58,758 bases of DNA from Alphaproteobacteria bacterium (lineage in GTDB: Bacteria > Pseudomonadota > Alphaproteobacteria > Micropepsales > Micropepsaceae), in contig SHWE01000007.1 of assembly GCA_009693985.1 (NCBI GenBank), positions 1 to 58,758 of the forward strand, written 5' to 3'. This document shows, in pieces, positions 1-58,758 of the stretch; position 1 is the stretch's first letter, and each line of letters begins with the position of its first letter. Under the pieces are notes generated by a model. The model saw only the letters and a program-made list of their open reading frames with translations, searched no databases and was not told the origin of the DNA. The position numbers and the translations under genes are program-made.

Positions 1-1409
1 AGATGCTGGGCCGCCAGCAGGTTCAAGCCTCTCGGATTGCCCGGGCGCATATTGTGGCTGCACGTCCACACATCGTATTGCCAATTGACGATGTTGCCGT
101 CGGCGTCGAGCCCGGCCTGTCCCGTCATTTCCATCGCCGAGCCGAATGGCTCCCAGCCGAACTCGTCATTGCGCATCCATTGCACCTTGACGGGGCGTCC
201 CGGCACAGCGCGCGCGAGCAAAGCCGCGTCGAGCGCGACATCGTCGGCGCCATTGTGGCCGTAGCAGCCCGAGCCCTGCACATGGATGACGCGCACCTTG
301 CCCGGCTCCATGCCCAGCGCTTTGGCGATGTCGCCGCGCAGCGGGTAGGGGCCTTGGGTGTGCGACCAGACGGTGAGCGCGCCGTCGGTAAAATGCGCCA
401 CCGCCGCCGACGTACCGATGGAGGCATGGGCGAGATAGGGCTTGCGATAGGTGGCCGAGACGGTTTTCGCGGGCGTGATCTCGGGACCGGCGACGGTGTG
501 AACGACATCGCCCGGCAGAGCGCGGGATTTCAGATAATCATACGCCGTTGCCGGTGTCGGCATGTCGGCGGGAACGCGCCATTTTGCGGCTTCTTGCGCG
601 CGTGCGCGCGCGTCGATGGCCTGTTCTTCGCGCGCCGCCACGACGCCGATGAAACGCCCATCGCGCACCACGGCCATGACGCCCGGCATTTGCTTCACCG
701 CCGCATCGTCGAACGCGGTCAGCTCGCTGCGGTAATTGGGCGGGCGCACCACACGCCCGAACAACATGCCCGGCAGCCGCATGTCGTGGACATAGGCTGC
801 GCGTCCCATCACTTTGTCCGGAATATCGATGCGCTGCGCCGAGCGACCGACGATTTTGTGCGCGGCCGGAGCTTTCGGCCTCGCCGCGCCGGTCGCTTCG
901 CGTTGCAGGGAGATATCGGCGGCGATCGCCCAATAGGTGATGGTCTTGTCGCCGCTTCGAACGGTGCCGTCTTCGACGCTGAAAGAATTCGCCGGAACGG
1001 CAAGACGCTCGGCCGCCTTCTCCAACAGGATCGCGCGCGCTTCCGCCGCCGCCTGACGCAACGCCGCGCCGCCCGCCTCCATGGAATTGCTGCCCACAGT
1101 GCCGCCTTCGTTCGGAGACCGCGTGGTATCGACCGCGACCATGCGTACGCGGCTGAACGCGACATCGAGCTCATCGGCGGCGATCTGCGCAAGCGCGGTC
1201 AAATTTCCTTGGCCCAGTTCGACGCGGCCGGACGAGACGGTCACGGTTCCGTCGGCGCCGATCCTAAGCCAGGAATCCAGCCTGCGGTTGTTGCGGAGCA
1301 TGGCGGGAACCATGCCCTGCGCGCGGGTCAGTTGCGGCGTCATGCTGAAAGCGATCACCAGACCGCTAAGCGCGGCGTTGAATTCGCGCCGGGAGAGTTT
1401 CGTGCTCAT
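1..1409 (-). CDS. Molybdopterin-binding subunit of a xanthine-dehydrogenase-family hydroxylase (partial)
   Basis: The reading frame stays open to the left edge, so only the N-terminal ~470 residues are present. It begins with a twin-arginine signal (SRREFNAA near residue 6) and a hydrophobic stretch ending in Ala-Gln, so Tat export to the periplasm is likely. Two features match the large subunit of isoquinoline 1-oxidoreductase-type (IorB) aldehyde/heterocycle hydroxylases: VELGQGNLTALAQIAADEL, and GSGCYGHNGADDVALDAALL, which is typical of the molybdenum-cofactor domain. The upstream gene's stop overlaps this start by 4 bp (ATGA), so the two subunits are translationally coupled. Family knowledge predicts hydroxylation of an aldehyde or N-heterocycle using water as oxygen donor. 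The substrate cannot be read from the sequence. Confidence 0.88.
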   Translation of the reverse strand, partial: MSTKLSRREFNAALSGLVIAFSMTPQLTRAQGMVPAMLRNNRRLDSWLRIGADGTVTVSSGRVELGQGNLTALAQIAADELDVAFSRVRMVAVDTTRSPNEGGTVGSNSMEAGGAALRQAAAEARAILLEKAAERLAVPANSFSVEDGTVRSGDKTITYWAIAADISLQREATGAARPKAPAAHKIVGRSAQRIDIPDKVMGRAAYVHDMRLPGMLFGRVVRPPNYRSELTAFDDAAVKQMPGVMAVVRDGRFIGVVAAREEQAIDARARAQEAAKWRVPADMPTPATAYDYLKSRALPGDVVHTVAGPEITPAKTVSATYRKPYLAHASIGTSAAVAHFTDGALTVWSHTQGPYPLRGDIAKALGMEPGKVRVIHVQGSGCYGHNGADDVALDAALLARAVPGRPVKVQWMRNDEFGWEPFGSAMEMTGQAGLDADGNIVNWQYDVWTCSHNMRPGNPRGLNLLAAQH

Positions 1410-1873
1410 CCCGCCATCTCCCGGCCCGCGCGCTGAATCGCGCGGACGATCCGGTTATGGCTGCCGCAGCGGCAGAGATTGCCTGTGAGCGCTTCCTTGA
1501 TGTCGGCTTCGCTCGCGCGCGGATTGCGGTCCAGCAACGCCTTCGCCGACATGATCATGCCATTGATGCAATAGCCGCATTGCATCGCCTGTTCTTCGAT
1601 GAAGGCCTTTTGCAGCGGGTGGGGCTTCTCATCCGTGCCGATGCCTTCGAGCGTCTGAATCGGCGCGCCTTCGACCATGCCGACCGGCGTGCGGCAGGAG
1701 CGCACCGTGATGCCGCGCACCGTCACCGTGCAGGCGCCACATTGCGATAGGCCGCAGCCGAATTTGGGGCCGTTCAGCTCCAGATCGTTGCGCAGTACAT
1801 AGAGCAGCGGCGTATCGGCCTCCGCGGTAACCTCGCGGCTCTGTCCGTTCACCTGCAAGCGATAGGTCGGCAT
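1406..1873 (-). CDS. (2Fe-2S)-binding subunit of molybdenum hydroxylase (IorA-like)
   Basis: This 155-residue protein has the two-domain ferredoxin layout of the small subunit. A plant-type cluster uses C40, C45, C48 and C60 (GCGLSQCGACTV). A helical C-terminal domain carries the second cluster (MQCGYCINGMI and GNLCRCG). It would pass electrons from the molybdenum centre of the downstream-encoded large subunit to an external acceptor. Length matches the usual 150-160 residues. There is no FAD subunit nearby, as in IorAB-type enzymes that use a cytochrome or quinone acceptor. An AAAGGGATCTC stretch precedes the ATG. It has no signal peptide of its own and would be co-exported with the Tat-bearing partner (inference). 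Confidence 0.93.
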   Translation of the reverse strand: MPTYRLQVNGQSREVTAEADTPLLYVLRNDLELNGPKFGCGLSQCGACTVTVRGITVRSCRTPVGMVEGAPIQTLEGIGTDEKPHPLQKAFIEEQAMQCGYCINGMIMSAKALLDRNPRASEADIKEALTGNLCRCGSHNRIVRAIQRAGREMAG

Positions 1874-1990
1874 GAGATCCCTTTGCGCCGATGCGTGAGA
1901 AACATTCTCCTTAGGCGAAGGCGCGTCAATAGCCGTAAAATAGCCTCGAATCTCTTATGATTCGGGCAATTCGTGGCGCGGAGAGATGTG

Positions 1991-2419
1991 GTGAAGCGGC
2001 TTTTTGCCTTAACGGTCTGTTTCGGCCTTGGTGCTTGCGTAACGGGTGCGCCGCCGCCTTCCATGTCCAGCGCGGCGCTTGCCTGTCCCGCCGGCACCCA
2101 ACCCATGACACGGGTGGACTTTTTCTTCGGCGGGGATGTCGGCGCTCCCGGCGGCGTGCCGGACGCGGAATGGCAACGCTTCGTCGAAATGGAAGTGACG
2201 TCCCGCTTCCCGGACGGCTTCTCGGTCGCCGACGTCGATGGCCAATGGCGAAACGCCATGGGCATGGTCGAAGCCGAGCGCAGCAAGAATTTGATCGTCA
2301 TCGTGCGCGATGTCCGGGCCTATGCCTCGCGAATCACGTCGCTGCGCGCTGCCTACCGGGCGCGCTTCCAGCAGCAATCGGTGCTGTTTTCCGAAACGCC
2401 GCTCTGCGCCGGATTCTAG
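1991..2419 (+). CDS. DUF3574 domain lipoprotein
   Basis: This small envelope protein of unknown function has an N-terminal hydrophobic segment ending in a lipobox-like FGLGAC, so it is probably lipidated. The body has the layout I associate with DUF3574: a VDFFFGG start, EWQRFVEMEVTSRFPDGFSV, a GQW motif and SKNLIVIV. GTG 1991 is chosen because GGAGAG lies at a good distance upstream and the result is a normal lipoprotein signal. An in-frame GTG at 1973 would add six residues. It lies on the opposite strand to its neighbours, between the molybdenum hydroxylase pair and the amidohydrolase operon, and its stop sits 10 bp from the convergent amidohydrolase stop. Confidence 0.75.
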   Translation: MKRLFALTVCFGLGACVTGAPPPSMSSAALACPAGTQPMTRVDFFFGGDVGAPGGVPDAEWQRFVEMEVTSRFPDGFSVADVDGQWRNAMGMVEAERSKNLIVIVRDVRAYASRITSLRAAYRARFQQQSVLFSETPLCAGF

Positions 2420-2429
2420 GGAGCGGATT

Positions 2430-3782
2430 CTAGGGCGCTCTGGCCACGGCGGCGGGGCGGGTCATCGGATCGTTGCGGATCACCATGCCGCCCTTCATCA
2501 CGAAGCGCACATGTTCCATCTCGTTGACATCGGCGAGCGGATTGCCAGGCACCGCGATGATGTCGGCGAATTTGCCCTTCTCGATCGTGCCGACATCCTT
2601 GTCCCAGCCATAGTTCAGCATCTGCGCGGCCGGAAGATAGACCGTCTGTAGCGATTCGGCGGGCGTCATGCCCCATTGGACCAGCTTGGTGAATTGGTCC
2701 CACTGCCTGCCGTGCGGAATGGCAACCGAAGTGGCGCCGCTGCCGAGCACGATGGTGACGCCGGCCGCGCGTGCGTTCTTGAACGCCTGCTCGGCGAGCT
2801 TGAGCCGCGAATTGCGGCCATGCGTCGCTTCGAGATCTTCCTTCTCCAGCGCGAAGAGATCGTCGAGCGTGACGACCATCGGCAGGTTCTTCTGCTTGAG
2901 GGTGCGTGCGTCCGTAGGACTGAGCTCCAAGAGATGATTATTGGCATCGACGCCGGCATTGATGCAGCTCGCCATGCCTTCACCGCCATAGGTGTGGCAG
3001 GCGACTTTGAGGCCCATGCGATGCGACTCATCGACGATGGCCTGGACTTCCTCGAAGGTCAGCGATGGGGAATTCACCAAGGTCGCGTCGGGCTTCCACA
3101 TATGCATCACGCCGGCGAAATCCTGCGTCGTGTAGATCTTGATCCAGTCGACGCCGCGCAGTTTCGCTTCGCGCACCGCCGCGCGCGCTTCCCACGGCCC
3201 ATTGAGGTTCTTGCCCTCGATGAAGCTGTCCTGGAAACGCCCGGTGCGGATGTCGGGATAATAATTGGTGGCGCGCTGATTGATCGATTGGCCGACCACT
3301 TGCATGCGCGGGCCTTCGATGCGGCCATTGTTGATCTGGTCGCGTATGTCGACCGTGTTGTAGCCGCCGCGTGTATCCATATCGAGCACGGTGGTGAAGC
3401 CGGCGGCGAGATCGATCTGCACATTGGCGAGCGCGACGAGGGTGCGGTTGGCCTCGGACACGCCGCCGATATTCATGTTCGCATGGATATGGGTGTCGAT
3501 CATGCCCGGCATCATGGTGGCGAGCCCAAGATCGATCACGCGCGCGCCGGCGGGGATTGCGAGATTGGGGCCGACATCAGCGATGCGGTCGCCGCGCACG
3601 AGCACGACCGGATTGTTCACCATCGCGCCGGTGCGCGCATCGAACATGCGCGCGGCGCGCACCGCGACCACTTGGTTCGGCGGCGCCAGATATTTGCCGG
3701 TGCCTTGCGCGGACGCGGGTGTCACGGGCGCGCCGGTCATCGCGGCGGTGAACAGAATGGCGAGCTTCGCCTGCCTGAGCAT
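2430..3782 (-). CDS. Secreted amidohydrolase-family protein
   Basis: This 450-residue protein has a cleavable signal peptide (hydrophobic segment ending in PASAQ) and an amidohydrolase-superfamily metal-binding TIM barrel. The first metal motif is MIDTHIHANM. Further candidate ligands are the His of ACHTYGGEG and the HLLELSP segment. The C-terminus carries the composite beta-sandwich signature GTIEKGKFADIIAVPGNPL. These features match imidazolonepropionase/prolidase-like periplasmic amidohydrolases. The ATG at 3782 is preceded by AAAGGGGG. A longer frame reaches back to 4040 but would overlap the upstream hydrolase and lose the signal peptide. It is the last gene of a minus-strand run of hydrolases. 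Substrate unknown. Confidence 0.85.
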   Translation of the reverse strand: MLRQAKLAILFTAAMTGAPVTPASAQGTGKYLAPPNQVVAVRAARMFDARTGAMVNNPVVLVRGDRIADVGPNLAIPAGARVIDLGLATMMPGMIDTHIHANMNIGGVSEANRTLVALANVQIDLAAGFTTVLDMDTRGGYNTVDIRDQINNGRIEGPRMQVVGQSINQRATNYYPDIRTGRFQDSFIEGKNLNGPWEARAAVREAKLRGVDWIKIYTTQDFAGVMHMWKPDATLVNSPSLTFEEVQAIVDESHRMGLKVACHTYGGEGMASCINAGVDANNHLLELSPTDARTLKQKNLPMVVTLDDLFALEKEDLEATHGRNSRLKLAEQAFKNARAAGVTIVLGSGATSVAIPHGRQWDQFTKLVQWGMTPAESLQTVYLPAAQMLNYGWDKDVGTIEKGKFADIIAVPGNPLADVNEMEHVRFVMKGGMVIRNDPMTRPAAVARAP

Positions 3783-3802
3783 GGAAATTCCCCCTTTGAT
3801 GG

Positions 3803-4747
3803 TTAGGTGAAGCGGTAGAGCCGCGCCGGCGTATCGACGAGGATAACTTTCCGCATCGCCGGATCGGGACAATGTTCGGCGAACGCCGTCAGCAGTCTCG
3901 GATTGTCGACCACCTGATAGGGCGTGATCTTGCTGATGTCGCCCCGCGTGCCGCCCGGATGCGGCCAATTGGTGCCCCACAACATGCGGTCGGGACCGGC
4001 CGCGATCAGCGCTTTGGCGAACGGGGTGACATCGGCCCAATCGGCGCGTTTGGAAAGATTGTATGGCGCCGACAGTTTCACATAGACGTTGCGGCTTTTG
4101 ACCAGTTCGACGAGCGCGCCGAAGCCCGGCTGGCCCAGACCCTTCTCCGCTTCGATATTGGCGATGTGGTCGAACACGACGGGCACGCGCAAATTCGCCA
4201 CCGTCGGGGCCAGCGCGGTGACCATCGGCGTCTCGGTGTTAATTTGGATGTGCCAGCCCAAGGGCGCGAAGCGCGGCGCGAACGCATTCAACGCATCGAT
4301 GGCGACCTTGGGATCGCGGATGCCGGCCGTCGCGAGGTTCAGCCGCATGCCGACGGCGCCTTTGGCGGCGAGCGCCCTTAAATCCGCATCCGAAATCGTC
4401 TGCGGCACCACCACGACGGCGCGCGCCGATGGGCCGAGCTCCGCCACCGCGTCCATCGTCGCGCTGTTGTCGAAGCCATAGGTGCTGGGCGTCACGATGA
4501 CATTGCGCGGCACGCCCATCTGCGTCCGCAACACGCGCATTTGCGCGACGGAGGCTTCCGGGGGTGTGTAGGCGCGGTTCGCCGTCATCGGATATTTCGC
4601 CGTCGGACCGACAATATGATTGTGGCAATCGATGGCGCCCGCCGGCATATCGGCAATCGGGCTCGCGCCAAACGCACCGCGCGGCAGCATGGTTGCGGCA
4701 AGCGATGCACCGGCAATCACGCCGAATTCGCGTCTATTGAATCTCAT
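3803..4747 (-). CDS. Tat-exported amidohydrolase, 2-pyrone-4,6-dicarboxylate lactonase-like (copy 1)
   Basis: The start at 4747 gives a twin-arginine leader (RFNRREFGVIAG) followed by a hydrophobic stretch. An ATG nine bases upstream is an alternative. The mature part begins with AIDCHNHIVGP, the H-x-H metal site of the amidohydrolase superfamily, and ends with MLWGTNWPHPGG, typical of LigI/PDC-lactonase and related TIM-barrel hydrolases. These open lactone rings or decarboxylate small acids. A paralogue lies two genes upstream (6330-7277) with the same order of motifs, which suggests duplication within the operon. Export is unusual, because LigI itself is cytoplasmic. Function is therefore assigned only at family level. 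Confidence 0.83.
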   Translation of the reverse strand: MRFNRREFGVIAGASLAATMLPRGAFGASPIADMPAGAIDCHNHIVGPTAKYPMTANRAYTPPEASVAQMRVLRTQMGVPRNVIVTPSTYGFDNSATMDAVAELGPSARAVVVVPQTISDADLRALAAKGAVGMRLNLATAGIRDPKVAIDALNAFAPRFAPLGWHIQINTETPMVTALAPTVANLRVPVVFDHIANIEAEKGLGQPGFGALVELVKSRNVYVKLSAPYNLSKRADWADVTPFAKALIAAGPDRMLWGTNWPHPGGTRGDISKITPYQVVDNPRLLTAFAEHCPDPAMRKVILVDTPARLYRFT

Positions 4748-4769
4748 GTCACCCATCCCGAGAGTTTCC

Positions 4770-6308
4770 CTAACCCAAAAGCGCAGGCTTTCGTTTTTCC
4801 ACCCAGCCGGTCGCCTCGTCATAGGCGAAGGCCAATTGCAGGCAGCTCAGCTCCGCCTGATTGCGGCCGACGATCTGCATTCCCATCGGCAGGCCGCGCG
4901 CATCGAATCCGGCAGGCACATTCAGCGACGGACACCCCGTCATGGTGACGAGAGAGCACACCTCCATCCAGCGATGATAGGTGTCCATGGCGCGGCCATT
5001 GATCTCCTTCGGCCACGGAGTCTTGGCATCGAACGGAAACAGTTGCGCGGACGGCAGCACGATGAATTCGTAGCGCTCCTGGAAGCGGCGCACCGCCTGA
5101 TACCAGGCCGTGCGCACCGCGGCCGCCGCCGAAATATCGGCCGGGGTGAGTTTCTCCGCGGTTTCGACTTCGTAATGCGCTTCCTGCTTCAGCAGCGCCC
5201 GCTTGGCCGGATCGGCGTAGAAGGGACGCAGCTGCCCCGCGTTGCCGACGGCGCGCAATTTCACCCAGGAATCCCACACGCGCGCCAGCGGATAATCGGG
5301 CCGCGCCTCTTCGACGATGCAGCCCAGCGCTTCCAAACTTTTGAGCGCGGTGCGGCAGAGCTCCAGCACGCCCGGCTCGAAGGCGAGCGCCCCGCCGAAA
5401 TCGCCCGGCCAGGCGATGCGCACCCCGCGAAAATCGCGCCGTAGATTTCCGCGAAACTGCGCCGGGTCTTCCCGGTTCGACAGCGGCGCGCGCGCATCGT
5501 AGCCCGCCTGGATGGACAGCAGCATCGCAAGATCGGTGACGCTGCGCGCCATCGGCCCGGAGACGCCGAAGCCGGGAGTGAACACATCGACGCCGTCGGC
5601 GGGCACGCGGCCCCATGAGGGACGGAAGCCGAAAACATTGGTCCAGGCGGCGGGATTGCGCAGCGAGCCGCCGGAATCGGTGCCGTCGGCGACGGGCAGC
5701 ATACGCAGAGCCAGTGACACCGCCGCGCCGCCGCTGCTGCCGCCCGGTGTCCGTGTCAGATCGTATGGGTTCAGCGTGGTGCCGAAGACGGGATTGAAGG
5801 TCTGCGAGCCGAGTCCGAATTCCGGCGTGTTGGTCTTGCCGATGATAATGGCGCCCGCGCGCTTCACGCGCTCGACATGGATCGCATCGGTCTGCGCGAC
5901 GAAATCCTTCAACAGCGGCGAGCCCATCGTCATGCGGATGCCGGCGGCGGGCACGATGTCCTTCACCGCCTGCGGGAAGCCGTGCATCCACCCAAGATTG
6001 TTTCCACGCGCCAACTCCGCATCGCGCGAGGCAGCCTGACGCAGCAGCCCGGCGCGATCCTGCAACGTCACGATGGCGTTCACGCGCCCGTTCAGCCGCT
6101 CGATATGATCGAGATAGGCGTTCATCACCTCGACGCAGGAGATTCGTTTGGCATGAATCGCCGCCGACAATTGGGCGCCGCTCATCGAGACGATATCGGA
6201 CATACTTGCTTGCGCCGCCATGCTGGTGGATCCCGTTTGACCTATGAACGCGGCCGCCGTCGCCGCACCCGCGAATCCCAGAACCGAGCGGCGATCCATT
6301 TCACCCAT
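4770..6308 (-). CDS. Tat-exported amidase (amidase signature family)
   Basis: This is an amidase-signature enzyme of about 512 residues. The Ser-cisSer-Lys triad is visible: Lys at about residue 116 (AVKDIVPAAG), the Gly/Ser-rich TPGGSSGGAAVSLA at about 187-200, and the nucleophile Ser in DGTDSGGSLRNPA at about 215. The N-terminus reads DRRSVLGFAGAATAAAF, a twin-arginine leader, whereas most family members are cytoplasmic. ATG 6308 has GGGAGA upstream, and ATG 6299 is an alternative start. It is flanked on both sides by the two lactonase-like hydrolases and is spaced as part of one operon. Family knowledge supports hydrolysis of a carboxamide or aryl amide. The substrate is not determinable. 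Confidence 0.87.
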   Translation of the reverse strand: MGEMDRRSVLGFAGAATAAAFIGQTGSTSMAAQASMSDIVSMSGAQLSAAIHAKRISCVEVMNAYLDHIERLNGRVNAIVTLQDRAGLLRQAASRDAELARGNNLGWMHGFPQAVKDIVPAAGIRMTMGSPLLKDFVAQTDAIHVERVKRAGAIIIGKTNTPEFGLGSQTFNPVFGTTLNPYDLTRTPGGSSGGAAVSLALRMLPVADGTDSGGSLRNPAAWTNVFGFRPSWGRVPADGVDVFTPGFGVSGPMARSVTDLAMLLSIQAGYDARAPLSNREDPAQFRGNLRRDFRGVRIAWPGDFGGALAFEPGVLELCRTALKSLEALGCIVEEARPDYPLARVWDSWVKLRAVGNAGQLRPFYADPAKRALLKQEAHYEVETAEKLTPADISAAAAVRTAWYQAVRRFQERYEFIVLPSAQLFPFDAKTPWPKEINGRAMDTYHRWMEVCSLVTMTGCPSLNVPAGFDARGLPMGMQIVGRNQAELSCLQLAFAYDEATGWVEKRKPALLG

Positions 6309-6329
6309 CGAGGGGTCTCCCAAGCGGAT

Positions 6330-7277
6330 CTAGAAACGATAGAGCTTCGCCGCATTGTCGACGAGAATCATTTTGCGCGTGGTTTCGTCCGGGTACCAGG
6401 AATTGAACAGCCGCAGCACCGCATTGTTGTCGATGCGGTAGAAGGGCGTGACTTCGGTGTTCTTCTTGCCCGGGATGGTCTGGGTGTGCGGCCAATCGGT
6501 CGCCCACAGCATGTGGTCGCGCCGGGCATAGATGAGCGACTGCGCGAGCGGGGTGATGTCGGAATAATCGGGCTTCTTCGAGACGCGGTAGGGCGCGGAC
6601 AATTTCACATAGGCCTTGCCGGCGCGCACCAGGTCGTGAAGGCCGATGAAGCCCTTCTGTCCGGTGCCTTCGGCGGCGGTCAGTCCGGCGAAATGATCGA
6701 GCACGACGGGCACCGGGCAATCGGCGATGGGACCGATCAGTTGAGCGACGACCGGCAGCACGGTGTAGATCTGGATGTGCCAGCCCAGGGGCGCGATTCT
6801 TTTGCCCATCGTTTGAAACAGCGAAGACGCCGCTTTGGGATCGCGAATGCCCGCCGATTCCAGATTGATGCGAATCCCGCGCACGCCCTTGGCGTCCATC
6901 GCGCGCAATTCCGCGTCGGAAATCGTCGGCGCCACCACGGCGATGCCGCGCGCTGTGTTCCCAAGCTCGGTCAGCGCGTCCAGCATGCAGGAATTGTCGG
7001 TGCCGTAGAAGCTCGGCTGCACGATGACGTTGCGCGCGATGCCGAGGCGCGTACGCAGCGCCTTCAATTGCGCGACGGATGCAGGCGGCGGCGTATAGGG
7101 CCGGTTCGCCACCATCGGATATTTGTCTTGCGGCCCGATGATGTGGACATGGCAATCGCAAGCATTCGCGAAGACCGCCGTCGATGGGGCAGGCGCGCCT
7201 TCGGCTTCGCCCGAGGCCATCAGGCCGGCGAGCGAACCGGCGGCGGCAGCGCCGAACTCGCGCCTCGTGAATCGCAT
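6330..7277 (-). CDS. Tat-exported amidohydrolase, 2-pyrone-4,6-dicarboxylate lactonase-like (copy 2)
   Basis: This 315-residue protein is a paralogue of the 3803-4747 product. It has a Tat leader (RFTRREFGAAAAG), the metal motif ANACDCHVHIIGP, a shared KYPMVANRPYTPPPASVAQL block, and MLWATDWPHTQTIPGKKNTE near the C-terminus. GAAGGAG lies 8 bases before the ATG. It follows the MFS carrier gene by 12 bp and precedes the amidase, consistent with co-transcription. The two copies differ mostly in the substrate-facing middle of the barrel, so they may act on successive or stereochemically different substrates (inference). Confidence 0.85.
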   Translation of the reverse strand: MRFTRREFGAAAAGSLAGLMASGEAEGAPAPSTAVFANACDCHVHIIGPQDKYPMVANRPYTPPPASVAQLKALRTRLGIARNVIVQPSFYGTDNSCMLDALTELGNTARGIAVVAPTISDAELRAMDAKGVRGIRINLESAGIRDPKAASSLFQTMGKRIAPLGWHIQIYTVLPVVAQLIGPIADCPVPVVLDHFAGLTAAEGTGQKGFIGLHDLVRAGKAYVKLSAPYRVSKKPDYSDITPLAQSLIYARRDHMLWATDWPHTQTIPGKKNTEVTPFYRIDNNAVLRLFNSWYPDETTRKMILVDNAAKLYRF

Positions 7278-7289
7278 GTCATTTCTCCT

Positions 7290-8609
7290 TCACTCCTGGC
7301 GGACCATCAGCTTCAGCGACGCGGAGAGCAGAATCGTCACCAGCATCACGCCCGCCATCGCCATGATGCCATAGGTGAAGCCGCCGGTCGCGTCCCGCAA
7401 CACGCCCATCATATAGGGGCCGACCAAGCCGCCCGTCGTACCGATCGTATTGATGAAGGCAATGCCCGCCGCCGCGCCGGCGCCGGTCAGGAGGCGCGGC
7501 GGGATCGACCAGAAAATGCCGCGCGCGGCGGTCACGCCAATCAGCGCGATCGTCAGCGCGAGCAATGAAAGGAAAAGCGAGCCGGAGAAGGTGTAGCTCG
7601 CGAGCCCGGCGAAGGCGAGAATGAGGCAGATCGTCATATTGCCGATCTTCCGCCCCGTGCGGTCGACATGCCACGCCCACACCAGCATGGCGATGGTCGC
7701 GAAGACGTAAGGCACGGCGACGAGGAAACCGATGGCGACGCTGTTGGGTAGATACTCCTGGATGATCAGCGGCAGCCAGATGCCGATGCCGTAGGAGGCC
7801 AGCGTGAAGCCGAATTGCACGATGGCGAGCAGCACCACGCGCGGATCGCTGAGCGCGCCACATAGCGAGGATTTCGGAGAATCGAAAGTTTCGGCTTCGT
7901 GCATCGCGGTGATCGCGGCGGCTTCCTCGGGCGTCAGCCATTTGGCGTTTTCGGGGCGCTCGGGAAGCAGCTTCAGCACGAAGAACCCGATCACGCAGGC
8001 CGGCAAGCTCACGATGATGAACATCCACTTCCAGCCATCGAGGCCGAGAATGCCGTCCATCTGGAGAAGCAGGCCGCAGATCGGCGCGCCGATCAGCGAG
8101 GAGATCGGAATCGCCGCCAGGAACCAGGCGAGGATGCGGGTGCGGTATTCGCGCGGGAACCAGCAGGCGAGATAGAAGGCGACGCCCGGGAAGAAGCCCG
8201 CTTCCGCGATGCCCAACAGGAAGCGCATCGCATAAAGAGAGTTGGGCCCTTGCACCAGCGCCGTGGCCGCCGACACCAGGCCCCAGGTAATCATGATGCG
8301 CGCGATCCATCGGCGCGCACCGAATCTGTAGAGCGCCATGTTGCTCGGCACTTCGCACAGCGTGTAGCTGAGGAAGAACAGCGCGGCGGCGGTTCCGAAC
8401 TGCGTGTTCGTGAGCCCCAAATCCTGATTCATGGTCAGGGCCGCGAAGCCGATGCTGTTGCGGTCGAGATAGCTGAACAGATAGCCGATGGTCAGCAGCG
8501 GCACGAGGCGCCAAGCCGCCTTGTTCAGCGCGGTGGCTTGCACGGGGGTCAGAGCTCTGGCTTTCGCCCGCTCCGCCGCGTGTCTTGCGCCGTAGGTCGC
8601 TTCCGTCAT
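7290..8609 (-). CDS. MFS transporter, anion:cation symporter (ACS) type
   Basis: This 439-residue protein has about 12 membrane segments. The signature LFSYLDRNSIGFAAL in helix 1 and the helix 2-4 block LSYTLCEVPSNMALYRFGARRW are typical of ACS carriers for tartrate, phthalate, hexuronates or 4-hydroxyphenylacetate. A cytoplasmic N-tail of about 30 residues precedes helix 1. The start codon overlaps the stop of the upstream dehydrogenase by 4 bp. Position within a hydrolase/dehydrogenase operon points to uptake of an organic acid as the operon's substrate or product, though its identity is unknown. Confidence 0.9.
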   Translation of the reverse strand: MTEATYGARHAAERAKARALTPVQATALNKAAWRLVPLLTIGYLFSYLDRNSIGFAALTMNQDLGLTNTQFGTAAALFFLSYTLCEVPSNMALYRFGARRWIARIMITWGLVSAATALVQGPNSLYAMRFLLGIAEAGFFPGVAFYLACWFPREYRTRILAWFLAAIPISSLIGAPICGLLLQMDGILGLDGWKWMFIIVSLPACVIGFFVLKLLPERPENAKWLTPEEAAAITAMHEAETFDSPKSSLCGALSDPRVVLLAIVQFGFTLASYGIGIWLPLIIQEYLPNSVAIGFLVAVPYVFATIAMLVWAWHVDRTGRKIGNMTICLILAFAGLASYTFSGSLFLSLLALTIALIGVTAARGIFWSIPPRLLTGAGAAAGIAFINTIGTTGGLVGPYMMGVLRDATGGFTYGIMAMAGVMLVTILLSASLKLMVRQE

Positions 8610-9670
8610 GTTTTCATGAGCCGCGCCGCCAAGGCCTCGCCCGCCGCCTTTGTCCCGAGCCTACCACCAATATCGCGGGTCATCTCAAGGTCGCGGACGG
8701 CGCTTTCGATGGCTTTCCCGATGGCGGCAGCGGCGTCGGAATAGGGCTTCGCGTTTTTGCGCCGTCCCAGCCAATCGAGCAGCAGCGCCGCAGAAAGAAT
8801 AAGCGAAAACGGATTGGCGAGATCTTTGCCCGCGATGTCCGGAGCCGAACCGTGGGCCGCCTGCGCCATCGCATGTTTCTCGCCTGCGTTCAGCGCGCCG
8901 CCGAGCCCGATGCTGCCGGAAAGCTCGGCGGTCAGATCGGTCAGGATGTCGCCATACATGTTGGTGGTGACGATGACGTCGAATTTCTGGGGCGCGCGGA
9001 CGACATGGGCCATCATCGCGTCCACGATGAAATCATCGACCGTCACATCGGGGAATTCGGCCGCCACGCGCCGGCATTCTTCGATGAACATGCCATCGCC
9101 GATTTTCAGCACGTTCGCTTTATGCACGATGCTGACATGGCGCTTGCGGCGCATGGCAAGCTCGAACGCGGCGCGCGCGATACGGGCGCAAGCGGGGCGC
9201 GTGATGCGCCGCAATGAAACCACGACATCGGGCGTCACCAGAAGTTCGGCATTACCCTGTTCCATATTGCGGTCGGCATAGAATCCTTCGGTGTTCTCGC
9301 GCGCCACCACGAGGTCGAAGGGCGCCACCGATTTGAACGTCACGCCCTCATAGGTGCGCGCCGGGCGGATATTGGCGAAGAGGTCGAGCTGCTTGCGGAA
9401 GAACGCCGAAGGATTGATCTCGCCCTTGGCTTCGTCCTTGAAGTCGTAGGTGGCGGCGGGTCCGAGGATGACGCCGTCGGCCTCGCGCGCGGCAGCGAGA
9501 AGCTCGGGCCGCACGGTGGTGCCGAAACGCGTCAGGCTTTCGTGCCCGACCGCTTCCTCGAAGATTTCAAGCTTGAGGCCAAATCGCGCATCGGCGGCGC
9601 GCAGCACGTGCAGCGTCGCCGCCGTGATTTCCGGCCCGATCCCATCGCCGGCAAGCACCAAAAGCCGCAT
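8606..9670 (-). CDS. Isocitrate/isopropylmalate dehydrogenase-family enzyme (tartrate dehydrogenase-like)
   Basis: This 354-residue beta-decarboxylating dehydrogenase begins with LVLAGDGIGPEIT. It contains the substrate loop VVARENTEGFYADR, the catalytic Lys in IVHKANVLKIGDG, the metal-binding TTNMYGDILTDL, and the adenine-binding AAHGSAPDIAGKDLANP. The family oxidises and decarboxylates 2-hydroxy acids with NAD and Mg/Mn. A stand-alone copy next to an ACS carrier and lactonases, with no leuCD genes beside it, argues for a catabolic role (tartrate/malate-like acids) rather than leucine synthesis, but LeuB function is not excluded. It is the first gene of the minus-strand operon that continues to 2430. 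Confidence 0.82.
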   Translation of the reverse strand: MRLLVLAGDGIGPEITAATLHVLRAADARFGLKLEIFEEAVGHESLTRFGTTVRPELLAAAREADGVILGPAATYDFKDEAKGEINPSAFFRKQLDLFANIRPARTYEGVTFKSVAPFDLVVARENTEGFYADRNMEQGNAELLVTPDVVVSLRRITRPACARIARAAFELAMRRKRHVSIVHKANVLKIGDGMFIEECRRVAAEFPDVTVDDFIVDAMMAHVVRAPQKFDVIVTTNMYGDILTDLTAELSGSIGLGGALNAGEKHAMAQAAHGSAPDIAGKDLANPFSLILSAALLLDWLGRRKNAKPYSDAAAAIGKAIESAVRDLEMTRDIGGRLGTKAAGEALAARLMKT

Positions 9671-9732
9671 GAAGCCACCCGATTTTCGCCGAGTAGGTCG
9701 GCGAATGGGGGGCGGCGAGTCAATGCTTAAAT

Positions 9733-10266
9733 CTAATCGACCTCGACGCCGTTGCGGTCGAACAGCGTGATCGATTGCTCGAATTGCAAGGCTTCGAAAT
9801 TGCCCATCTCGGCGCTGGCTTCGGTGATGACGAGATGGCGGTCATACATATAAACCGAAGCGCGCAATTGGCGCCCATTGGGCTCTTTGATGTTGAGCTG
9901 CCGGCCGGGGATTCCCCAATCGTAGGTCGCGCGCGCCTGGTAGAGGATATCGCCGCGCTTGCGGATGTTCTCCGCGGCGTGCTCGACGATCCCGGCATCC
10001 GCCGTCCGGCGCAATTGCGGGAAGGTGATGATGGTCACCGCATAGCGGCCCTTGTCCGTTTCGTGGAAAAATTCGCGCGCCGGAACGGAGGCCCCGGTGC
10101 GGGTCGTATACATGATCTCCTTCGTCATCGGCGCGGCGGGGAAGATGACGCCGAAGCGATGCTCCTTGTTCATGTAGAGCCGCGTCGGCGGCTGCTCGTC
10201 TTGCGCGACCGCCGCGCAACCGAGGTTAAGAACGACGGCGGCTGCGATAAGCAATGCGACGCGCAT
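9733..10266 (-). CDS. Secreted hypothetical protein
   Basis: No family was recognised. The 177-residue product has a clear Sec signal peptide (LLIAAAVVLNLGCAAVAQ). The cysteine within it is not in a strict lipobox, so periplasmic location is more likely than lipidation. The rest is a compact soluble domain that begins YMNKEHRFGVIFPAAP and has a repeated Thr/Arg-rich middle. That opening resembles small secreted proteins in which a PsbP-like fold is often predicted, which is a weak hint only. ATG 10266 is preceded by CAGGAGCC. It is a single-gene unit lying 63 bp upstream of the dehydrogenase gene. Confidence 0.7.
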   Translation of the reverse strand: MRVALLIAAAVVLNLGCAAVAQDEQPPTRLYMNKEHRFGVIFPAAPMTKEIMYTTRTGASVPAREFFHETDKGRYAVTIITFPQLRRTADAGIVEHAAENIRKRGDILYQARATYDWGIPGRQLNIKEPNGRQLRASVYMYDRHLVITEASAEMGNFEALQFEQSITLFDRNGVEVD

Positions 10267-10392
10267 GAATGGCTCCTGATGCCTTCGGGCGCGCGAACTA
10301 TAGGGCGCTGCTCCGAAACGGCCGCGTCATCTCGCGTTGCGTCCGGGTCAATTTTCGGTGACGTTCCGCTTTCCCATCGAGAGGAGCGCCCC

Positions 10393-10821
10393 TTGCATAG
10401 CCCCACTCTCGCGCCAGTCATCGCGCTCGTCCTTTGGTCCTTCGTGATGTGGGCTTGGCTCTATGCGACGCGCATTCCGGCGATCAGGAAGGCCGGCATC
10501 GTCTTCGATCCGACGTAGCCGAAGGAAGAGTTTCACCGCCAAATCCCGGCGCAAGTGCGCTGGAAGGCGGACAATTATAACAATCTCATGGAGCAGCCGA
10601 CCTTGTTCTATGCGGCGGCTCTGGTGCTTGCCCTGGCCGGCGAGGGCTCGGGCCTGAACGATATACTCGCCTGGCTCTATGTGGCTGCGCGTGTCGTACA
10701 CAGCCTGATTCAGGCGTTGATCAACGTCGTGTTGCTGCGTTTCGCTGTCTTCATGGTGGGCTCGCTGGTACTGCTGGCCCTGTCGATACGAGCGGCCCTT
10801 ATCGTCTTTTCGGGCACATAA
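10393..10821 (+). pseudogene. MAPEG-family membrane protein interrupted by an in-frame amber codon
   Basis: A TTG start at 10393 with GAGAGGAG upstream gives SPTLAPVIALVLWSFVMWAW and a following basic ATRIPAIRKAG segment. Codon 42 (10516-10518) is TAG. The same frame then stays open for another 100 codons, with RWKADNYNNLMEQPTLFYAA, the hallmark of the MAPEG (glutathione/eicosanoid metabolism) family, and two further hydrophobic helices. No frameshift is needed: reading through the stop gives a 142-residue product of normal family length. The gene is therefore inactivated by one nonsense mutation, or the base is a sequencing error, or the amber codon is read through. The downstream part has no obvious internal start with a ribosome site. 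Confidence 0.82.
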
Positions 10822-10856
10822 AAAAGGCCGGGGCGGTTTCCCGTCCCGGCCCTTTA
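10819..10856. terminator. Bidirectional intrinsic terminator
   Basis: An 11-bp GC-rich stem (GGCCGGGGCGG with CCGTCCCGGCC, one G-U pair) with a TTTC loop lies at 10826-10851, flanked by five A on the left and CTTT on the right. It separates the convergent MAPEG remnant and the metallo-beta-lactamase-fold gene and can serve both strands. Confidence 0.8.
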
Positions 10857-10871
10857 TGTCCGTCGAAAAAA

Positions 10872-11801
10872 CTACGCCGGGTTCGCCTTGGCGCCCTTCA
10901 GCGAGCGGTACGACATCTTGACCATGTTTTCGTCGGCCATCGCGTTGGCGCCGAGCGCACCGCCGATCTTGGCCAGCGGCTTCGCCGCGACGGCCTGATC
11001 TTCGGTCTTGCCGGCTTTGATCTCGGCCTGCACCGCGTCGCGCACCGCGACCAGCATGTCATGATATTTCTGCATGTCGGCCTTGCTCGCGAGCGGGCCG
11101 TGACCGGGCACGTATTTCGTCTGGTCGTTGCCCATGCGGATATAGGTCTCGACCGTCGAGATGATGCCGTTCAGGCTGCCGCCATTGGCATAGTCGATGG
11201 TCGGATACCTGGGGCCGAGGCTAACGGTGTCGCCGCAGGCGATCACATTCGACACCGGGAAATAGACATAGGAGTCGGTGTCGGTGTGGGCGGTCGCCGG
11301 ATGATTGACCATCACGGTCTGGCCGCCGACCATCAGCTGCAAGCCTTCGGTCGTGTAGGTCTGCGTCGGAATCCAGTCGCCTTCCGACGGCGCCGTCTTG
11401 TTGCCGGACAGCCCGTTGGTCGAGCCGTGCTGCAGACGCAGCGCGAGATTGCGGTGCGCCACGATGGTGGTCCCGTCCCTATGGAAGGGTCCGTTGCCGC
11501 CGGTGTGGTCGCCGTGGAAATGCGTGTTGATGAGATATTTGATCGGCTTCTTGCCGGAGAGCTTGTCGACTTCGGCCTTGATCTTGTCGTGCAGCGGAGC
11601 GAACTCGCCGTCGACTTGGATGACGGCGTCGGTGCCGACCGCGACGACCATGTTCCCGCCTTGGCCTTCGAGCATGTAGGTGTTGTTGCCGAGCGGTGTG
11701 GACTTGATCTGGACTTGGCTGAAATCCTGTCCCTGCGCGTAAGCGGCGACCGCGAACAGGCTGACCGCGCCAGCCAAGGCAAATTTGCTGATGTGCTTCA
11801 T
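10872..11801 (-). CDS. Periplasmic MBL-fold metallo-hydrolase
   Basis: This 309-residue protein has a Sec signal peptide (LAGAVSLFAVAAYAQ) and a metallo-beta-lactamase fold. The zinc motif THFHGDHTGGNG falls at about residues 93-104. Later conserved elements are TAHTDTDSYVYF and a GHG (YVPGHGPLAS). This group covers SoxH-like and quinoprotein-relay proteins and uncharacterised periplasmic hydrolases. It is not a class B lactamase that can be named. ATG 11801 is preceded by GGAGGGAG, and the longer upstream frame to 11879 would abolish the signal peptide. The gene is monocistronic. Confidence 0.87.
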   Translation of the reverse strand: MKHISKFALAGAVSLFAVAAYAQGQDFSQVQIKSTPLGNNTYMLEGQGGNMVVAVGTDAVIQVDGEFAPLHDKIKAEVDKLSGKKPIKYLINTHFHGDHTGGNGPFHRDGTTIVAHRNLALRLQHGSTNGLSGNKTAPSEGDWIPTQTYTTEGLQLMVGGQTVMVNHPATAHTDTDSYVYFPVSNVIACGDTVSLGPRYPTIDYANGGSLNGIISTVETYIRMGNDQTKYVPGHGPLASKADMQKYHDMLVAVRDAVQAEIKAGKTEDQAVAAKPLAKIGGALGANAMADENMVKMSYRSLKGAKANPA

Positions 11802-11920
11802 AGGCTCCCTCCTGGAAGACGTAGTAGGATTGGCATTCTCTCGTCGGTCGCCTGAAAGGCGCGACTTTGCCGATCCCACTATAGCCTATTCGCAGGTGTC
11901 TGTGAGGGGAGAGCGCGGCC

Positions 11921-12526
11921 TTAAGCGGGGCTTTGCGAGGCCGGGCCGTGGCGTAAGGCGACCGGGTTGTAGACGTGCCCCTCCAGGCCCCGCAGAATCT
12001 CACGTAACCCCGCGACGATACGGGCGGAATCCTTGGCGGCGACGGCCTCTTTCAGGGCGTCGTTGATGAAGGCGCCCGCCGGATAGTGCCCAACCGGCCC
12101 GGGGATGGAGAGGGCAATGGGCACCCCTGCCCTGATCAGCCCGATGAGAAGGGCCGCGAAACCCGGCTCGAACACCGTTTCCAGGGGGCCGGTAATGGTG
12201 ATCCTGAGGCCTGGGCGCGACGGGTAATTGGCGGGAAATCCTTCATTCTGGAACTCGGTCAGGATGCCGCTCTTGTCGGGCCGCCATTCCTCGCCCAGCA
12301 CTTGAAGATAGCGCCAGGCGCAGTGATAGGCGCGGCAGACGGGGTAGACCGTGGCGTGGATTGCGCAGCCTTTGCCGCCCGGCCCCAGATGGGTGCAGGG
12401 CGTGCGCGGCATCTTCTGGAACTCGGGCGTGTCGATGGTGAGGAGCGAGCAGCACACCGTGCACTCGCCGCATTCGCGTCCAGGCACCAGCTGCAAGCGA
12501 CGATCCTCCGCCAAATCTAAGCCCAT
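11921..12526 (-). CDS. YkgJ-family cysteine-cluster protein
   Basis: The 201-residue product starts with a Cys-rich block (CGECTVCCSL, then CTHLGPGGKGCAIHATVYPVCRAYHCAW). This fits the zinc- or iron-binding YkgJ/CxxCxxCC family, whose biochemical role is unsettled. The C-terminal ~100 residues are a non-cysteine domain peculiar to longer members. It is divergent from the ParA-like gene across a 144-bp AT-rich intergenic region. ATG 12526 is the only in-frame ATG near the Cys block, with weak ribosome-site support. A much longer open frame to 13462 is an antisense shadow of the ParA gene. Confidence 0.8.
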   Translation of the reverse strand: MGLDLAEDRRLQLVPGRECGECTVCCSLLTIDTPEFQKMPRTPCTHLGPGGKGCAIHATVYPVCRAYHCAWRYLQVLGEEWRPDKSGILTEFQNEGFPANYPSRPGLRITITGPLETVFEPGFAALLIGLIRAGVPIALSIPGPVGHYPAGAFINDALKEAVAAKDSARIVAGLREILRGLEGHVYNPVALRHGPASQSPA

Positions 12527-12670
12527 CCTATCGGACTTAAGCCCATTGGGATGCACGAAAATAGAAGAAAAATAACGGAGAAATAACCACAAATAGCAGC
12601 AGCGTTTTTTGTGCCCTCGAAACCCGTGTTGGCTACGACTCCCCTTGTGGCGAAAGACGGGAGGCTCCCC

Positions 12671-13537
12671 ATGCTTGTGGTCGCAATGGCGTCCCAGAAG
12701 GGCGGTTCGGGCAAGACGACCTTGGCAGGTCATCTTGCGGTGGAAGCGGAAAAATCGGGCGCAGGGCCGGTCGCGCTGATCGACACCGATCCGCAAGGCT
12801 CGCTGTCGCATTGGTGGAACGCGCGCGCGGTGCGCAGCCCCCAATTCGCACAAGCCGGCGTGTTCGATCTCGCCAGCGTGCTCAATCATCTGCGGCGGTT
12901 GGGGATCAAGCTCGCCATCGTCGACACGCCGCCCGCGATCTCGGAATCGATCGCCGAAGTGATCAGCCGCTCCGATCTCGTTCTCGTGCCGACGCGCCCC
13001 TCGCCGCACGATCTTCGCGCCGTCGGCGCCACCGTCGATATCGCGGAGCGTTTCGAGCGACCGCTGATCTTCATCGTCAACGCGGCGACGGCGCGCGCGC
13101 GCATCACCGGCGAGGCGGTGGTGGCGCTGTCGCAACACGGAACCGTCGCGCCGGTGACCATCCATCACCGGGTGGATTTCGCCGCCAGCATGGTCGATGG
13201 CCGTACGGTCGGCGAGGTGTCGCCGAAATCGGCATCCGCGAAAGAAGTTTCCGATCTGTGGCTCTATGTTCAGGACCGTTTGGCGCGGCTGAAAAAGAGC
13301 GAGACGCTGGCGTCCGAAGCCCGCCCGCAAGATATTTCCGCGCACATGGAGGATGAAGATTTCGCCGAGCCATTGCCGCCGCCCGTCCTCCACCCTGCGC
13401 CGAAACCCTATGAGGGTGTCGACCGCAGGAAAGAGGGGCGCGACCGGCGCGATATTCCGCAAGACGAAGTGTTGTTCGGAGGGCAGGAGCGCCGCACCAA
13501 TCGCTTCGGCCGCCGCCAGGCCGACTATTTCAAATGA
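12671..13537 (+). CDS. Orphan ParA/MinD-type ATPase with Arg-rich tail
   Basis: The deviant Walker A motif QKGGSGKTT (residues 9-17), LIDTDPQG (36-43) and IVDTPPAIS (about 83-91) identify a ParA-family ATPase of 288 residues. These position plasmids, chromosomes, carboxysomes, chemoreceptor arrays or other cargo on the nucleoid. After about residue 210 comes a Pro- and Asp/Glu-rich linker and an unusual basic tail with repeated RR pairs (DRRKEGRDRRD, ERRTNRFGRR). GGGAGG lies 6 bases upstream of ATG 12671. The stop overlaps the next gene's start (ATGA), so the small DNA-binding-like protein is a likely partner. There is no parB or parS nearby, so it is probably not the chromosome-segregation ParA. 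Confidence 0.85.
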   Translation: MLVVAMASQKGGSGKTTLAGHLAVEAEKSGAGPVALIDTDPQGSLSHWWNARAVRSPQFAQAGVFDLASVLNHLRRLGIKLAIVDTPPAISESIAEVISRSDLVLVPTRPSPHDLRAVGATVDIAERFERPLIFIVNAATARARITGEAVVALSQHGTVAPVTIHHRVDFAASMVDGRTVGEVSPKSASAKEVSDLWLYVQDRLARLKKSETLASEARPQDISAHMEDEDFAEPLPPPVLHPAPKPYEGVDRRKEGRDRRDIPQDEVLFGGQERRTNRFGRRQADYFK

Positions 13538-13863
13538 GCAAATTCGCCGCCATGACCGCGAATCTGCTGGTGCGCAAAGGCGAGGCCGCGCCGTCCACCG
13601 TCACGCCATTTCGCGATGACCGGCCGATGGTGACGCCCGCTCCCAAGAATCATGGATGCGCGGGCGTGCCCGCCGCCCCGCGCCGGATCGTGCTCAAGCT
13701 CGACGCGCGCGACTATGAGCGTCTGGGATTGATCGCGGTCAAGCGCGGGGTCAGCCGCCAAAGTCTCGCGCGCGATGCGATGACGCTCTATTTCGAAAAG
13801 CTGGCCGGTGAATTTTCTTGCGCCTGCATCGGCGGATGTTTGAAGACCTGCGCGGCGGAGTAG
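13534..13863 (+). CDS. Ribbon-helix-helix-like small protein, ParA partner candidate
   Basis: This is a 109-residue protein. The first ~45 residues are low-complexity (Pro, Arg, Lys). Residues 50-95 (RIVLKLDARDYERLGLIAVK then GVSRQSLARDAMTLYF) have the beta-alpha-alpha pattern of ribbon-helix-helix regulators such as CopG or ParG. The C-terminus ends with four closely spaced cysteines (FSCACIGGCLKTC), an odd addition that could bind metal. It overlaps the ParA gene by 4 bp, which implies coupled synthesis and a ParA-adaptor relationship. Function is inferred from context only. Confidence 0.72.
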   Translation: MSKFAAMTANLLVRKGEAAPSTVTPFRDDRPMVTPAPKNHGCAGVPAAPRRIVLKLDARDYERLGLIAVKRGVSRQSLARDAMTLYFEKLAGEFSCACIGGCLKTCAAE

Positions 13864-13871
13864 TCGAGGTT

Positions 13872-14735
13872 TTACCGGCCGCGTGCGGGCCCTGCGCCAT
13901 AGCGCATCCGCTCGCCAATATCGCAGCCCCGCTCATAGACGGTGCCCTTCTTGGGCGCCGGACGCGCGACATTGGCCGCCACCCTTATGATGCCTGTCTG
14001 TCGCGGCTCGGGTTGAAGGCCTGAAATCTCCAGGATCAATTTGCGGCGCACCGCGCGCGCGAGGTCCTCGAAGCCGTTCGCCACCTGGAGGAACGCGCCC
14101 GGTCCGCCGATCACGCAGCCGGCGTAATAGCGGTCGAGGTCTTCCAGATAATAGACGTCGAACTTGTCCTGTTCGGTGACGATGGGAAGTCCGTTGATGA
14201 CGATGCCCTTGGCGATCACTTCGTCGCGCACGCCATCGACCAGCCGTCCGTCATTGTTGGGGCCGTCGCCCGAAACATCGATGACGCGCCGCGCCGCTTT
14301 GTACGGGCTCGCTTCCAACAGCTTTGCGCCGATCTCGATGCCGCTGCTGATCGAGGTCTGCACACCGTGGGTGCGGCGGGCGCCGGCCAGAATATCGGCG
14401 AAGGCCTCCGCGCTCTCTTTATCGTGGACGATCTGCCAGTTCACCACCACGCGGTTGGAGGCGTAGCTCGAGAAATCGAGATAGGTGACGGCGATTCTTC
14501 CCAACGATCCCGACTTGATCGCCTGGATCAGCTCCGGGCTGCGGAACGCGGCAATGGCGCCCTCGCGCTGGAAACGGTTTTCGTTCTCATCGACGCTGTA
14601 GGAAACGTCGGTGGCGATCACGAGCGAGATATCGACTTCATTGGGATCGCTGGCGGGGGCCGCCGCGATCGGAAGGGCGGCCAATCCCAAAAGGAAGGCC
14701 GACAGGCTTAAGACCCGGTACTTTGCGCTTTTCAT
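13872..14735 (-). CDS. DUF1194 secreted von Willebrand-factor-A-like protein
   Basis: The 287-residue product has a Sec signal peptide (LLGLAALPIAAAPA) and a vWA-like domain. It opens with VDISLVIATDVSYSVDENE, which contains a D-x-S-x-S metal-ion-dependent adhesion site, and continues with VIDVSGDGPNNDG. This is the DUF1194 family found in many alphaproteobacteria, role unknown. It is convergent with the ParA/RHH pair, with 8 bp between stop codons. The tail YERGCDIGERMRYG lies beyond the vWA core. Confidence 0.85.
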   Translation of the reverse strand: MKSAKYRVLSLSAFLLGLAALPIAAAPASDPNEVDISLVIATDVSYSVDENENRFQREGAIAAFRSPELIQAIKSGSLGRIAVTYLDFSSYASNRVVVNWQIVHDKESAEAFADILAGARRTHGVQTSISSGIEIGAKLLEASPYKAARRVIDVSGDGPNNDGRLVDGVRDEVIAKGIVINGLPIVTEQDKFDVYYLEDLDRYYAGCVIGGPGAFLQVANGFEDLARAVRRKLILEISGLQPEPRQTGIIRVAANVARPAPKKGTVYERGCDIGERMRYGAGPARGR

Positions 14736-14902
14736 CCGTTTTCGTCCGGTCTGCCGAGCGCCCGCCTCGGAACCAACGATAACCTCGTTTCGAGAGGGGC
14801 GGCAACGCCATCGGCGCCATTGTGGGCGCTCCGCCTTCCCCTTAAACTCGAGCCGATGCGCGAGCCTACGCGCCGCCGGATAGACGCCCGAGGAGGAACA
14901 CC

Positions 14903-15961
14903 ATGGAATCCAAGAACGAAACCAACCATCAGGACGGCCCGAGCCGGCGCAGCGTCCTTTCCGGAATCACGGTCGCCGCGGCGGCTACGGCGATGTCGGT
15001 GGGGCCCAGCGCGGTGAACGCGCAGCTGCCGAAATTCGCACCGGTGACCTACTGGAACAAAGAATATGTCGTCATGAAGGGCGACGTGAAGCTCCAGCTC
15101 TATCGCCGCCGCCTTACCGCCCCCGCCGCGGGCCAGGCTCCGCTGCCGGTGGTCTTCCTGATCCACGGCTCCTCGATGGGCGCGCTGCCGGCCTGGGATC
15201 TGCAAGTACCCAAACATCCCGACGCCGGCGAATATTCGATGATGAACGTGATGGCCCGCTACGGCTACGACGTGTGGGCGATCGACTTCGAAGGTTACGG
15301 CGCCTCCTCGCGCACCAAGGGCTGGTCGGACATCAAGAGCGGCGTCGCCGACATCGAAACCGCCGTTCCGCTGATCGCGCGCGAAACCGGTCAGCAGAAA
15401 TTCCACTTCATCGGCTCGTCTTCGGGCGCGCTCCGCGTGGCGGCCTTCGGCATCAAGAATCCGAATCGTGTCGACCGGGCGGTTCTCGGCGCTATGACCT
15501 ATACCGGCAAGGGTTCTCCGACCTTGGAAGACCGCGCCAAGGATCTCGCCTTCTTTCAGGCGAACAACACGCGCCCGCGCCCGCGCTCGATGCTGGCCTC
15601 GATCTTCACGCGCGACAAGCCGGGCACGGGCGATCCGCGTGTCGCCGAGGCGTTGGCCGACATGGAATTGAAATATGGCGATAGCGTTCCGACCGGAACC
15701 TATCTCGACATGACGTCCAAGCTGCCGCTGTTCGAAGCCAAGGATTTGAAGTGCGCTGTGCTGGTGATCCGCGGCGAATTCGACGGCATCGCCACCGAGG
15801 CGGACCTTCTGGACATGTACAGCCAATTGCCGAATCCGGATCGTCAGTTCGTCACCCTGTCCCAGACGGCGCATAATCTCGGCCTGTCCTGGAACCGCCA
15901 CACCTTTTGGCATGCGGTGAACGCGTTCCTCTCGATGCCGAAGCCGATCGTCTCGGTCTAA
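14903..15961 (+). CDS. Tat-exported alpha/beta hydrolase (tandem copy 1)
   Basis: This 352-residue enzyme has a twin-arginine leader (SRRSVLSGITVAAAATAMS). The alpha/beta fold shows an oxyanion strand FLIHGSSMGALP, the nucleophile elbow IGSSSGALR (Ser in G-S-S-S-G), a candidate acid in GEFDGIATEADLLDMY, and a catalytic His in LSQTAHNLGLSWNRH. AGGAGG precedes the ATG. The next gene is a close paralogue in the same direction, separated by a terminator hairpin. Family members include esterases, haloalkane dehalogenases and epoxide hydrolases, and no substrate can be assigned. Confidence 0.87.
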   Translation: MESKNETNHQDGPSRRSVLSGITVAAAATAMSVGPSAVNAQLPKFAPVTYWNKEYVVMKGDVKLQLYRRRLTAPAAGQAPLPVVFLIHGSSMGALPAWDLQVPKHPDAGEYSMMNVMARYGYDVWAIDFEGYGASSRTKGWSDIKSGVADIETAVPLIARETGQQKFHFIGSSSGALRVAAFGIKNPNRVDRAVLGAMTYTGKGSPTLEDRAKDLAFFQANNTRPRPRSMLASIFTRDKPGTGDPRVAEALADMELKYGDSVPTGTYLDMTSKLPLFEAKDLKCAVLVIRGEFDGIATEADLLDMYSQLPNPDRQFVTLSQTAHNLGLSWNRHTFWHAVNAFLSMPKPIVSV

Positions 15962-15977
15962 GAGATCATTTTTACGG

Positions 15978-16013
15978 GAACGGCCTCATCTTGGGATGGG
16001 GCCGTTCTTTTTT
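15978..16013 (+). terminator. Intrinsic terminator after hydrolase copy 1
   Basis: A perfect 8-bp stem GAACGGCC/GGCCGTTC with a 14-base loop is followed by six T. It lies 17 bases after the first hydrolase stop, so the tandem paralogue probably has its own promoter in the following ~100 bases. Confidence 0.82.
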
Positions 16014-16121
16014 GCGGTATTGCCATGCTGGGCTGGGCTGGCTGGCGCAGCCAGGGCAGCATAGAATGGCCCCAGCATCTGACAGGGTCCCATCGGGAAC
16101 CCACCACGAAGGAGGGATTGC

Positions 16122-17168
16122 ATGCGTCCGGAAACCGAGATCGAAACCACCAGCCAGGATAATCAAAGCCCGGATCGCCGCGCCGTGCTGGCGGGAATTG
16201 GCGTCGCCGCGGCAGCCGCCGCCGTGACGACATCCGCCTCCGCCGCCCCGGCCGCCGCCACGACCTATTGGAACCAGCGCTATACCGCGATGAAGGGCAA
16301 TGTGAAGTTGCAACTCTATCGCCGCCGGCTGAAGGCGCCGGTCGCGGGCGAGGCGCCGCTTCCGGTTCTCATCATGGTGCATGGCTCGTCGTTTTCCGCC
16401 ATGCCGACCTTCGACCTCACGGTTCCGGGCGCCGGCGAATATTCGATGTTCAACGTCTTCTCGCGCTACGGCTATGACGTGTGGGCCATCGACTTCGAAG
16501 GCTATGGCCGCTCGAGCGTCACGCCTGGCTGGTCCGACATCAAGGCCGGCGTCGCCGACCTGACCGCGATGGCGGCGGTCGTCGAGAAGGAAACCGGCGT
16601 CAGGCAGTACCACATGGTCGGCGAATCTTCGGGCGCGCTGCGCTGCGCGGCTTTTGCCGCGGAGCATCCCGACCGCGTCGGGCGCCTCGTCTTCAGCGCC
16701 TATACCTATACCGGCAAGGACTCGCCGACATTGACGGAACGCGCCAAGAACCTCGCTTTCTTCAAGGCGAACAATCGCCGCCCGCGGCCGCCGGAGATGC
16801 TCGAATCGGTGTTCACCCGCGACAAGGCCGGCACTTCGGATCCGCGCACCCCGGCGGCGCTTATCGCGGCGGAAATGCCGTTCGGCGACAGCGTCCCGAC
16901 CGGGACCTATCTCGACATGACCTCGAAGCTGCCGATCATCGAGGCGAATTTGGTGAAGGCTCCGGTCCTGGTCGTTCGCGGGACGCATGACGGCATCGCG
17001 ACGGAAGCGGACTTGCTCGATTTCTACAGCAAGCTGCCCAATCCCGATCGCCAGTTCGTCACGTTGCCCGGTGCCGCCCATTCGCTGGTGCTCGGCGCCA
17101 ACCGGCAGCTTTTCTGGCACGCGACGCACTCGTTCCTGTCCATGCCGAAGCCGGAAGTCACCGTCTAA
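16122..17168 (+). CDS. Tat-exported alpha/beta hydrolase (tandem copy 2)
   Basis: The 348-residue product is a paralogue of the preceding gene with the same architecture: a Tat leader (PDRRAVLAGIGVAAAAAAV), MVHGSSFSAMPTFDL, nucleophile elbow VGESSGALR, RGTHDGIATEADLLDFYSKL and GAAHSLVLGANRQ. Copy 1 has G-S-S-S-G at the nucleophile elbow and copy 2 has G-E-S-S-G, the first difference to test for altered specificity. AAGGAGGG precedes the ATG. It is followed by a terminator and a convergent efflux gene. Confidence 0.87.
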   Translation: MRPETEIETTSQDNQSPDRRAVLAGIGVAAAAAAVTTSASAAPAAATTYWNQRYTAMKGNVKLQLYRRRLKAPVAGEAPLPVLIMVHGSSFSAMPTFDLTVPGAGEYSMFNVFSRYGYDVWAIDFEGYGRSSVTPGWSDIKAGVADLTAMAAVVEKETGVRQYHMVGESSGALRCAAFAAEHPDRVGRLVFSAYTYTGKDSPTLTERAKNLAFFKANNRRPRPPEMLESVFTRDKAGTSDPRTPAALIAAEMPFGDSVPTGTYLDMTSKLPIIEANLVKAPVLVVRGTHDGIATEADLLDFYSKLPNPDRQFVTLPGAAHSLVLGANRQLFWHATHSFLSMPKPEVTV

Positions 17169-17184
17169 GATTCATTGGTTTTAC

Positions 17185-17220
17185 GAGACGGTCTCGTCCT
17201 AACGGACGGGGCCGTTTCTT
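17185..17220. terminator. Intrinsic terminator between hydrolase copy 2 and MFS gene
   Basis: A two-part stem (GAGACGG with CCGTTTC, and inside it CGTCC with GGACG around TAAC) is followed by TTTT. It lies between convergent genes and ends at the stop codon of the minus-strand MFS gene. Confidence 0.75.
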
Positions 17221-18723
17221 TTAGGGCGCGCCGCTGGTGAGCGAATCGAGCTCTCGCGTCGGTATCAGCAGGCACATCGCGCCGGCGCACAAGGCGAAGA
17301 CGAGCATCTCCCAAAAGGCGAGATGCAGCGCGCCGTCGAGCATCGCCTGCAAGCCCGGCTCCGAACCGCCGCCCGCGATGGTGCCGATGCTCGCCAGAAG
17401 CGCGCGCACATGCTCGGGCGTCGCCGCGGCTAGCCCGCTTCCCGCCGCCGCATAATAGACGATGCCGAAATTGAGCATCGCGCCGAGCGCCGCGACGCCC
17501 ACCGTATTGCCGAGCGTGCGCGCGAAGATCAGCGAGGCGGTGGCGCTGCCGCGCTTGGACCATGCGATGCTGCCCTGGATCATCACGACCGAAGTGATGT
17601 TGAGCAGCCCCATGCCGAATCCCATTAGCGCGGGGCCGATGCCGGCCAGCACGATGTTCTCGCCGGGTGTCAAGAACAGCAGGAACACCGCGCCGACCGG
17701 AATGAGAAGCCCGCCGAAACGCGTCGCCACGCGCATCGGAACATGACGCAGGATCTTTCCCGATACGGCGGAGGCCATCGGCCACGACACCATCATCACC
17801 GCGACAGGAAGACCGGCGAGAATCGCCGAATAGCCGAGCACGCCTTGAAAATAGAGTGGCAGATACGAGCCGATGCCCGACAGCGCCATCATGCCGAAGA
17901 ACAGGGAGATATTGCAGGTCGCGACCAACCGGCTGCCCCAGAGATCGAGCGCGATCATCGGCTCGTCGGCGTACCGCTCGACGAGGACGAAAACTACGCT
18001 TGCGGCAAGCCCCGCCGCGACGAGCCAGAGAATCTGCGCATTCGTAAGGGTCGCGCTTTGCGTCAGCGCGATCAGGAACGCGCCTATCGCCGCCGAGAAA
18101 AGCGCGGCGCCGAGATAGTCGATGCTGTGCTTCTTATGCGCGATGTCCTCGTGCATGAAGACGACGAACCCTGCGATGGTGACGATCCCGATCGGGATGT
18201 TGATCCAGAAAATCCACGACCAGGAAGAATATTCGACGATCAGCCCGCCAACGAGCGGGCCGACGATCGCGGCCGCTGCCCACACGCTCGACAGCACGCC
18301 CTGGATGCGCAAGCGTTCGCGCGGAGAATACATGTCGCCCGCGATGGTCACGGCGATGGACTGCATGGCGCCCGCGCCGACGCCTTGCAGCAGGCGGAAG
18401 ACAATCATCGATTCCATAGACCAGGAGAAGCCGCACAGCGTCGAGCCGATGAGGAACACCACCGTGCCGCCGATGATGATGGGCTTGCGGCCATAGATGT
18501 CGGAGAGCTTGCCGAAGATCACCGTCGTGGCGGTCTGGGTCAGCAAATATCCCGAAAACACCCAGGAATAGAACGCGAAGCCGCCCAGTTGGGCCACGAT
18601 CTGTGGCATCGCGGTCGCGACAATCGTCGCTTCGATCGCCGACATGAACAGCGACAGCGTGATGCACAGGAGCACGAGCGAACGGCGCGGCGTTACGACG
18701 GCCGGACACGGCGAAGCGGACAT
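17221..18723 (-). CDS. MFS drug-efflux transporter, DHA2 (EmrB/QacA) family
   Basis: This 500-residue protein has about 14 hydrophobic segments. The DHA2 pattern is visible: LSLFMSAIEATIVATAMPQI in helix 1, then SYLL-type helix 2 ending in KLSDIYGRKPIII (motif A), then RLLQGVGAGAMQSIAVTIAGD and the helix 5 motif C region VGPLVGGLIVEYSSW. The family exports cationic drugs, dyes or metabolites by proton antiport. The gene stands alone without a TetR regulator or a membrane-fusion partner, so its cargo is unknown. Confidence 0.9.
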   Translation of the reverse strand: MSASPCPAVVTPRRSLVLLCITLSLFMSAIEATIVATAMPQIVAQLGGFAFYSWVFSGYLLTQTATTVIFGKLSDIYGRKPIIIGGTVVFLIGSTLCGFSWSMESMIVFRLLQGVGAGAMQSIAVTIAGDMYSPRERLRIQGVLSSVWAAAAIVGPLVGGLIVEYSSWSWIFWINIPIGIVTIAGFVVFMHEDIAHKKHSIDYLGAALFSAAIGAFLIALTQSATLTNAQILWLVAAGLAASVVFVLVERYADEPMIALDLWGSRLVATCNISLFFGMMALSGIGSYLPLYFQGVLGYSAILAGLPVAVMMVSWPMASAVSGKILRHVPMRVATRFGGLLIPVGAVFLLFLTPGENIVLAGIGPALMGFGMGLLNITSVVMIQGSIAWSKRGSATASLIFARTLGNTVGVAALGAMLNFGIVYYAAAGSGLAAATPEHVRALLASIGTIAGGGSEPGLQAMLDGALHLAFWEMLVFALCAGAMCLLIPTRELDSLTSGAP

Positions 18724-18791
18724 GGGATTTCCGAACTGGACGGAATGCGAATGGCGAAGTCGGCTAGCCTATAGCACCCGCCATTCTTCAA

Positions 18792-19460
18792 TTACAGCAG
18801 GCGGAATTCGACCTCGGCCTCGATCTTCGAGGACACGGCCTTGGCGCCTTCGCGCGCCGGCGTGTAGCGCCAATTGGCTTTGATCCAATTCATGGCGGCC
18901 TCGTCGAGCCGCCGGTAGTCGCTCGAATCCACGATGGTGGCGCCGGCCACGATGCCCTGTTCGTTGATGGTGAGCATCAGATGCGTCGTGCCGCGTTCGC
19001 CGAGCCGCCGCGAGACCGGCGGATAGTCCGGAATGGTGTGGGTCTCGGCAATCGAGAGCGGCGGTACGAAAGCGGGCTCCGGCGGCGGCGCCGGCGGTGC
19101 CTGCACGAGCTGCGGCGGCGGCGATGGCGGGGCCGGCAGCGTGATGGCGCGCGGCTGCGGCGGGATATAATCGAGCGTCACGACCGGCACGATGACGTTC
19201 TCGACGCGCGGGGTTTCGATGACGGGCATAATGGGCGGCGGCAGTTCCTCGAGTTTGGGAATGTCCGCGACATTAACCACGATGAGGTCGCTCACGGGCT
19301 TGGGGACGTCGATGACGCCCAAACTCGTCAGCAAGCCGTAGACCACGGCAGCGTGCAAAGAAGCGACGAACGCGACGCCACCAATTCTTTGTTCGCGCGT
19401 TTTGACGGTCGCGGACGGGTGCAAGCGCAAGGTGCCCGGGCTGGACGAGAAGTCGTGCAA
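18792..19460 (-). CDS. TonB-family energy-transducing protein
   Basis: The protein of about 222 residues has one N-terminal membrane anchor (GGVAFVASLHAAVVYGLLTSLG), a Pro-rich periplasmic linker (PAPPSPPPQLVQAPPAPPPEP) and a C-terminal TonB-like domain (YPPVSRRLGERGTTHLMLTI then WRYTPAREG). TTG 19460 is preferred because GGAGG sits 5 bases upstream. A TTG at 19475 also opens the frame but lacks that spacing. No exbB/exbD or receptor gene adjoins it, so it would have to use ExbBD encoded elsewhere, or it acts as an orphan transducer. Confidence 0.85.
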   Translation of the reverse strand: MHDFSSSPGTLRLHPSATVKTREQRIGGVAFVASLHAAVVYGLLTSLGVIDVPKPVSDLIVVNVADIPKLEELPPPIMPVIETPRVENVIVPVVTLDYIPPQPRAITLPAPPSPPPQLVQAPPAPPPEPAFVPPLSIAETHTIPDYPPVSRRLGERGTTHLMLTINEQGIVAGATIVDSSDYRRLDEAAMNWIKANWRYTPAREGAKAVSSKIEAEVEFRLL

Positions 19461-19655
19461 CACTGCCTCCAACAATTTCCCGCTTTACCGACGTGCCGGG
19501 TTGTGACGCCTCCGGCCCATGTAAGCCCATTGTCCTAATATAGGAAGCAATCGGCTGTGGCGCAAATATGTTCGTTACTAAGGCTTTGGTGTAGCTGTTC
19601 GATTTGGTGCGCCGCCGCATTTCGCTTCGGAGCTTTTCCTGGGCTATAGGGAGAG

Positions 19656-21476
19656 ATGGCCCGAGGCTCCGAGCAATATACCAAGGAATTATACCGCCAG
19701 GCGGACAGACGCGCGCCCTCCAAGGCGCTGTCGCCTTTACGCGCCCTGATGCCGTTCTTGGCGCCGTATCGCGGCATGATCGTCGCGGCCGGGTTCGCTC
19801 TGGTGGCTGCTGCTGCCGCCGCGCTCGTGCTTCCGGCGGCGGTGCGGGGCGTCATCGATCACGGCTTCTCGGCCGAGGACGCGGCCAATATCGGGCGCTA
19901 TTTCCTCGCTCTCATCGCGGTTGCCGGATTCATGGGCGTGGCCTCGGCGACGCGGTTCTATCTGGTCTCGTGGATCGGCGAGCGAGTCGTCGCCGATGTG
20001 CGCACCAAAGTGTTCAGCCATGTGCTGTCGCTGAGCCCGAGCTTCTTCGAAACGGTACGCATCGGCGAAGTGCTGTCGCGTCTCACCGCCGACACCACTT
20101 TGGTGCAGACGGTGGTCGGATCGTCGGCTTCGGTTGCGCTGCGCAATCTTGTTCTGGCGATGGGCAGCTTCGTGCTGATGGTGGTGACGAGTCCCAAGCT
20201 GGCGGCGCTTTGCCTCGTGGGCGTGCCGCTGACGGTGGCGCCGATCATCCTGTTCGGGCGGCGCGTACGGCGCCTGTCGCGCACATCCCAGGATCGCGTC
20301 GCCGACATGTCCGCCTATGCGGGCGAAGCGCTGAACGCGGTCCTGACGGTGCAGGCGTTCACGCATGAGAATCTGGACCGCGAGAAATTCCAGCGTTCGG
20401 CGGAAGGCTCGTTCGCCGCCGCGATTCAGCGCAACCGGATGCGCGCCGCGCTTACCGCTTTCATTATTTCTTTTGTCGGCTTCGGCATCGTCGTCGTGCT
20501 GTGGATCGGCGCCTCCGACGTGCTCGCCGGGCGCATGACCGGCGGCGAGCTCAGCCAATTCATCCTCTATGCGGTGTTCCTGGCGAGCGGCATGGGCGCG
20601 ATCTCGGAGACCTGGGGCGATGTGCAGCGCGCGTCCGGCGCGACCGAAAGGCTGATGGAAATTCTGTCCACCGAGCCGACTGTGAAAGCGCCGGACAATC
20701 CGGTGCCCTTGCCGCGGCCGGCCAAAGGCGCGATCCGTTTCGACAATGTCGGCTTTCGTTATCCCTCGCGCCCCGAACATCGCGCGCTTGCCGACGTCAG
20801 CTTCGCGATTGCGCCCGGAGAGGCCGTCGCGCTGGTCGGCCCGTCGGGCGCCGGCAAATCCACCGTGTTCCATTTGCTGCTGCGGTTCTTCGATCCGCAA
20901 GAGGGCCGCATCCTGTTCGACGGCATCGACATCGCGAGCGCCGACCCACGCGATGTCCGCCGCAACATCGCGCTGGTGGCGCAGGACCCGGTGATCTTCG
21001 CCGGCACCATCGAAGAGAACATCCGTTACGGACGCCCCGAGGCGAGTGCCGAGGACGTGCGCGCGGCGGCGATGGCGGCGGCGGCCGACGAATTCATCCG
21101 CCGCTTGCCGGAAGGGTACGAGTCGCTGCTGGGCGAGCGCGGAGTGACGCTCTCCGGCGGCCAGCGCCAGCGCCTCGCCATTGCGCGCGCCATCCTGCGC
21201 GATGCGCCGCTGCTGCTGCTCGACGAAGCGACCAGCGCGCTCGATGCCGAGAACGAGCGGCTGGTGCAGCAAGGGCTCGCCAATCTGATGAGCGGGCGCA
21301 CCACCATCGTCATCGCCCACCGTCTCGCCACCATCCAGCGCCTGAAGCGCATCGTGGTGATGGATCAGGGCGTCATCATCGGGGAGGGGAGCCACGCCGA
21401 GCTCGTCGCCCGTGGCGGGCTTTATGCGCGGCTGGCCTCTTTGCAGTTTGATGAAGCGAAAGCGCTGGCGAGCTAA
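19656..21476 (+). CDS. ABC exporter, fused membrane and ATPase domains (MsbA-like)
   Basis: This 606-residue half-transporter has a transmembrane domain of six helices (about residues 30-310) followed by a nucleotide-binding domain. Walker A is GPSGAGKST (395-403), the signature is LSGGQRQR (499-506), Walker B is LLLLDEATSALD (519-530), and the H-loop is VIAHRLATI. It works as a homodimer. It resembles the lipid/multidrug exporters of the MsbA/BmrA group. AGGGAGAG directly precedes the ATG. The gene is monocistronic, divergent from the TonB-like gene across 180 bp, and followed at once by a palindromic repeat. Confidence 0.9.
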   Translation: MARGSEQYTKELYRQADRRAPSKALSPLRALMPFLAPYRGMIVAAGFALVAAAAAALVLPAAVRGVIDHGFSAEDAANIGRYFLALIAVAGFMGVASATRFYLVSWIGERVVADVRTKVFSHVLSLSPSFFETVRIGEVLSRLTADTTLVQTVVGSSASVALRNLVLAMGSFVLMVVTSPKLAALCLVGVPLTVAPIILFGRRVRRLSRTSQDRVADMSAYAGEALNAVLTVQAFTHENLDREKFQRSAEGSFAAAIQRNRMRAALTAFIISFVGFGIVVVLWIGASDVLAGRMTGGELSQFILYAVFLASGMGAISETWGDVQRASGATERLMEILSTEPTVKAPDNPVPLPRPAKGAIRFDNVGFRYPSRPEHRALADVSFAIAPGEAVALVGPSGAGKSTVFHLLLRFFDPQEGRILFDGIDIASADPRDVRRNIALVAQDPVIFAGTIEENIRYGRPEASAEDVRAAAMAAAADEFIRRLPEGYESLLGERGVTLSGGQRQRLAIARAILRDAPLLLLDEATSALDAENERLVQQGLANLMSGRTTIVIAHRLATIQRLKRIVVMDQGVIIGEGSHAELVARGGLYARLASLQFDEAKALAS

Positions 21477-21490
21477 TTCAAACGCTCATG

Positions 21491-21586
21491 TCATGGCCCG
21501 ACGTGATCGGGCCATCCATCCGGCGCATGTCCATGCGCCGATTGGATTTTACGTTCGCCTGGATGGCCCGCTGTTGCGGGCCATGA
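21491..21586. repeat. Three-hairpin dispersed palindromic repeat, copy A
   Basis: The 96-bp element starts TCATGGCCCG and ends CGGGCCATGA, so its outer ends are inverted repeats. Inside are three successive hairpins: GGCCCG/CGGGCC, then CGGCGCAT/ATGCGCCG around GTCC, then ATGGCCCGC/GCGGGCCAT around TGTT. A near-identical copy is at 30835-30929, and the third hairpin recurs alone at 56772-56809. No transposase or direct target duplication is evident. It lies just after the ABC exporter stop and may terminate or stabilise that transcript. Confidence 0.85.
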
Positions 21587-21640
21587 AAGTTGGGGAATGC
21601 GGATATATGCTTTCGCTGTTTTGCTGACGGCGGGACAGCG

Positions 21641-21856
21641 ATGAGAGCCTGGCAATTGTCCGTTTCGGTGGGAAGCGCCGCGCTCGCGGTTCTCGCCGCA
21701 TCCGTGCCGGCGGCGGCGGAATTTCCCGAAACCACCGGCAGCTTCACCCGCAATGTCGGAAAGATCGGCGGCTTCATCCCAATTGCTCCCCAGAACTCCC
21801 ACAGAACTGGATTCCCTTCCCCTCGCATTGCCGTCGCAATGCTCGGCCGGGAATGA
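21641..21856 (+). pseudogene. Possible remnant of a small secreted protein
   Basis: ATG 21641 opens a 71-codon frame with a good Sec signal (LSVSVGSAALAVLAASVPAAA) and a short mature start (EFPETTGSFTRNVGKIGGFI). The last ~25 codons look like intergenic repeat sequence rather than protein (Pro/Arg-rich, ending at a GGGAATGAC motif). It is probably the 5' end of a gene whose 3' part was lost. Ribosome-site support is weak. The region could equally be non-coding, and nothing else is seen between 21587 and 21865. Confidence 0.35.
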
Positions 21857-21865
21857 CAGCGAGGA

Positions 21866-22696
21866 CTAGTTTTTCTTGCCGCGCAGCAAATCGAGCAACG
21901 GTTTGTGCAAGGAATCGTTGGCCGCCAGGATATCGCCGGTGTCCAGCATGCGGTCGCGCCCGTCCATGTCGGACACCATGCCATGCGCCTCGCGCACCAA
22001 GAGGATTCCCGCCGCGATATCCCAGGGCTTGAGATCGCGTTCCCAGAAGGCGTCGAAGCGCCCCGCCGCCACCCAGGCGAGATCGAGCGCGGCCGAACCG
22101 AAACGGCGCATCCCGGCGGTTGCGGCGCAGATCGCATCCAATTCCTTGAGGAATTCGTCGCGGCCGTCCTTGCCCATGAAGGGCGCGCCCGACGCGACCA
22201 GAATCTCGGCAAGATTTGTCCGCGCCGCCACTTTGAGACGACGCTCGTTGTGATAGGCGCCCTGGCCTTTTTCGGCGACGAACAGATCGTCGGTCACCGG
22301 ATTGAACACCAGCGCCGAGACGATCTGGCCGTCGCGTTCGAGCGCGATCGAGATCGCAAAATGCGGAACGCCGTGGAGGAAATTTGTGGTGCCGTCGATA
22401 GGATCGATGATGAAACGATGCGACTTGTCGGGGCCCGCGATGGCGCCCCCTTCTTCGACCAGAAATCTATAGCCGGGCCGCGCTTTGGTCAGCTCCTCGA
22501 TCAAGACGCGCTCGGTGCGTTGATCGGCATTGGAGACGAAATCGGCGGGGCCCTTCTTGGAGATCTGAAGGTTCTCCAACTCGCCGAAATCGCGGATCAG
22601 CGCGCGCCCAGCTTTGCGGGCTGCGGCCACCATCACATTCAATGCCGGGGAGAGGTAACGCAACGCTCTATTCCGCGCGCTTGATGTAGGAGCCAT
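21866..22696 (-). CDS. suhB: Inositol-1-monophosphatase family protein
   Basis: The 276-residue Mg-dependent phosphatase shows the family motifs in order: [11 protein letters not shown] (metal Glu pair), [20 protein letters not shown], and the C-terminal [17 protein letters not shown]. It hydrolyses inositol-1-phosphate or related sugar phosphates. In enterobacteria SuhB also associates with the rRNA antitermination complex, which is known for the family and not shown here. The ATG at 22696 would overlap efp by 29 bp. A TTG at 22663 or ATG at 22633 could be the true start, because the conserved part begins at [12 protein letters not shown]. Last gene of the efp run. Confidence 0.9.
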
Positions 22697-23237
22697 CGTC
22701 GGTGTTGACGATGACTTTGGTACCGGTCTCGATGAAGGGCGGCACCTGCGTGCGCACGCCGTTCTCCAGGATCGCGGTCTTGTAGGACGAAGCGGCGGTC
22801 TGGCCCTTGGTCACGGGATCGGCCTCGACGATTTGCAGCACCACCGTTTGGGGAAGAGAAATGCCGATGGGCCGGCCCTCATGCAATTGCATGATCACCT
22901 TCATGCCGTCCTGCAGGAATTTGACGCGGTCCTCGCCGACGAAATCGGCTTCCAGCTCGATCTGGTCGTAGGACTGATTGTCCATGAAGGTCAGCATGTC
23001 GGCATTGGCGAAGAGATATTGGAAATCGCGCTTTTCGAGCTGCACTTCGTCGACCGCTTCGGAGGCGCGGAAGCGCTCGTTCAGCTTGCCGCCGGTCATG
23101 ACGTTTTTGAGCTCGCATTGATTATAGGTGCCGCCCTTGCCGGGCTTCACCGATTGCGTCTTCACGACCGACCAGAGCTGGTTGTTTAGCTCGATGACCA
23201 TGCCGGGACGAACTTCGTTTCCTGCAACTTTACCCAT
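22668..23237 (-). CDS. efp: Translation elongation factor P
   Basis: The 189-residue protein matches full-length EF-P. It has an N-terminal KOW-like domain with the loop KPGKGG, whose Lys34 is the expected modification site, then [14 protein letters not shown] and the C-terminal OB signature ([20 protein letters not shown]). EF-P binds ribosomes stalled at polyproline, relevant here to several Pro-rich products (the TonB-like protein, TolA, Pal). Lys at position 34 suggests EpmA-type beta-lysylation, but no epmA is in the window. It lies between thiE (48 bp upstream) and suhB. Confidence 0.97.
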
Positions 23238-23285
23238 GGACCCGCGACGTTTTGAAAGAGCGCGCGGGTAATAGCAGGCGGCGCG

Positions 23286-23915
23286 CTACGTGGCAAAGAG
23301 CGTATTGAACGCCTTTACCGCGGCGGCGGGGCCGTTCTCGTAATCCCACACACCGGAAGCGACGGCGAGGAAATCGGCGCCCGTTTCGATCAAAGGCTGG
23401 CAATTGGCGACCGTGATGCCGCCGATGGCGACGCAAGGCACCACCATGGTCTCGGCCCACCATGCGATAAGCTCGGGCTCGGCGTGGAATTTGGGTTCCT
23501 TCGTCGCGGTCGGAAAGAAGGTGCCGAAGGCGACGTAATCGGCGCCCGCCTCAGACGCCTCAATCGCAAGATGACGGGAATCGTGACAGGTGACACCGAC
23601 GATGCGCTCGCGCCCCATCGTCGCGCGCGCATCGGCGTAGGACGCGTCCTCCTGGCCGACATGAACGCCGTCGCATTTGAGACGCGCGGCAAGGTCGGGC
23701 CGGTCGTTGAGGATGAAGGCGGTGCCCGCCTTCTGCGCGATGGGCATCAGCACTTCGGCGGCGCGACAGATCTCGTCGTCGGAGACGTCCTTCAGCCGCA
23801 ATTGCAACGACGCGACGTCGCCACCCGACAGCGCGCGCTTCAACTGCTCGGCGAAGGATTTCGGTTCAAGCCGTGGCGGCGTGATCAGATAGAGGCGGCA
23901 GCGCGATTTGTTCAC
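23286..23915 (-). CDS. thiE: Thiamine-phosphate synthase
   Basis: This is a 209-residue TIM-barrel enzyme that joins HMP-pyrophosphate and thiazole phosphate to form thiamine phosphate. Features: LYLITPPRL at the N-terminus, [20 protein letters not shown] (substrate and Mg site), [22 protein letters not shown], and [19 protein letters not shown], the phosphate-binding end of the barrel. The GTG start at 23915 overlaps the fba stop by 4 bp. A longer frame to 23951 would overlap more and lacks a ribosome site. Its placement behind transketolase (a ThDP enzyme) and aldolase is common in alphaproteobacteria. Confidence 0.93.
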
Positions 23916-24952
23916 GCCGCTTTCTCGACCCGCTCCAAATCCTGCTTCCACTGGCCTTGCGACGCCAGACCGTTCATCCGCGCGCGATGGGCAAAGGCGC
24001 GTTGCGCGGCCGCCGCGTTCTCAGCTTTTCCAGACCACATTTTCTGCGGCAGATGCTGCAGCGCGCGGCCATAGGAGAACGTCACCGGCCAGGGCAGCGG
24101 CCCGAGCTTGTTGATCAAATCGAGATGCTCGGTGGCTTCCTCGTCCGCTTGCCCGCCCGACAGGAAGGCGATGCCGGCGACAGCGCCCGGCACGCAATTC
24201 TTCAGGCACGTCACCGTCTTCTCGGCGACTTCCTCAGGGCTCGCGCGCTTGGCGTTCTTCTTGCCGGAGATCACCATGTTGGGCTTCAGTACGATGCCTT
24301 CCAGCATCACGCGCTGATAGAACAGTTCCTGGAACTGCGTCTTCAGCACCCATTCGGTGACGTGGGCGCAGGTGTCGATGTCGTGCGCGCCGTCCATCAG
24401 CACTTCGGGCTCGACGATGGGAACGATGTCGTTCTCCTGGCAGATGGCGGCGTAACGCGCCAGCGCATGGGCGTTGGTATGGATCGCGGTGTGGCTCGGA
24501 ATCGGTGGCGTACCCGCCGCGATGTCGATCACCGCGCGCCATTTGGCAAACCGCGCGCCGAGCTTGCGATATTCGACGAGGCGCTCGCCCAAACCGTCGA
24601 GCCCTTCGGTGATCGTCTCGTTCGGACAACCGAACAGCGGCTTGACGCCCTTGTCGACCTTGATGCCGGGAAGCGAGCCCGCATCGGCGATGATCTTGGC
24701 CAGCGGCGTGTCGTCCTTCGCCTTCTGGCGGATCGTCTCGTCGAACAGGATGACGCCGGAGATGTTGTTCTTCATCGCCTCGTTGCTGCGGAACAGCATC
24801 TCGCGATAGTCGCGGCGATTATCCTCGGTCGATTCCACGCCGATGGCGTCGAAGCGCTTCTTGATCGTGCCGGAGCTTTCGTCGGCGGCGAGAATGCCCT
24901 TGCCCTTCGCCACCATCGCATTCGCGATCCTGACCAGCTCGTCCCTGTTCAT
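23912..24952 (-). CDS. fba: Fructose-bisphosphate aldolase, class I
   Basis: This 346-residue aldolase is of the metal-independent eukaryote-like class. It begins [20 protein letters not shown], contains GVKPLFG, the Schiff-base lysine region [16 protein letters not shown], and ends with [20 protein letters not shown] and [13 protein letters not shown]. It splits fructose-1,6-bisphosphate into DHAP and glyceraldehyde-3-phosphate. It lies 12 bp downstream of pgk within the tkt-gap-pgk-fba operon. It has no similarity to the Zn-dependent class II enzyme, so this genome relies on class I unless another copy exists. Confidence 0.95.
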
Positions 24953-24964
24953 TTCCCAAGTCCC

Positions 24965-26167
24965 CTATTTCGTTTTCGTCATCAGCGCCGCCACCCCCGG
25001 CAGCGTCTGGCCTTCCAGCCATTCCAGGAAGGCCCCGCCAGCCGTCGAGACGTAGGTGAAGTCGTCCACCACGCCCGCATGGGCCAATGCTGCCACCGTA
25101 TCGCCGCCGCCCGCAACGGACAGAAGGCCGCTTTCACGGGTTCGTTCCGCCACCGCCTTGGCCGCGGCCACCGTGCCCCGGTCGAAAGGCGGGGTTTCGA
25201 AGGCGCCGAAAGGCCCGTTCCAGACCAGCGTTTTCACCGATTTCAGCCGGCGCCCGAAGGCCTGGATGCTGCGCGGGCCGACATCCAGGATCATCTCATA
25301 GGGCGTGACGTCGTTGACCGCCGAAAGCCGGCTCTTGGCGCCCGCCGCGAACTCCGTGGCGACGACGACATCCATCGGCAGCATCAGGGAGACGTTGCGG
25401 GCGCGGGCCTTCTCGACGATGCGCCGGGCGGTGTCGAACTGGTCGCGCTCGACCAGCGATTTGCCGACCGCGTGGCCTTCGGCGCCGAGGAACGTGTTCG
25501 CCATGGCGCCGGCGATGACGAGCACATCGACCTTGGCGAGAAGGTTTTCAACCAGCGCGATCTTGGTCGAAATCTTGGCTCCGCCCACCACCGCCATCAC
25601 CGGGCGCTGGGGATTTTCCAGCGCGGCCGACAGATGTTCGAGCTCGGCCTGCATCGAACGCCCGGCCGCGGAAGGAAGCAGATGCGCGAGCCCTTCCGTC
25701 GAAACATGCGCGCGGTGCGCGGTCGAGAACGCATCGTTGACATAGATCTCGCCATGCGCCGCCAGCGCCTTGGCAAAGAGTGGATCGTTCTTTTCCTCGC
25801 CCGGATAGAAGCGCGTGTTCTCGAGGACCAGCACATCGCCGTCTTTCAATGCGGCGATGGCGGTCTCGGCGGCGGGTCCGAGGCAATCGTCGGCGAAGGC
25901 GGCGTCGCGCCCCAATGCTTGCGACAATGCGGGTATGACCGGCTTCAACGACATCGACGGGACGATCTTGCCGCCCGGCCGGTCGAAATGGGAGAGCACG
26001 ATGACGCGCGCGCCCTTTTCGGCAAGCTCGCGGATCGTCGGGGCCTGGCGCTCGATGCGCGTGGTTTCGGTGACCTGGCCGTTGCGCATCGGCACGTTCA
26101 AATCCGTGCGCACCAGCACACGCCGGCCCTTGACGTCGAGATCGTCGATTGTGCGGTAGGCGCTCAA
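24965..26167 (-). CDS. pgk: Phosphoglycerate kinase
   Basis: The product of about 400 residues is a full-length PGK: RRVLVRTDLNVPM (3-phosphoglycerate site), LSHFDRPGGK, ENTRFYPGEE, a central VVGGAKISTKIALVENLLAK, and the C-terminal ATP loop VAGGGDTVAALAHAG. A TTG at 26167, two bases past the gap stop codon, is the likely start. The longer frame to 26227 would extend into gap. The low-efficiency TTG and tight spacing suggest translational coupling to gap. Confidence 0.95.
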   Translation of the reverse strand: MSAYRTIDDLDVKGRRVLVRTDLNVPMRNGQVTETTRIERQAPTIRELAEKGARVIVLSHFDRPGGKIVPSMSLKPVIPALSQALGRDAAFADDCLGPAAETAIAALKDGDVLVLENTRFYPGEEKNDPLFAKALAAHGEIYVNDAFSTAHRAHVSTEGLAHLLPSAAGRSMQAELEHLSAALENPQRPVMAVVGGAKISTKIALVENLLAKVDVLVIAGAMANTFLGAEGHAVGKSLVERDQFDTARRIVEKARARNVSLMLPMDVVVATEFAAGAKSRLSAVNDVTPYEMILDVGPRSIQAFGRRLKSVKTLVWNGPFGAFETPPFDRGTVAAAKAVAERTRESGLLSVAGGGDTVAALAHAGVVDDFTYVSTAGGAFLEWLEGQTLPGVAALMTKTK

Positions 26168-26169
26168 GC

Positions 26170-27177
26170 TCAGATCAGCTTCGCCATCGCGACGGCGGTG
26201 TCGCTCATGCGGGTCGAGAAGCCCCATTCATTGTCGTACCAGGACAGCACGCGCACGAAGGTGCCGCCCATCACCTTGGTCTGGTCGAGCGCGAAGCTCG
26301 ACGAGGCCGGATTGTGATTGAAGTCGATCGAGACGAGGGGCGCATCGACGATGTCGAGCACGCCCTTCAATTCCTGTGAGGCGGCGCGCTTCATCGCTTC
26401 GTTGATTTCCTCGACCGAGGTGGCGCGCTTGGCGACGATTTTGAAATCGATCACCGAGACGTTAGGCGTCGGCACGCGGATGGCGGTGCCGTCGAGCCTG
26501 CCTTTCAGTTCCGGCAGCACGAGGCCGACCGCTTTCGCCGCGCCGGTCGATGTCGGGATCATCGAAACGGCGGCGGCGCGTCCGCGATACAAATCCTTAT
26601 GCATCTGGTCGAGCGAAGGCTGATCGTTGGTGTAGGAATGCACCGTCGTCATGAATCCCTGCTGGATGCCGACCGTGTCGTTCAGCACCTTGGCGACGGG
26701 CGCCAGGCAATTTGTCGTGCAAGAGGCGTTCGACACGATGATGTGCTCGCGCGTCAGCTTCTGGTGATTGACGCCATAGACGACGGTGAGATCGACATTG
26801 TCGGCGGGCGCCGAAATCAGCACGCGCTTGGCCCCGGCCGTCAGATGCGCCGACGCTTTCTCTTTCGACGTGAAGATGCCGGTGCATTCGAAAGCGATGT
26901 CGACGTTCAGCTCCTTGTGCGGCAGCTCGGCGGGATTCTTGATCGCCGTCACCTTGATCGAATGACCGTTCACGATCATGCGGTCGCCCTCGGCCTTCAC
27001 CTCGCCGGGGAAACGGCCATGCACGGAGTCGAAGCGCAACAGATGCGCGTTGGTCTCGACGGGGCCGAGATCGTTCACGCCGACGACCACGATGTCTTTG
27101 CGCCCCGACTCGATGATCGAGCGTAAGACCAACCGCCCGATGCGGCCGAATCCATTGATCGCGACACGAACTGCCAT
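26170..27177 (-). CDS. gap: Glyceraldehyde-3-phosphate dehydrogenase
   Basis: The 335-residue type I GAPDH has a Rossmann start [15 protein letters not shown], the catalytic Cys153 in [15 protein letters not shown], and the later SVIDFKIV and [13 protein letters not shown] blocks. Asn-Asp at 35-36 (GVNDLGP) fits NAD preference. It oxidises and phosphorylates glyceraldehyde-3-phosphate. It starts 3 bp after the tkt stop and ends 2 bp before pgk. One gap gene serves both glycolysis and gluconeogenesis as far as this window shows. Confidence 0.97.
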
Positions 27178-27180
27178 GTC

Positions 27181-29226
27181 CTACCCCTTGTTTTTTAACG
27201 CAGCGAGCGCGGCTGCCGCCGCGTCCTCCGCCGTGATGTGAAAGTGCTTGTACAAATCCTTATAGGGCGCGCTGGCGCCGAAGCCCTTCATGCCGACGAA
27301 GATTCCGTCCGCGCCGATATAGCGTTCCCAGCCGAAACCGATGGCCGCTTCGATGGCGACTTTCAGCGTGCCCTTGCCGAGCACTTCTTCGCGATAGGCC
27401 GCCGGCTGTTGCTCGAACAATTCCCAGCACGGCATCGATACGATTCGCGCCCCGATTCCTTGCGCCTGGACCAGCTCGCGCGCTTTGACCGCGATCTCGA
27501 TCTCGGAGCCGGTGGCGAGGAATGTCACCTGCGCTTGGCCCTCGGCCTCGCGCAAGACATAAGCGCCGCGGGCCGAAAGATTGTCGTCGCTGTGTTCGTC
27601 GCGCACTGTGGCGACGTTCTGGCGCGACAGCGCCAGCACGGAGGGGCGGGACTTCGCGTTCAGCGCGATCTCCCAGCACTCCGCCGTTTCCACCGGATCG
27701 GCGGGGCGGAACACGAAAAGATTCGGGATCGTCCGCAACGAAGCCACATGCTCGACCGGCTGATGCGTCGGGCCGTCTTCGCCGACGCCGATGGAATCAT
27801 GCGTCATCACGAAGATCACGCGCTGGCCCATCAGCGCGGCAAGCCGGATCGAGGGGCGACAATAATCGGTGAACACCATGAAGGTGCCGCCATAAGGAAT
27901 GACACCGCCATGCAGCGCCATGCCGTTCATGGCGGCGGCCATGCCGTGCTCGCGGATTCCGTAACGGACATAGCGCCCGGTGCTGTCGCCCGGAACGATG
28001 TCGGCGGTCGCCTTCGTCTTGGTGAAATTGGAAGGCGTCAAATCCGCCGAACCGCCGATGGTCGTTGTCACGATTGTATTGATGATCTCGAGCGCTGCTT
28101 CCGATGCTTTGCGCGTGGCGATGGAAGGCTTTTCCGCCGCCATCTTGGCTTTGAAGGCGTGCAGCGCCGGCGCCAGCTCGGCGGGAATGTCGCCCGATTG
28201 TGCCGCGGTGAAAGCGTTGCGCTTGTCGCTTGAAGCGAGCCGTGCGGCCCATTCTTTGCGCGCAGAGCCGCCGCGCGCGCCGGCCGCGAACCATGCGTCG
28301 CGCAAACCATCGGGAATCACGAAGGGCGCGTCGGGCCATTCGAGTCCGGTGCGGGCGCCGGCGATTTCTTCCGCGCCCGGCGCGTCGCTATGCGCCTTTT
28401 GCGTGCCCTGACGTGTGGGCAGGCCGAAGCCGATGATCGTGCGGCAGGCGAGCAGCACGGGTCTATCGCTCGTTTGCGCCCATTCCAGCGCCTCGGCGAT
28501 TGCGCTCGAATCCATCCCGTCGAGCGCCCGCGTCGCCCAGCCCGCGGCCTTGAAACGCTCCAGCGTATTGGTCGAATCGCTGAGCGAGAGCGCGCCGTCG
28601 ATGGTGATGGCATTGTCGTCGAACAGGACGATGAGATTGGAGAGCTTCAGATGTCCGGCCAGCGAGATCGCCTCGTGGCTGATGCCTTCCATCAGATCGC
28701 CGTCGCTGGCGAGGACATAGGTCTTGTGATCGACCAGATCATTGCCGAAGCGCGCGCCCAGATGCCGTTCGGCGATTGCCATGCCGACCGCATTGGCGAG
28801 ACCCTGGCCGAGCGGCCCGGTGGTTGTCTCGATGCCGGGCGCATGGCCATATTCCGGGTGGCCGGCGCAAGGCGATCCCAATTTGCGGAAATTCTTGATG
28901 TCGTCGATCGAGATGCCCGGATAGCCGGTCAAATAGAGCAGCGCATAGAGCAGCATCGAGCCATGGCCGGCCGACAGCACGAAGCGGTCGCGGTCGGGCC
29001 AATTGGGCTCGCTGGCGTCGAATTTCAGGAAGCGGGTGAAGAGGACCGTCGCAACGTCCGCCATGCCCATCGGCATGCCCGGATGGCCGGATTTGGCCGC
29101 TTCCACCGCATCCATGGAAAGGGCCCGGATGGCGTTCGCCATCGTCCGCGCGCTCGGTCCGGCGGCTTGGCCCGGCGGCGTCGATGCGGGAGCGGAAGGC
29201 CTAGCCGGCGAAGCGGCACTGGTCAT
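27181..29226 (-). CDS. tkt: Transketolase
   Basis: The 681-residue enzyme has the three transketolase domains. Landmarks are SGHPGMPMGMAD, the ThDP/Mg motif LASDGDLMEGISHEA with LFDDN, the pyrimidine-domain IREHGMAAAMNGMALHGG, and MTHDSIGVGEDGPTHQPVEH. It interconverts pentose-phosphate and glycolytic sugars. An Ala/Pro-rich N-terminal extension of about 25 residues precedes the conserved start RTMANAIRALSMDAV. It is the first gene of the operon leading to gap, pgk, fba and thiE. A probable promoter is at 29249-29277. Confidence 0.97.
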   Translation of the reverse strand: MTSAASPARPSAPASTPPGQAAGPSARTMANAIRALSMDAVEAAKSGHPGMPMGMADVATVLFTRFLKFDASEPNWPDRDRFVLSAGHGSMLLYALLYLTGYPGISIDDIKNFRKLGSPCAGHPEYGHAPGIETTTGPLGQGLANAVGMAIAERHLGARFGNDLVDHKTYVLASDGDLMEGISHEAISLAGHLKLSNLIVLFDDNAITIDGALSLSDSTNTLERFKAAGWATRALDGMDSSAIAEALEWAQTSDRPVLLACRTIIGFGLPTRQGTQKAHSDAPGAEEIAGARTGLEWPDAPFVIPDGLRDAWFAAGARGGSARKEWAARLASSDKRNAFTAAQSGDIPAELAPALHAFKAKMAAEKPSIATRKASEAALEIINTIVTTTIGGSADLTPSNFTKTKATADIVPGDSTGRYVRYGIREHGMAAAMNGMALHGGVIPYGGTFMVFTDYCRPSIRLAALMGQRVIFVMTHDSIGVGEDGPTHQPVEHVASLRTIPNLFVFRPADPVETAECWEIALNAKSRPSVLALSRQNVATVRDEHSDDNLSARGAYVLREAEGQAQVTFLATGSEIEIAVKARELVQAQGIGARIVSMPCWELFEQQPAAYREEVLGKGTLKVAIEAAIGFGWERYIGADGIFVGMKGFGASAPYKDLYKHFHITAEDAAAAALAALKNKG

Positions 29227-29248
29227 GGCATTTGCCCTTTCCGCGTGG

Positions 29249-29277
29249 CCTTAGGGCACGCTTGTCCGATGCGTCAA
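29249..29277 (-). promoter_or_regulatory. Candidate promoter of the tkt operon
   Basis: On the minus strand TTGACG is followed after 17 bases by CTAAGG, 23 bases before the tkt ATG. The -35 is strong and the -10 weak. The same TTGACG-N17-CTAA arrangement occurs upstream of serC at 56067-56095. Confidence 0.4.
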
Positions 29278-29320
29278 GGGGCCGGATTGGCGCGGGAGCA
29301 CTTGTCCCATGCTTATCGCG

Positions 29321-29350
29321 TTGACCCCTGTTTCGCCTTGCGCCTATGGT
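29321..29350 (+). promoter_or_regulatory. Candidate sigma-70 promoter for the DUF4164-zapA-6S unit
   Basis: TTGACC and TATGGT are separated by 18 bases and lie about 28 bases upstream of the GTG start of the DUF4164 gene. It is divergent from the tkt promoter. Confidence 0.5.
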
Positions 29351-29377
29351 GCTGCGGCAAGCTGAAGCGGAGCGAGG

Positions 29378-29644
29378 GTGAACAGGCTCGATTCGGCCCT
29401 GAAGCGGTTCTCCACCGCGCTCGATTCGCTCGAGACGGTGGTGGTGAACAGGCTCGCCTCCGCCCATGAGGCGAAGAATTCGCGCGCCGAGCTTGAGATT
29501 CTCAAAGCCGACCGCGAAAGGCTGATCGCCCGGATCGCGGCGCTGGAAGAAGATTCACGCATGTTGGCCGGATTGACCGAGGGGGTGGAAGACCGCCTCG
29601 ACTCGGCCATCGCCGAAATCCGCGACGTTCTGGGACGCAATTAG
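29378..29644 (+). CDS. DUF4164 coiled-coil protein
   Basis: This 88-residue, almost entirely helical protein has heptad-like Leu spacing (LDSALKRFSTALDSLETVV and LEILKADRERLIARIAALEE), as in the DUF4164 family of alphaproteobacteria. It has no signal peptide or membrane segment. It starts with GTG 29378 and lies 26 bp upstream of zapA. That conserved arrangement and the coiled coil suggest a role in cell division or ZapA function, but no activity is established. Confidence 0.8.
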   Translation: MNRLDSALKRFSTALDSLETVVVNRLASAHEAKNSRAELEILKADRERLIARIAALEEDSRMLAGLTEGVEDRLDSAIAEIRDVLGRN

Positions 29645-29670
29645 CGTTTCGCCAGAGAGGAGGGCCGCCA

Positions 29671-30030
29671 ATGCCATTGGTAAACGTATTGGTGAACGGA
29701 CGGGCCTATACGGTCGCCTGTGACGATGGCGAGGAAGAACATCTTCGCGAGCTCGGCGCCTTTCTCGACAAGCGCGTGCGCGAACTGACCGCCTCGGTCG
29801 GCCAAGTCGGCGATTCGCGGCTGATCCTGATGGCGGGGCTCCTCGTCGCCGACGAATTGTCCGAAGCGTTGGCGCATCTGGAAGAGCGCGATAGGGAGAT
29901 CGCCACGCTCAAAAACTTAAGCGCGGCGGCCGCCGACACGCTGCAGGAGAGCGAAAATCGCATCGCCGAGGCGCTGGAGAGCGCCGCCTCGCGCATCGAG
30001 GCCATTGCCGCGAGCGTCGGGGCTCCCTAA
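29671..30030 (+). CDS. zapA: Cell division protein ZapA
   Basis: The 119-residue protein has the ZapA fold: a beta-rich N-terminus (VNVLVNGRAYTVACDDGEEE), then HLRELGAFLDKRVRELTASV, SRLILMAGLLVADELSEAL and a C-terminal coiled coil. ZapA bundles FtsZ filaments at the division ring. AGAGAGGAGG lies upstream. It is followed by 6S RNA and the 5-formyl-THF cyclo-ligase gene, the arrangement conserved from alpha- to gammaproteobacteria, which supports all three calls. Confidence 0.93.
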   Translation: MPLVNVLVNGRAYTVACDDGEEEHLRELGAFLDKRVRELTASVGQVGDSRLILMAGLLVADELSEALAHLEERDREIATLKNLSAAAADTLQESENRIAEALESAASRIEAIAASVGAP

Positions 30031-30040
30031 GTTCATTAAG

Positions 30041-30202
30041 GGCGGGTACTACTCCGCGCGTCAGGAAAGCGATACCCAGGGGCCTTAATGGTACTCATCG
30101 GGAGCTGTCCCTGGCCGGGGCCGTGGTCCCGGACATATGGCGCCCACCTGCAACTGCAGGCCCGTGAGGATCCATGTTCCAACGGCGATAGTGGTCCCGC
30201 CC
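30041..30202 (+). ncRNA. ssrS: 6S RNA (SsrS), alphaproteobacterial type
   Basis: This is an intergenic segment of about 162 nt between zapA and the 5-FCL gene. The ends can close a stem (GGCGGG 30041-30046 with CCCGCC 30196-30201, continued by TACTAC opposite GTGGT). The interior can form a long, bulged hairpin with an open central region, and it contains GGCGCCCACCTG and CCCGTGAGGATCC-like segments that I associate with alphaproteobacterial 6S RNAs. 6S RNA mimics an open promoter and sequesters the housekeeping RNA polymerase holoenzyme in stationary phase. Boundaries are approximate and the secondary structure was drawn by eye. A T-run at 30222-30227 may mark the end of the primary transcript. 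Confidence 0.82.
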
Positions 30203-30229
30203 ACCTCTATCCATATCGGTGTTTTTTCC

Positions 30230-30799
30230 ATGGACATTGCCGCGTTGAAGCAAGCCTTGAGGGCGGACGCGCTTGTGCGCCGCGCCGCGCTGCGAGCCGC
30301 CCACCCTACGGCCGCGCGCGACATGGCGGAGAACTTCCTCGATTCGATTCCGCTTAAAAAGAGCGCCGCCGTGTCCGCCTATATCGCCATCGGCGATGAG
30401 CCCGACGCGAGGCCGCTGATGAAGGCGTTGCGCGAACATGGCTGTCCCATCCTGCTGCCGCGCGTGGTGGCGAAGGAAAAGCCGCTCGCCTTTCACCGCT
30501 ATGAGTCAGGCGCGCAATTGGTGCCGGGCCCGTTCGGCCTGTCGCAACCGGACAGGGAATGGCCGCAAGCCGATCCCGACGTGCTGATCGTGCCGCTGCT
30601 TGCCTTCGACGCCGACGGCAACCGTCTCGGCTACGGCGGCGGCTTCTACGACCGCACATTGAAGGGCTTGCGCGCGCGCAAGAAGGTGCTGGCTGTCGGG
30701 TTCGCGCTTTCCAAGCTCGAACGCGATGAGGTGCCGCATCATGAGGGCGACGAGAAGCTCGACTGGATCGTGACCGAAAAAATCGCGCGGAAGTTTTGA
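30230..30799 (+). CDS. 5-formyltetrahydrofolate cyclo-ligase
   Basis: The 189-residue enzyme converts 5-formyl-THF to 5,10-methenyl-THF with ATP. The ATP-binding C-terminal signature LGYGGGFYDRTLKGL is present, preceded by DPDVLIVPLLAFDADGNR and an N-terminal basic helix. ATG 30230 gives the standard length. A longer frame would start inside the 6S RNA. The gene is the classical 6S RNA neighbour (ygfA/fau in E. coli), where it is co-transcribed with the RNA. Confidence 0.92.
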   Translation: MDIAALKQALRADALVRRAALRAAHPTAARDMAENFLDSIPLKKSAAVSAYIAIGDEPDARPLMKALREHGCPILLPRVVAKEKPLAFHRYESGAQLVPGPFGLSQPDREWPQADPDVLIVPLLAFDADGNRLGYGGGFYDRTLKGLRARKKVLAVGFALSKLERDEVPHHEGDEKLDWIVTEKIARKF

Positions 30800-30834
30800 T
30801 GATGGGCCGGATTGGTTCATTCAACCCCAAATTG

Positions 30835-30929
30835 TCATGGCCCGACTTGATCGGGCCATCCAGGCGGCGCATGTCCATGCGGCGATTGAGTCCGTCTTCG
30901 CCTGGATGGCCCGCTGTTGCGGGCCATGA
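30835..30929. repeat. Three-hairpin dispersed palindromic repeat, copy B
   Basis: The 95-bp second copy has the same end-to-end layout as copy A (21491-21586): TCATGGCCCG start, CGGGCCATGA end, a central CGGCGCATG/CATGCGGCG palindrome and a final GCCCGCTGTTGCGGGC hairpin. Differences are a handful of substitutions, several of them paired across stems. It lies directly after the cyclo-ligase gene. Confidence 0.87.
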
Positions 30930-30953
30930 TAGCTAGTCTTGAGGGGCTATCCT

Positions 30954-31199
30954 GTGCTCCAGCTCACAGAAAAGCGTTTTGTCGATTACTTCCGTGAGCA
31001 GGGAGAGACCGGCATGGGTTACTGGATCGTCACCGTCTGCCTGAAAGATGGTCGCGAATTTCCCCAAACAGTCGTTACTGGAGGGTGGGTGAGTTCGGTC
31101 CGAGGCTATGAAAATATTCCGTTCAGCGAGCCCGATATCGACTATTTCAAAGTCACGCACGAAAAGCGGCCTGGAAAAATTCTTAGAAATAAGCTTTGA
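30954..31199 (+). CDS. Small hypothetical protein
   Basis: No family was recognised. The 81-86 residue frame (GTG 30954, or TTG 30939) encodes a soluble protein with YWIVTVCLKDGREFPQTVV, GWVSSVRGYENIPFSE and DIDYFKVTHEKRPGK. The region is noticeably less GC-rich than its neighbours and begins right after a palindromic repeat, which suggests later acquisition. It ends 10 bp before the phosphodiesterase gene. Coding is plausible from residue composition but the start is uncertain. Confidence 0.5.
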   Translation: MLQLTEKRFVDYFREQGETGMGYWIVTVCLKDGREFPQTVVTGGWVSSVRGYENIPFSEPDIDYFKVTHEKRPGKILRNKL

Positions 31200-31209
31200 C
31201 GGATTATCC

Positions 31210-32025
31210 ATGCGTCTTCTCTTCATCGGCGATGTGATCGGCAGGGCAGGGCGCGACGTGCTCGCCGCCGAGCTGAAGGGCCTGCGCGACAAGCTCGGGC
31301 TCGATTTCGTCGTCGCCAATGGCGAGAACGCGGCCGGCGGCTTCGGCCTGACGCGCGCCGTTGCCAACGATCTGTTCTCGACCGGCGTCGATGTGTTGAC
31401 CACCGGCAATCATTGGCTCGATCAGAAGGAGATTCTTTCCTTCATCGACGAGGAAGACCGCATCCTGCGGCCGCTGAATTGCCCGAAGGGGACGCCCGGG
31501 CGCGGCGCCAATCTCTACGGCATCAAGGGCGGCGGGCGCGTGCTGGTGCTGGCCCCGATGGGGCGCGTTTTCATGGACGCGATGGACGATCCCTTCGCCG
31601 CTGTCGAAGCCGAGCTTGCCGCCTGTCCGTTGCGCGAAGGCGCCGATGCGATCCTCGTCGACATCCATGCCGAGGCGACGTCGGAGAAAATGGGCATGGG
31701 CCATTTCTGCGATGGACGCGCCAGCGTCGTCGTCGGCTCGCACAGCCATGTGCCGACGGCGGACGCGCAAATCTTGCCGGGCGGCACCGCCTATCAGACC
31801 GATGCCGGGGCTTGCGCCGATTATGATTCCGTCATCGGCATGGACAAATTCGAGCCTTTGCAGCGCTTCACCAAGAAGATTCCGACGGGGCGCATGACGC
31901 CGGCGTTAGGCCCGGCGACTCTGTGCGCGGTGTTCATCGAGACCGATGTGAAAACGGGATTGGCGAAACGTTGCGAGCCGGTGCGCGTCGGCGGTAGGCT
32001 GATCGCGACCGTGCCCACGGTTTAG
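31210..32025 (+). CDS. TIGR00282-family metallophosphoesterase (YmdB-like)
   Basis: The 271-residue protein has the di-metal phosphodiesterase motifs LLFIGDVIGRAGRD, VVANGENAAGG, LTTGNHWLDQKEI, ILVDIHAEATSEKMG and VVGSHSHVPTADAQILPGG. Family member YmdB of Bacillus hydrolyses 2',3'-cyclic nucleotides and affects developmental switches. The alphaproteobacterial role is unknown. It lies upstream of yebC as in related genomes, but here a dioxygenase remnant intervenes. Confidence 0.9.
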   Translation: MRLLFIGDVIGRAGRDVLAAELKGLRDKLGLDFVVANGENAAGGFGLTRAVANDLFSTGVDVLTTGNHWLDQKEILSFIDEEDRILRPLNCPKGTPGRGANLYGIKGGGRVLVLAPMGRVFMDAMDDPFAAVEAELAACPLREGADAILVDIHAEATSEKMGMGHFCDGRASVVVGSHSHVPTADAQILPGGTAYQTDAGACADYDSVIGMDKFEPLQRFTKKIPTGRMTPALGPATLCAVFIETDVKTGLAKRCEPVRVGGRLIATVPTV

Positions 32026-32046
32026 GTTTCATTCCCGTGCCGTAGT

Positions 32047-32256
32047 TCGAATGCCGCGCTGGTTCAGGGGCGTTACCACGATCTCGCCCATTATCGCGCC
32101 CGCGCGCCCTATGGCGCCCATGCCAACCCGACGGAGGAGCATTTCCTGCCCCTTTTCGTGGCCTTGGGGGCGGGCGGCGAGGGGGCCAAAGCCCGCCGCC
32201 TCCACAGCAGCGCCTGTTTCGGCAGCCAGCGGATGGACGCCTATGCCTTTGGCTGA
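32047..32256 (+). pseudogene. 3' remnant of a LigB/DODA-type extradiol dioxygenase
   Basis: There is no start codon, but one frame reads [20 protein letters not shown], then [20 protein letters not shown], ending MDAYAFG and a TGA stop. That is the C-terminal ~70 residues of 4,5-DOPA-extradiol-dioxygenase-like proteins, including the conserved H-P-T-E-E-H-type region (here A-N-P-T-E-E-H). The N-terminal two thirds are absent, because the phosphodiesterase gene ends only 21 bp upstream. This is best explained by a deletion that joined the end of one gene to the tail of another. The protein cannot be made from this copy. Confidence 0.8.
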
Positions 32257-32321
32257 CGGCCCTTGAACCGGCCCTGAAGCTTCGGCTATCTGACCCGTCC
32301 TTTACACGCGGAAAACCTGCC

Positions 32322-33074
32322 ATGGCTGGCCATTCCCAGTTCAAGAACATCATGTTTCGGAAGAACAAGCAGGACGCCCAGCGGTCCAAGCTGTTCTCCA
32401 AGCTGTCGCGCGAAATCACGGTGGCGGCCAAGCAGGGCATGCCAGATCCGGTGCACAATCCGCGGCTGCGCGCCGCCATCATCGCCGCCAAGCAGCAGAG
32501 CATGTCCAAGGACGTGATCGACCGCGCCATCAAGAAGAGCCAGGGCGGCGATGCCGCCGATTATGTCGAGATGCGCTATGAAGGCTTCGGCCCCGGCGGT
32601 GTCGCCATCATCGTCGAAGCGCTGACCGACAATCGCAACCGCACCGCCTCCGATGTGCGCGCCGCCTTCTCCAAATATGACGGGGCGATGGGCGCGGACG
32701 GCTCGGTCTCCTTCATGTTCAACCGCGTGGGCTTGATTGCCTATCCGTCGAACGCCGGCACCGCCGACTCCATGCTGGAAGCGGCGATCGAAGCGGGCGC
32801 CGATGAATCCATCTCGGGCAGCGAGGGCCATGAGTTCCTCTGCCGCCCGGAGGATTTCGCCGCGGTGCGCGATGCGCTCGAAGCCAAACTGGGCGCGGCC
32901 CAATCGGCCAAGATCGTCTGGCGTCCGGGGAATACGGTTCCGGTCAGCGATGAAGAGGCCGCCGAGACGCTGACCAAGCTCCTGGACGTGCTCGACGACC
33001 ATGACGATGTGCAGAACGTCTACGCCAATTACGAAATGAGCGAAGCGCTCATGGAGAAGCTGTCGGCGGCGTAA
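32322..33074 (+). CDS. yebC: YebC/PmpR-family regulatory protein
   Basis: The 250-residue protein begins [20 protein letters not shown], the family signature, and has the three-domain TACO1/YebC layout ([10 protein letters not shown]-like helix here as [20 protein letters not shown], then [19 protein letters not shown]). It is annotated as a DNA-binding regulator. In recent work family members act on ribosomes at polyproline-type stalls. It precedes ruvC, as in most proteobacteria. Confidence 0.95.
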
Positions 33075-33087
33075 CCCACCAAGAACA

Positions 33088-33139
33088 ACCTCCCCCAACG
33101 CGGGGAGGTCGCACGGCGCAGCCGGGCGGGTGGGGGGCT
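33088..33139. repeat. CTCCCC-type palindromic intergenic repeat
   Basis: ACCTCCCC and GGGGAGGT pair around CAACGC, followed by a GC-rich tail (GCACGGCGCAGCCGGGCGGG TGGGGG, given here in two parts). It is of the common short-hairpin-plus-tail type found between genes in many alphaproteobacteria. It lies between yebC and ruvC and could attenuate read-through. A related but different element is at 45370-45424. Confidence 0.6.
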
Positions 33140-33215
33140 GTTCACATCACCGTTGCACCATACAGCACGGATGGCCGACACTGACGCGGGCGATTCTCTG
33201 AAGGTTGCGCGCGCC

Positions 33216-33725
33216 GTGATCACCATCCGCATTGCCGGCTTTGATCCTGGCCTCTCGCGCACCGGCTGGGGCGTGATAGCGATGTCGGGCGCGAAGCTCA
33301 CCCATGTCGCAAACGGCGTGATCGTCACCACCACGGCGCTTTCACTCGGCGAACGGTTGGCCGTGCTGCATGCGGGCATTCGCGCCGTGCTGACGGAGCA
33401 CACGCCCGACGCGGTCGCGGTGGAACAGGCCTTCGTCGCCAAGGACCCGCTGGCGGCGTTGAAGATCGGCCATGCGCGCGCCATCGCGTTGCTGGCGGCG
33501 GCGGAAGCCGGGCTCGAGATCGGGGAATATTCGCCCAACCACATCAAGAAATCCGTTGTCGGTGTCGGCCATGCCGACAAGGCACAGGTGCAGGCGATGG
33601 TGAAGCGCCTGCTTCCGACCGCGCGTTTTACAGCCGCCGATGCGGCGGACGCGCTTGCTTGCGCCATCGCGCACGCCCATCTCGCGGGGACCCGCGCGCG
33701 CGTGATCGCGGCGCTTGCGCAATGA
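33216..33725 (+). CDS. ruvC: Holliday junction endonuclease RuvC
   Basis: The protein of about 169 residues resolves Holliday junctions. Its RNase H-like fold shows the first catalytic Asp in IAGFDPGLSRTGWGVI, a Glu in AVAVEQAFVAKDPLAALKIG, and the terminal acidic pair in FTAADAADALACAIAHAH. GTG 33216 fits the family length and has a GAAGG at a distance. ATG 33171 would add 15 residues and cannot be excluded. It overlaps ruvA by 4 bp (ATGA). Confidence 0.93.
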   Translation: MITIRIAGFDPGLSRTGWGVIAMSGAKLTHVANGVIVTTTALSLGERLAVLHAGIRAVLTEHTPDAVAVEQAFVAKDPLAALKIGHARAIALLAAAEAGLEIGEYSPNHIKKSVVGVGHADKAQVQAMVKRLLPTARFTAADAADALACAIAHAHLAGTRARVIAALAQ

Positions 33726-34333
33726 TCGGGAAATTGACAGGCCGGGTGGATTTCATCGGCGCCGACCACGCCATCATCGACGTCAACGGCGTCGGCTATG
33801 TCGTCCATTGCGCGGCCGCGACACTGGCGCGGCTGACGGCCGGCGCCAATGCCAGCCTCGCCGTCGAAACCAAAGTCTCGGACGACGCGATCCGGCTTTA
33901 CGGCTTCCTCGCCAGCGAGGAGCGCGAATGGTTCCGCCTGTTGCAGACGGTGCAGGGCGTCGGCGCGCGCGTGGCGCTGTCGATTCTATCCGCGCTAAAA
34001 ATCCCCGAGCTCGAACGTTCCATCGTGCTCGGCGACAAATCCGTGGTCGGCCGCGCCCAAGGCGTCGGCCCCAAGCTCGCGACGCGCATCGTCACGGAAT
34101 TGAAGGACAAGGCGCCCGGCATGGCCTTGGCGCGCGGCGCCGATGCGGCGGAACGCGCCGGCCTTCAAGCGCCCCGGCCGACGGAATCGGAAGCTATCGG
34201 CGCCCTGGTGAAGCTGGGCTATTCTCAGATGGTGGCAAGCGAGGCGGTGGCGCGCGCCGGCGGCAATCTCGGCGAGGCTGCGCCGCTCGATGCGCTGTTG
34301 CGCGAAGCCTTGCGCCAATTGGCGCGGGTGTAG
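33722..34333 (+). CDS. ruvA: Holliday junction helicase subunit RuvA
   Basis: The 203-residue protein starts MIGKLTGRVDFIGADHAIID and has the RuvA OB domain, helix-hairpin-helix motifs (LLQTVQGVGARVALSILSAL and GRAQGVGPKLATRIVTEL) and the C-terminal domain III that contacts RuvB (SEAIGALVKLGYSQMVASEA). RuvA tetramers hold the four-way junction open. Its start overlaps the ruvC stop, and ruvB follows 8 bp after its stop. Confidence 0.96.
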   Translation: MIGKLTGRVDFIGADHAIIDVNGVGYVVHCAAATLARLTAGANASLAVETKVSDDAIRLYGFLASEEREWFRLLQTVQGVGARVALSILSALKIPELERSIVLGDKSVVGRAQGVGPKLATRIVTELKDKAPGMALARGADAAERAGLQAPRPTESEAIGALVKLGYSQMVASEAVARAGGNLGEAAPLDALLREALRQLARV

Positions 34334-34341
34334 GGATTTAG

Positions 34342-35427
34342 ATGGCGAGCCCAAAACCCAAAGCCAACGCTGCCAAAGAACCGGCCAAAGATCCCGACCG
34401 TTTGATCGCGCCGCAGAAGCGCGAGGACGACGATCTCGAATCCTCGCTGCGTCCGAAGCGGATGGCCGAATTCGTCGGGCAAGCGGGTGCGCGCGAGAAC
34501 CTTTCCGTCTTCATCCAGGCCGCCAAAGCGCGCGGCGAGCCGCTCGATCATGTGCTGTTCTCCGGTCCGCCCGGTCTCGGCAAGACGACGCTGGCGCAGA
34601 TCGTCGCCCGCGAGCTTGGCGTCGGCTTTCGCGCCACCTCAGGCCCCGTGCTGGTGCGGGCGGGCGATCTCGCGGCGCTGCTGACCAATCTCGAGCCGCG
34701 CGATGTGTTGTTCATCGATGAAATCCACCGGCTCAATCCGGCGGTCGAGGAAATCCTCTACCCCGCGATGGAGGATTACGAGCTCGATCTCATCATCGGC
34801 GAAGGCCCGTCGGCGCGTTCGGTCAAGATCGACCTTCAGCCCTTCACGCTGATCGGCGCGACCACGCGGTCGGGGCTTCTGACGACGCCGTTGCGCGACC
34901 GTTTCGGAATTCCGATCCGCCTCTCATTCTATGAAACCAAGGAGCTGATGCTGATCGTCGCGCGGGCGGCGCGCGTGCTCGGTCTGAAGCTGACCGAAGA
35001 CGGCGCGCGCGAGATCGCACGGCGCTCGCGCGGCACGCCGCGCATCGCCGGGCGCCTCCTCAAGCGCGTGCGCGATTTCGCCGCCGTGGCGGGCCGCGTC
35101 GAAGTCGATCAGGCCGTCGCCGATGCGGCGCTGGCGCGGTTGGAAGTCGATACACGCGGGCTCGATGCCTTCGACCGGCGCTATCTCGCGCTGATCGCCG
35201 AAGGCTATAGCGGCGGTCCCGTCGGCATCGAGACGATTGCGGCCGCGCTCGGCGAGCCGCGCGACGCCATCGAGGAAATCGTCGAGCCCTATCTGATCCA
35301 GCAGAGTTTCGTGCAGCGCACACCGCGCGGACGCTGCTTGACGGGGCAGGCCTATGCGCATCTCGGCCTTCCTGCCCCGAACGTTCCGCCGTTTCAGCCG
35401 CCTTTGTTTGAAGCCCCGGAGGATTGA
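34342..35427 (+). CDS. ruvB: Holliday junction branch-migration ATPase RuvB
   Basis: The 361-residue AAA+ motor has Walker A GPPGLGKT (75-82), Walker [13 protein letters not shown], sensor 1 [11 protein letters not shown], the Arg finger region [11 protein letters not shown], and the C-terminal winged helix ending [19 protein letters not shown]. The N-terminal ~25 residues are a Lys/Pro/Ala-rich extension. Hexameric rings pump DNA through the RuvA-bound junction. Confidence 0.97.
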
Positions 35428-35435
35428 GCGCGGCG

Positions 35436-35888
35436 ATGCCCGATTCCGCGCACGCTCCCGCTTCCGGCTGGTTCGAGGATCGCGCCTTCTTCTTTCCGTT
35501 GCGCGTCTATTACGAGGACACGGATTTTTCCGGCATCGTCTATCACGCCAATTATCTGCGTTTCATGGAGCGCGGGCGTTCCGAATTCCTCCGCGCCACC
35601 GAAATCTCGCATCAGGCCATGCTGGCCCTGGACGAGAAGCTGGCATGGGCGGTGCGCCGCATGCGCATCGACTACCGCAAGCCCGCCCGCGTCGAGGAAG
35701 CGCTCACCATCCGCACGCGTGTGATCGAGGTGACGGCGGCCCGCATGCGCCTTGCCCAGGAGGTCCGGCGCGAGACGGAAATCCTCGTCGCTGCCGAGGT
35801 CGAAGCCTGCCTCATTACGCTTGACGGACGGCCTCGCCGCGTGCCCGATGCGGTGCGTAAAATATTGCTTTCCTATCTCGAAACCTAA
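35436..35888 (+). CDS. ybgC: Tol-Pal-associated acyl-CoA thioesterase YbgC
   Basis: The 150-residue hot-dog thioesterase has the active-site strand and helix VYYEDTDFSGIVYHANYLRF followed by MERGRSEFLRATEISHQAML. It hydrolyses acyl-CoA/ACP and links phospholipid metabolism to the Tol system. ATG 35436 is preceded by GGAGG at 13 bases. A TTG at 35424, overlapping the ruvB stop, would put the same GGAGG closer. A PAP2-type phosphatase gene separates it from tolQ, to which it is normally adjacent. Confidence 0.9.
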   Translation: MPDSAHAPASGWFEDRAFFFPLRVYYEDTDFSGIVYHANYLRFMERGRSEFLRATEISHQAMLALDEKLAWAVRRMRIDYRKPARVEEALTIRTRVIEVTAARMRLAQEVRRETEILVAAEVEACLITLDGRPRRVPDAVRKILLSYLET

Positions 35889-35919
35889 CATCCCGAACAC
35901 CGCAACTAAGGAGGAGAAC

Positions 35920-36627
35920 ATGCGTAAACTCACTATGGCCTCAATCACCGCTCTGTGTCTCGCCGCATCGCCGGCATTCTCGCTGTCGGACAAGCCCTAC
36001 ATCACCGTCGCCGATGTCGACTTCCCCGGCCTGTTGCCGCCGCCGCCGACCGAAAGCTCGATGGCCGGCAAGCTCGATCTCCAGGCCATTCTCGACATGC
36101 AGAAGACGATGAATCCGGCGCGCGAGGCGGCGATCCAGCGCGATCTGCCGCAGGACGTCTATACGATCGCAGGGTCGGTGTTCGGTCCCGGCTTCACCAA
36201 GGAGAAATTCCCGCTGACGGGCGCCTTCATCGACAAGGTGGTGAAGGATGGCGGCGTCGGCGTCGGCCCGATCAAGCAGAAATACAAGAAGCTGCGCCCC
36301 TTCCAGTTCAGCAAGGACGTCAAGTCGGCGGCGAATGTCGCCACGGCGACGGGACCGACCTATCCAAGCGGCCACAGCTCGACAGCCTTCGAGGTCGCGC
36401 TCGTCCTCGGCATGATGGTGCCCGAGAAGCGCGATGCGCTTTACGAGCGCGGCTGGGAATACACGCTCAACCGTGTCGCCAGCGGCGCCGCCTATCCCTC
36501 CGACGCCGAGGGCGGCCACATCGCGGCCAGCCTCGCCATTGCCGGGATGCTGAAGAACCCGGAGTTCCGCACCGACTTCGAATCAGTGAAAGCGGAACTG
36601 CGCAAAGGGCTCGGTCTGCCGTCTTAA
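35920..36627 (+). CDS. Periplasmic class A acid phosphatase (PAP2 superfamily)
   Basis: The 235-residue product has a Sec signal peptide (MASITALCLAASPAFS) and the PAP2 active-site trio: KKLRPF, TYPSGHSSTAFE, and RVASGAAYPSDAEGGHIAAS. This matches PhoN-like non-specific acid phosphatases that release phosphate from nucleotides and other monoesters in the periplasm. A strong AAGGAGGAG precedes the ATG. It is inserted between ybgC and tolQ and followed by a terminator, so it splits the usual ybgC-tolQ operon. Confidence 0.9.
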   Translation: MRKLTMASITALCLAASPAFSLSDKPYITVADVDFPGLLPPPPTESSMAGKLDLQAILDMQKTMNPAREAAIQRDLPQDVYTIAGSVFGPGFTKEKFPLTGAFIDKVVKDGGVGVGPIKQKYKKLRPFQFSKDVKSAANVATATGPTYPSGHSSTAFEVALVLGMMVPEKRDALYERGWEYTLNRVASGAAYPSDAEGGHIAASLAIAGMLKNPEFRTDFESVKAELRKGLGLPS

Positions 36628-36649
36628 GCGTTAAGGGTGCTGACGTTTC

Positions 36650-36694
36650 GCGCCGGCGCGGGTGCCCATCGAGGGCCCCTCGCCGGCGCTTTAT
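36650..36694 (+). terminator. Intrinsic terminator downstream of the acid phosphatase gene
   Basis: A 9-bp perfect stem GCGCCGGCG/CGCCGGCGC with a 22-base loop is followed by TTTATTA. It implies that tolQRAB is transcribed from its own promoter. Confidence 0.75.
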
Positions 36695-36785
36695 TACCCC
36701 ATCAAACGCTTGGTTTGACGGGCTTTCTTGGAAAGCCGGAAGGCGAATAACCATGCGAGTCAAAATTCAGCCATCTTTGAATGTG

Positions 36786-36812
36786 TTGGTTAGACTGTGG
36801 CGGCCATATAAA
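36786..36812 (+). promoter_or_regulatory. Candidate promoter upstream of tolQ
   Basis: TTGGTT and TATAAA are separated by 15 bases, about 70 bases before the preferred tolQ ATG. The spacing is short. It is supported mainly by position after a terminator and the AT-rich local context. If tolQ starts at the in-frame ATG 36753 this element would lie inside the gene. Confidence 0.3.
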
Positions 36813-36884
36813 TGGGCTCGCGAGGAGATGGCCGGTTTGTCGGTCAGCGGCCGAGCGCACGGCAATCGGAACAGAGGCTTGTCC

Positions 36885-37799
36885 ATGGCGTTCTTGCGTC
36901 TTGCCTTAGCGGGCATGGTTGCGCTCACCCTCACCCTTTCCTGGGATGCGGGCGCGCATTCGGCGTTTGCCCAGCTTCAACCGGCGCCCGCGCCGAGCAA
37001 TGGAGCGCCGCCGACGGCAGCCCCGACCGGCGCCGCCGCCGAATCCGCGCCTCTGGCCGCGCCCTCCGGCGCCATCGCGGTCGAGCAAGTCGGTCCCCAA
37101 ACGCAATCCGACACCGCTCTGCTCTTCACGCCGGTCGGCCTCTTCATGCGGGCCGATCTCGTCGTCAAATCCGTGCTCATTCTCTTGGTGCTCGCCTCCT
37201 TCTGGTCGTGGGTGCTGATCATCGACAAATGGATCGCGCTGGGTTCGCTGAAGCGCAAATCGCGGCGCTTCGAAAAAGCGTTCTGGTCGGGCCGCTCGAT
37301 CGAAGAGCTCTATGCCCAACATTCCCAAAAAATCGACCAGCCCTTCACGGCGGTGTTCGTCGCGGCGCTGCGCGAATGGAAGCGGAGCTTCGAAGGCGGC
37401 GCGGTGCGCGACACCGCGCTCGCGGGCGTCAAAGAGCGCGTCGAGAAAGCGATGAGCGTCTCCATCCAGCGCGAGGTCGAGAAGATCGAGCGGGGCTTGG
37501 GTTATCTCGCCACCGTCGGTTCGACGGCGCCCTTTGTCGGGCTGTTCGGCACCGTGTGGGGCATCATGAATTCGTTCCAGTCCATCGCCGCGCGTCAGGA
37601 CACGACGCTCGCGGTGGTAGCGCCGGGCATCGCCGAAGCGCTGTTCGCCACCGCGCTGGGCCTCCTTGCCGCGATTCCCGCCGTCGTCGCCTATAACCGC
37701 TTCGTCGCCGAGGTCGGGCGCTACGCCATAAGGCTCGAATCCTTCGCCGACGAATTCTCCGCCTTCCTCTCCCGCCAGCTCGACGAGAAGAGGCGCTGA
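36885..37799 (+). CDS. tolQ: Tol-Pal system proton-channel subunit TolQ with N-terminal extension
   Basis: The protein has the three-helix TolQ/ExbB body: LFMRADLVVKSVLILLVLAS FW (helix 1, split here), the long cytoplasmic region ERVEKAMSVSIQREVEKIE, then GLGYLATVGSTAPFVGLFGT and ALFATALGLLAAIPAVVAYN. Ahead of it are about 85 extra residues: a signal-like MAFLRLALAGMVALTLTLSW followed by an Ala/Pro-rich segment. Many ExbB proteins have such an extension but TolQ normally does not. An in-frame ATG at 36753 is a further upstream alternative. TolQ with TolR converts proton-motive force into motion of TolA. Its stop overlaps the tolR start by 1 bp. Confidence 0.93.
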   Translation: MAFLRLALAGMVALTLTLSWDAGAHSAFAQLQPAPAPSNGAPPTAAPTGAAAESAPLAAPSGAIAVEQVGPQTQSDTALLFTPVGLFMRADLVVKSVLILLVLASFWSWVLIIDKWIALGSLKRKSRRFEKAFWSGRSIEELYAQHSQKIDQPFTAVFVAALREWKRSFEGGAVRDTALAGVKERVEKAMSVSIQREVEKIERGLGYLATVGSTAPFVGLFGTVWGIMNSFQSIAARQDTTLAVVAPGIAEALFATALGLLAAIPAVVAYNRFVAEVGRYAIRLESFADEFSAFLSRQLDEKRR

Positions 37800-38254
37800 T
37801 GGCCGTTTCGCTCGGTGGCGGGAATGGACGGCGCGGCAGCAGGAGCAGCCGCTACGGACGCCCGATGTCGGAGATCAACGTCACGCCTTTCGTCGACGTG
37901 ATGCTGGTGCTGCTGATCGTGTTCATGGTGACGGCGCCGCTGCTCACCGTCGGCGTCGCCGTCGATCTGCCGCAGACACGCGCCCGCTCGCTCGGTGACG
38001 ACCGGGAACCTTTGGCCGTCACCATCGACAAGGATGGACAGGTGTTCCTGCAGAACACGCTCATCGCCGAGGAGGAGCTCGTGCCCAAGCTCGAGGCGAT
38101 TTCTGGCAATGGTTACAACCAGCGCATTTTCGTGCGCGGCGACAGGACGGTGGGCTACGGCAAGGTGATGGAGGTCATGGGCCTTCTCAACGCCGCCGGT
38201 TTCACGCGGATCGGTCTGGTGACCGATTCCTTGCGGCCGCCGCCCCAGCAGTGA
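37799..38254 (+). CDS. tolR: Tol-Pal system protein TolR
   Basis: The 151-residue protein has a cytoplasmic Arg/Gly-rich tail, then SEINVTPFVDVMLVLLIVFM, the single membrane helix with the proton-relay Asp, then a periplasmic ExbD/TolR domain (VDLPQTRARS and IFVRGDRTVGYGKVMEVMGL). It forms the motor with TolQ and binds peptidoglycan. It is translationally coupled to tolQ. Confidence 0.95.
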   Translation: MAVSLGGGNGRRGSRSSRYGRPMSEINVTPFVDVMLVLLIVFMVTAPLLTVGVAVDLPQTRARSLGDDREPLAVTIDKDGQVFLQNTLIAEEELVPKLEAISGNGYNQRIFVRGDRTVGYGKVMEVMGLLNAAGFTRIGLVTDSLRPPPQQ

Positions 38255-38270
38255 CGGCCAAAGAGACAGG

Positions 38271-39080
38271 ATGTTGAAACGAAGCATCATAGGCTCGGGG
38301 CTGTTTCACGTGGTCGTCATCGTGACCGCGAGCGTGGCATGGCCGGTGTCCTATGAGCCGGCCGAGGAAAGCCCGCCGGTGGTTCCCATCGAGCTCGTCA
38401 CCATCGCCGATATCAGCAACATCGCCGCCCAGGAGCGCGAGCAGCCCCGGCCCGACGCGATGGCGGAAGTGACCCCGCCGCCGGCGCAGGAAATGGCCGT
38501 TCTCGTGCCCCCGCCCGAACCGGTCGAGATGGAGCCGGCGCCGCTGGAGCCCAAGCCCGAGCCGCCCAAACCCGCGACCGCCCAATCCACCGCGCCCGCC
38601 AATCCGGCGGTGCCGCGCCGCCGCCCCGAGCCGCCCAAGCAGAATTTCGACGTCGATTCGGTGCTGGCGCTGCTCGACAAGCGCGCCAACCGGCCGCCAC
38701 CGCAGGCCAATGCGAAAACCGCCGAACAGACGATCAGAGGCATCGGGGCGCAGAACGCTTTCACCCTCGACATCCAGGACGCGCTGCTCGCCCAGATGCG
38801 CGAATGCTGGAACGTTCCCGTGGGCGCGCCGAAACCGGAAGAACTGATCGTGCAGGTGCGCGTTTTTCTAGCGCCCGACGGCCGTCTCGCGCAGCCGCCG
38901 GCGCTTGAACCCGCGTCGCGCGCAGCTGCCGCCTCCAACCCGTATATGCGGACGGCGGCGGAAGCCGCGTTGCGGGCCGTCAGTGTTTGCGAACCCTATA
39001 GACGCCTGCCCCGGGAACGATATGAAGCATGGCGCGAGATCGTGATGACCTTCGATCCCGGCAAGATGATAGGCCGCTAG
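38271..39080 (+). CDS. tolA: Tol-Pal system protein TolA
   Basis: The 269-residue protein has one N-terminal membrane helix (GSGLFHVVVIVTASVAWPV), a Pro/Glu-rich periplasmic spacer (about residues 60-125) instead of the long Ala/Lys helix of enterobacterial TolA, and a compact C-terminal TolA/TonB-like domain (ALLAQMRECWNVPVGAPKPE then MRTAAEAALRAVSVCEPYRR). It spans the periplasm to TolB/Pal. Identity rests on position between tolR and tolB and on the WNVP and CEPY elements. Confidence 0.9.
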   Translation: MLKRSIIGSGLFHVVVIVTASVAWPVSYEPAEESPPVVPIELVTIADISNIAAQEREQPRPDAMAEVTPPPAQEMAVLVPPPEPVEMEPAPLEPKPEPPKPATAQSTAPANPAVPRRRPEPPKQNFDVDSVLALLDKRANRPPPQANAKTAEQTIRGIGAQNAFTLDIQDALLAQMRECWNVPVGAPKPEELIVQVRVFLAPDGRLAQPPALEPASRAAAASNPYMRTAAEAALRAVSVCEPYRRLPRERYEAWREIVMTFDPGKMIGR

Positions 39081-39093
39081 GAGAGTGTGACCC

Positions 39094-40413
39094 ATGAGCG
39101 CAATGTCCAAACGACCGCTTCTCTTTCTTCTGGCCGCGCTGGCGGCCGCTTTTGTGACGCCGGCTTCGGCCGCGCTGCAAATCCGCGTCGATCAGGGCGT
39201 CACCGAGCCCATTCCGATCGCCATTCCCGATTTCATCGGCGGCAGCACGGTCGGCCGCGACATCGCCCAAGTCATCCGCGGCGATCTGGAGCGCTCCGGA
39301 CTGTTTTCGCCGTTGCCTCCCACCTCCTTCATCGAGCGGGTTGCCGACATCAACGTGCCGCCGCGCTTCGGCGATTGGCGCACCATCCAGGCTCAAGGTC
39401 TCGTCACCGGCCAAGCCATCGCGCAACCGGACGGACGCATCCGCGTCGACTTTCGCCTGTGGGATATTTTCGGCGAGAGCCAGATGGTCGGCCTGCAATA
39501 CTCCACCACGCCGGAGAATTGGCGCCGCATCGCCCATCTGATCTCCGATTCGATCTATGAGCGCATCACAGGCGAGAAGGGTTATTTTGACACCCGCGTC
39601 GTCTTCATCGCGGAAAGCGGCCCCAAGCTGAATCGCCGCAAGCGTCTGGCCGTGATGGATCAGGACGGCGCCAACCCGGTCTTCCTGACCCAGGGCGACT
39701 ATCTCGTGCTGACCCCGCGATTTAACCCTACCGCGCAAATGATCGCGTACATGTCGTACATTCAGGGTAGACCTCGGGTCTATCTGTTCGACCTTGAATC
39801 GGGACGTCAGGAGATGCTGGGTAATTTCCCCACCATGACCTTTTCCCCGCGCTTCTCGCCGGATGGAAAAAGCATCGTCATGGCGCTGGAAACGAACGGC
39901 AATTCGGACATTTATCTGATGGATCTGGCAACCCGGACGACCAAGCGGCTGACCAATGATCCGGGCATCGACACGGCGCCCTCCTTTTCACCCGACGGCA
40001 GGCAGATCACCTTCGAATCCAGCCGCGGCGGCGCCCAGCAGATCTATGTCATGAATGCCGACGGCTCGAATGTCCGCCGCATCAGCTTCGGTGCCGGGCG
40101 CAACGGCACCCCGGTCTGGAGTCCGCGCGGCGACCTCATCGCGTTTACCAAGATTTCCGATACATTCCATGTGGGTGTGATGCGTCCCGACGGTTCGGGC
40201 GAGCGCATGCTGACCACCGGCTGGCAGGACGAGGGTCCGACCTGGGCGCCCAATGGACGCGTCATCATGTTCACGCGTACGCTGGAGACGCGATCCGGGG
40301 GCGCCGGAGCCGGTTCGCAAATCTGGTCCATCGATATCACCGGACGCAACGAGAGGCGGGTACTGTCTCCCGGAGATGCGTCCGATCCAGCCTGGTCTCC
40401 CTTGATACAGTAG
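39094..40413 (+). CDS. tolB: Tol-Pal system periplasmic protein TolB
   Basis: The 439-residue protein has a Sec signal ([18 protein letters not shown]), the N-terminal TolB domain ([20 protein letters not shown]) and a six-bladed propeller of repeated D-G/S-P-D segments ([64 protein letters not shown]). It relays between TolA and Pal. ATG 39094 and ATG 39103 are both possible. GGAGAG is upstream. It ends in WSPLIQ as is usual. Confidence 0.95.
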
Positions 40414-40540
40414 GGACCATCCCGTAATCTTATTACCTAATGGAGCGCCTTTTACTCGCGAAGGAATGGTTAGGGGGCATAAACCGAAATAGCGCATCGC
40501 CATTTAGAGGGGCGGTTTGCGCGGAATGGAGTGCACAAAC

Positions 40541-41095
40541 ATGAAAATTTCGACAGCTACAAAATTGGCGAGCATTTCGACGGTTCTTCTTCTCGTGGCC
40601 TGCGCCGAGAGGATGATGCCTGCGCCGCCGCCGGCGCCTCCGCCGCCGCCGGCGCCGATGGCCGCTGCACCACCTCCTCCTCCGCCGCCGCCTGTGGCAG
40701 CGCCGCAGCCGCCGGGCATTCGGCCGGGCAGCCTCGAAGATTTCCGCGTCAATGTCGGCGATCGCGTTCTGTATGATTTCGACAGAGCCGATCTCGACGA
40801 TGCCGACCGCGCCACCCTGCAGAAGCAGGCCGCGTGGTTGCAGCGCTTCCCCGCCGTGACGCTCATCATCGAGGGTCATTGCGACGAGCGCGGCACGCGC
40901 GAATACAATCTCGCTCTGGGCGCTCGTCGCGCTCAGGCCGCGAAGGATTATCTGGCGAGCTTGGGCGTGGGCGCTGCCCGCGTCGAGACGATCTCGTACG
41001 GCAAGGAACGTCCGGTTTGCGTGGAATCGAACGATGCCTGCTGGGGCCAGAATCGCCGCGGCGTTTCGACGATCAAGAGCGGCGCGGTTTCTTAA
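40541..41095 (+). CDS. pal: Peptidoglycan-associated lipoprotein Pal
   Basis: The 184-residue lipoprotein has a signal with lipobox LLVAC, a Pro/Ala-rich stretch (about residues 25-65) and a C-terminal OmpA-like peptidoglycan-binding domain (VLYDFDRADLDDADRATLQK, IIEGHCDERGTREYNLALGA, RRAQAAKDYL). It is outer-membrane anchored and binds TolB and the wall. A methionine five codons upstream is an alternative start, but ATG 40541 gives the compact lipoprotein signal. A terminator follows at 41118. Confidence 0.95.
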   Translation: MKISTATKLASISTVLLLVACAERMMPAPPPAPPPPPAPMAAAPPPPPPPPVAAPQPPGIRPGSLEDFRVNVGDRVLYDFDRADLDDADRATLQKQAAWLQRFPAVTLIIEGHCDERGTREYNLALGARRAQAAKDYLASLGVGAARVETISYGKERPVCVESNDACWGQNRRGVSTIKSGAVS

Positions 41096-41117
41096 TCGCG
41101 ACGGAAAATCATGAAAC

Positions 41118-41154
41118 GGGGATCGGAAATTTGCTTTTCCGGTCCCCTTTTCTT
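41118..41154 (+). terminator. Intrinsic terminator after pal
   Basis: An 11-bp stem GGGGATCGGAA/TTCCGGTCCCC (one G-U pair) with an 8-base loop is followed by TTTTCTTT. It closes the tolQRAB-pal unit. cpoB begins 85 bp later. Confidence 0.82.
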
Positions 41155-41238
41155 TGGTTCCGCTGAAAACCGGCGCCGCATTTCGACCGTTTTTTCGTTT
41201 AGAATGACGAATCTCAACTGCACCGAACGAGGCAGGCG

Positions 41239-42207
41239 ATGAGCCATCCGCCGATTGCAAAAACGGGTTTGCTTCTGACGGCGGGGCTCTGCCTCGCGCT
41301 TCTCATGCCGTTCCCCGTGAGCGCCCAGAGCGCCGCCGATTATCAGGCCCGCATCCAGCGCATGGAGCGCGATTTGCGCGATCTCCAGTCCGAGATGTTC
41401 CGCCGCAATCCGCCCGCCGCCCGCAACGGCCAGCCGGTGCCTCCCATCGTCGAAGTCGCGCCGGAACCGCCGCCGCCCGCGATGCCCGATCTCAATCCGA
41501 TGATCCGGCGGATCGACGAGATCGAAAACGGCATCACGCGCCTGACCGGGCAGATGGAGGAATTGGGTCATCAGATCGACCTGATGAACCAGCGCACCGA
41601 GCGGTTGCAGAAGGATATGGAATATCAGGCCAAGCAGGCCGCCGATGCCGCCCGCGCCGCGCCGGTTCTGGTCCCCGGCGATACGCTGGCCTCGGTGCAG
41701 CCGCCGGCCGATGCGGGTGCGCCGGTTCTGCGCGGAGCCCCGCCCGCCGCTCTCGGCACACTCCCGCAAGGCGCCACGCTGCCGGCGCCGCAAGGCCCGC
41801 CCGCGCAGGCGTCGGCCGCCGATATGCGGCGCCAATTCGACGGCGCGATGAATCTGCTGTCCCGCGCCCAATATGAACAGGCGAGCGAAGCCTTCCGCAA
41901 TTTCGCCGAGACCTATCCCGATGACGCCCGCGCCGGCGCGGCGCTGTATTGGACCGGCGACATCGCCTATTCTGTGATGAAGAATTACGAAGAAGGCGCG
42001 CGCACCTTCGCCGAACTTCTGAAGCGATATCCGACGACGGCGCGCGCACCCGAAAGCATGCTTAAGCTCGGTCTTTCCCTGTTCGAGCTTGGCCAAACCA
42101 GAGCAGGTTGCGAAACCCTTGCCGCGCTCCCCGCGAAATATCCCGATGCGAACGCGGCCCTCTCGAACCGGGCCCGCACCGAACGGCGCGAGCGCAATTG
42201 CCGCTGA
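41239..42207 (+). CDS. cpoB: Cell division coordinator CpoB (YbgF), tol-pal system protein
   Basis: The 322-residue protein has a Sec signal (LLTAGLCLALLMPFPVSAQ), an N-terminal coiled-coil trimerisation segment (IQRMERDLRDLQSEMF and a second at about 95-135), an Ala/Pro linker, and C-terminal TPRs (FDGAMNLLSRAQYEQASEAF, RAGAALYWTGDIAYSVMKNY). CpoB couples outer-membrane constriction to wall synthesis by modulating PBP1B-Tol. Gene order pal-cpoB-tilS supports the call. Confidence 0.93.
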   Translation: MSHPPIAKTGLLLTAGLCLALLMPFPVSAQSAADYQARIQRMERDLRDLQSEMFRRNPPAARNGQPVPPIVEVAPEPPPPAMPDLNPMIRRIDEIENGITRLTGQMEELGHQIDLMNQRTERLQKDMEYQAKQAADAARAAPVLVPGDTLASVQPPADAGAPVLRGAPPAALGTLPQGATLPAPQGPPAQASAADMRRQFDGAMNLLSRAQYEQASEAFRNFAETYPDDARAGAALYWTGDIAYSVMKNYEEGARTFAELLKRYPTTARAPESMLKLGLSLFELGQTRAGCETLAALPAKYPDANAALSNRARTERRERNCR

Positions 42208-42214
42208 AAATGAT

Positions 42215-43324
42215 TTGCTGAAAACGCGTTTCGGCGCCGCGATGCGCGTGGCTGGTCTTGCGCCCGGCGCGAAGGTCGCGCTCGCCGTCTCCGGCGGCGG
42301 CGATTCCATCGCGCTGATGCATCTCTTCAAGGATTGGGGCGCGACGGGCGCAACCGTCCTCATCGTCGATCATGGCTTGCGCAAAGGTTCCGCGAAGGAA
42401 GCCGCCGAGGTTCGCCGATGGGCCAAGCTGGCGGGGTTCCCCGCTTTCGTGCTGACGGTCAAAGAGGCGCGACCACGCGACACCGGCATCGAAGAACAGG
42501 CGCGCAACGCACGTTATCGCCTGCTCGGCGCCTGGTGCCGCAAGGCTTGTGTCGAAAGCCTGCTTCTCGCCCACACGCGCGATGATCAGGCGGAGACGTT
42601 TCTCCTGCGTCTCGCCCGTGGCAGCGGCGTCGATGGCCTATCTTCCATGCGGGGAAAATCACCGCTGCCCATCCCCGCTTTTGCGGCGGTGACGCTCTAT
42701 CGTCCGCTGCTCGGTATCGCCCGCTCCGAATTGCGCGACTATCTGAAAGTGCGCGGCATCGAATGGCTCGAAGACCCGATGAACGACGACCCGCGCTTTG
42801 CCCGCGTGCGGATGCGGAAATTGCTTCCCGTTTTGGCGGAAAGCGGCGTCTCGGTCTCACGCATCGCCGAAGCCGCCGAGCATCAGGCCCGCGCCCGCGA
42901 GGCGCTGGAGGGGGCCACCGAGGCCTTCCTGGCCGCCCATGCCCGTATGGGGCGGGGCGTCGCCTTCCTCGATCAAGCGGCGCTGCTGAACTTGCCGCCG
43001 GAGATCGCGTTGCGCGCGCTTTCGGCCATTCTCACCAGGATTTCGGGCGCGCCCTACCGGCCCCGCTTCGAGCGGCTGGAGAGCCTCTTTGCCGCGCTTA
43101 GGCAAGACGGCTTTGCCGCCCGCACGCTGGCCGGCTGCCGCATCGGCAAGGCGCCCAAGGCCAGGGGCGAATTCGGCCCCGCGACGCTGGAAATCCGGGC
43201 CGAGGCTCCCAGGGGCAAAACGGCTTCGCAGCACGCTCCAAGCGGCGTAAAGTCCCAGTCTGCCGATTTGGCGGAAAAATCGCCCCACAAAGGGCGCAAT
43301 AGGGTGGCTATTTGGAACTCTTAA
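42215..43324 (+). CDS. tilS: tRNA(Ile)-lysidine synthase
   Basis: The enzyme adds lysine to C34 of tRNA-Ile(CAU), so it reads AUA. The PP-loop AVSGGGDSIALMHLF (SGGGDS near residues 26-31) and the later ARNARYRLLGAWC and LLLAHTRDDQAETFLLRLAR blocks identify the N-terminal adenylation domain. The C-terminal ~130 residues are poorly conserved, as usual. The start is uncertain: TTG 42215 gives a normal N-terminus, ATG 42242 a shorter one, and the open frame back to 42089 overlaps cpoB by 119 bp. Confidence 0.9.
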   Translation: MLKTRFGAAMRVAGLAPGAKVALAVSGGGDSIALMHLFKDWGATGATVLIVDHGLRKGSAKEAAEVRRWAKLAGFPAFVLTVKEARPRDTGIEEQARNARYRLLGAWCRKACVESLLLAHTRDDQAETFLLRLARGSGVDGLSSMRGKSPLPIPAFAAVTLYRPLLGIARSELRDYLKVRGIEWLEDPMNDDPRFARVRMRKLLPVLAESGVSVSRIAEAAEHQARAREALEGATEAFLAAHARMGRGVAFLDQAALLNLPPEIALRALSAILTRISGAPYRPRFERLESLFAALRQDGFAARTLAGCRIGKAPKARGEFGPATLEIRAEAPRGKTASQHAPSGVKSQSADLAEKSPHKGRNRVAIWNS

Positions 43325-43338
43325 CGGTTTTCTGACTG

Positions 43339-43387
43339 GCAAGTCGTTATGTAAATTCCTATCTGTTGAGGAATAAAGGCGACTTGC
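43339..43387 (+). promoter_or_regulatory. Inverted repeat in the ftsH leader
   Basis: GCAAGTCG (43339-43346) and CGACTTGC (43380-43387) form an 8-bp perfect inverted repeat with a 33-base AT-rich spacer, 40-90 bases upstream of ftsH. It could be an operator or a leader hairpin. No heat-shock promoter could be convincingly placed. Confidence 0.3.
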
Positions 43388-43426
43388 GCGTTATCCCCGG
43401 CAGGGCGCTCCCCAGGAGAGGTGGAC

Positions 43427-45358
43427 GTGAACAATTTCCGTAATCTCGCGCTCTGGATCATCATCGCGCTCTTGCTGGTCGCGCTGTTCAATATTTTCCA
43501 GGGTCCGGTGCAGCGCCAGGGCCGCGCGCCCATCTCGTTCAGCGAGTTCAACAGCCAGATCGTCGCCGATCAGATCCGGTCGGTGAACATCGCGGGCAAT
43601 CATGTCGAGGGCCAGTTCAAGAACGGCACCCAGTTCACCACCGACCTGCCCGAGGAGCACACCGGGCTGACCCAGCGCATGCTCGACCACGGCGTCGATG
43701 TGAAGGCGCGGGCCGAGGGCGACAACATCACGCTGCTGTCGGTGTTCATCAACTGGTTCCCGATGCTGCTGTTCGTGGCGGTGATGATCTTCCTGATGCG
43801 CCAGATGCAGGCGGGCGGCGGCAAGGCGATGGGCTTCGGTAAGAGCCGCGCCAAAATGCTGACCGAGCGGCAGGGCCGCGTCACCTTCGACGACGTCGCG
43901 GGCGTCGATGAGGCGAAGGAAGATCTGATCGAGATCGTCGATTTCCTGAAAGACCCGCAGAAATTCCAGAAGCTCGGCGGCCGCATTCCCAAGGGCGTGC
44001 TGCTGGTCGGTCCTCCCGGCACCGGCAAGACGCTGATCGCGCGCGCCGTCGCGGGCGAAGCCAATGTGCCGTTCTTCACGATCTCCGGCTCCGATTTCGT
44101 CGAGATGTTCGTCGGCGTTGGCGCAAGCCGCGTGCGCGACATGTTCGAGCAGGCCAAGAAGAACGCGCCCTGCATCATCTTCATCGATGAAATCGACGCG
44201 GTCGGCCGCCATCGCGGCGCCGGCCTCGGCGGTGGCAATGACGAGCGCGAGCAGACGCTGAACCAATTGCTGGTCGAGATGGACGGCTTCGAGGCCAATG
44301 AAGGCGTCATCCTGATCGCCGCCACCAACCGGCCCGACGTGCTCGATCCGGCGCTGCTGCGCCCCGGCCGTTTCGACCGCCAAGTGGTCGTGCCGAACCC
44401 CGACCTCTCGGGCCGCGAAAAGATTCTCAAAGTCCATATGCGCAAAGTCCCGCTCTCGCCGGACGTCGAACCCAAGGTGATCGCGCGCGGTACGCCGGGC
44501 TTCTCCGGCGCCGACCTCGCGAACCTTGTCAACGAAGCGGCCTTGCTGGCCGCGCGGCGCGGCAAGCGCGTCGTCGGGCGCTCCGAATTCGAGGACGCCA
44601 AGGACAAGGTGATGATGGGCTCCGAGCGGCGCACGCTCGCCATGACCGACGACGAGAAGAAGCTGACCGCTTATCACGAAGGCGGCCACGCGCTCGTGTC
44701 GATCAGCGTCATCGGCTCCGATCCGATCCACAAGGCGACCATCATCCCCCGCGGGCGCGCGCTCGGCATGGTGATGCGCCTTCCCGAACGCGACGCGCTT
44801 TCGCTGTCGCGCCAGAAGCTGAATGCCGATCTGGCCGTCGCCTTTGGCGGGCGCATCGCCGAGGAGCTGATCTTTGGCTACGACAAGGTGACGACCGGCG
44901 CGCAATCCGACATCGAAATGGCGACGCGCATGGCACGCGCGATGGTGACACGCTTCGGCATGTCCGACGAGCTCGGCCCCATCGCTTACGCGGAGAACCA
45001 GGAAGAGGTCTTCCTCGGCCATTCCGTTTCGCGCACGCAGAGCATTTCCGAAGCGACGGCGCAGAAGATCGATTCCGAAGTGCGCCGCATCATCGAAGAG
45101 ACCTATCAGCGCGCCAAGGCGATCCTTATCGAGCGGATCGACGATCTGCACATCCTGGCGAAGGGCCTGCTCGAATACGAGACGCTGACCGGCGACGAGA
45201 TCAAGGGCTTGCTCAAGGGCGTACGCCCCGTGCGCACGCCCTACGAGGATCCCTCGCCGGTTACGCAGACGCGCCCGGCGGCGACCGTGCCGACGGCCGG
45301 ACGTCCGCGCAAAGATGGCGGCATCTCCATCGCGCCCGAACCGCAGCCCGGAACCTGA
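43427..45358 (+). CDS. ftsH: ATP-dependent zinc metalloprotease FtsH
   Basis: This is a membrane-anchored AAA+ protease of about 643 residues that degrades misfolded membrane proteins and regulators. It has two N-terminal membrane helices ([18 protein letters not shown] and [18 protein letters not shown]), Walker A GPPGTGKT (about 195-202), Walker [21 protein letters not shown], second-region-of-homology [20 protein letters not shown], and the zinc site HEGGH. The site is usually HEAGH and the HExxH ligands are intact. GTG 43427 is preferred to GTG 43421 because AGGAG is then 8 bases away. Confidence 0.97.
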
Positions 45359-45369
45359 TCCACTCTTTC

Positions 45370-45424
45370 CCTTCCCCCCGAGATGGGGGAAGGTGGCCGA
45401 AGGGCCGGAAGGGGGGCCTTCCAT
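45370..45424. repeat. CTTCCCCC-type palindromic intergenic repeat
   Basis: CCTTCCCCC (45370-45378) pairs with GGGGGAAGG (45385-45393), followed by GGCCGAAGGGCCGG and a G-rich tail. It fills the space between ftsH and the following lipoprotein gene and reaches its ATG. It is related in style to the 33088-33139 element. Confidence 0.6.
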
Positions 45425-45848
45425 GCTACGTTTTCTTGCATTCGGATTTGCCTTCGTGGCGGCGTTGAGTCTCGCCGCCTGCGGCCAGAATGACGGCGGC
45501 GGCCCGGCTGAAACTGCCGTGTCCGCCGAGCACGCCAAAGCGGTCGCGATCATGCCCGCCTTTGTGCCGCTTTATCCCGACGCATCGGTCTATTCGAGCA
45601 TCGGCAGCGAAGCGACAGGCACCGTGATCTTTTCCACCCAGGCGGACGGCGAGGCCGTCATCGCGTTCTATCGCGGCAAGGCGGAAGAAGCGGGCATGGA
45701 GGAAGCGCTTGACGAGGACGACGCCGACGTCGGCACCATGACGTTCAGCGCGCTGAAAGGCGAGGCGGGGATGAAAGTCATCGCCGCGCCGGGCACCGGC
45801 GTCACCAACGTCCAGCTCGTATGGCAGAGCCGGGCGCTCGGTCCATAG
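45423..45848 (+). CDS. Hypothetical lipoprotein
   Basis: No family was recognised. The 141-residue product has a lipobox signal (FAFVAALSLAACGQ) and a small mature domain with VPLYPDASVYSSIGSEATGT and an acidic EEALDEDDADVG segment. It lies between ftsH and folP, where related genomes often have nothing. A dispersed repeat abuts its start, so its ribosome site is formed from repeat sequence (GGGGGGCCTTCC) and looks poor. Confidence 0.65.
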   Translation: MLRFLAFGFAFVAALSLAACGQNDGGGPAETAVSAEHAKAVAIMPAFVPLYPDASVYSSIGSEATGTVIFSTQADGEAVIAFYRGKAEEAGMEEALDEDDADVGTMTFSALKGEAGMKVIAAPGTGVTNVQLVWQSRALGP

Positions 45849-45860
45849 CGCGTTTCGTCA

Positions 45861-46691
45861 ATGCTCCATCCCCTCATCTTCGGCATTCTCAACATCACGG
45901 CGGATTCGTTTTCCGACGGCGGCAAATATCTCGACCCCAAAGCGGCGCTGGCGCAAGGAAAGAAGCTGGTGGCGGATGGCGCGGACGCGCTCGACATTGG
46001 AGCGGCCTCTTCCAATCCGCGCTCGGCGGGCGTTGAGCCGGAAATCGAGATCGAACGTCTGACGCCCATCGTCCGTGCAGCGAAGAAAAACAAATGGCCG
46101 GTTTCGGTCGACAGCTTCTCCGCCGAGACGCAAAGTTGGGCGCTGAAGCAGGGCGTCGCCTATATCAACGACATCCAGGGCTTTGCCGATTCCGCGATGT
46201 ACCCGAAGCTCGCGGCCTCGAATGCCAAGCTCATCGTCATGCACGCCGTGCAAGACAAGGGCAAAGCCCAAGCGATCGACACCGATCCCAACAGCATCAT
46301 GGGCCGCATCGCCGATTTCTTCGAGACGCGGATCAATGCGCTGAGCGCGGCCGGCATCGGGCGCGAGCGGCTGATCCTCGATCCCGGCATGGGCCTTTTC
46401 GTCGGCACCAAATCCGAGGTTTCGCTGACCGTGCTGCGCCGCCTGCCGATGCTTAAATCGGCCTTCGGGCTGCCGGTGCTCGTTTCGGTCTCGCGCAAAT
46501 CCTTCTTGAGAAAGCTGGTGGGGCGCGAGGTCGCGGAGATCGGCCCGGCAACGCTGGCGGCCGAGCTTTATGCGGCCCTCAACGGCGCCGACATCCTCCG
46601 GACCCACGAGCCCAAGCCCCTTCGCGACGCCTTAACGATTTGGTGCCATATTTCAGCAGGCCCCGCGGGCAAAACCTTCGGAAAACCTTGA
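45861..46691 (+). CDS. folP: Dihydropteroate synthase (non-canonical substrate loop)
   Basis: The 276-residue TIM-barrel protein joins the dihydropterin and p-aminobenzoate. FGILNITADSFSDGG is canonical, as are VSVDS, YINDIQGF, RLILDPGMGLFVGT and LVSVSRKSFLRKLVGRE. The second loop differs: the normal D-x-G-G-E-S-T-R-P is DIGAASSNPRSAGV (residues 45-58), so the Thr/Arg that usually hold pABA and diphosphate are replaced by Ser/Asn. The N-terminal extension common in this class is missing. Position between ftsH and glmM matches orthologous folP genes, so it is probably functional, though a paralogue with shifted specificity is possible. Confidence 0.85.
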   Translation: MLHPLIFGILNITADSFSDGGKYLDPKAALAQGKKLVADGADALDIGAASSNPRSAGVEPEIEIERLTPIVRAAKKNKWPVSVDSFSAETQSWALKQGVAYINDIQGFADSAMYPKLAASNAKLIVMHAVQDKGKAQAIDTDPNSIMGRIADFFETRINALSAAGIGRERLILDPGMGLFVGTKSEVSLTVLRRLPMLKSAFGLPVLVSVSRKSFLRKLVGREVAEIGPATLAAELYAALNGADILRTHEPKPLRDALTIWCHISAGPAGKTFGKP

Positions 46692-46718
46692 TGTTGGCTT
46701 GTTGTTCTTTGGTATACT
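46688..46718 (+). promoter_or_regulatory. Possible promoter upstream of glmM
   Basis: TTGATG and TATACT lie 19 bases apart across the folP stop codon, 41 bases before the glmM ATG, in a locally T-rich stretch. Spacing is wider than optimal. Confidence 0.3.
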
Positions 46719-46758
46719 GAGGATTGCCTGAGACGCTTCGCGGGCGAAACGAGGAAAT

Positions 46759-48105
<1,347 letters not shown>

Positions 48106-48126
48106 TGAATCGCCGGACATAGACCG

Positions 48127-48933
48127 ATGACTCAAATCGCCCGCGTTCTTATCATCGCGGGTTCGGATTCGGGCGGCGGCGCGGGCATCCAGGCCGACAT
48201 CAAGACCGCGACCGTGCTCGGCGCCTATGCGATGACGGCGATCACCGCGGTCACCGTGCAGGACACCACCGGCGTCCACGCCTTCCACACGGTTCCGCCG
48301 GACATCGTCGCCGGCCAGATTCGCGTCGTGCTCTCCGACATCGGAGCCGATGCGATCAAGACGGGCATGATGGCCTCCGCCGAAATCGTGGAGACCGTTG
48401 TGGGCGCGCTGGCGTCCTATGCCGCCATCCCGCTCGTCGTCGATACGGTGATGATCGCCAAGGGCGGCTCGTCGCTGGTCGATGATTCCGGCGTCGAGGC
48501 GATGAAGCGCCTGCTCATCCCGCGCGCCACGCTCATCACGCCCAATGCGCCGGAAGCCGCGCGCCTGACCGGGCTAGAAGTGGAGACGCAAGACGATCTG
48601 GTGCGGGCCGGGAAGAAACTGATGGAGCAGGGTGCCCGCGCGGTCCTCGTCAAAGGCGGGCATCTTGCGGGCGATCACGTCACCGACGTGCTGGTCGATT
48701 CCACCGGCGTGCATCTGTTCCGCACGCGCCGGATCGAAACCACCTCCACCCACGGCACGGGTTGCACGCTGGCCACGGCAATCGCCGCCGGCCTTGCGCA
48801 AGGTTTGTCGCTCGAAGATGCGGTCGCGCGCGCCCGCAATTATTTGCAGGACGCGTTGCGCGGCGGCCTGGCTCTCGGGCGCGGCACCGGCCCGCTCAAC
48901 CACATGCACGCGATCCCGCCTTACGAGGCGTAA
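48127..48933 (+). CDS. thiD: Hydroxymethylpyrimidine/phosphomethylpyrimidine kinase
   Basis: The 268-residue ribokinase-fold enzyme phosphorylates HMP and HMP-P for thiamine synthesis. Landmarks are VLIIAGSDSGGGAGIQADIK, AITAVTVQDT, DTVMIAKGGSSLVDD, LITPNAPEAARLTGLEV, and the anion-hole ETTSTHGTGCTLATAIAAGL. It starts 21 bp after glmM. With thiE at 23.9 kb it makes a second thiamine gene in the window. Confidence 0.95.
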   Translation: MTQIARVLIIAGSDSGGGAGIQADIKTATVLGAYAMTAITAVTVQDTTGVHAFHTVPPDIVAGQIRVVLSDIGADAIKTGMMASAEIVETVVGALASYAAIPLVVDTVMIAKGGSSLVDDSGVEAMKRLLIPRATLITPNAPEAARLTGLEVETQDDLVRAGKKLMEQGARAVLVKGGHLAGDHVTDVLVDSTGVHLFRTRRIETTSTHGTGCTLATAIAAGLAQGLSLEDAVARARNYLQDALRGGLALGRGTGPLNHMHAIPPYEA

Positions 48934-49015
48934 GACCCTTCCTGGAATATTCGCAATCGGTGTATTCTCGATTGGCTTCCTATATGCCCTGGCGTCATCA
49001 ACGATAGAGGCCATT

Positions 49016-49483
49016 ATGAAGACGATCACGAAGGCCCTCGCAATGAGCATGGCGGTGGCAACTGTGACATTGCTCTCCGCCACTGGCGCGACAGGGGCTG
49101 CGACGGAAGACGAGGTGAAGGCGCTCTTTGGTAAGTTCGTGGTAGCCCAGAACGCTCACGACCTAAAAGCGGTCGGTGAGATACTTCAGAGCTCGCCTCA
49201 GTTCTTGTGGATTACTCGCGGTACGCAGTATTGGGGGCGAGATGCAGCACTGAAGCGTTTCGGGGAATATTATCAAGGTACATGGATCCTTGAGCCTAAG
49301 GTCGACGAAATCAAAATCACGGAGTTATCACCCGGTGTCGCGCAGCTCGTTGCGCCCACTGTGTTCAGGATTGCTCCGCCTGGCCAAACTGCTCAGCCCG
49401 CCCTTTTTCTCTTGAACCACATTTATGTAAAGACAGCCGAAGAGTGGAAGCTGGCGAGCATCTTTCCCATTTTGGTGCCTTAA
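49016..49483 (+). CDS. Secreted SnoaL-like/DUF4440-type protein
   Basis: The 155-residue product has a Sec signal (LAMSMAVATVTLLSATGATG) and a cone-shaped NTF2/SnoaL-like domain: DEVKALFGKFVVAQNAHDLK, then LWITRGTQYWGRDAALKRFG, ending YVKTAEEWKLASIFPI. Such domains serve as small hydrolases, isomerases or ligand binders, and no catalytic pair can be assigned. The gene is less GC-rich than thiD, which suggests a different history. Coding is supported by the signal peptide and the NTF2-like pattern. Confidence 0.7.
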   Translation: MKTITKALAMSMAVATVTLLSATGATGAATEDEVKALFGKFVVAQNAHDLKAVGEILQSSPQFLWITRGTQYWGRDAALKRFGEYYQGTWILEPKVDEIKITELSPGVAQLVAPTVFRIAPPGQTAQPALFLLNHIYVKTAEEWKLASIFPILVP

Positions 49484-49509
49484 CCGATAGAAGCGCGAAC
49501 TCAGCGGGT

Positions 49510-50085
49510 TCACCGCACCGGCAAAGGCTGCGCCGGGGCTTCGCCGGTCCCGAGCACATATTTGCCGTGCGGTTGGCGGTTCTCCGCGGCGATGGCGCGG
49601 AACACGCGCGCCAGCTTCTCGAAGCTCGACACGGTGCAGGTATTGCCCCAGCCATTGTCGGTGCTGAACGAGTCGATCAATCCTTGGCTGACGAATTTGC
49701 GGCCCGCCTCCTCGCAGGGCATGCCGTATTCGTAAATCGCGTCGCTCTCGATCCGCACGAGATCGTAGACATAGGCCGAACCGCTGTTCTGCTGGGCGAC
49801 GTAGGAATTGTCCCAGATGCTTTTGAGCAGGAACGGCTTCGCGTCGGGAATGAACGCGATATCGTCGATCTCATCGTAATGATCGCCGTTGCGGGTGACG
49901 GTGCCCGCCTCGCTGATGTCCCATTGGCGCAACTCGGTATTCCACTCATAGAGCCGGTAGCGGGTGCTGTTGCCCAAGGGGAAATCGGCCATGTTCGCGG
50001 CGATCAGCGGCTGGGCGCTCTCGTAGCAGCCGGCAAGCAGGCCCGCGAAGGCGAGCATCATGCAAGCGGCAAAGCGTTTTCTCAT
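49510..50085 (-). CDS. Hypothetical lipoprotein
   Basis: No family was recognised. The 191-residue protein has a strong lipobox (LAFAGLLAGCYES) and a soluble domain starting PLIAANMADFPLGNSTRYRL with Tyr/Asp-rich stretches (GDHYDEIDDIAFIPD). There are three further Cys (one in YEYGMPCEEAGRKF, another in WGNTCTVSSF). It is convergent with the SnoaL-like gene and divergent from the sterol-desaturase-family gene. Confidence 0.75.
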   Translation of the reverse strand: MRKRFAACMMLAFAGLLAGCYESAQPLIAANMADFPLGNSTRYRLYEWNTELRQWDISEAGTVTRNGDHYDEIDDIAFIPDAKPFLLKSIWDNSYVAQQNSGSAYVYDLVRIESDAIYEYGMPCEEAGRKFVSQGLIDSFSTDNGWGNTCTVSSFEKLARVFRAIAAENRQPHGKYVLGTGEAPAQPLPVR

Positions 50086-50239
50086 CGTCTTGCGCCTCGA
50101 AAGAACGAAGCGACTTTATCACCGATCCGGCCCGGTTTTGCGCGCCTCCCGGCAAAATGCTATCCTGGGCCTAAGCTAAATTTCGTTGCGGGGACTGTCA
50201 GCCTTATTCATTCGGTTCGGTGTCGAAGGGGATCCACCA

Positions 50240-51181
50240 ATGTCATCTAAGACCATGGCCTATGCCGGCGGTTTGCTGATTTTGCCTGCCCTCTATGTGT
50301 TCTTCTATGCGATCCGCCTGCTGCCGGCCGGCCATGAACTTTCGGAATGGCTGCCGCGCTGGGACAGGGTCCTACTGGTCGTCACCATCATCGTCTTGGA
50401 ACGGTTCATTTCATATCGCTACGCGATTTCCCAACGGGCTGTCCTGACCCGCGACCTCATCTCGACCGCGGTCAATTTCTGGGTCACGGGCGCCGTGACG
50501 ATCTTCCTCCTTCTGCCCGCCTTGCAGTTTTTCCCGGAGCATTTCTTGGGCCGCGGGCGCTTCTTTGCCGCGCCCGAGCAATTGGGCCCGTTCTGGTTGC
50601 AGTTTCTTACGATCCTGCTGGTGATCAGTTTCGCGCGCTACTGGATTCACCGCTTGCAGCATGAGATCGATTTTCTGTGGGAGTTCCACTCCTATCATCA
50701 CCGCACGACCGATCTGATCGCGCTGAATGCCGATGTCTCACACCCCATCGATTACGCCTTGCGCAATGTCGTCATCTTCATCGTGCTGGGTCTGATCGGC
50801 TTCGATCCGCTGGCGATGCTCCTCGCCGTGCCCGTGGCGCGCGTCAGCAATTTTTCGCATTGCGGCGCCGACATCAAAGGCGGCTATCTGAACTATGTGA
50901 TCGTGACGCCGGAAGTGCATCGCTGGCATCATGCCGCCGAGATTCCCGAAGGCCATCGCTACGCCGTCAATTACGGCGTCGAGTTCATCTTCTGGGACAT
51001 CCTGTTCCGGACGTTCCATTTGCCTCAAGAAAACGGCGAGTTCCTGCAACCGGCGCGCATCGGCCATACCGGCGGATTGCCGGACGAGCCCAGCTATCTG
51101 AAATTATTGCTGAAGCCATTGGGGCTGTACCGGCCGCTCGCCCGCTTCAAGCGGCCCGAAAAGCAGCAGCCGGCGGAGTAA
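50240..51181 (+). CDS. Sterol desaturase/fatty-acid hydroxylase family protein
   Basis: The 313-residue membrane protein has about four helices and the di-iron histidine boxes HRLQH (137-141), HSYHH (150-154) and HRWHH (227-231), with an extra FSHCGADI. The family uses O2 and iron to desaturate or hydroxylate sterols, hopanoids, carotenoids or alkyl lipids. ATG 50240 is chosen over the frame's earlier codons because it gives a compact membrane start. It is convergent with purA (4 bp apart). Confidence 0.9.
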   Translation: MSSKTMAYAGGLLILPALYVFFYAIRLLPAGHELSEWLPRWDRVLLVVTIIVLERFISYRYAISQRAVLTRDLISTAVNFWVTGAVTIFLLLPALQFFPEHFLGRGRFFAAPEQLGPFWLQFLTILLVISFARYWIHRLQHEIDFLWEFHSYHHRTTDLIALNADVSHPIDYALRNVVIFIVLGLIGFDPLAMLLAVPVARVSNFSHCGADIKGGYLNYVIVTPEVHRWHHAAEIPEGHRYAVNYGVEFIFWDILFRTFHLPQENGEFLQPARIGHTGGLPDEPSYLKLLLKPLGLYRPLARFKRPEKQQPAE

Positions 51182-51185
51182 CCGG

Positions 51186-52481
51186 TCAGCGGTCCACGAA
51201 AGGATCGCGCACCAGGATCGTGTCTTCGCGCTCGGGGCTGGTGGAGAGCAGCGCCACCGGCGCGCCGATCAGTTCCTCGACGCGGCGGATATATTTGATC
51301 GCTGTGGCCGGCAAATCCACCCAGCTCCGCGCCCCGCGAGTCGATTCCTTCCAGCCTTCGATGGATTCGTAGATCGGAATGCAGCGCGCCTGTTCGGTCG
51401 CATCGGCAGGCAGGAAATCGATCTCACGGCCGTCGAGTCGGTATCCGGTGCACAGATTGATCGTCTTGAAACCGTCGAGCACGTCGAGCTTGGTCAGCGC
51501 GATGCCGTCGATGCCGCCGGTAATGACGGTCTGACGCACCAGCACCGCATCGAACCAGCCGCAGCGGCGCTTTCGCCCCGTCACCGTGCCGAATTCCGCG
51601 CCGACCTTGCCGATGCGCTCGCCGATTTCATCGGTGAGTTCGGTGGGGAAGGGGCCTTCGCCGACGCGCGTCGTATAGGCCTTGGCGATGCCGAGGACGA
51701 AGCCGATATCGCGCGGGCCGCAGCCCGATCCCGCCGCCGCTTGCCCCGCCACCGTGTTCGACGAGGTGACATAGGGATAGGTACCGTGATCGATGTCGAG
51801 CAGAACCGCCTGCGCGCCTTCGAACAGGATGCGCTTGCCCTGGCGGCGCACCTCGTCGAGCCGGCGCCACGCCGAGCCGGCGAAAGGCAGAATTTTCGGC
51901 GCGACCTCCTTGAGCAAGGCCAACAATTCCGCGCCGTCGAGTTCGGGAAGATTGCTCCCCCGCCGCAGCGTGTTGTGATGCGCCAGCAGCCGTTCGATTT
52001 TCTGCGGCAGGCTGACGAAATCCTTCAGGTCCACGACGCGCAAAGCGCGCCGCCCGACCTTGTCCTCGTAAGCGGGCCCGATGCCGCGCTTGGTGGTGCC
52101 GAGCGCCTGCACGCTGTTAGACGATTCACGCGCCACATCGAGCTCGCGATGCAAGGGAAGGATCAGCACCGCATTTTCGGCGACGATGAGATTGTCGGGC
52201 GTCACCGCCACGCCGAGCGCGCGCACGCGCGCGATCTCGTCGAGGAACGCCCACGGATCGACGACGACGCCGTTGCCGATGATCGCGAGCTTGCCGGGCC
52301 GCACCACGCCGGACGGCAGCAGCGATAGCTTATAGGTGACGCCGTCGATGACGAGCGTGTGGCCGGCATTGTGGCCGCCCTGGAAGCGCACCACGACGTC
52401 GGCGCGCGCCGACAGCCAGTCGACGATCTTGCCCTTGCCTTCGTCGCCCCATTGGGCGCCGATCACCGCAACATTGGCCAT
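51186..52481 (-). CDS. purA: Adenylosuccinate synthetase
   Basis: The 431-residue enzyme makes adenylosuccinate from IMP, aspartate and GTP. It begins [20 protein letters not shown] (P-loop plus catalytic Asp) and has [13 protein letters not shown], the IMP loop [40 protein letters not shown], and [16 protein letters not shown]. It is the last gene of the serC-sseB-serA-purA run, 32 bp after serA. Confidence 0.97.
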
Positions 52482-52513
52482 GCGATTCTCACGAAATCCC
52501 TGAAGAGACTATC

Positions 52514-54103
52514 TTAAAAGCGAAGCGCTTTCGCCTGCTTGACCAGAGGCAATTTGCGGATCTGGTCGAGCACCGCATCGGGCACCGGCTCATCCACCTG
52601 CACCAGCGCGATGGCGTCGGCGCCTGGCGCGCTGCGTCCCAAATTGAAATTCGCGATATTGACGCCCGCCTCGCCCAGCAACATGCCGAAGCGGCCGATG
52701 AAGCCCGGCTTGTCCTCGTTCGTGACATAGAGCATGTGCGGCGCGATTTCGGCTTCCATATCGATGTTCTTGACCTGGATCAGCCGGGGCCTGCCGTCGG
52801 AGAACACTGTGCCCGCGACCCCGCGAATCATGTCCGGCGTCGTGATCGAGAGCTTGATGTAGCCTTCATAGGCGCCTTCCTGGTCGCGGCGCACTTCGGA
52901 AATACGGATGCCGCGTTCCTTGGCGATCAGCGGCGCGTTGACCATGTTCACTTCGGAAAGCGCCGGCTTGAGCAGGCCGCAGAGGGCAGCCTGGGTCAGC
53001 GCGCGCGTGTTCAGCGCGGCAGCGCTTCCTTCATAGACGATCTCGACGGCGAGGATGCTGGTGTCGGTGAGCTGACCGGCAAAGGCGCCGAGCTTTTCCG
53101 CGAGCTGGATCCAGGGCCGCACCTTTTGCGCTTCCGCGCCCGAGATGGAAGGCATGTTGAGCGCGTTCGTCACCGCGCCGGAGAGGAGATAATCCGAAAT
53201 CTGCTCCGCCACCTGAAGCGCGACGTTCTCCTGTGCTTCGATCGTCGAAGCGCCGAGATGCGGTGTCGCCACCACGCGCTCATTGCCGAACAGCGGATTG
53301 GCGTTGGCCGGCTCCTCCACGAAAACGTCGAAGGCGGCGCCCGCGAGCTGGCCGGAATCGAGCGCGGCCTTCACGGCGGCCTCATCGACGAGTCCACCGC
53401 GCGCGCAATTGATGAGGCGCGCGCCCTTCTTCATCTTGGCGATGGAGGCGGCGGAAATGATGTTTTTGGTCTCGGCCGTCAGCGGCGTATGCAGCGAAAT
53501 AAAATCGGCGCGCGCGAAAAGCTCGTCGAGTTCGAGTTTCTCCAGCCCAAGATCGGCGGCGCGTTCGGGGCTGAGATAGGGATCGTAGGCGGCGACGCGC
53601 ATCTTGAGGCCCCTGGCGCGGTCGGCCACGATGGACCCGATATTGCCGCAGCCGATCAGGCCGAGCGTCTTGCCGGAGAGCTCGACGCCGAGGAAGCGGT
53701 TCTTCTCCCATTTGCCGGCATGGGTGGAGGCGTTGGCGGCGGGAATGTCGCGCGCCAGCGCCATCATCAGCGCGATGGCGTGTTCGGCGGTGGTGATGGA
53801 ATTGCCGAACGGCGTGTTCATCACGATGATGCCGGCCGCCGTCGCCGCCGGAATGTCGACATTGTCGACGCCGATGCCGGCGCGTCCGATGACTTTCATC
53901 TTCTTGGCGGCGCGCAGCACCTCCGCCGTCACCTTGGTGGCCGAGCGGATGGCGAGCCCGTCATAATCGCCGATGATCTTCAGGAGCTCGTCCTTGGAGA
54001 GGCCGGGTTTGGCATCGGCGTCCACGCCGCGCTCCTTGAAGATGGCGAGGGCGGCGGGCGACAATTTGTCGGCAATGAGGACTCGAGGGTTGGCGTCGGT
54101 CAT
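52514..54103 (-). CDS. serA: D-3-phosphoglycerate dehydrogenase
   Basis: The 529-residue long-form (type I) enzyme begins the serine pathway. It has an N-terminal substrate/NAD core with [20 protein letters not shown], catalytic His region [19 protein letters not shown], an intervening ASB domain ([20 protein letters not shown]) and a C-terminal ACT domain ([20 protein letters not shown]) that usually mediates serine feedback. It starts 4 bp after the sseB stop. Confidence 0.97.
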
Positions 54104-54107
54104 GGCG

Positions 54108-54854
54108 TCAGTTCTTGCTCTCGCTTGCGTAGAACGGGGGTGTTTCCAGAAGCGCGCGCGCGACGCCTTCCGGATTGGCGCGGTTGAGCGGCATCATGTC
54201 GACCACGGTGCCGGCATTGGCGGCTTTCAGCACATTGCCGATTTCCTTGGACACGCCGGGCCAATCGTCGGCGACTTCGACTCCGATCAGAGGATGCGGA
54301 TAATCGTTGTCGTTGTACGAGATGGTGAGGAGATGGGCGGCCAACACGTTCGGGTTTCGCGCGAACATCGTCTTGAGCGCCTTCACCAGCACATGCGGAT
54401 AGGGCGACGGGTGGCTGAGCTTTACGCGCGTTCCTTCCTCAGGCACGGCGCCTTCCGTGGGCAGCGGCGGGTTGAGGAGGTAGTCGATCTCGTCGGGCAT
54501 TAAGGGCTTGCCGAGCTCGTCGCCCGCATTGAGCATGAAATGCGCGCCTTTCGTGGCCAGGAACAATTGGCGCGCCGGAATCCGAAAATACGATGCGGGC
54601 TCGCCGGCGAACGTCTCCAGCCGTTTCATCGACGTGAAGATCAGATGATAGGAATGACCGTCATGCTCGATGCCGGCGAGACGAAGCTGGGCGCCCGGTG
54701 GAATCCCTTCCTGTTTCGTCCCGGCCGCATCGACGACATCGCCGATGACGAAGAGCTCCGCTTCCATCAGCAGGCGATAGAATTCGGGCCGTGCGTCTTC
54801 CTCGGTCTGCGCCCGCAGAAGCGCGCGTTCGAGATCGTTTTCGGGAGAACTCAT
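54108..54854 (-). CDS. sseB: SseB-family protein (enhanced serine sensitivity)
   Basis: The 248-residue protein has an N-terminal SseB domain ([29 protein letters not shown]) and the SseB C-terminal domain ([20 protein letters not shown], then [11 protein letters not shown]-like residues here as [17 protein letters not shown]). Its start overlaps the serC stop by 4 bp and it ends 4 bp before serA. Placement between two serine-synthesis genes is striking because E. coli SseB was named for a serine-sensitivity phenotype. The molecular role is unknown. Confidence 0.85.
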
Positions 54855-56011
54855 GGCGCGGCTTTCGTTTGCGCGAAGGCCCAATCGAGCCAGGGCGTCA
54901 GCGCTTCGATTTCGGCGGTCTCGACGGTGGCGCCGCACCAGATGCGCAGGCCCGGCGGCGCCGCACGGTAGCCGCCAATGTCGAAGGCGACGCCTTCCTT
55001 TTCGAGAATGTTGGCGATCTTCGCCGCCGCCGCTGCGGCCTGGTCCTTGTCGAGCGCGGTGAACCAGGGATCGACGATCTTCAGGCACACGCTGGTGTTG
55101 GAACGCGTCTTCTCGTCGGTAGCGAGGAAGTCCACCCATTCGGTCTTCTTCACCCAGGCTGCCAGCGCCGCCAGATTGGCGTCGGCACGCGCGATCAGTT
55201 TGGTGAGGCCGCCGATGTTTTCTGCCCATTTCAGCGCGTCGAGATAATCTTCGACCGCCAGCATCGACGGCGTGTTGATGGTGGCGCCCTCGAAAATCCC
55301 TTCGTCGAGCTTTTTGTCCTTGGTCATGCGGAAAAGTTTCGGCATCGGCCAGGCGGGTTCATAGGATTGCAGGCGGGCGACCGCGCGCGGGGAAAGCACC
55401 AGCATGCCGTGCGCGCCTTCGCTGCCCAGCGCCTTCTGCCAGGAGAAGGTGGCGACATCGAGCTTGGGCCAATCCAATCTTTGCGCGAAGGCCGCCGAGG
55501 TGGCGTCGCAAATGGTCAGGCCTTCGCGATCCGCTGCGATCCAATCGCCATTGGGCACGCGCACGCCCGAGGTCGTGCCGTTCCACAGAAAGACGATGTC
55601 GTGCGCCGGGTTCGCCTGTTTGAGATCGGGCAGCGCGCCATAACCGGCCTTGATGATGCGGGTATCTTTCAGCTTCAGCTGTTTCGCCACATCGGCAACC
55701 CAATCCTCGCCGAAGCTTTCCCAGGCGAGGATATCGACGGGACGCGGCCCCAGCAGCGACCACAGCGCCATCTCGACGGCGCCGGTGTCGGAGCCCGCGA
55801 CGATGCCGATGCGATAATTCGCCGGCACGCCCAGCACGGAGCGCGTGCGGTCGATCGCTTCCTTGAGTTTGGCTTTGCCGGGCTTGGAGCGGTGCGAACG
55901 CCCCAGCACCGCATCGCTTAAGACTTCGCGCGTCCAACCCGGCCGTTTGGCGCAGGGTCCGGACGAAAAAAAAGGCCGTGCGGGGCGCACGGCCGGCCTA
56001 TTCCCGGTCAT
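54851..56011 (-). CDS. serC: Phosphoserine transaminase
   Basis: The 386-residue class V aminotransferase is of the Methanosarcina-type subgroup common in alphaproteobacteria. It starts [14 protein letters not shown] with the substrate-binding [14 protein letters not shown], then [31 protein letters not shown], and the PLP Lys in [16 protein letters not shown]. It converts 3-phosphohydroxypyruvate and glutamate to phosphoserine. It is the first gene of the operon and is preceded by a structured leader and a promoter-like pair. Confidence 0.95.
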
Positions 56012-56060
56012 GTTTCATTCCTTCCAGAATGACAGCGCTCCGTTGGGGGAGCGTGGCCCG
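56012..56060 (-). ncRNA. serC leader RNA (serC motif-like)
   Basis: Two consecutive hairpins lie immediately upstream of the serC ATG on the minus strand. One is CGCTCC/GGAGCG (56036-56053). The other is TCATTC/GAATGA (56015-56032), whose loop and 3' arm contain the ribosome site GGAAGGA. The layout corresponds to the serC RNA motif described by comparative genomics upstream of alphaproteobacterial serC. Sequestration of the ribosome site suggests translational control of serine synthesis. The ligand or trigger is not known. Confidence 0.75.
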
Positions 56061-56066
56061 GGGCGT

Positions 56067-56095
56067 CTTTAGCTTTTTTGGCCCGCCCGCGTCAA
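56067..56095 (-). promoter_or_regulatory. Candidate serC promoter
   Basis: TTGACG, 17 bases, then CTAAAG on the minus strand would start transcription near 56060, which is exactly where the serC leader hairpins begin. The -35 box overlaps the stop codon of the upstream disrupted gene. Confidence 0.55.
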
Positions 56096-56713
56096 CCGCG
56101 CGGGGGCAAAAAGCTAAATAACCAATCCTTGTCAGACTGTTTCTTGAGTAGATCTCTTACTCCCGCCTTGACGCGCTTTCCCTTCCGATGCGCTTCGCAT
56201 GAGCCCACAATCCATAAGAAGTGATCTATCTCTCTTACCGAAGACCGAATCGAGTTTGCAGTCTGAAACCGGTCGAAATTCGAACAGAAATTCAAATAAC
56301 GCGCAGTTCCATCTTCGAGAGGCACATATTTCTTTCCAAGCAAGAATACGAGAGCTTCGCGGGCTCGAGAGTCGTAAATAGGTAGATTTTGATCGATAAA
56401 GAAATGACAGTATTTCGATGCAAAACTTGTTTCCATGCGTTTGCATGCGGAAGCGATTTTATCGACGAGAAGGCGATCGCGTCGCGTCGATTTCAGGACA
56501 ATTGACATCTGAAGCGCCGTGTCAGGCAGGTCACGAACATTCGTAGAATAAAAATAGTTGATCATCGTGCTTTTTAGAATGCACGAAGTCTGATCGTGCT
56601 CAGGGAAAATTTTTCCCTAATTCACGCATCGCATTATTGACCATGGCCCAATCGGCTACGGCGTCGTGGAGTTGGCAAATGCGCTTGATCGATGCGGTTG
56701 TCAGTTTTTTCAT
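56092..56713 (-). pseudogene. Low-GC hypothetical gene, frameshifted
   Basis: An ATG at 56713 with GGAGG 7 bases upstream opens a 37-codon frame (MKKLTTASIKRICQLHDAVA through ELGKNFP) that stops at 56600-56602. A +1 shift at the A5T4C3 run continues in another frame (EHDQTSCILKST, then the 157-codon frame from ATG 56565: MINYFYSTNVRDLPDTALQM, FASKYCHFFIDQNLPIYDSR, VREIDHFLWIVGS). Joined, they make one protein of about 206 residues that resembles a widespread family of unknown function with the K-Y-C-x-H-x(n)-IYDS core. The stretch is clearly AT-richer than all neighbours, pointing to transfer. It could be truly broken, a sequencing slip, or rescued by frameshifting at CCC-TGA. Confidence 0.72.
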
Positions 56714-56771
56714 GCAGCAGCCTCCATTATTAGACGCAAACTATCGTCTGACATGATCATGTTCTTCCAAC

Positions 56772-56809
56772 ACCATGTCATGGCCCGCTGTTGCGGGCCA
56801 TGACATGGT
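56772..56809. repeat. Perfect 38-bp palindrome, related to the three-hairpin repeat
   Basis: The two 17-base arms ACCATGTCATGGCCCGC and GCGGGCCATGACATGGT match perfectly around TGTT. The core TGGCCCGCTGTTGCGGGCCA is identical to the last hairpin of the repeats at 21491 and 30835. It lies between the frameshifted gene and the PhzF gene. Confidence 0.88.
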
Positions 56810-56836
56810 AATTAGCGAAATCGAGAACGCCTTAAT

Positions 56837-57667
56837 TCAGATATCGATCTCGCCGCGCAGATAAAGCGCGCAAGGCCCGGCCAGCGTCACGACGGCGCCA
56901 CCATCCGTACACAGAAGATCGCCGCCGCGCGGGGATACCTGGAACGCGCGCAACTGCTTCTTTCCGAGCCGCTTCGCCCAGAACGGTGTCAACGTGCAAT
57001 TCATCGAGCCCGTCACCGGGTCTTCCGGTACGCCCATTCCCGGCGCGAAGAAGCGCGCGACGTAATCATAGGGCGCGGCTCCTTGTCCCGTCGCCAGCAG
57101 CGCGCGGTAACCCTCGCGCGCCAGCACATCGCCGAGCGCAGGCGTCGGGTTCATCGCGCGAATCTCCGCCTCGCTCCAGACGGCAAGCGGCGCCTTGGTG
57201 CCGCCCGCACCCGTCGGCGCGAAGTGAATTTCCGACGGCGCCGCGACGCCCAACGCGTGCCCAAGCGCAGGCCCGAAGCCCTCGGGCGCTTGGAAGGCTT
57301 CCACGGTCCCCGCAGGCATCGCCATGCGGTTGCGTCCGTCGGCGGATTTTTCCACGACGAGCGTGCCGCTCCGTGTGGCGAAGCGCACAATATCGATCCG
57401 GGGCGCCAGCTCGGCGAACACAACCCAGGCGGACGCCAAAGTCGCATGCCCGCACAGCGGCACTTCGACGGTCGGCGTGAACCAGCGCAAATCGTAGAAA
57501 CCCTCTTCGCGCTTCACGAAAAACGCCGTCTCGGCGAGATTGTTCTCTTCCGCCACGGCCTGCATGGTTATTTCGGGTAACCATTGTTCCAGCGGCACGA
57601 TGGCGGCTGGGTTCCCGGCGAAGGGTTTTTCCGCGAACGCATCGACCTGCCAAAGTTTGAGCCGCAT
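56837..57667 (-). CDS. PhzF-family phenazine biosynthesis-like isomerase
   Basis: The 276-residue protein has the two-lobed PhzF/diaminopimelate-epimerase-like fold: QVDAFAEKPFAGNPAAIVPL, catalytic Glu46 in AEENNLAETAFF, RWFTPTVEVPLCGHATLAS, and ARFFAPGMGVPEDPVTGSMN. GGAGAA precedes ATG 57667. No other phenazine genes are present, so it is a generic PhzF-like isomerase/epimerase of unknown substrate. It is monocistronic and divergent from the following hydrolase gene. Confidence 0.92.
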   Translation of the reverse strand: MRLKLWQVDAFAEKPFAGNPAAIVPLEQWLPEITMQAVAEENNLAETAFFVKREEGFYDLRWFTPTVEVPLCGHATLASAWVVFAELAPRIDIVRFATRSGTLVVEKSADGRNRMAMPAGTVEAFQAPEGFGPALGHALGVAAPSEIHFAPTGAGGTKAPLAVWSEAEIRAMNPTPALGDVLAREGYRALLATGQGAAPYDYVARFFAPGMGVPEDPVTGSMNCTLTPFWAKRLGKKQLRAFQVSPRGGDLLCTDGGAVVTLAGPCALYLRGEIDI

Positions 57668-57809
57668 GGGATTCTCCTCGATACGAGCATTGGCCCGGGC
57701 CTGCGAGGCTGGCAAGAGCGTAAGGAGAGGGCCTATACTGCCCGAAGCGGTCCGGCCCAATGCCCCCCGGGCTCGCTTTCGCAAACCAGATCCAATCAGG
57801 AGATTACAC

Positions 57810-58607
57810 GTGAAGAAATTTCACCTTCTCGGCGCCGCTGCGGCGGTTGCCATGCTGGCCTTGGCGTCGGCGGTTTCGGTGTCGGTAACGGCGCCGGCAG
57901 TCGCGGCGGCCGCGGCTGCGTCCAATGACGACACCATCCCCACCACCAACGGCAATCTCGTCATCCATCCCGTTCATCACGCCGGCGTGGTGTTCACCTG
58001 GAACGGCAAGCGCATCGTCGCCGACCCGACCACCTTCCCGCCGGGCCCGAACAGCGGCGCCGCGCTTTTCCGCGGGGCCACGCCGCCGGACCTGATCCTC
58101 ATCACCCATGAGCATGGCGATCATTTCAGCGTGCCGACGCTGACCGAGCTCGCCGGCCCGAACACTGTCATCGTCGCGCCGCAAGCCGTCTACGGCATGC
58201 TGCCCCCGGCCTTGCAGGCGAAGACCAAGGTGATGAAGAACGGCGACAAGCAGACCCATGCCGGCGTCGAAGTCGAAGCGGTGGTCGAATACAACGTCAC
58301 GCCGGACCGGCTGATGTTCCATCCCAAGGGCCGCGACAATGGCTATGTGATGAATCTGGGCGGCAAGCGCGTCTATCTCGCGGGCGACACGGAAGCGGCG
58401 CCCGAATTGATGACGCTGCCGAACATCGACATCGCCTTCATCCCGTTCAACCTGCCCTACACGATGACCGAGGAGCAGGCCGCCAATCTCGTCAAAGGCT
58501 TCAAGCCGAAGATGGTCTATCCCTATCATTTCGGCATGAGCGACGTGAACAAGTTCCGCACGCTCGTCGGCACCGCCAGCGAAGTGCGCGTTCGCAAATG
58601 GTACTGA
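57810..58607 (+). CDS. Secreted UPF0173-like metal-dependent hydrolase (MBL fold)
   Basis: The 265-residue product has a Sec signal (AAAVAMLALASAVSVSVTAP then AVAAAAAA). The metallo-beta-lactamase-fold body includes LVIHPVHHAGVVFTWNGKRI, VADPTTFPPG, the zinc motif LITHEHGDHFSVPTL, VYLAGDTEAAPEL and VYPYHFGMSDVNKF. This is the UPF0173/UlaG-like layout, normally cytoplasmic, here exported. The GTG start at 57810 is preceded by CAGGAGA. A terminator follows. Confidence 0.88.
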   Translation: MKKFHLLGAAAAVAMLALASAVSVSVTAPAVAAAAAASNDDTIPTTNGNLVIHPVHHAGVVFTWNGKRIVADPTTFPPGPNSGAALFRGATPPDLILITHEHGDHFSVPTLTELAGPNTVIVAPQAVYGMLPPALQAKTKVMKNGDKQTHAGVEVEAVVEYNVTPDRLMFHPKGRDNGYVMNLGGKRVYLAGDTEAAPELMTLPNIDIAFIPFNLPYTMTEEQAANLVKGFKPKMVYPYHFGMSDVNKFRTLVGTASEVRVRKWY

Positions 58608-58630
58608 GCTAGAGCGATCTGGCGTAAATA

Positions 58631-58668
58631 AAAACGGCCGCCCTCGAAAGAGAGCGGCCGTTTTCTTT
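58631..58668. terminator. Intrinsic terminator after the metal-dependent hydrolase gene
   Basis: An 11-bp perfect stem AAAACGGCCGC/GCGGCCGTTTT with a 12-base loop is flanked by A and T runs (TTTTCTTTTG). It can serve both the hydrolase gene and the convergent gene entering from the right edge. Confidence 0.87.
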
Positions 58669-58684
58669 TGCCGATTTGCTTGCG

Positions 58685-58758
58685 CTAATTCGCCAGGCGG
58701 TAGATCCGCTGGTCATAGGGCGTGCCCAGCCATTGTTGAATGGTCTGGCGATAGGTCT
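58685..58758 (-). CDS. C-terminal end of an unidentified protein (partial)
   Basis: A minus-strand frame enters from the right edge and ends TYRQTIQQWLGTPYDQRIYR LAN then TAG (given in two parts). It stops just outside the terminator, as a convergent gene would. Too short to identify. Confidence 0.5.
   Translation of the reverse strand, partial: TYRQTIQQWLGTPYDQRIYRLAN

Follow-up and report, generated by a model that had tools for sequence, protein, structure and literature searches.

The closest solved structure to the two barrel enzymes considered here, by sequence as well as by predicted fold, is LigI, the 2-pyrone-4,6-dicarboxylate lactonase (PDB 4d8l), in which Arg124 and Arg217 (and Arg130) presumably bind the carboxylates of the substrate. 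Another relative, Atu3138 (PDB 4mup), which we take to be the galactarolactone isomerase, carries the motif WGTNWPH, with Asn aligned to the position of LigI Asp248. The authors who described galactarolactone isomerase reportedly ascribed its isomerisation, over hydrolysis, to the absence of a general base. Gli converts a 1,5-lactone to a 1,4-lactone by isomerisation (review PMC6353982). No operon with a Tat-exported LigI-like lactonase was found in our literature search, which ran mostly outside the subscription journals. The enzyme families discussed below have been described before, and the barrels have many exported relatives.

The window, that is, the whole stretch of 58,758 nucleotides analysed here, contains a six-gene operon on the minus strand (9670-2430), in which neighbours overlap by 4 bp or lie 12-22 bp apart (Table 1). 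A preliminary description of this DNA had listed the six genes, and their order, strand, coordinates and families were found as given there; three Tat leaders and one Sec leader were confirmed from the sequence as well. The Pfam Amidohydro_2 matches of the two barrels have E-values of 1.1e-43 and 5e-43. The operon is real and a chance arrangement is excluded, because a five-gene core with three Tat leaders recurs in another genome of the genus (G006), and A, the amidase and B recur with their leaders in a further one (REEB348/G002).

Table 1. Operon genes and nearby features, numbered from the first letter of the window.
Feature	Position	Strand	Remarks
Beta-decarboxylating dehydrogenase (Iso_dh)	8606..9670	-	First gene of the operon, cytoplasmic; Pfam 2.4e-88
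MFS carrier, ACS type by best similarity (D-galactonate/HpaX-like)	7290..8609	-	MFS_1 4.4e-48; 4 bp overlap with dehydrogenase
Barrel A, Tat-leadered LigI-like amidohydrolase	6330..7277	-	Amidohydro_2; catalytic Asp intact (WATDWPH); predicted lactone hydrolase
Tat-leadered amidase-signature enzyme	4770..6308	-	Amidase 2.1e-93
Barrel B, Tat-leadered LigI-like paralogue	3803..4747	-	Amidohydro_2; Asn at Asp248 position (WGTNWPH)
C, Sec-leadered Cc2672-like amidohydrolase	2430..3782	-	Amidohydro_1 7.7e-25; without catalytic Asp
DUF3574 gene	1973-2419	opposite to operon	Convergent with the operon end
[2Fe-2S] subunit and molybdopterin-binding protein	3-1873		Just beyond the operon
Metallo-beta-lactamase-fold protein	10872-11801		Secreted
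Tandem pair of alpha/beta hydrolases	14903-17168		Tat-like leader on each

Conservation was followed through genomes of the same genus. The G006 genome has dehydrogenase, carrier, A, amidase and B in identical order, followed by the convergent DUF3574 gene and lacking C; identities to the window are 73-76% for the dehydrogenase (73%), the amidase and B, 69% for the carrier and 63% for A. G002 holds A, amidase and B on one 4.4 kb contig, the same contig as record REEB348, while its dehydrogenase gene, 71% identical, is the last thing on another contig, which is what a single operon split by the assembly would look like. On one contig of G004, a 54% identical dehydrogenase and a leaderless barrel are separated by about 8 kb. 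In G001 the dehydrogenase and carrier are adjacent with no barrels behind them, the contig ending soon after. The dehydrogenases of G003 and G005 are all distant ones, as are their barrels, which are leaderless, so the module is patchy. The preliminary description had held that scattering of the genes in relatives would speak against its proposal; as far as the five-gene core is concerned, they stay together.

Read directly from the sequence, twin-arginine leaders open barrel A (MRFTRREFGAAAAGSLAGLMASGEAEGAPA), the amidase (MGEMDRRSVLGFAGAATAAAFIGQTGS) and barrel B (MRFNRREFGVIAGASLAATMLPRGAFGAS), and a Sec-like leader opens C (MLRQAKLAILFTAAMTGAPVTPASAQG). A leader was called Tat where it shows an RR motif and a hydrophobic stretch and is conserved in the orthologues, as is the case for A, the amidase and B. 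Loss of the leaders in orthologues, which had likewise been named as evidence against the proposal, is not what we see: each of the three proteins keeps its leader in 3/3 copies (window, G006, REEB348). The amidase leader is specific to the operon, occurring in 3/3 operon copies versus 0/7 close relatives elsewhere; the seven nearest non-operon amidases, 49-61% identical, are leaderless and begin at the mature enzyme. These patterns suggest that export is under selection and is not an annotation accident, the amidase leader being the best evidence for it. TatC is present in G006 and G004, and was not found in the window's own genome (G000), a 2.0 Mb assembly that is 64% complete.

How common such export is was gauged from 92 full-length barrels, chosen for their similarity to A and B, which means that the fractions do not hold for the family as a whole: 61 are leaderless with the catalytic Asp, 22 are leadered with Asp and 9 are leadered with Asn, under a leader rule that missed at least one barrel (L003), which looks leadered. 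A phylum-wide draw of 22 additional full-length barrels gave 17 leaderless and 5 leadered ones, all of the Asp type and none with Asn. The earlier statement that these families are usually cytoplasmic is therefore only partly right: 31/92 barrels, about a third, carry a Tat-like leader, many of them next to secreted sugar dehydrogenases. Tat-like leaders are found on 9/9 Asn-type and 22/83 Asp-type barrels, a comparison that involves about three independent origins and on which a tree-based test is powerless. The idea that Asn-type barrels are exclusive to exported proteins was not upheld, given these few origins and the Asn of Atu3138.

Other exported barrels were encountered along the way. 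Tat-leadered LigI-like barrels adjoin Sec-leadered genes of the GSDH family at several loci (L181:1079-4309, L184:5989-8261, L185:8247-10551, L069, L071, L072 and L078), one of which, L181, pairs an Asn-type barrel in tandem with one of the Asp type. In same-family genomes the barrel and GSDH genes are separated by 11-12 bp or overlap by a few bp, and these barrels fall in another clade than A and B. GSDH enzymes convert sugars to lactones by oxidation, and it is therefore reasonable for an enzyme that handles lactones to be their neighbour on the outer side of the membrane. A third Tat-leadered barrel of G006, of the Asn type (L095:6878-10152), adjoins the gene of a molybdopterin subunit that resembles xanthine dehydrogenase, and a TauD dioxygenase is encoded close by.

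Barrels A and B differ from LigI in their Tat leaders and share about 30% identity with it. When aligned, A keeps LigI His31, His33, Arg124, Tyr156, His180, Arg217 and Asp248, and it has what defines a LigI-like lactone hydrolase (COG3618: Amidohydro_2 fold, HxH, His180 and Asp248). It has Ile for LigI Arg130 and so departs from the residue set of a 2-pyrone-4,6-dicarboxylate lactonase (Arg124, Arg130, Arg217). From this LigI-type catalytic set, A is predicted to be a lactone hydrolase. The only NCBIfam match of A and B is 4-sulfomuconolactone hydrolase (NF042924), at 164 and 183 bits versus a cut-off of 500, which makes them non-members. Predicted-fold confidence is high for both (pLDDT 89.8 for A and 91.7 for B). 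Barrel B has Asn at the LigI Asp248, Arg217 and Tyr156 positions, the first of these being Asn in its three relatives too, and the structure that matches it best is 4dia, the D248N mutant of LigI; every copy of B retains HxH, Arg124 and His180. A tree of 93 barrels places A and B as sister clades in one group of support 100/99, which indicates a duplication before these genomes split, after which B lost its Asp. This divergence as duplicates was absent from the preliminary description, which had two lactonase-like barrels. The label suits A, with its catalytic Asp kept; as a second lactonase B was rejected on the change of Asp248 to Asn, accompanied by that of Arg217, and it is probably not a lactonase.

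With Asn replacing the general base, B has the residue feature of galactarolactone isomerase and is possibly a lactone isomerase. The analogy with 4mup is incomplete: Atu3138 has Gln for the first His of the HxH motif, which B retains, and Glu at the Arg217 position, shares 28-29% identity and branches apart from B in the tree.

The remaining genes are less specific in what they indicate. The amidase contains the motifs of the Lys-Ser-Ser triad (GFPQAVKD, GGSSGG, TDSGGS), bears the amidase signature, and scores 724 bits against PRK07486, above the cut-off of 465. Aligned with homoisocitrate dehydrogenase 3asj (5.9e-61), the dehydrogenase matches its catalytic Tyr, Lys and Asp motifs and lies below the cut-off of all NCBIfam models (the ICDH, IPMDH, HICDH and tartrate DH equivalogs). 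The carrier reaches 293.8 bits with TIGR00893 (cut-off 395) and with HpaX (cut-off 615.4), so that its ACS assignment is one of best similarity under the curated cut-offs. Neither the models of the dehydrogenase nor those of the carrier allowed an exact substrate to be assigned, every NCBIfam score being below its cut-off. For C, the nearest solved structure is the L-Arg carboxypeptidase Cc2672 (PDB 3mtw, 8.9e-58), with which it shares HxH, the Lys and two His; it differs in that the strand-8 catalytic Asp is missing, GTDAG being replaced by GSGATS. Its paralogue in the same genome (C59) retains the Asp (GSGVDGS), and is the only one found at the threshold used; no C orthologue is present in the G006 operon, for which reason C was rejected as a core member. 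We regard C as a lineage-specific addition of doubtful activity. The preliminary description had placed this last amidohydrolase in the pathway: its Sec leader is indeed there, but it lacks the catalytic Asp and lies outside the conserved core.

Units that combine a lactonase, a dehydrogenase and a carboxylate transporter occur in several lineages. Across alpha- and betaproteobacteria, dehydrogenases 49-68% identical to the one in the window adjoin or lie near LigI-like barrels, in a set that was gathered partly by searching with the dehydrogenase and that gives examples of the linkage, not a rate. The nearest likeness is a Bordetella sp. locus (L004), where a 65% identical dehydrogenase is directly followed, after 2 bp, by an Asp-type LigI-like barrel; it differs in that the barrel is leaderless, there is no amidase or second barrel, and the transporter receptors are of another kind (TctC). 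The two genes overlap by 4 bp in G241 (L204), with a leaderless Asp-type barrel and TRAP-like genes. Leaderless Asp-type barrels also occur in G446 (L126), together with aconitase, Ldh_2 and a carrier of ACS-like type, and in L009, where Ldh_2, a receptor resembling TctC and a pair of MmgE/PrpD-like genes, of which Pfam confirms one, accompany it; in Rhodoplanes (L031) and rhizobia (L015, L037) the dehydrogenase is beside or near an Asp-type barrel. The aconitase and MmgE/PrpD genes point to tricarboxylate-like acids. Carriers at these loci vary (TctC, TRAP, ACS or ABC), and recurrent linkage with varied carboxylate transporters agrees with a route in which a lactone is hydrolysed and the acid is taken up and oxidatively decarboxylated. 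In the present genus the barrel step appears, from its leaders, to have been relocated outside.

We give roughly even chances to the reading that the operon encodes a split module for the breakdown of a carboxylated lactone, an amide or both. On the outer side of the inner membrane, A would hydrolyse a lactone, B would act non-hydrolytically on the same compound class, with lactone isomerisation predicted by analogy to Atu3138, and the amidase would remove an amide; the ACS carrier would then take up the freed hydroxy-polycarboxylic acid, which the cytoplasmic dehydrogenase would convert to a 2-oxo acid by oxidative decarboxylation. Export, these reactions, the direction of transport and one pathway common to all the enzymes are what we infer; an isocitrate-type (malate-core) lactone as the substrate is a guess. 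Against such a module speak the amidase, whose part in a lactone pathway is not evident, and B and C, which lack the catalytic Asp; so do the patchy distribution, the failure to find TatC in G000 and the separate clade of the barrels beside GSDH genes. The periplasmic trimming of a lactone or amide followed by acid import, as proposed in the preliminary description, is plausible for the dehydrogenase, carrier, A and amidase, and needs correcting for B and C. If correct, the operon would offer a compact case in which the hydrolytic steps of a pathway, to all appearance cytoplasmic in other bacteria, were relocated outside, made visible by a leader on an amidase whose close relatives carry none, and it yields a precise prediction: lactones should be isomerised, not hydrolysed, by the Asp-to-Asn barrel.

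For the barrels themselves we put forward, tentatively and as less likely than not, that B and A are a duplicated exported pair of lactone isomerase and hydrolase acting before uptake, the loss of the base having made the isomerase, seemingly also separately in other exported barrels. A doubtful but possible reading, which departs from the split module in the role of B alone, makes B a pseudoenzyme without catalysis of its own, there to bind the substrate or to form a pair with A: Arg217 and Tyr156 are lost along with Asp248, the engineered LigI D248N crystallised as a complex, and C is likewise without its Asp. The retention of HxH, Arg124 and His180 in every copy of B and its intact predicted fold argue otherwise, as does the naturally Asn-bearing Atu3138, which, taken as galactarolactone isomerase, is an active isomerase (function in PMC6353982). 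It is unlikely that the operon combines two units with little connection, one a dehydrogenase and carrier that handle a free hydroxy acid, the other a set of exported hydrolases that was acquired separately and is co-transcribed by chance. The G001 pair with no barrels behind it and the joining of C in the present lineage only would suit such an origin, but the identical five-gene order in G006 and the dehydrogenase-barrel linkage in distant taxa do not. Exported hydrolases for two unrelated bonds, lactone and amide, would fit broad clearance about as well as a linear pathway, and the set might accordingly serve detoxification or signal quenching against competitors' lactones and amides, with carrier and dehydrogenase only salvaging the products. 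We consider this improbable, since the dehydrogenase pairs elsewhere with leaderless, probably cytoplasmic barrels and carboxylate transporters, which fits catabolism, and A keeps Arg124 and Arg217, the presumed carboxylate binders.

Several neighbouring genes of the window may be exported as well. The molybdopterin-binding protein has a Tat-leader-like N-terminus (MSTKLSRREFNAALSGL) and, with its [2Fe-2S] subunit, is likely an exported molybdenum oxidoreductase. A gene start similar to those of the tandem alpha/beta hydrolases is found in G002 (L178:5178-6218). The nearest model to the metallo-beta-lactamase-fold protein is a quinoprotein relay hydrolase, below cut-off, and a 68% identical relative of it sits just upstream of the dehydrogenase in G002.

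Follow-up and report, generated by a model that had tools for sequence, protein, structure and literature searches.

The serC locus and its leader

The window, that is, the whole stretch of 58,758 nucleotides analysed here, comes from an alphaproteobacterium of the family Micropepsaceae and carries four closely spaced genes, all on the minus strand. The first is serC (54851..56011), encoding phosphoserine transaminase (TIGR01365, 665 bits), which is followed by an SseB-like gene (54108..54851, start approximate), by serA for phosphoglycerate dehydrogenase (PGDH; 52514..54103) and by purA for adenylosuccinate synthase (51186..52481). The SseB-like protein matches Pfam SseB and SseB_C above cut-off, and its score against NCBIfam SseB is 112.5 bits, below the cut-off of 295; in E. 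coli, SseB owes its name to serine sensitivity. A preliminary description of this DNA had suggested that the operon adds sseB and serA, and that one leader may govern the whole serine pathway plus purA. The presence of serC, the SseB-like gene, serA and purA agrees with it, but the operon is not the whole serine pathway, because serB, the last gene of that pathway, is absent from it and is carried by a different contig of this genome (G000:C36). Among 16 genomes checked, SseB stands between serC and serA in two, including one of the window's family (G004), and no such gene is found there in the other 14, while purA adjoins serA in five. Upstream of serC, an ORF of 157 aa on the minus strand (56092-56565) has no Pfam or NCBIfam match, and its end overlaps the serC −35 element. 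In addition, a long and perfect-looking inverted repeat (accatgtcatggcccgc / gcgggccatgacatggt) lies at about 56774-56811, between the upstream ORF and the next gene.

In a scan of the window with Rfam at the gathering cut-offs, two matches were obtained in all: a 6S RNA at 30043-30201 on the plus strand (61.1 bits, cut-off 46.4), and the serC leader RF00517 at 56063-56011 on the minus strand, which covers the model at full length (positions 1-52) and scores 49.3 bits, the cut-off being 35. The serC RNA motif named in the preliminary description is thus confirmed by the covariance model. According to the Rfam alignment, the leader (56011..56063) is composed of hairpin 1 (56036..56053), with a 6-bp stem that varies among leaders, the loop CCCAAC and −9.7 kcal/mol, and of hairpin 2 (56015..56032), which is capped by the GNRA loop GGAA and, as had been claimed, contains the ribosome site GGAAGGA. 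With two hairpins, the second bearing the GNRA loop and the ribosome site, and with serC and serA downstream on the same strand, the window leader is a genuine, ordinary and previously described member of RF00517.

Of 385 genomes sampled evenly across the class, 115 are matched by RF00517 at E ≤ 0.001, and in 111 of these the match is above the cut-off. In the window's family (Micropepsaceae), a leader match is present in 84 of 96 genomes; as for the 12 others, eight have no serC at E ≤ 1e-30 and are mostly incomplete, one has a serC cut by the contig edge, and three have a serC without leader.

Most of the leader features, namely the serC family itself, the start at its 5′ end and the ribosome site in hairpin 2, were already published in 2005. 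According to Corbino et al. 2005 (PMC1273637), putative starts lie immediately 5′ of all examples, the ribosome site is hidden by the last hairpin, and serine, threonine, PLP and B6 vitamers showed no direct binding. The leader of the window resembles that described there in its two hairpins, in the start directly upstream, in the GNRA-capped hairpin 2 with the ribosome site and in its place before serC-serA in Alphaproteobacteria; it differs in that SseB is inserted between serC and serA, with purA after them, and in that the window's family adds a predicted intrinsic terminator in the first serC codons. The same motif serves as a worked example among orphan riboswitch candidates in PMC7266159, which credits Greenlee et al. 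2018 with added conserved sequence and structure; in the available part of that article the ligand is not known and a terminator is not mentioned. Both Corbino et al. and the preliminary description read the leader as acting on translation only, with the ribosome site sequestered in hairpin 2; any early serC hairpin would then be irrelevant to regulation. The class-wide conservation of hairpin 2 and its GNRA loop speaks for this reading, which is weighed below against the evidence from the serC codons.

The RNA start and the 5′ domain

The leaders were compared in a set of 129, made up of 111 Rfam matches at the cut-off, seven matches of a masked covariance model, three weak Rfam matches and eight found with a pattern demanding GGG and CCC, which are not blind to these two motifs; a weak Rfam match with no serC beside it (L154) and marginal masked-model matches away from serC were left out. 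In the window, the −35 element TTGACG (56090..56095, minus strand) is separated by 17 nt from a weak −10-like element CTAAAG (56067..56072), both as given in the preliminary description. A generic E. coli sigma-70 scan does not list the serC promoter, because CTAAAG is a poor version of TATAAT. In the comparison, TTGAC begins 35, 36 or 37 nt upstream of the first G of the invariant 5′ GGG (56057..56059 in the window) in 64 + 41 + 5 = 110 of 129 leaders, whereas elsewhere between −200 and +100 it is scattered, with at most two of the 129 leaders per position. The base 5′ of GGG is C in 89 leaders and T in 40, so that it is a pyrimidine in 129/129; in all 111 leaders above the cut-off, GGG occupies model positions 5-7 and is preceded by C or T. 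From the TTGAC spacing and the pyrimidine-GGG, +1 is predicted to be the first G, 56059, which is well supported by this comparison and is one base away from the start of 56060 proposed before.

It has been reported from deep sequencing of S. meliloti that a 143-nt mRNA-leader RNA overlaps RF00517 by 34% of its length. In S. meliloti Ak57, RF00517 matches 52 nt. Since 34% of 143 nt is 48 or 49 nt, the 5′ end would fall on the first G or on the base just upstream of it, provided that strain 1021 has a 52-nt match as well and that the RNA enters it at model position 4 or 5. A truncated 5′ end in the binding construct of Corbino et al. was considered as a complication. In S. meliloti, GGG begins exactly at −46, so that GGG was probably still present in their −46 construct from A. 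tumefaciens. Slippage like that at pyrG was considered for the 5′ GGG as well, and is unsupported, with C at +4 in only 85 of 129 leaders. At pyrG, slippage takes place on a 5′ GGG.

The 5′ GGG may pair with the CCC in the loop of hairpin 1 (56045-56047), and this pairing may give rise to an H-type pseudoknot with a 3-bp stem and a linker of 3 nt besides the 6-bp stem 1. A covariance model was built from the sequence downstream of GGG, with the loop CCC masked, and was searched over the same 385 genomes; it found serC-adjacent leader loci in 118 genomes, seven of them missed by Rfam, and GGG and the loop CCC are present in 118/118. A compensatory change between GGG and CCC was looked for in these 118 loci and none was found, both motifs being invariant. 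Since they never vary, the pseudoknot is kept here as a candidate structure. Stem 1, on the other hand, varies in sequence among the 129 leaders with pairing kept at nearly all of its six positions. Just outside it, positions 10 and 29 are A-C in 117 of 129 leaders, G-U in five, G-C in five, U-C in one and A-G in one, the last being a row in which the stem is bulged or misaligned (L031). U29 occurs only with G10 (P about 1e-6, relatedness ignored; rows with G10 stem from weak Rfam matches or the pattern search), which is suggestive of an extra A+.C or G.U wobble pair closing stem 1. PreQ1-I and SAM-II are small H-type pseudoknot riboswitches, and the serC leader may resemble them in a 5′ pseudoknot of GGG with the loop CCC followed by a 6-bp stem; it differs from them in that no ligand is known for it and its proposed pairing is invariant.

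In addition, some divergent serC leaders lie below or outside the Rfam cut-off and are missed by the Rfam model (L168, L169, L171, L176, L193, L194, L199 and L165, and likewise L151-L153). In these leaders, the domain of GGG, stem and CCC is kept and the second part is different. A kept 5′ domain joined to a hairpin 2 of other sequence or form suggests that the 5′ domain is sensor-like and that the output part can change.

A predicted terminator under selection in the first serC codons

A pattern scan of the coding strand found GGCCGTGCGCCCCGCACGGCC followed by T8 at 55994-55966, that is, within the first 16 codons of serC. The G+C-rich stem-loop (55974..55994, minus strand) has 9 bp and −17.1 kcal/mol and extends from +66 to +86 of the predicted transcript; the U8 tract after it (55966..55973, +87 to +94) is written by a Pro codon CCT, two Phe codons TTT and the T of a Ser codon. 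The element begins 17 nt past the first base (A) of the serC start codon and occupies codons 6-15. The window has 119 ORFs of 150 aa or more, counting spurious ones, and serC alone has a score of at least 20 in its first 100 nt. The preliminary description had suggested that there is no terminator-antiterminator, and this is contradicted by so strong a terminator-like element, kept in the family beyond the needs of the protein as described in the following.

In the family, 85 leader matches were available, 74 of which were fetched; one with Ns in the hairpin (L268) and one at a contig end (L291) were dropped, leaving 72 leader-bearing serC genes. T8 is present in 61 of these 72, and a perfect 8-9-bp stem in 60 of those 61, the 72 genes belonging to related genomes and not being 72 independent events. 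One could suppose that hairpin and U tract simply follow, as a by-product, from codon bias and from the conserved peptide R-P-x-x-R-P-x-x-P-F-F-S-S-G. In fact, CGG and CCG codons are self-complementary, so that this peptide favours short hairpins, and the null rate for the window's protein is about 6%. The null consisted of 300 synonymous shuffles per gene, with codon counts taken from the rest of the gene, and a stem-loop with a T tract was scored in the first codons. With a threshold of 17, picked after the scores were known, 63 of 68 further family genes reach at least this score, where 5.8 would be expected. Among the genes of the class sample, the score is at least 17 in 15/110 canonical ones against 0.93 expected and in 1/6 masked-model ones against 0.03; when the window's family is taken out, 12/115 remain against 0.63 expected. 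Mean scores agree with the threshold counts (4.03 against 0.45, and 22.5 against 3.0). L090, L148 and the eight pattern-found rows were left out of the shuffle test, and six of 129 genes, in which no start was parsed, were left out of the early-hairpin survey of leader-bearing genes.

The codons themselves point in the same direction. The Phe codons of the U tract are TTT in 61/61 and 69/72 family genes, although TTC is about four times commoner in the rest of those genes (TTT:TTC = 102:399; third-position G+C about 0.81), and 63/72 use CCT for the Pro just ahead of the two Phe. Silent sites of the stem are compatible with pairing, with C or T opposite G in 67 and 63 of 72 genes and A or G opposite U in 69 of 72, whereas a silent site in the loop uses all four bases (T 30, C 29, G 8, A 5). 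In L239, a stem pair is kept via changes on both sides and the T tract is weaker. Several other families carry different hairpins at the same serC position. Taken with the 63 of 68 genes against 5.8 expected, these observations make the by-product explanation very improbable. A codon ramp avoiding structure near the start codon also fits poorly, because such a ramp would not make a hairpin of −17 kcal/mol. The predicted terminator in the serC genes of the family is thus under selection beyond coding: a stem rich in G+C, with a U tract behind it, is kept beyond chance. This selected intrinsic terminator in the first serC codons is the new part, the leader itself being known; in the open-access literature, to which most subscription journals do not belong, neither a published serC terminator nor the same layout was found.

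As to its spread, a terminator of score 17 is missing in 103 of 119 leader-bearing genes of the class. It does not belong to the ancestral mechanism, because most leader-bearing genes of the class are without it; to judge from these comparisons, it is a lineage-specific addition, nearly fixed in the window's family and scattered elsewhere, its spread over the families of the class being judged from genome handles. An example outside the family is Chelatococcus asaccharovorans (L339). The same 103 of 119 scored genes argue for control at translation only, as does the class-wide hairpin 2. Against it stands the family's retention of the terminator beyond coding needs, and the translation-only reading is accordingly regarded as possible though unlikely. 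L190 and L203, which are leaderless serC genes of another family, have an early hairpin and T tract of their own and a GGAAGGATA-like ribosome site.

Possible coupling of the leader to the terminator

Whether the terminator goes together with the leader can be seen in the three family serC genes that have no leader within 300 nt. T8 is found in none of them, against 61 of 72 with a leader (Fisher P 0.005, relatedness ignored, and three cases are few); one of the three keeps a 9-bp stem with ATTTTTCT and reaches a score of 21, and the other two score 14 and 0. For the class, 60 upstream regions of the higher-scoring serC matches listed were used as a leaderless control; eight were moved to the leader set and 52 were left. 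A score of at least 17 is reached in 16/119 genes with a leader and in 2/52 without, the latter among the matches listed (Fisher P 0.10), an association weaker than that in the family, and these 2/52 are a slight excess over the 0.27 expected by chance.

In the model proposed here, the RF00517 leader and the in-gene terminator would together form a leader-gated attenuator of serC-sseB-serA-purA, and the chances of this model being right or wrong appear evenly balanced. The mRNA would begin with pppGGG at 56059, followed by the 5′ domain of hairpin 1, perhaps an H-type pseudoknot, by hairpin 2 with the Shine-Dalgarno (SD) sequence, and then by serC. With hairpin 2 closed, a ribosome would not be loaded, the terminator hairpin would form and RNA polymerase would stop near +94, so that serC-sseB-serA-purA would be silenced. 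When a signal opens hairpin 2, the first ribosome would enter codons 6-13, the hairpin would be blocked and the operon would be transcribed. Termination in vivo, its gating by the ribosome and the control of that ribosome by the leader are what we infer; the layout and the absence of T8 in the three leaderless relatives suggest that read-through is set by leader-controlled ribosome loading. A more specific form of the model, in which a 5′-terminal pseudoknot beginning at the first transcribed base controls the SD hairpin, and the first codons of serC are recoded as a terminator that only a loaded ribosome overrides, is put forward tentatively and is somewhat improbable as a whole.

RNA polymerase travels only about 40 nt between uncovering the ribosome site and reaching the U tract, which is probably a short time for ribosome loading and counts against leader-gated attenuation. 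So do the stem kept in one leaderless family gene and the slight excess among the leaderless genes of the class. With this distance, many transcripts might stop regardless, as would be expected if the element were a constitutive attenuator with a fixed read-through fraction and the leader regulated something else, for example mRNA stability via a structured 5′ end. However, T8 tracks the leader in the family, few as the three leaderless genes are, and a constitutive attenuator is judged improbable.

The nearest experimental parallel found for leader-gated attenuation, though in the opposite sense, seems to be duf1127 of S. meliloti. According to PMC12218461, this gene is subject to translation-gated attenuation via an upstream ORF and Rho. 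The likeness would be that, in an alphaproteobacterium, ribosome occupancy of first codons decides whether transcription continues. At duf1127, however, a separate upstream ORF is used, the stop is Rho-dependent and absence of the ribosome relieves it, whereas in serC of the window the gene's own codons form a predicted intrinsic terminator, and absence of the ribosome should cause the stop.

For the serC motif, an orphan candidate since 2005, the in-gene terminator would give a simple read-out for ligand or protein screening, namely an RNA of roughly 94 nt against the full-length message. If the leader-gated model is true, silent changes in the controlled gene would have converted a translation-level switch into a transcription-level one; if its two-level form is true, the serC start region would be the antiterminator, and the orphan motif could be read in a transcription-termination assay. 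Stalling at the codons of Ser16-Ser17 as a serine sensor was also considered and was rejected, because these codons are still inside RNA polymerase when the U tract is reached.
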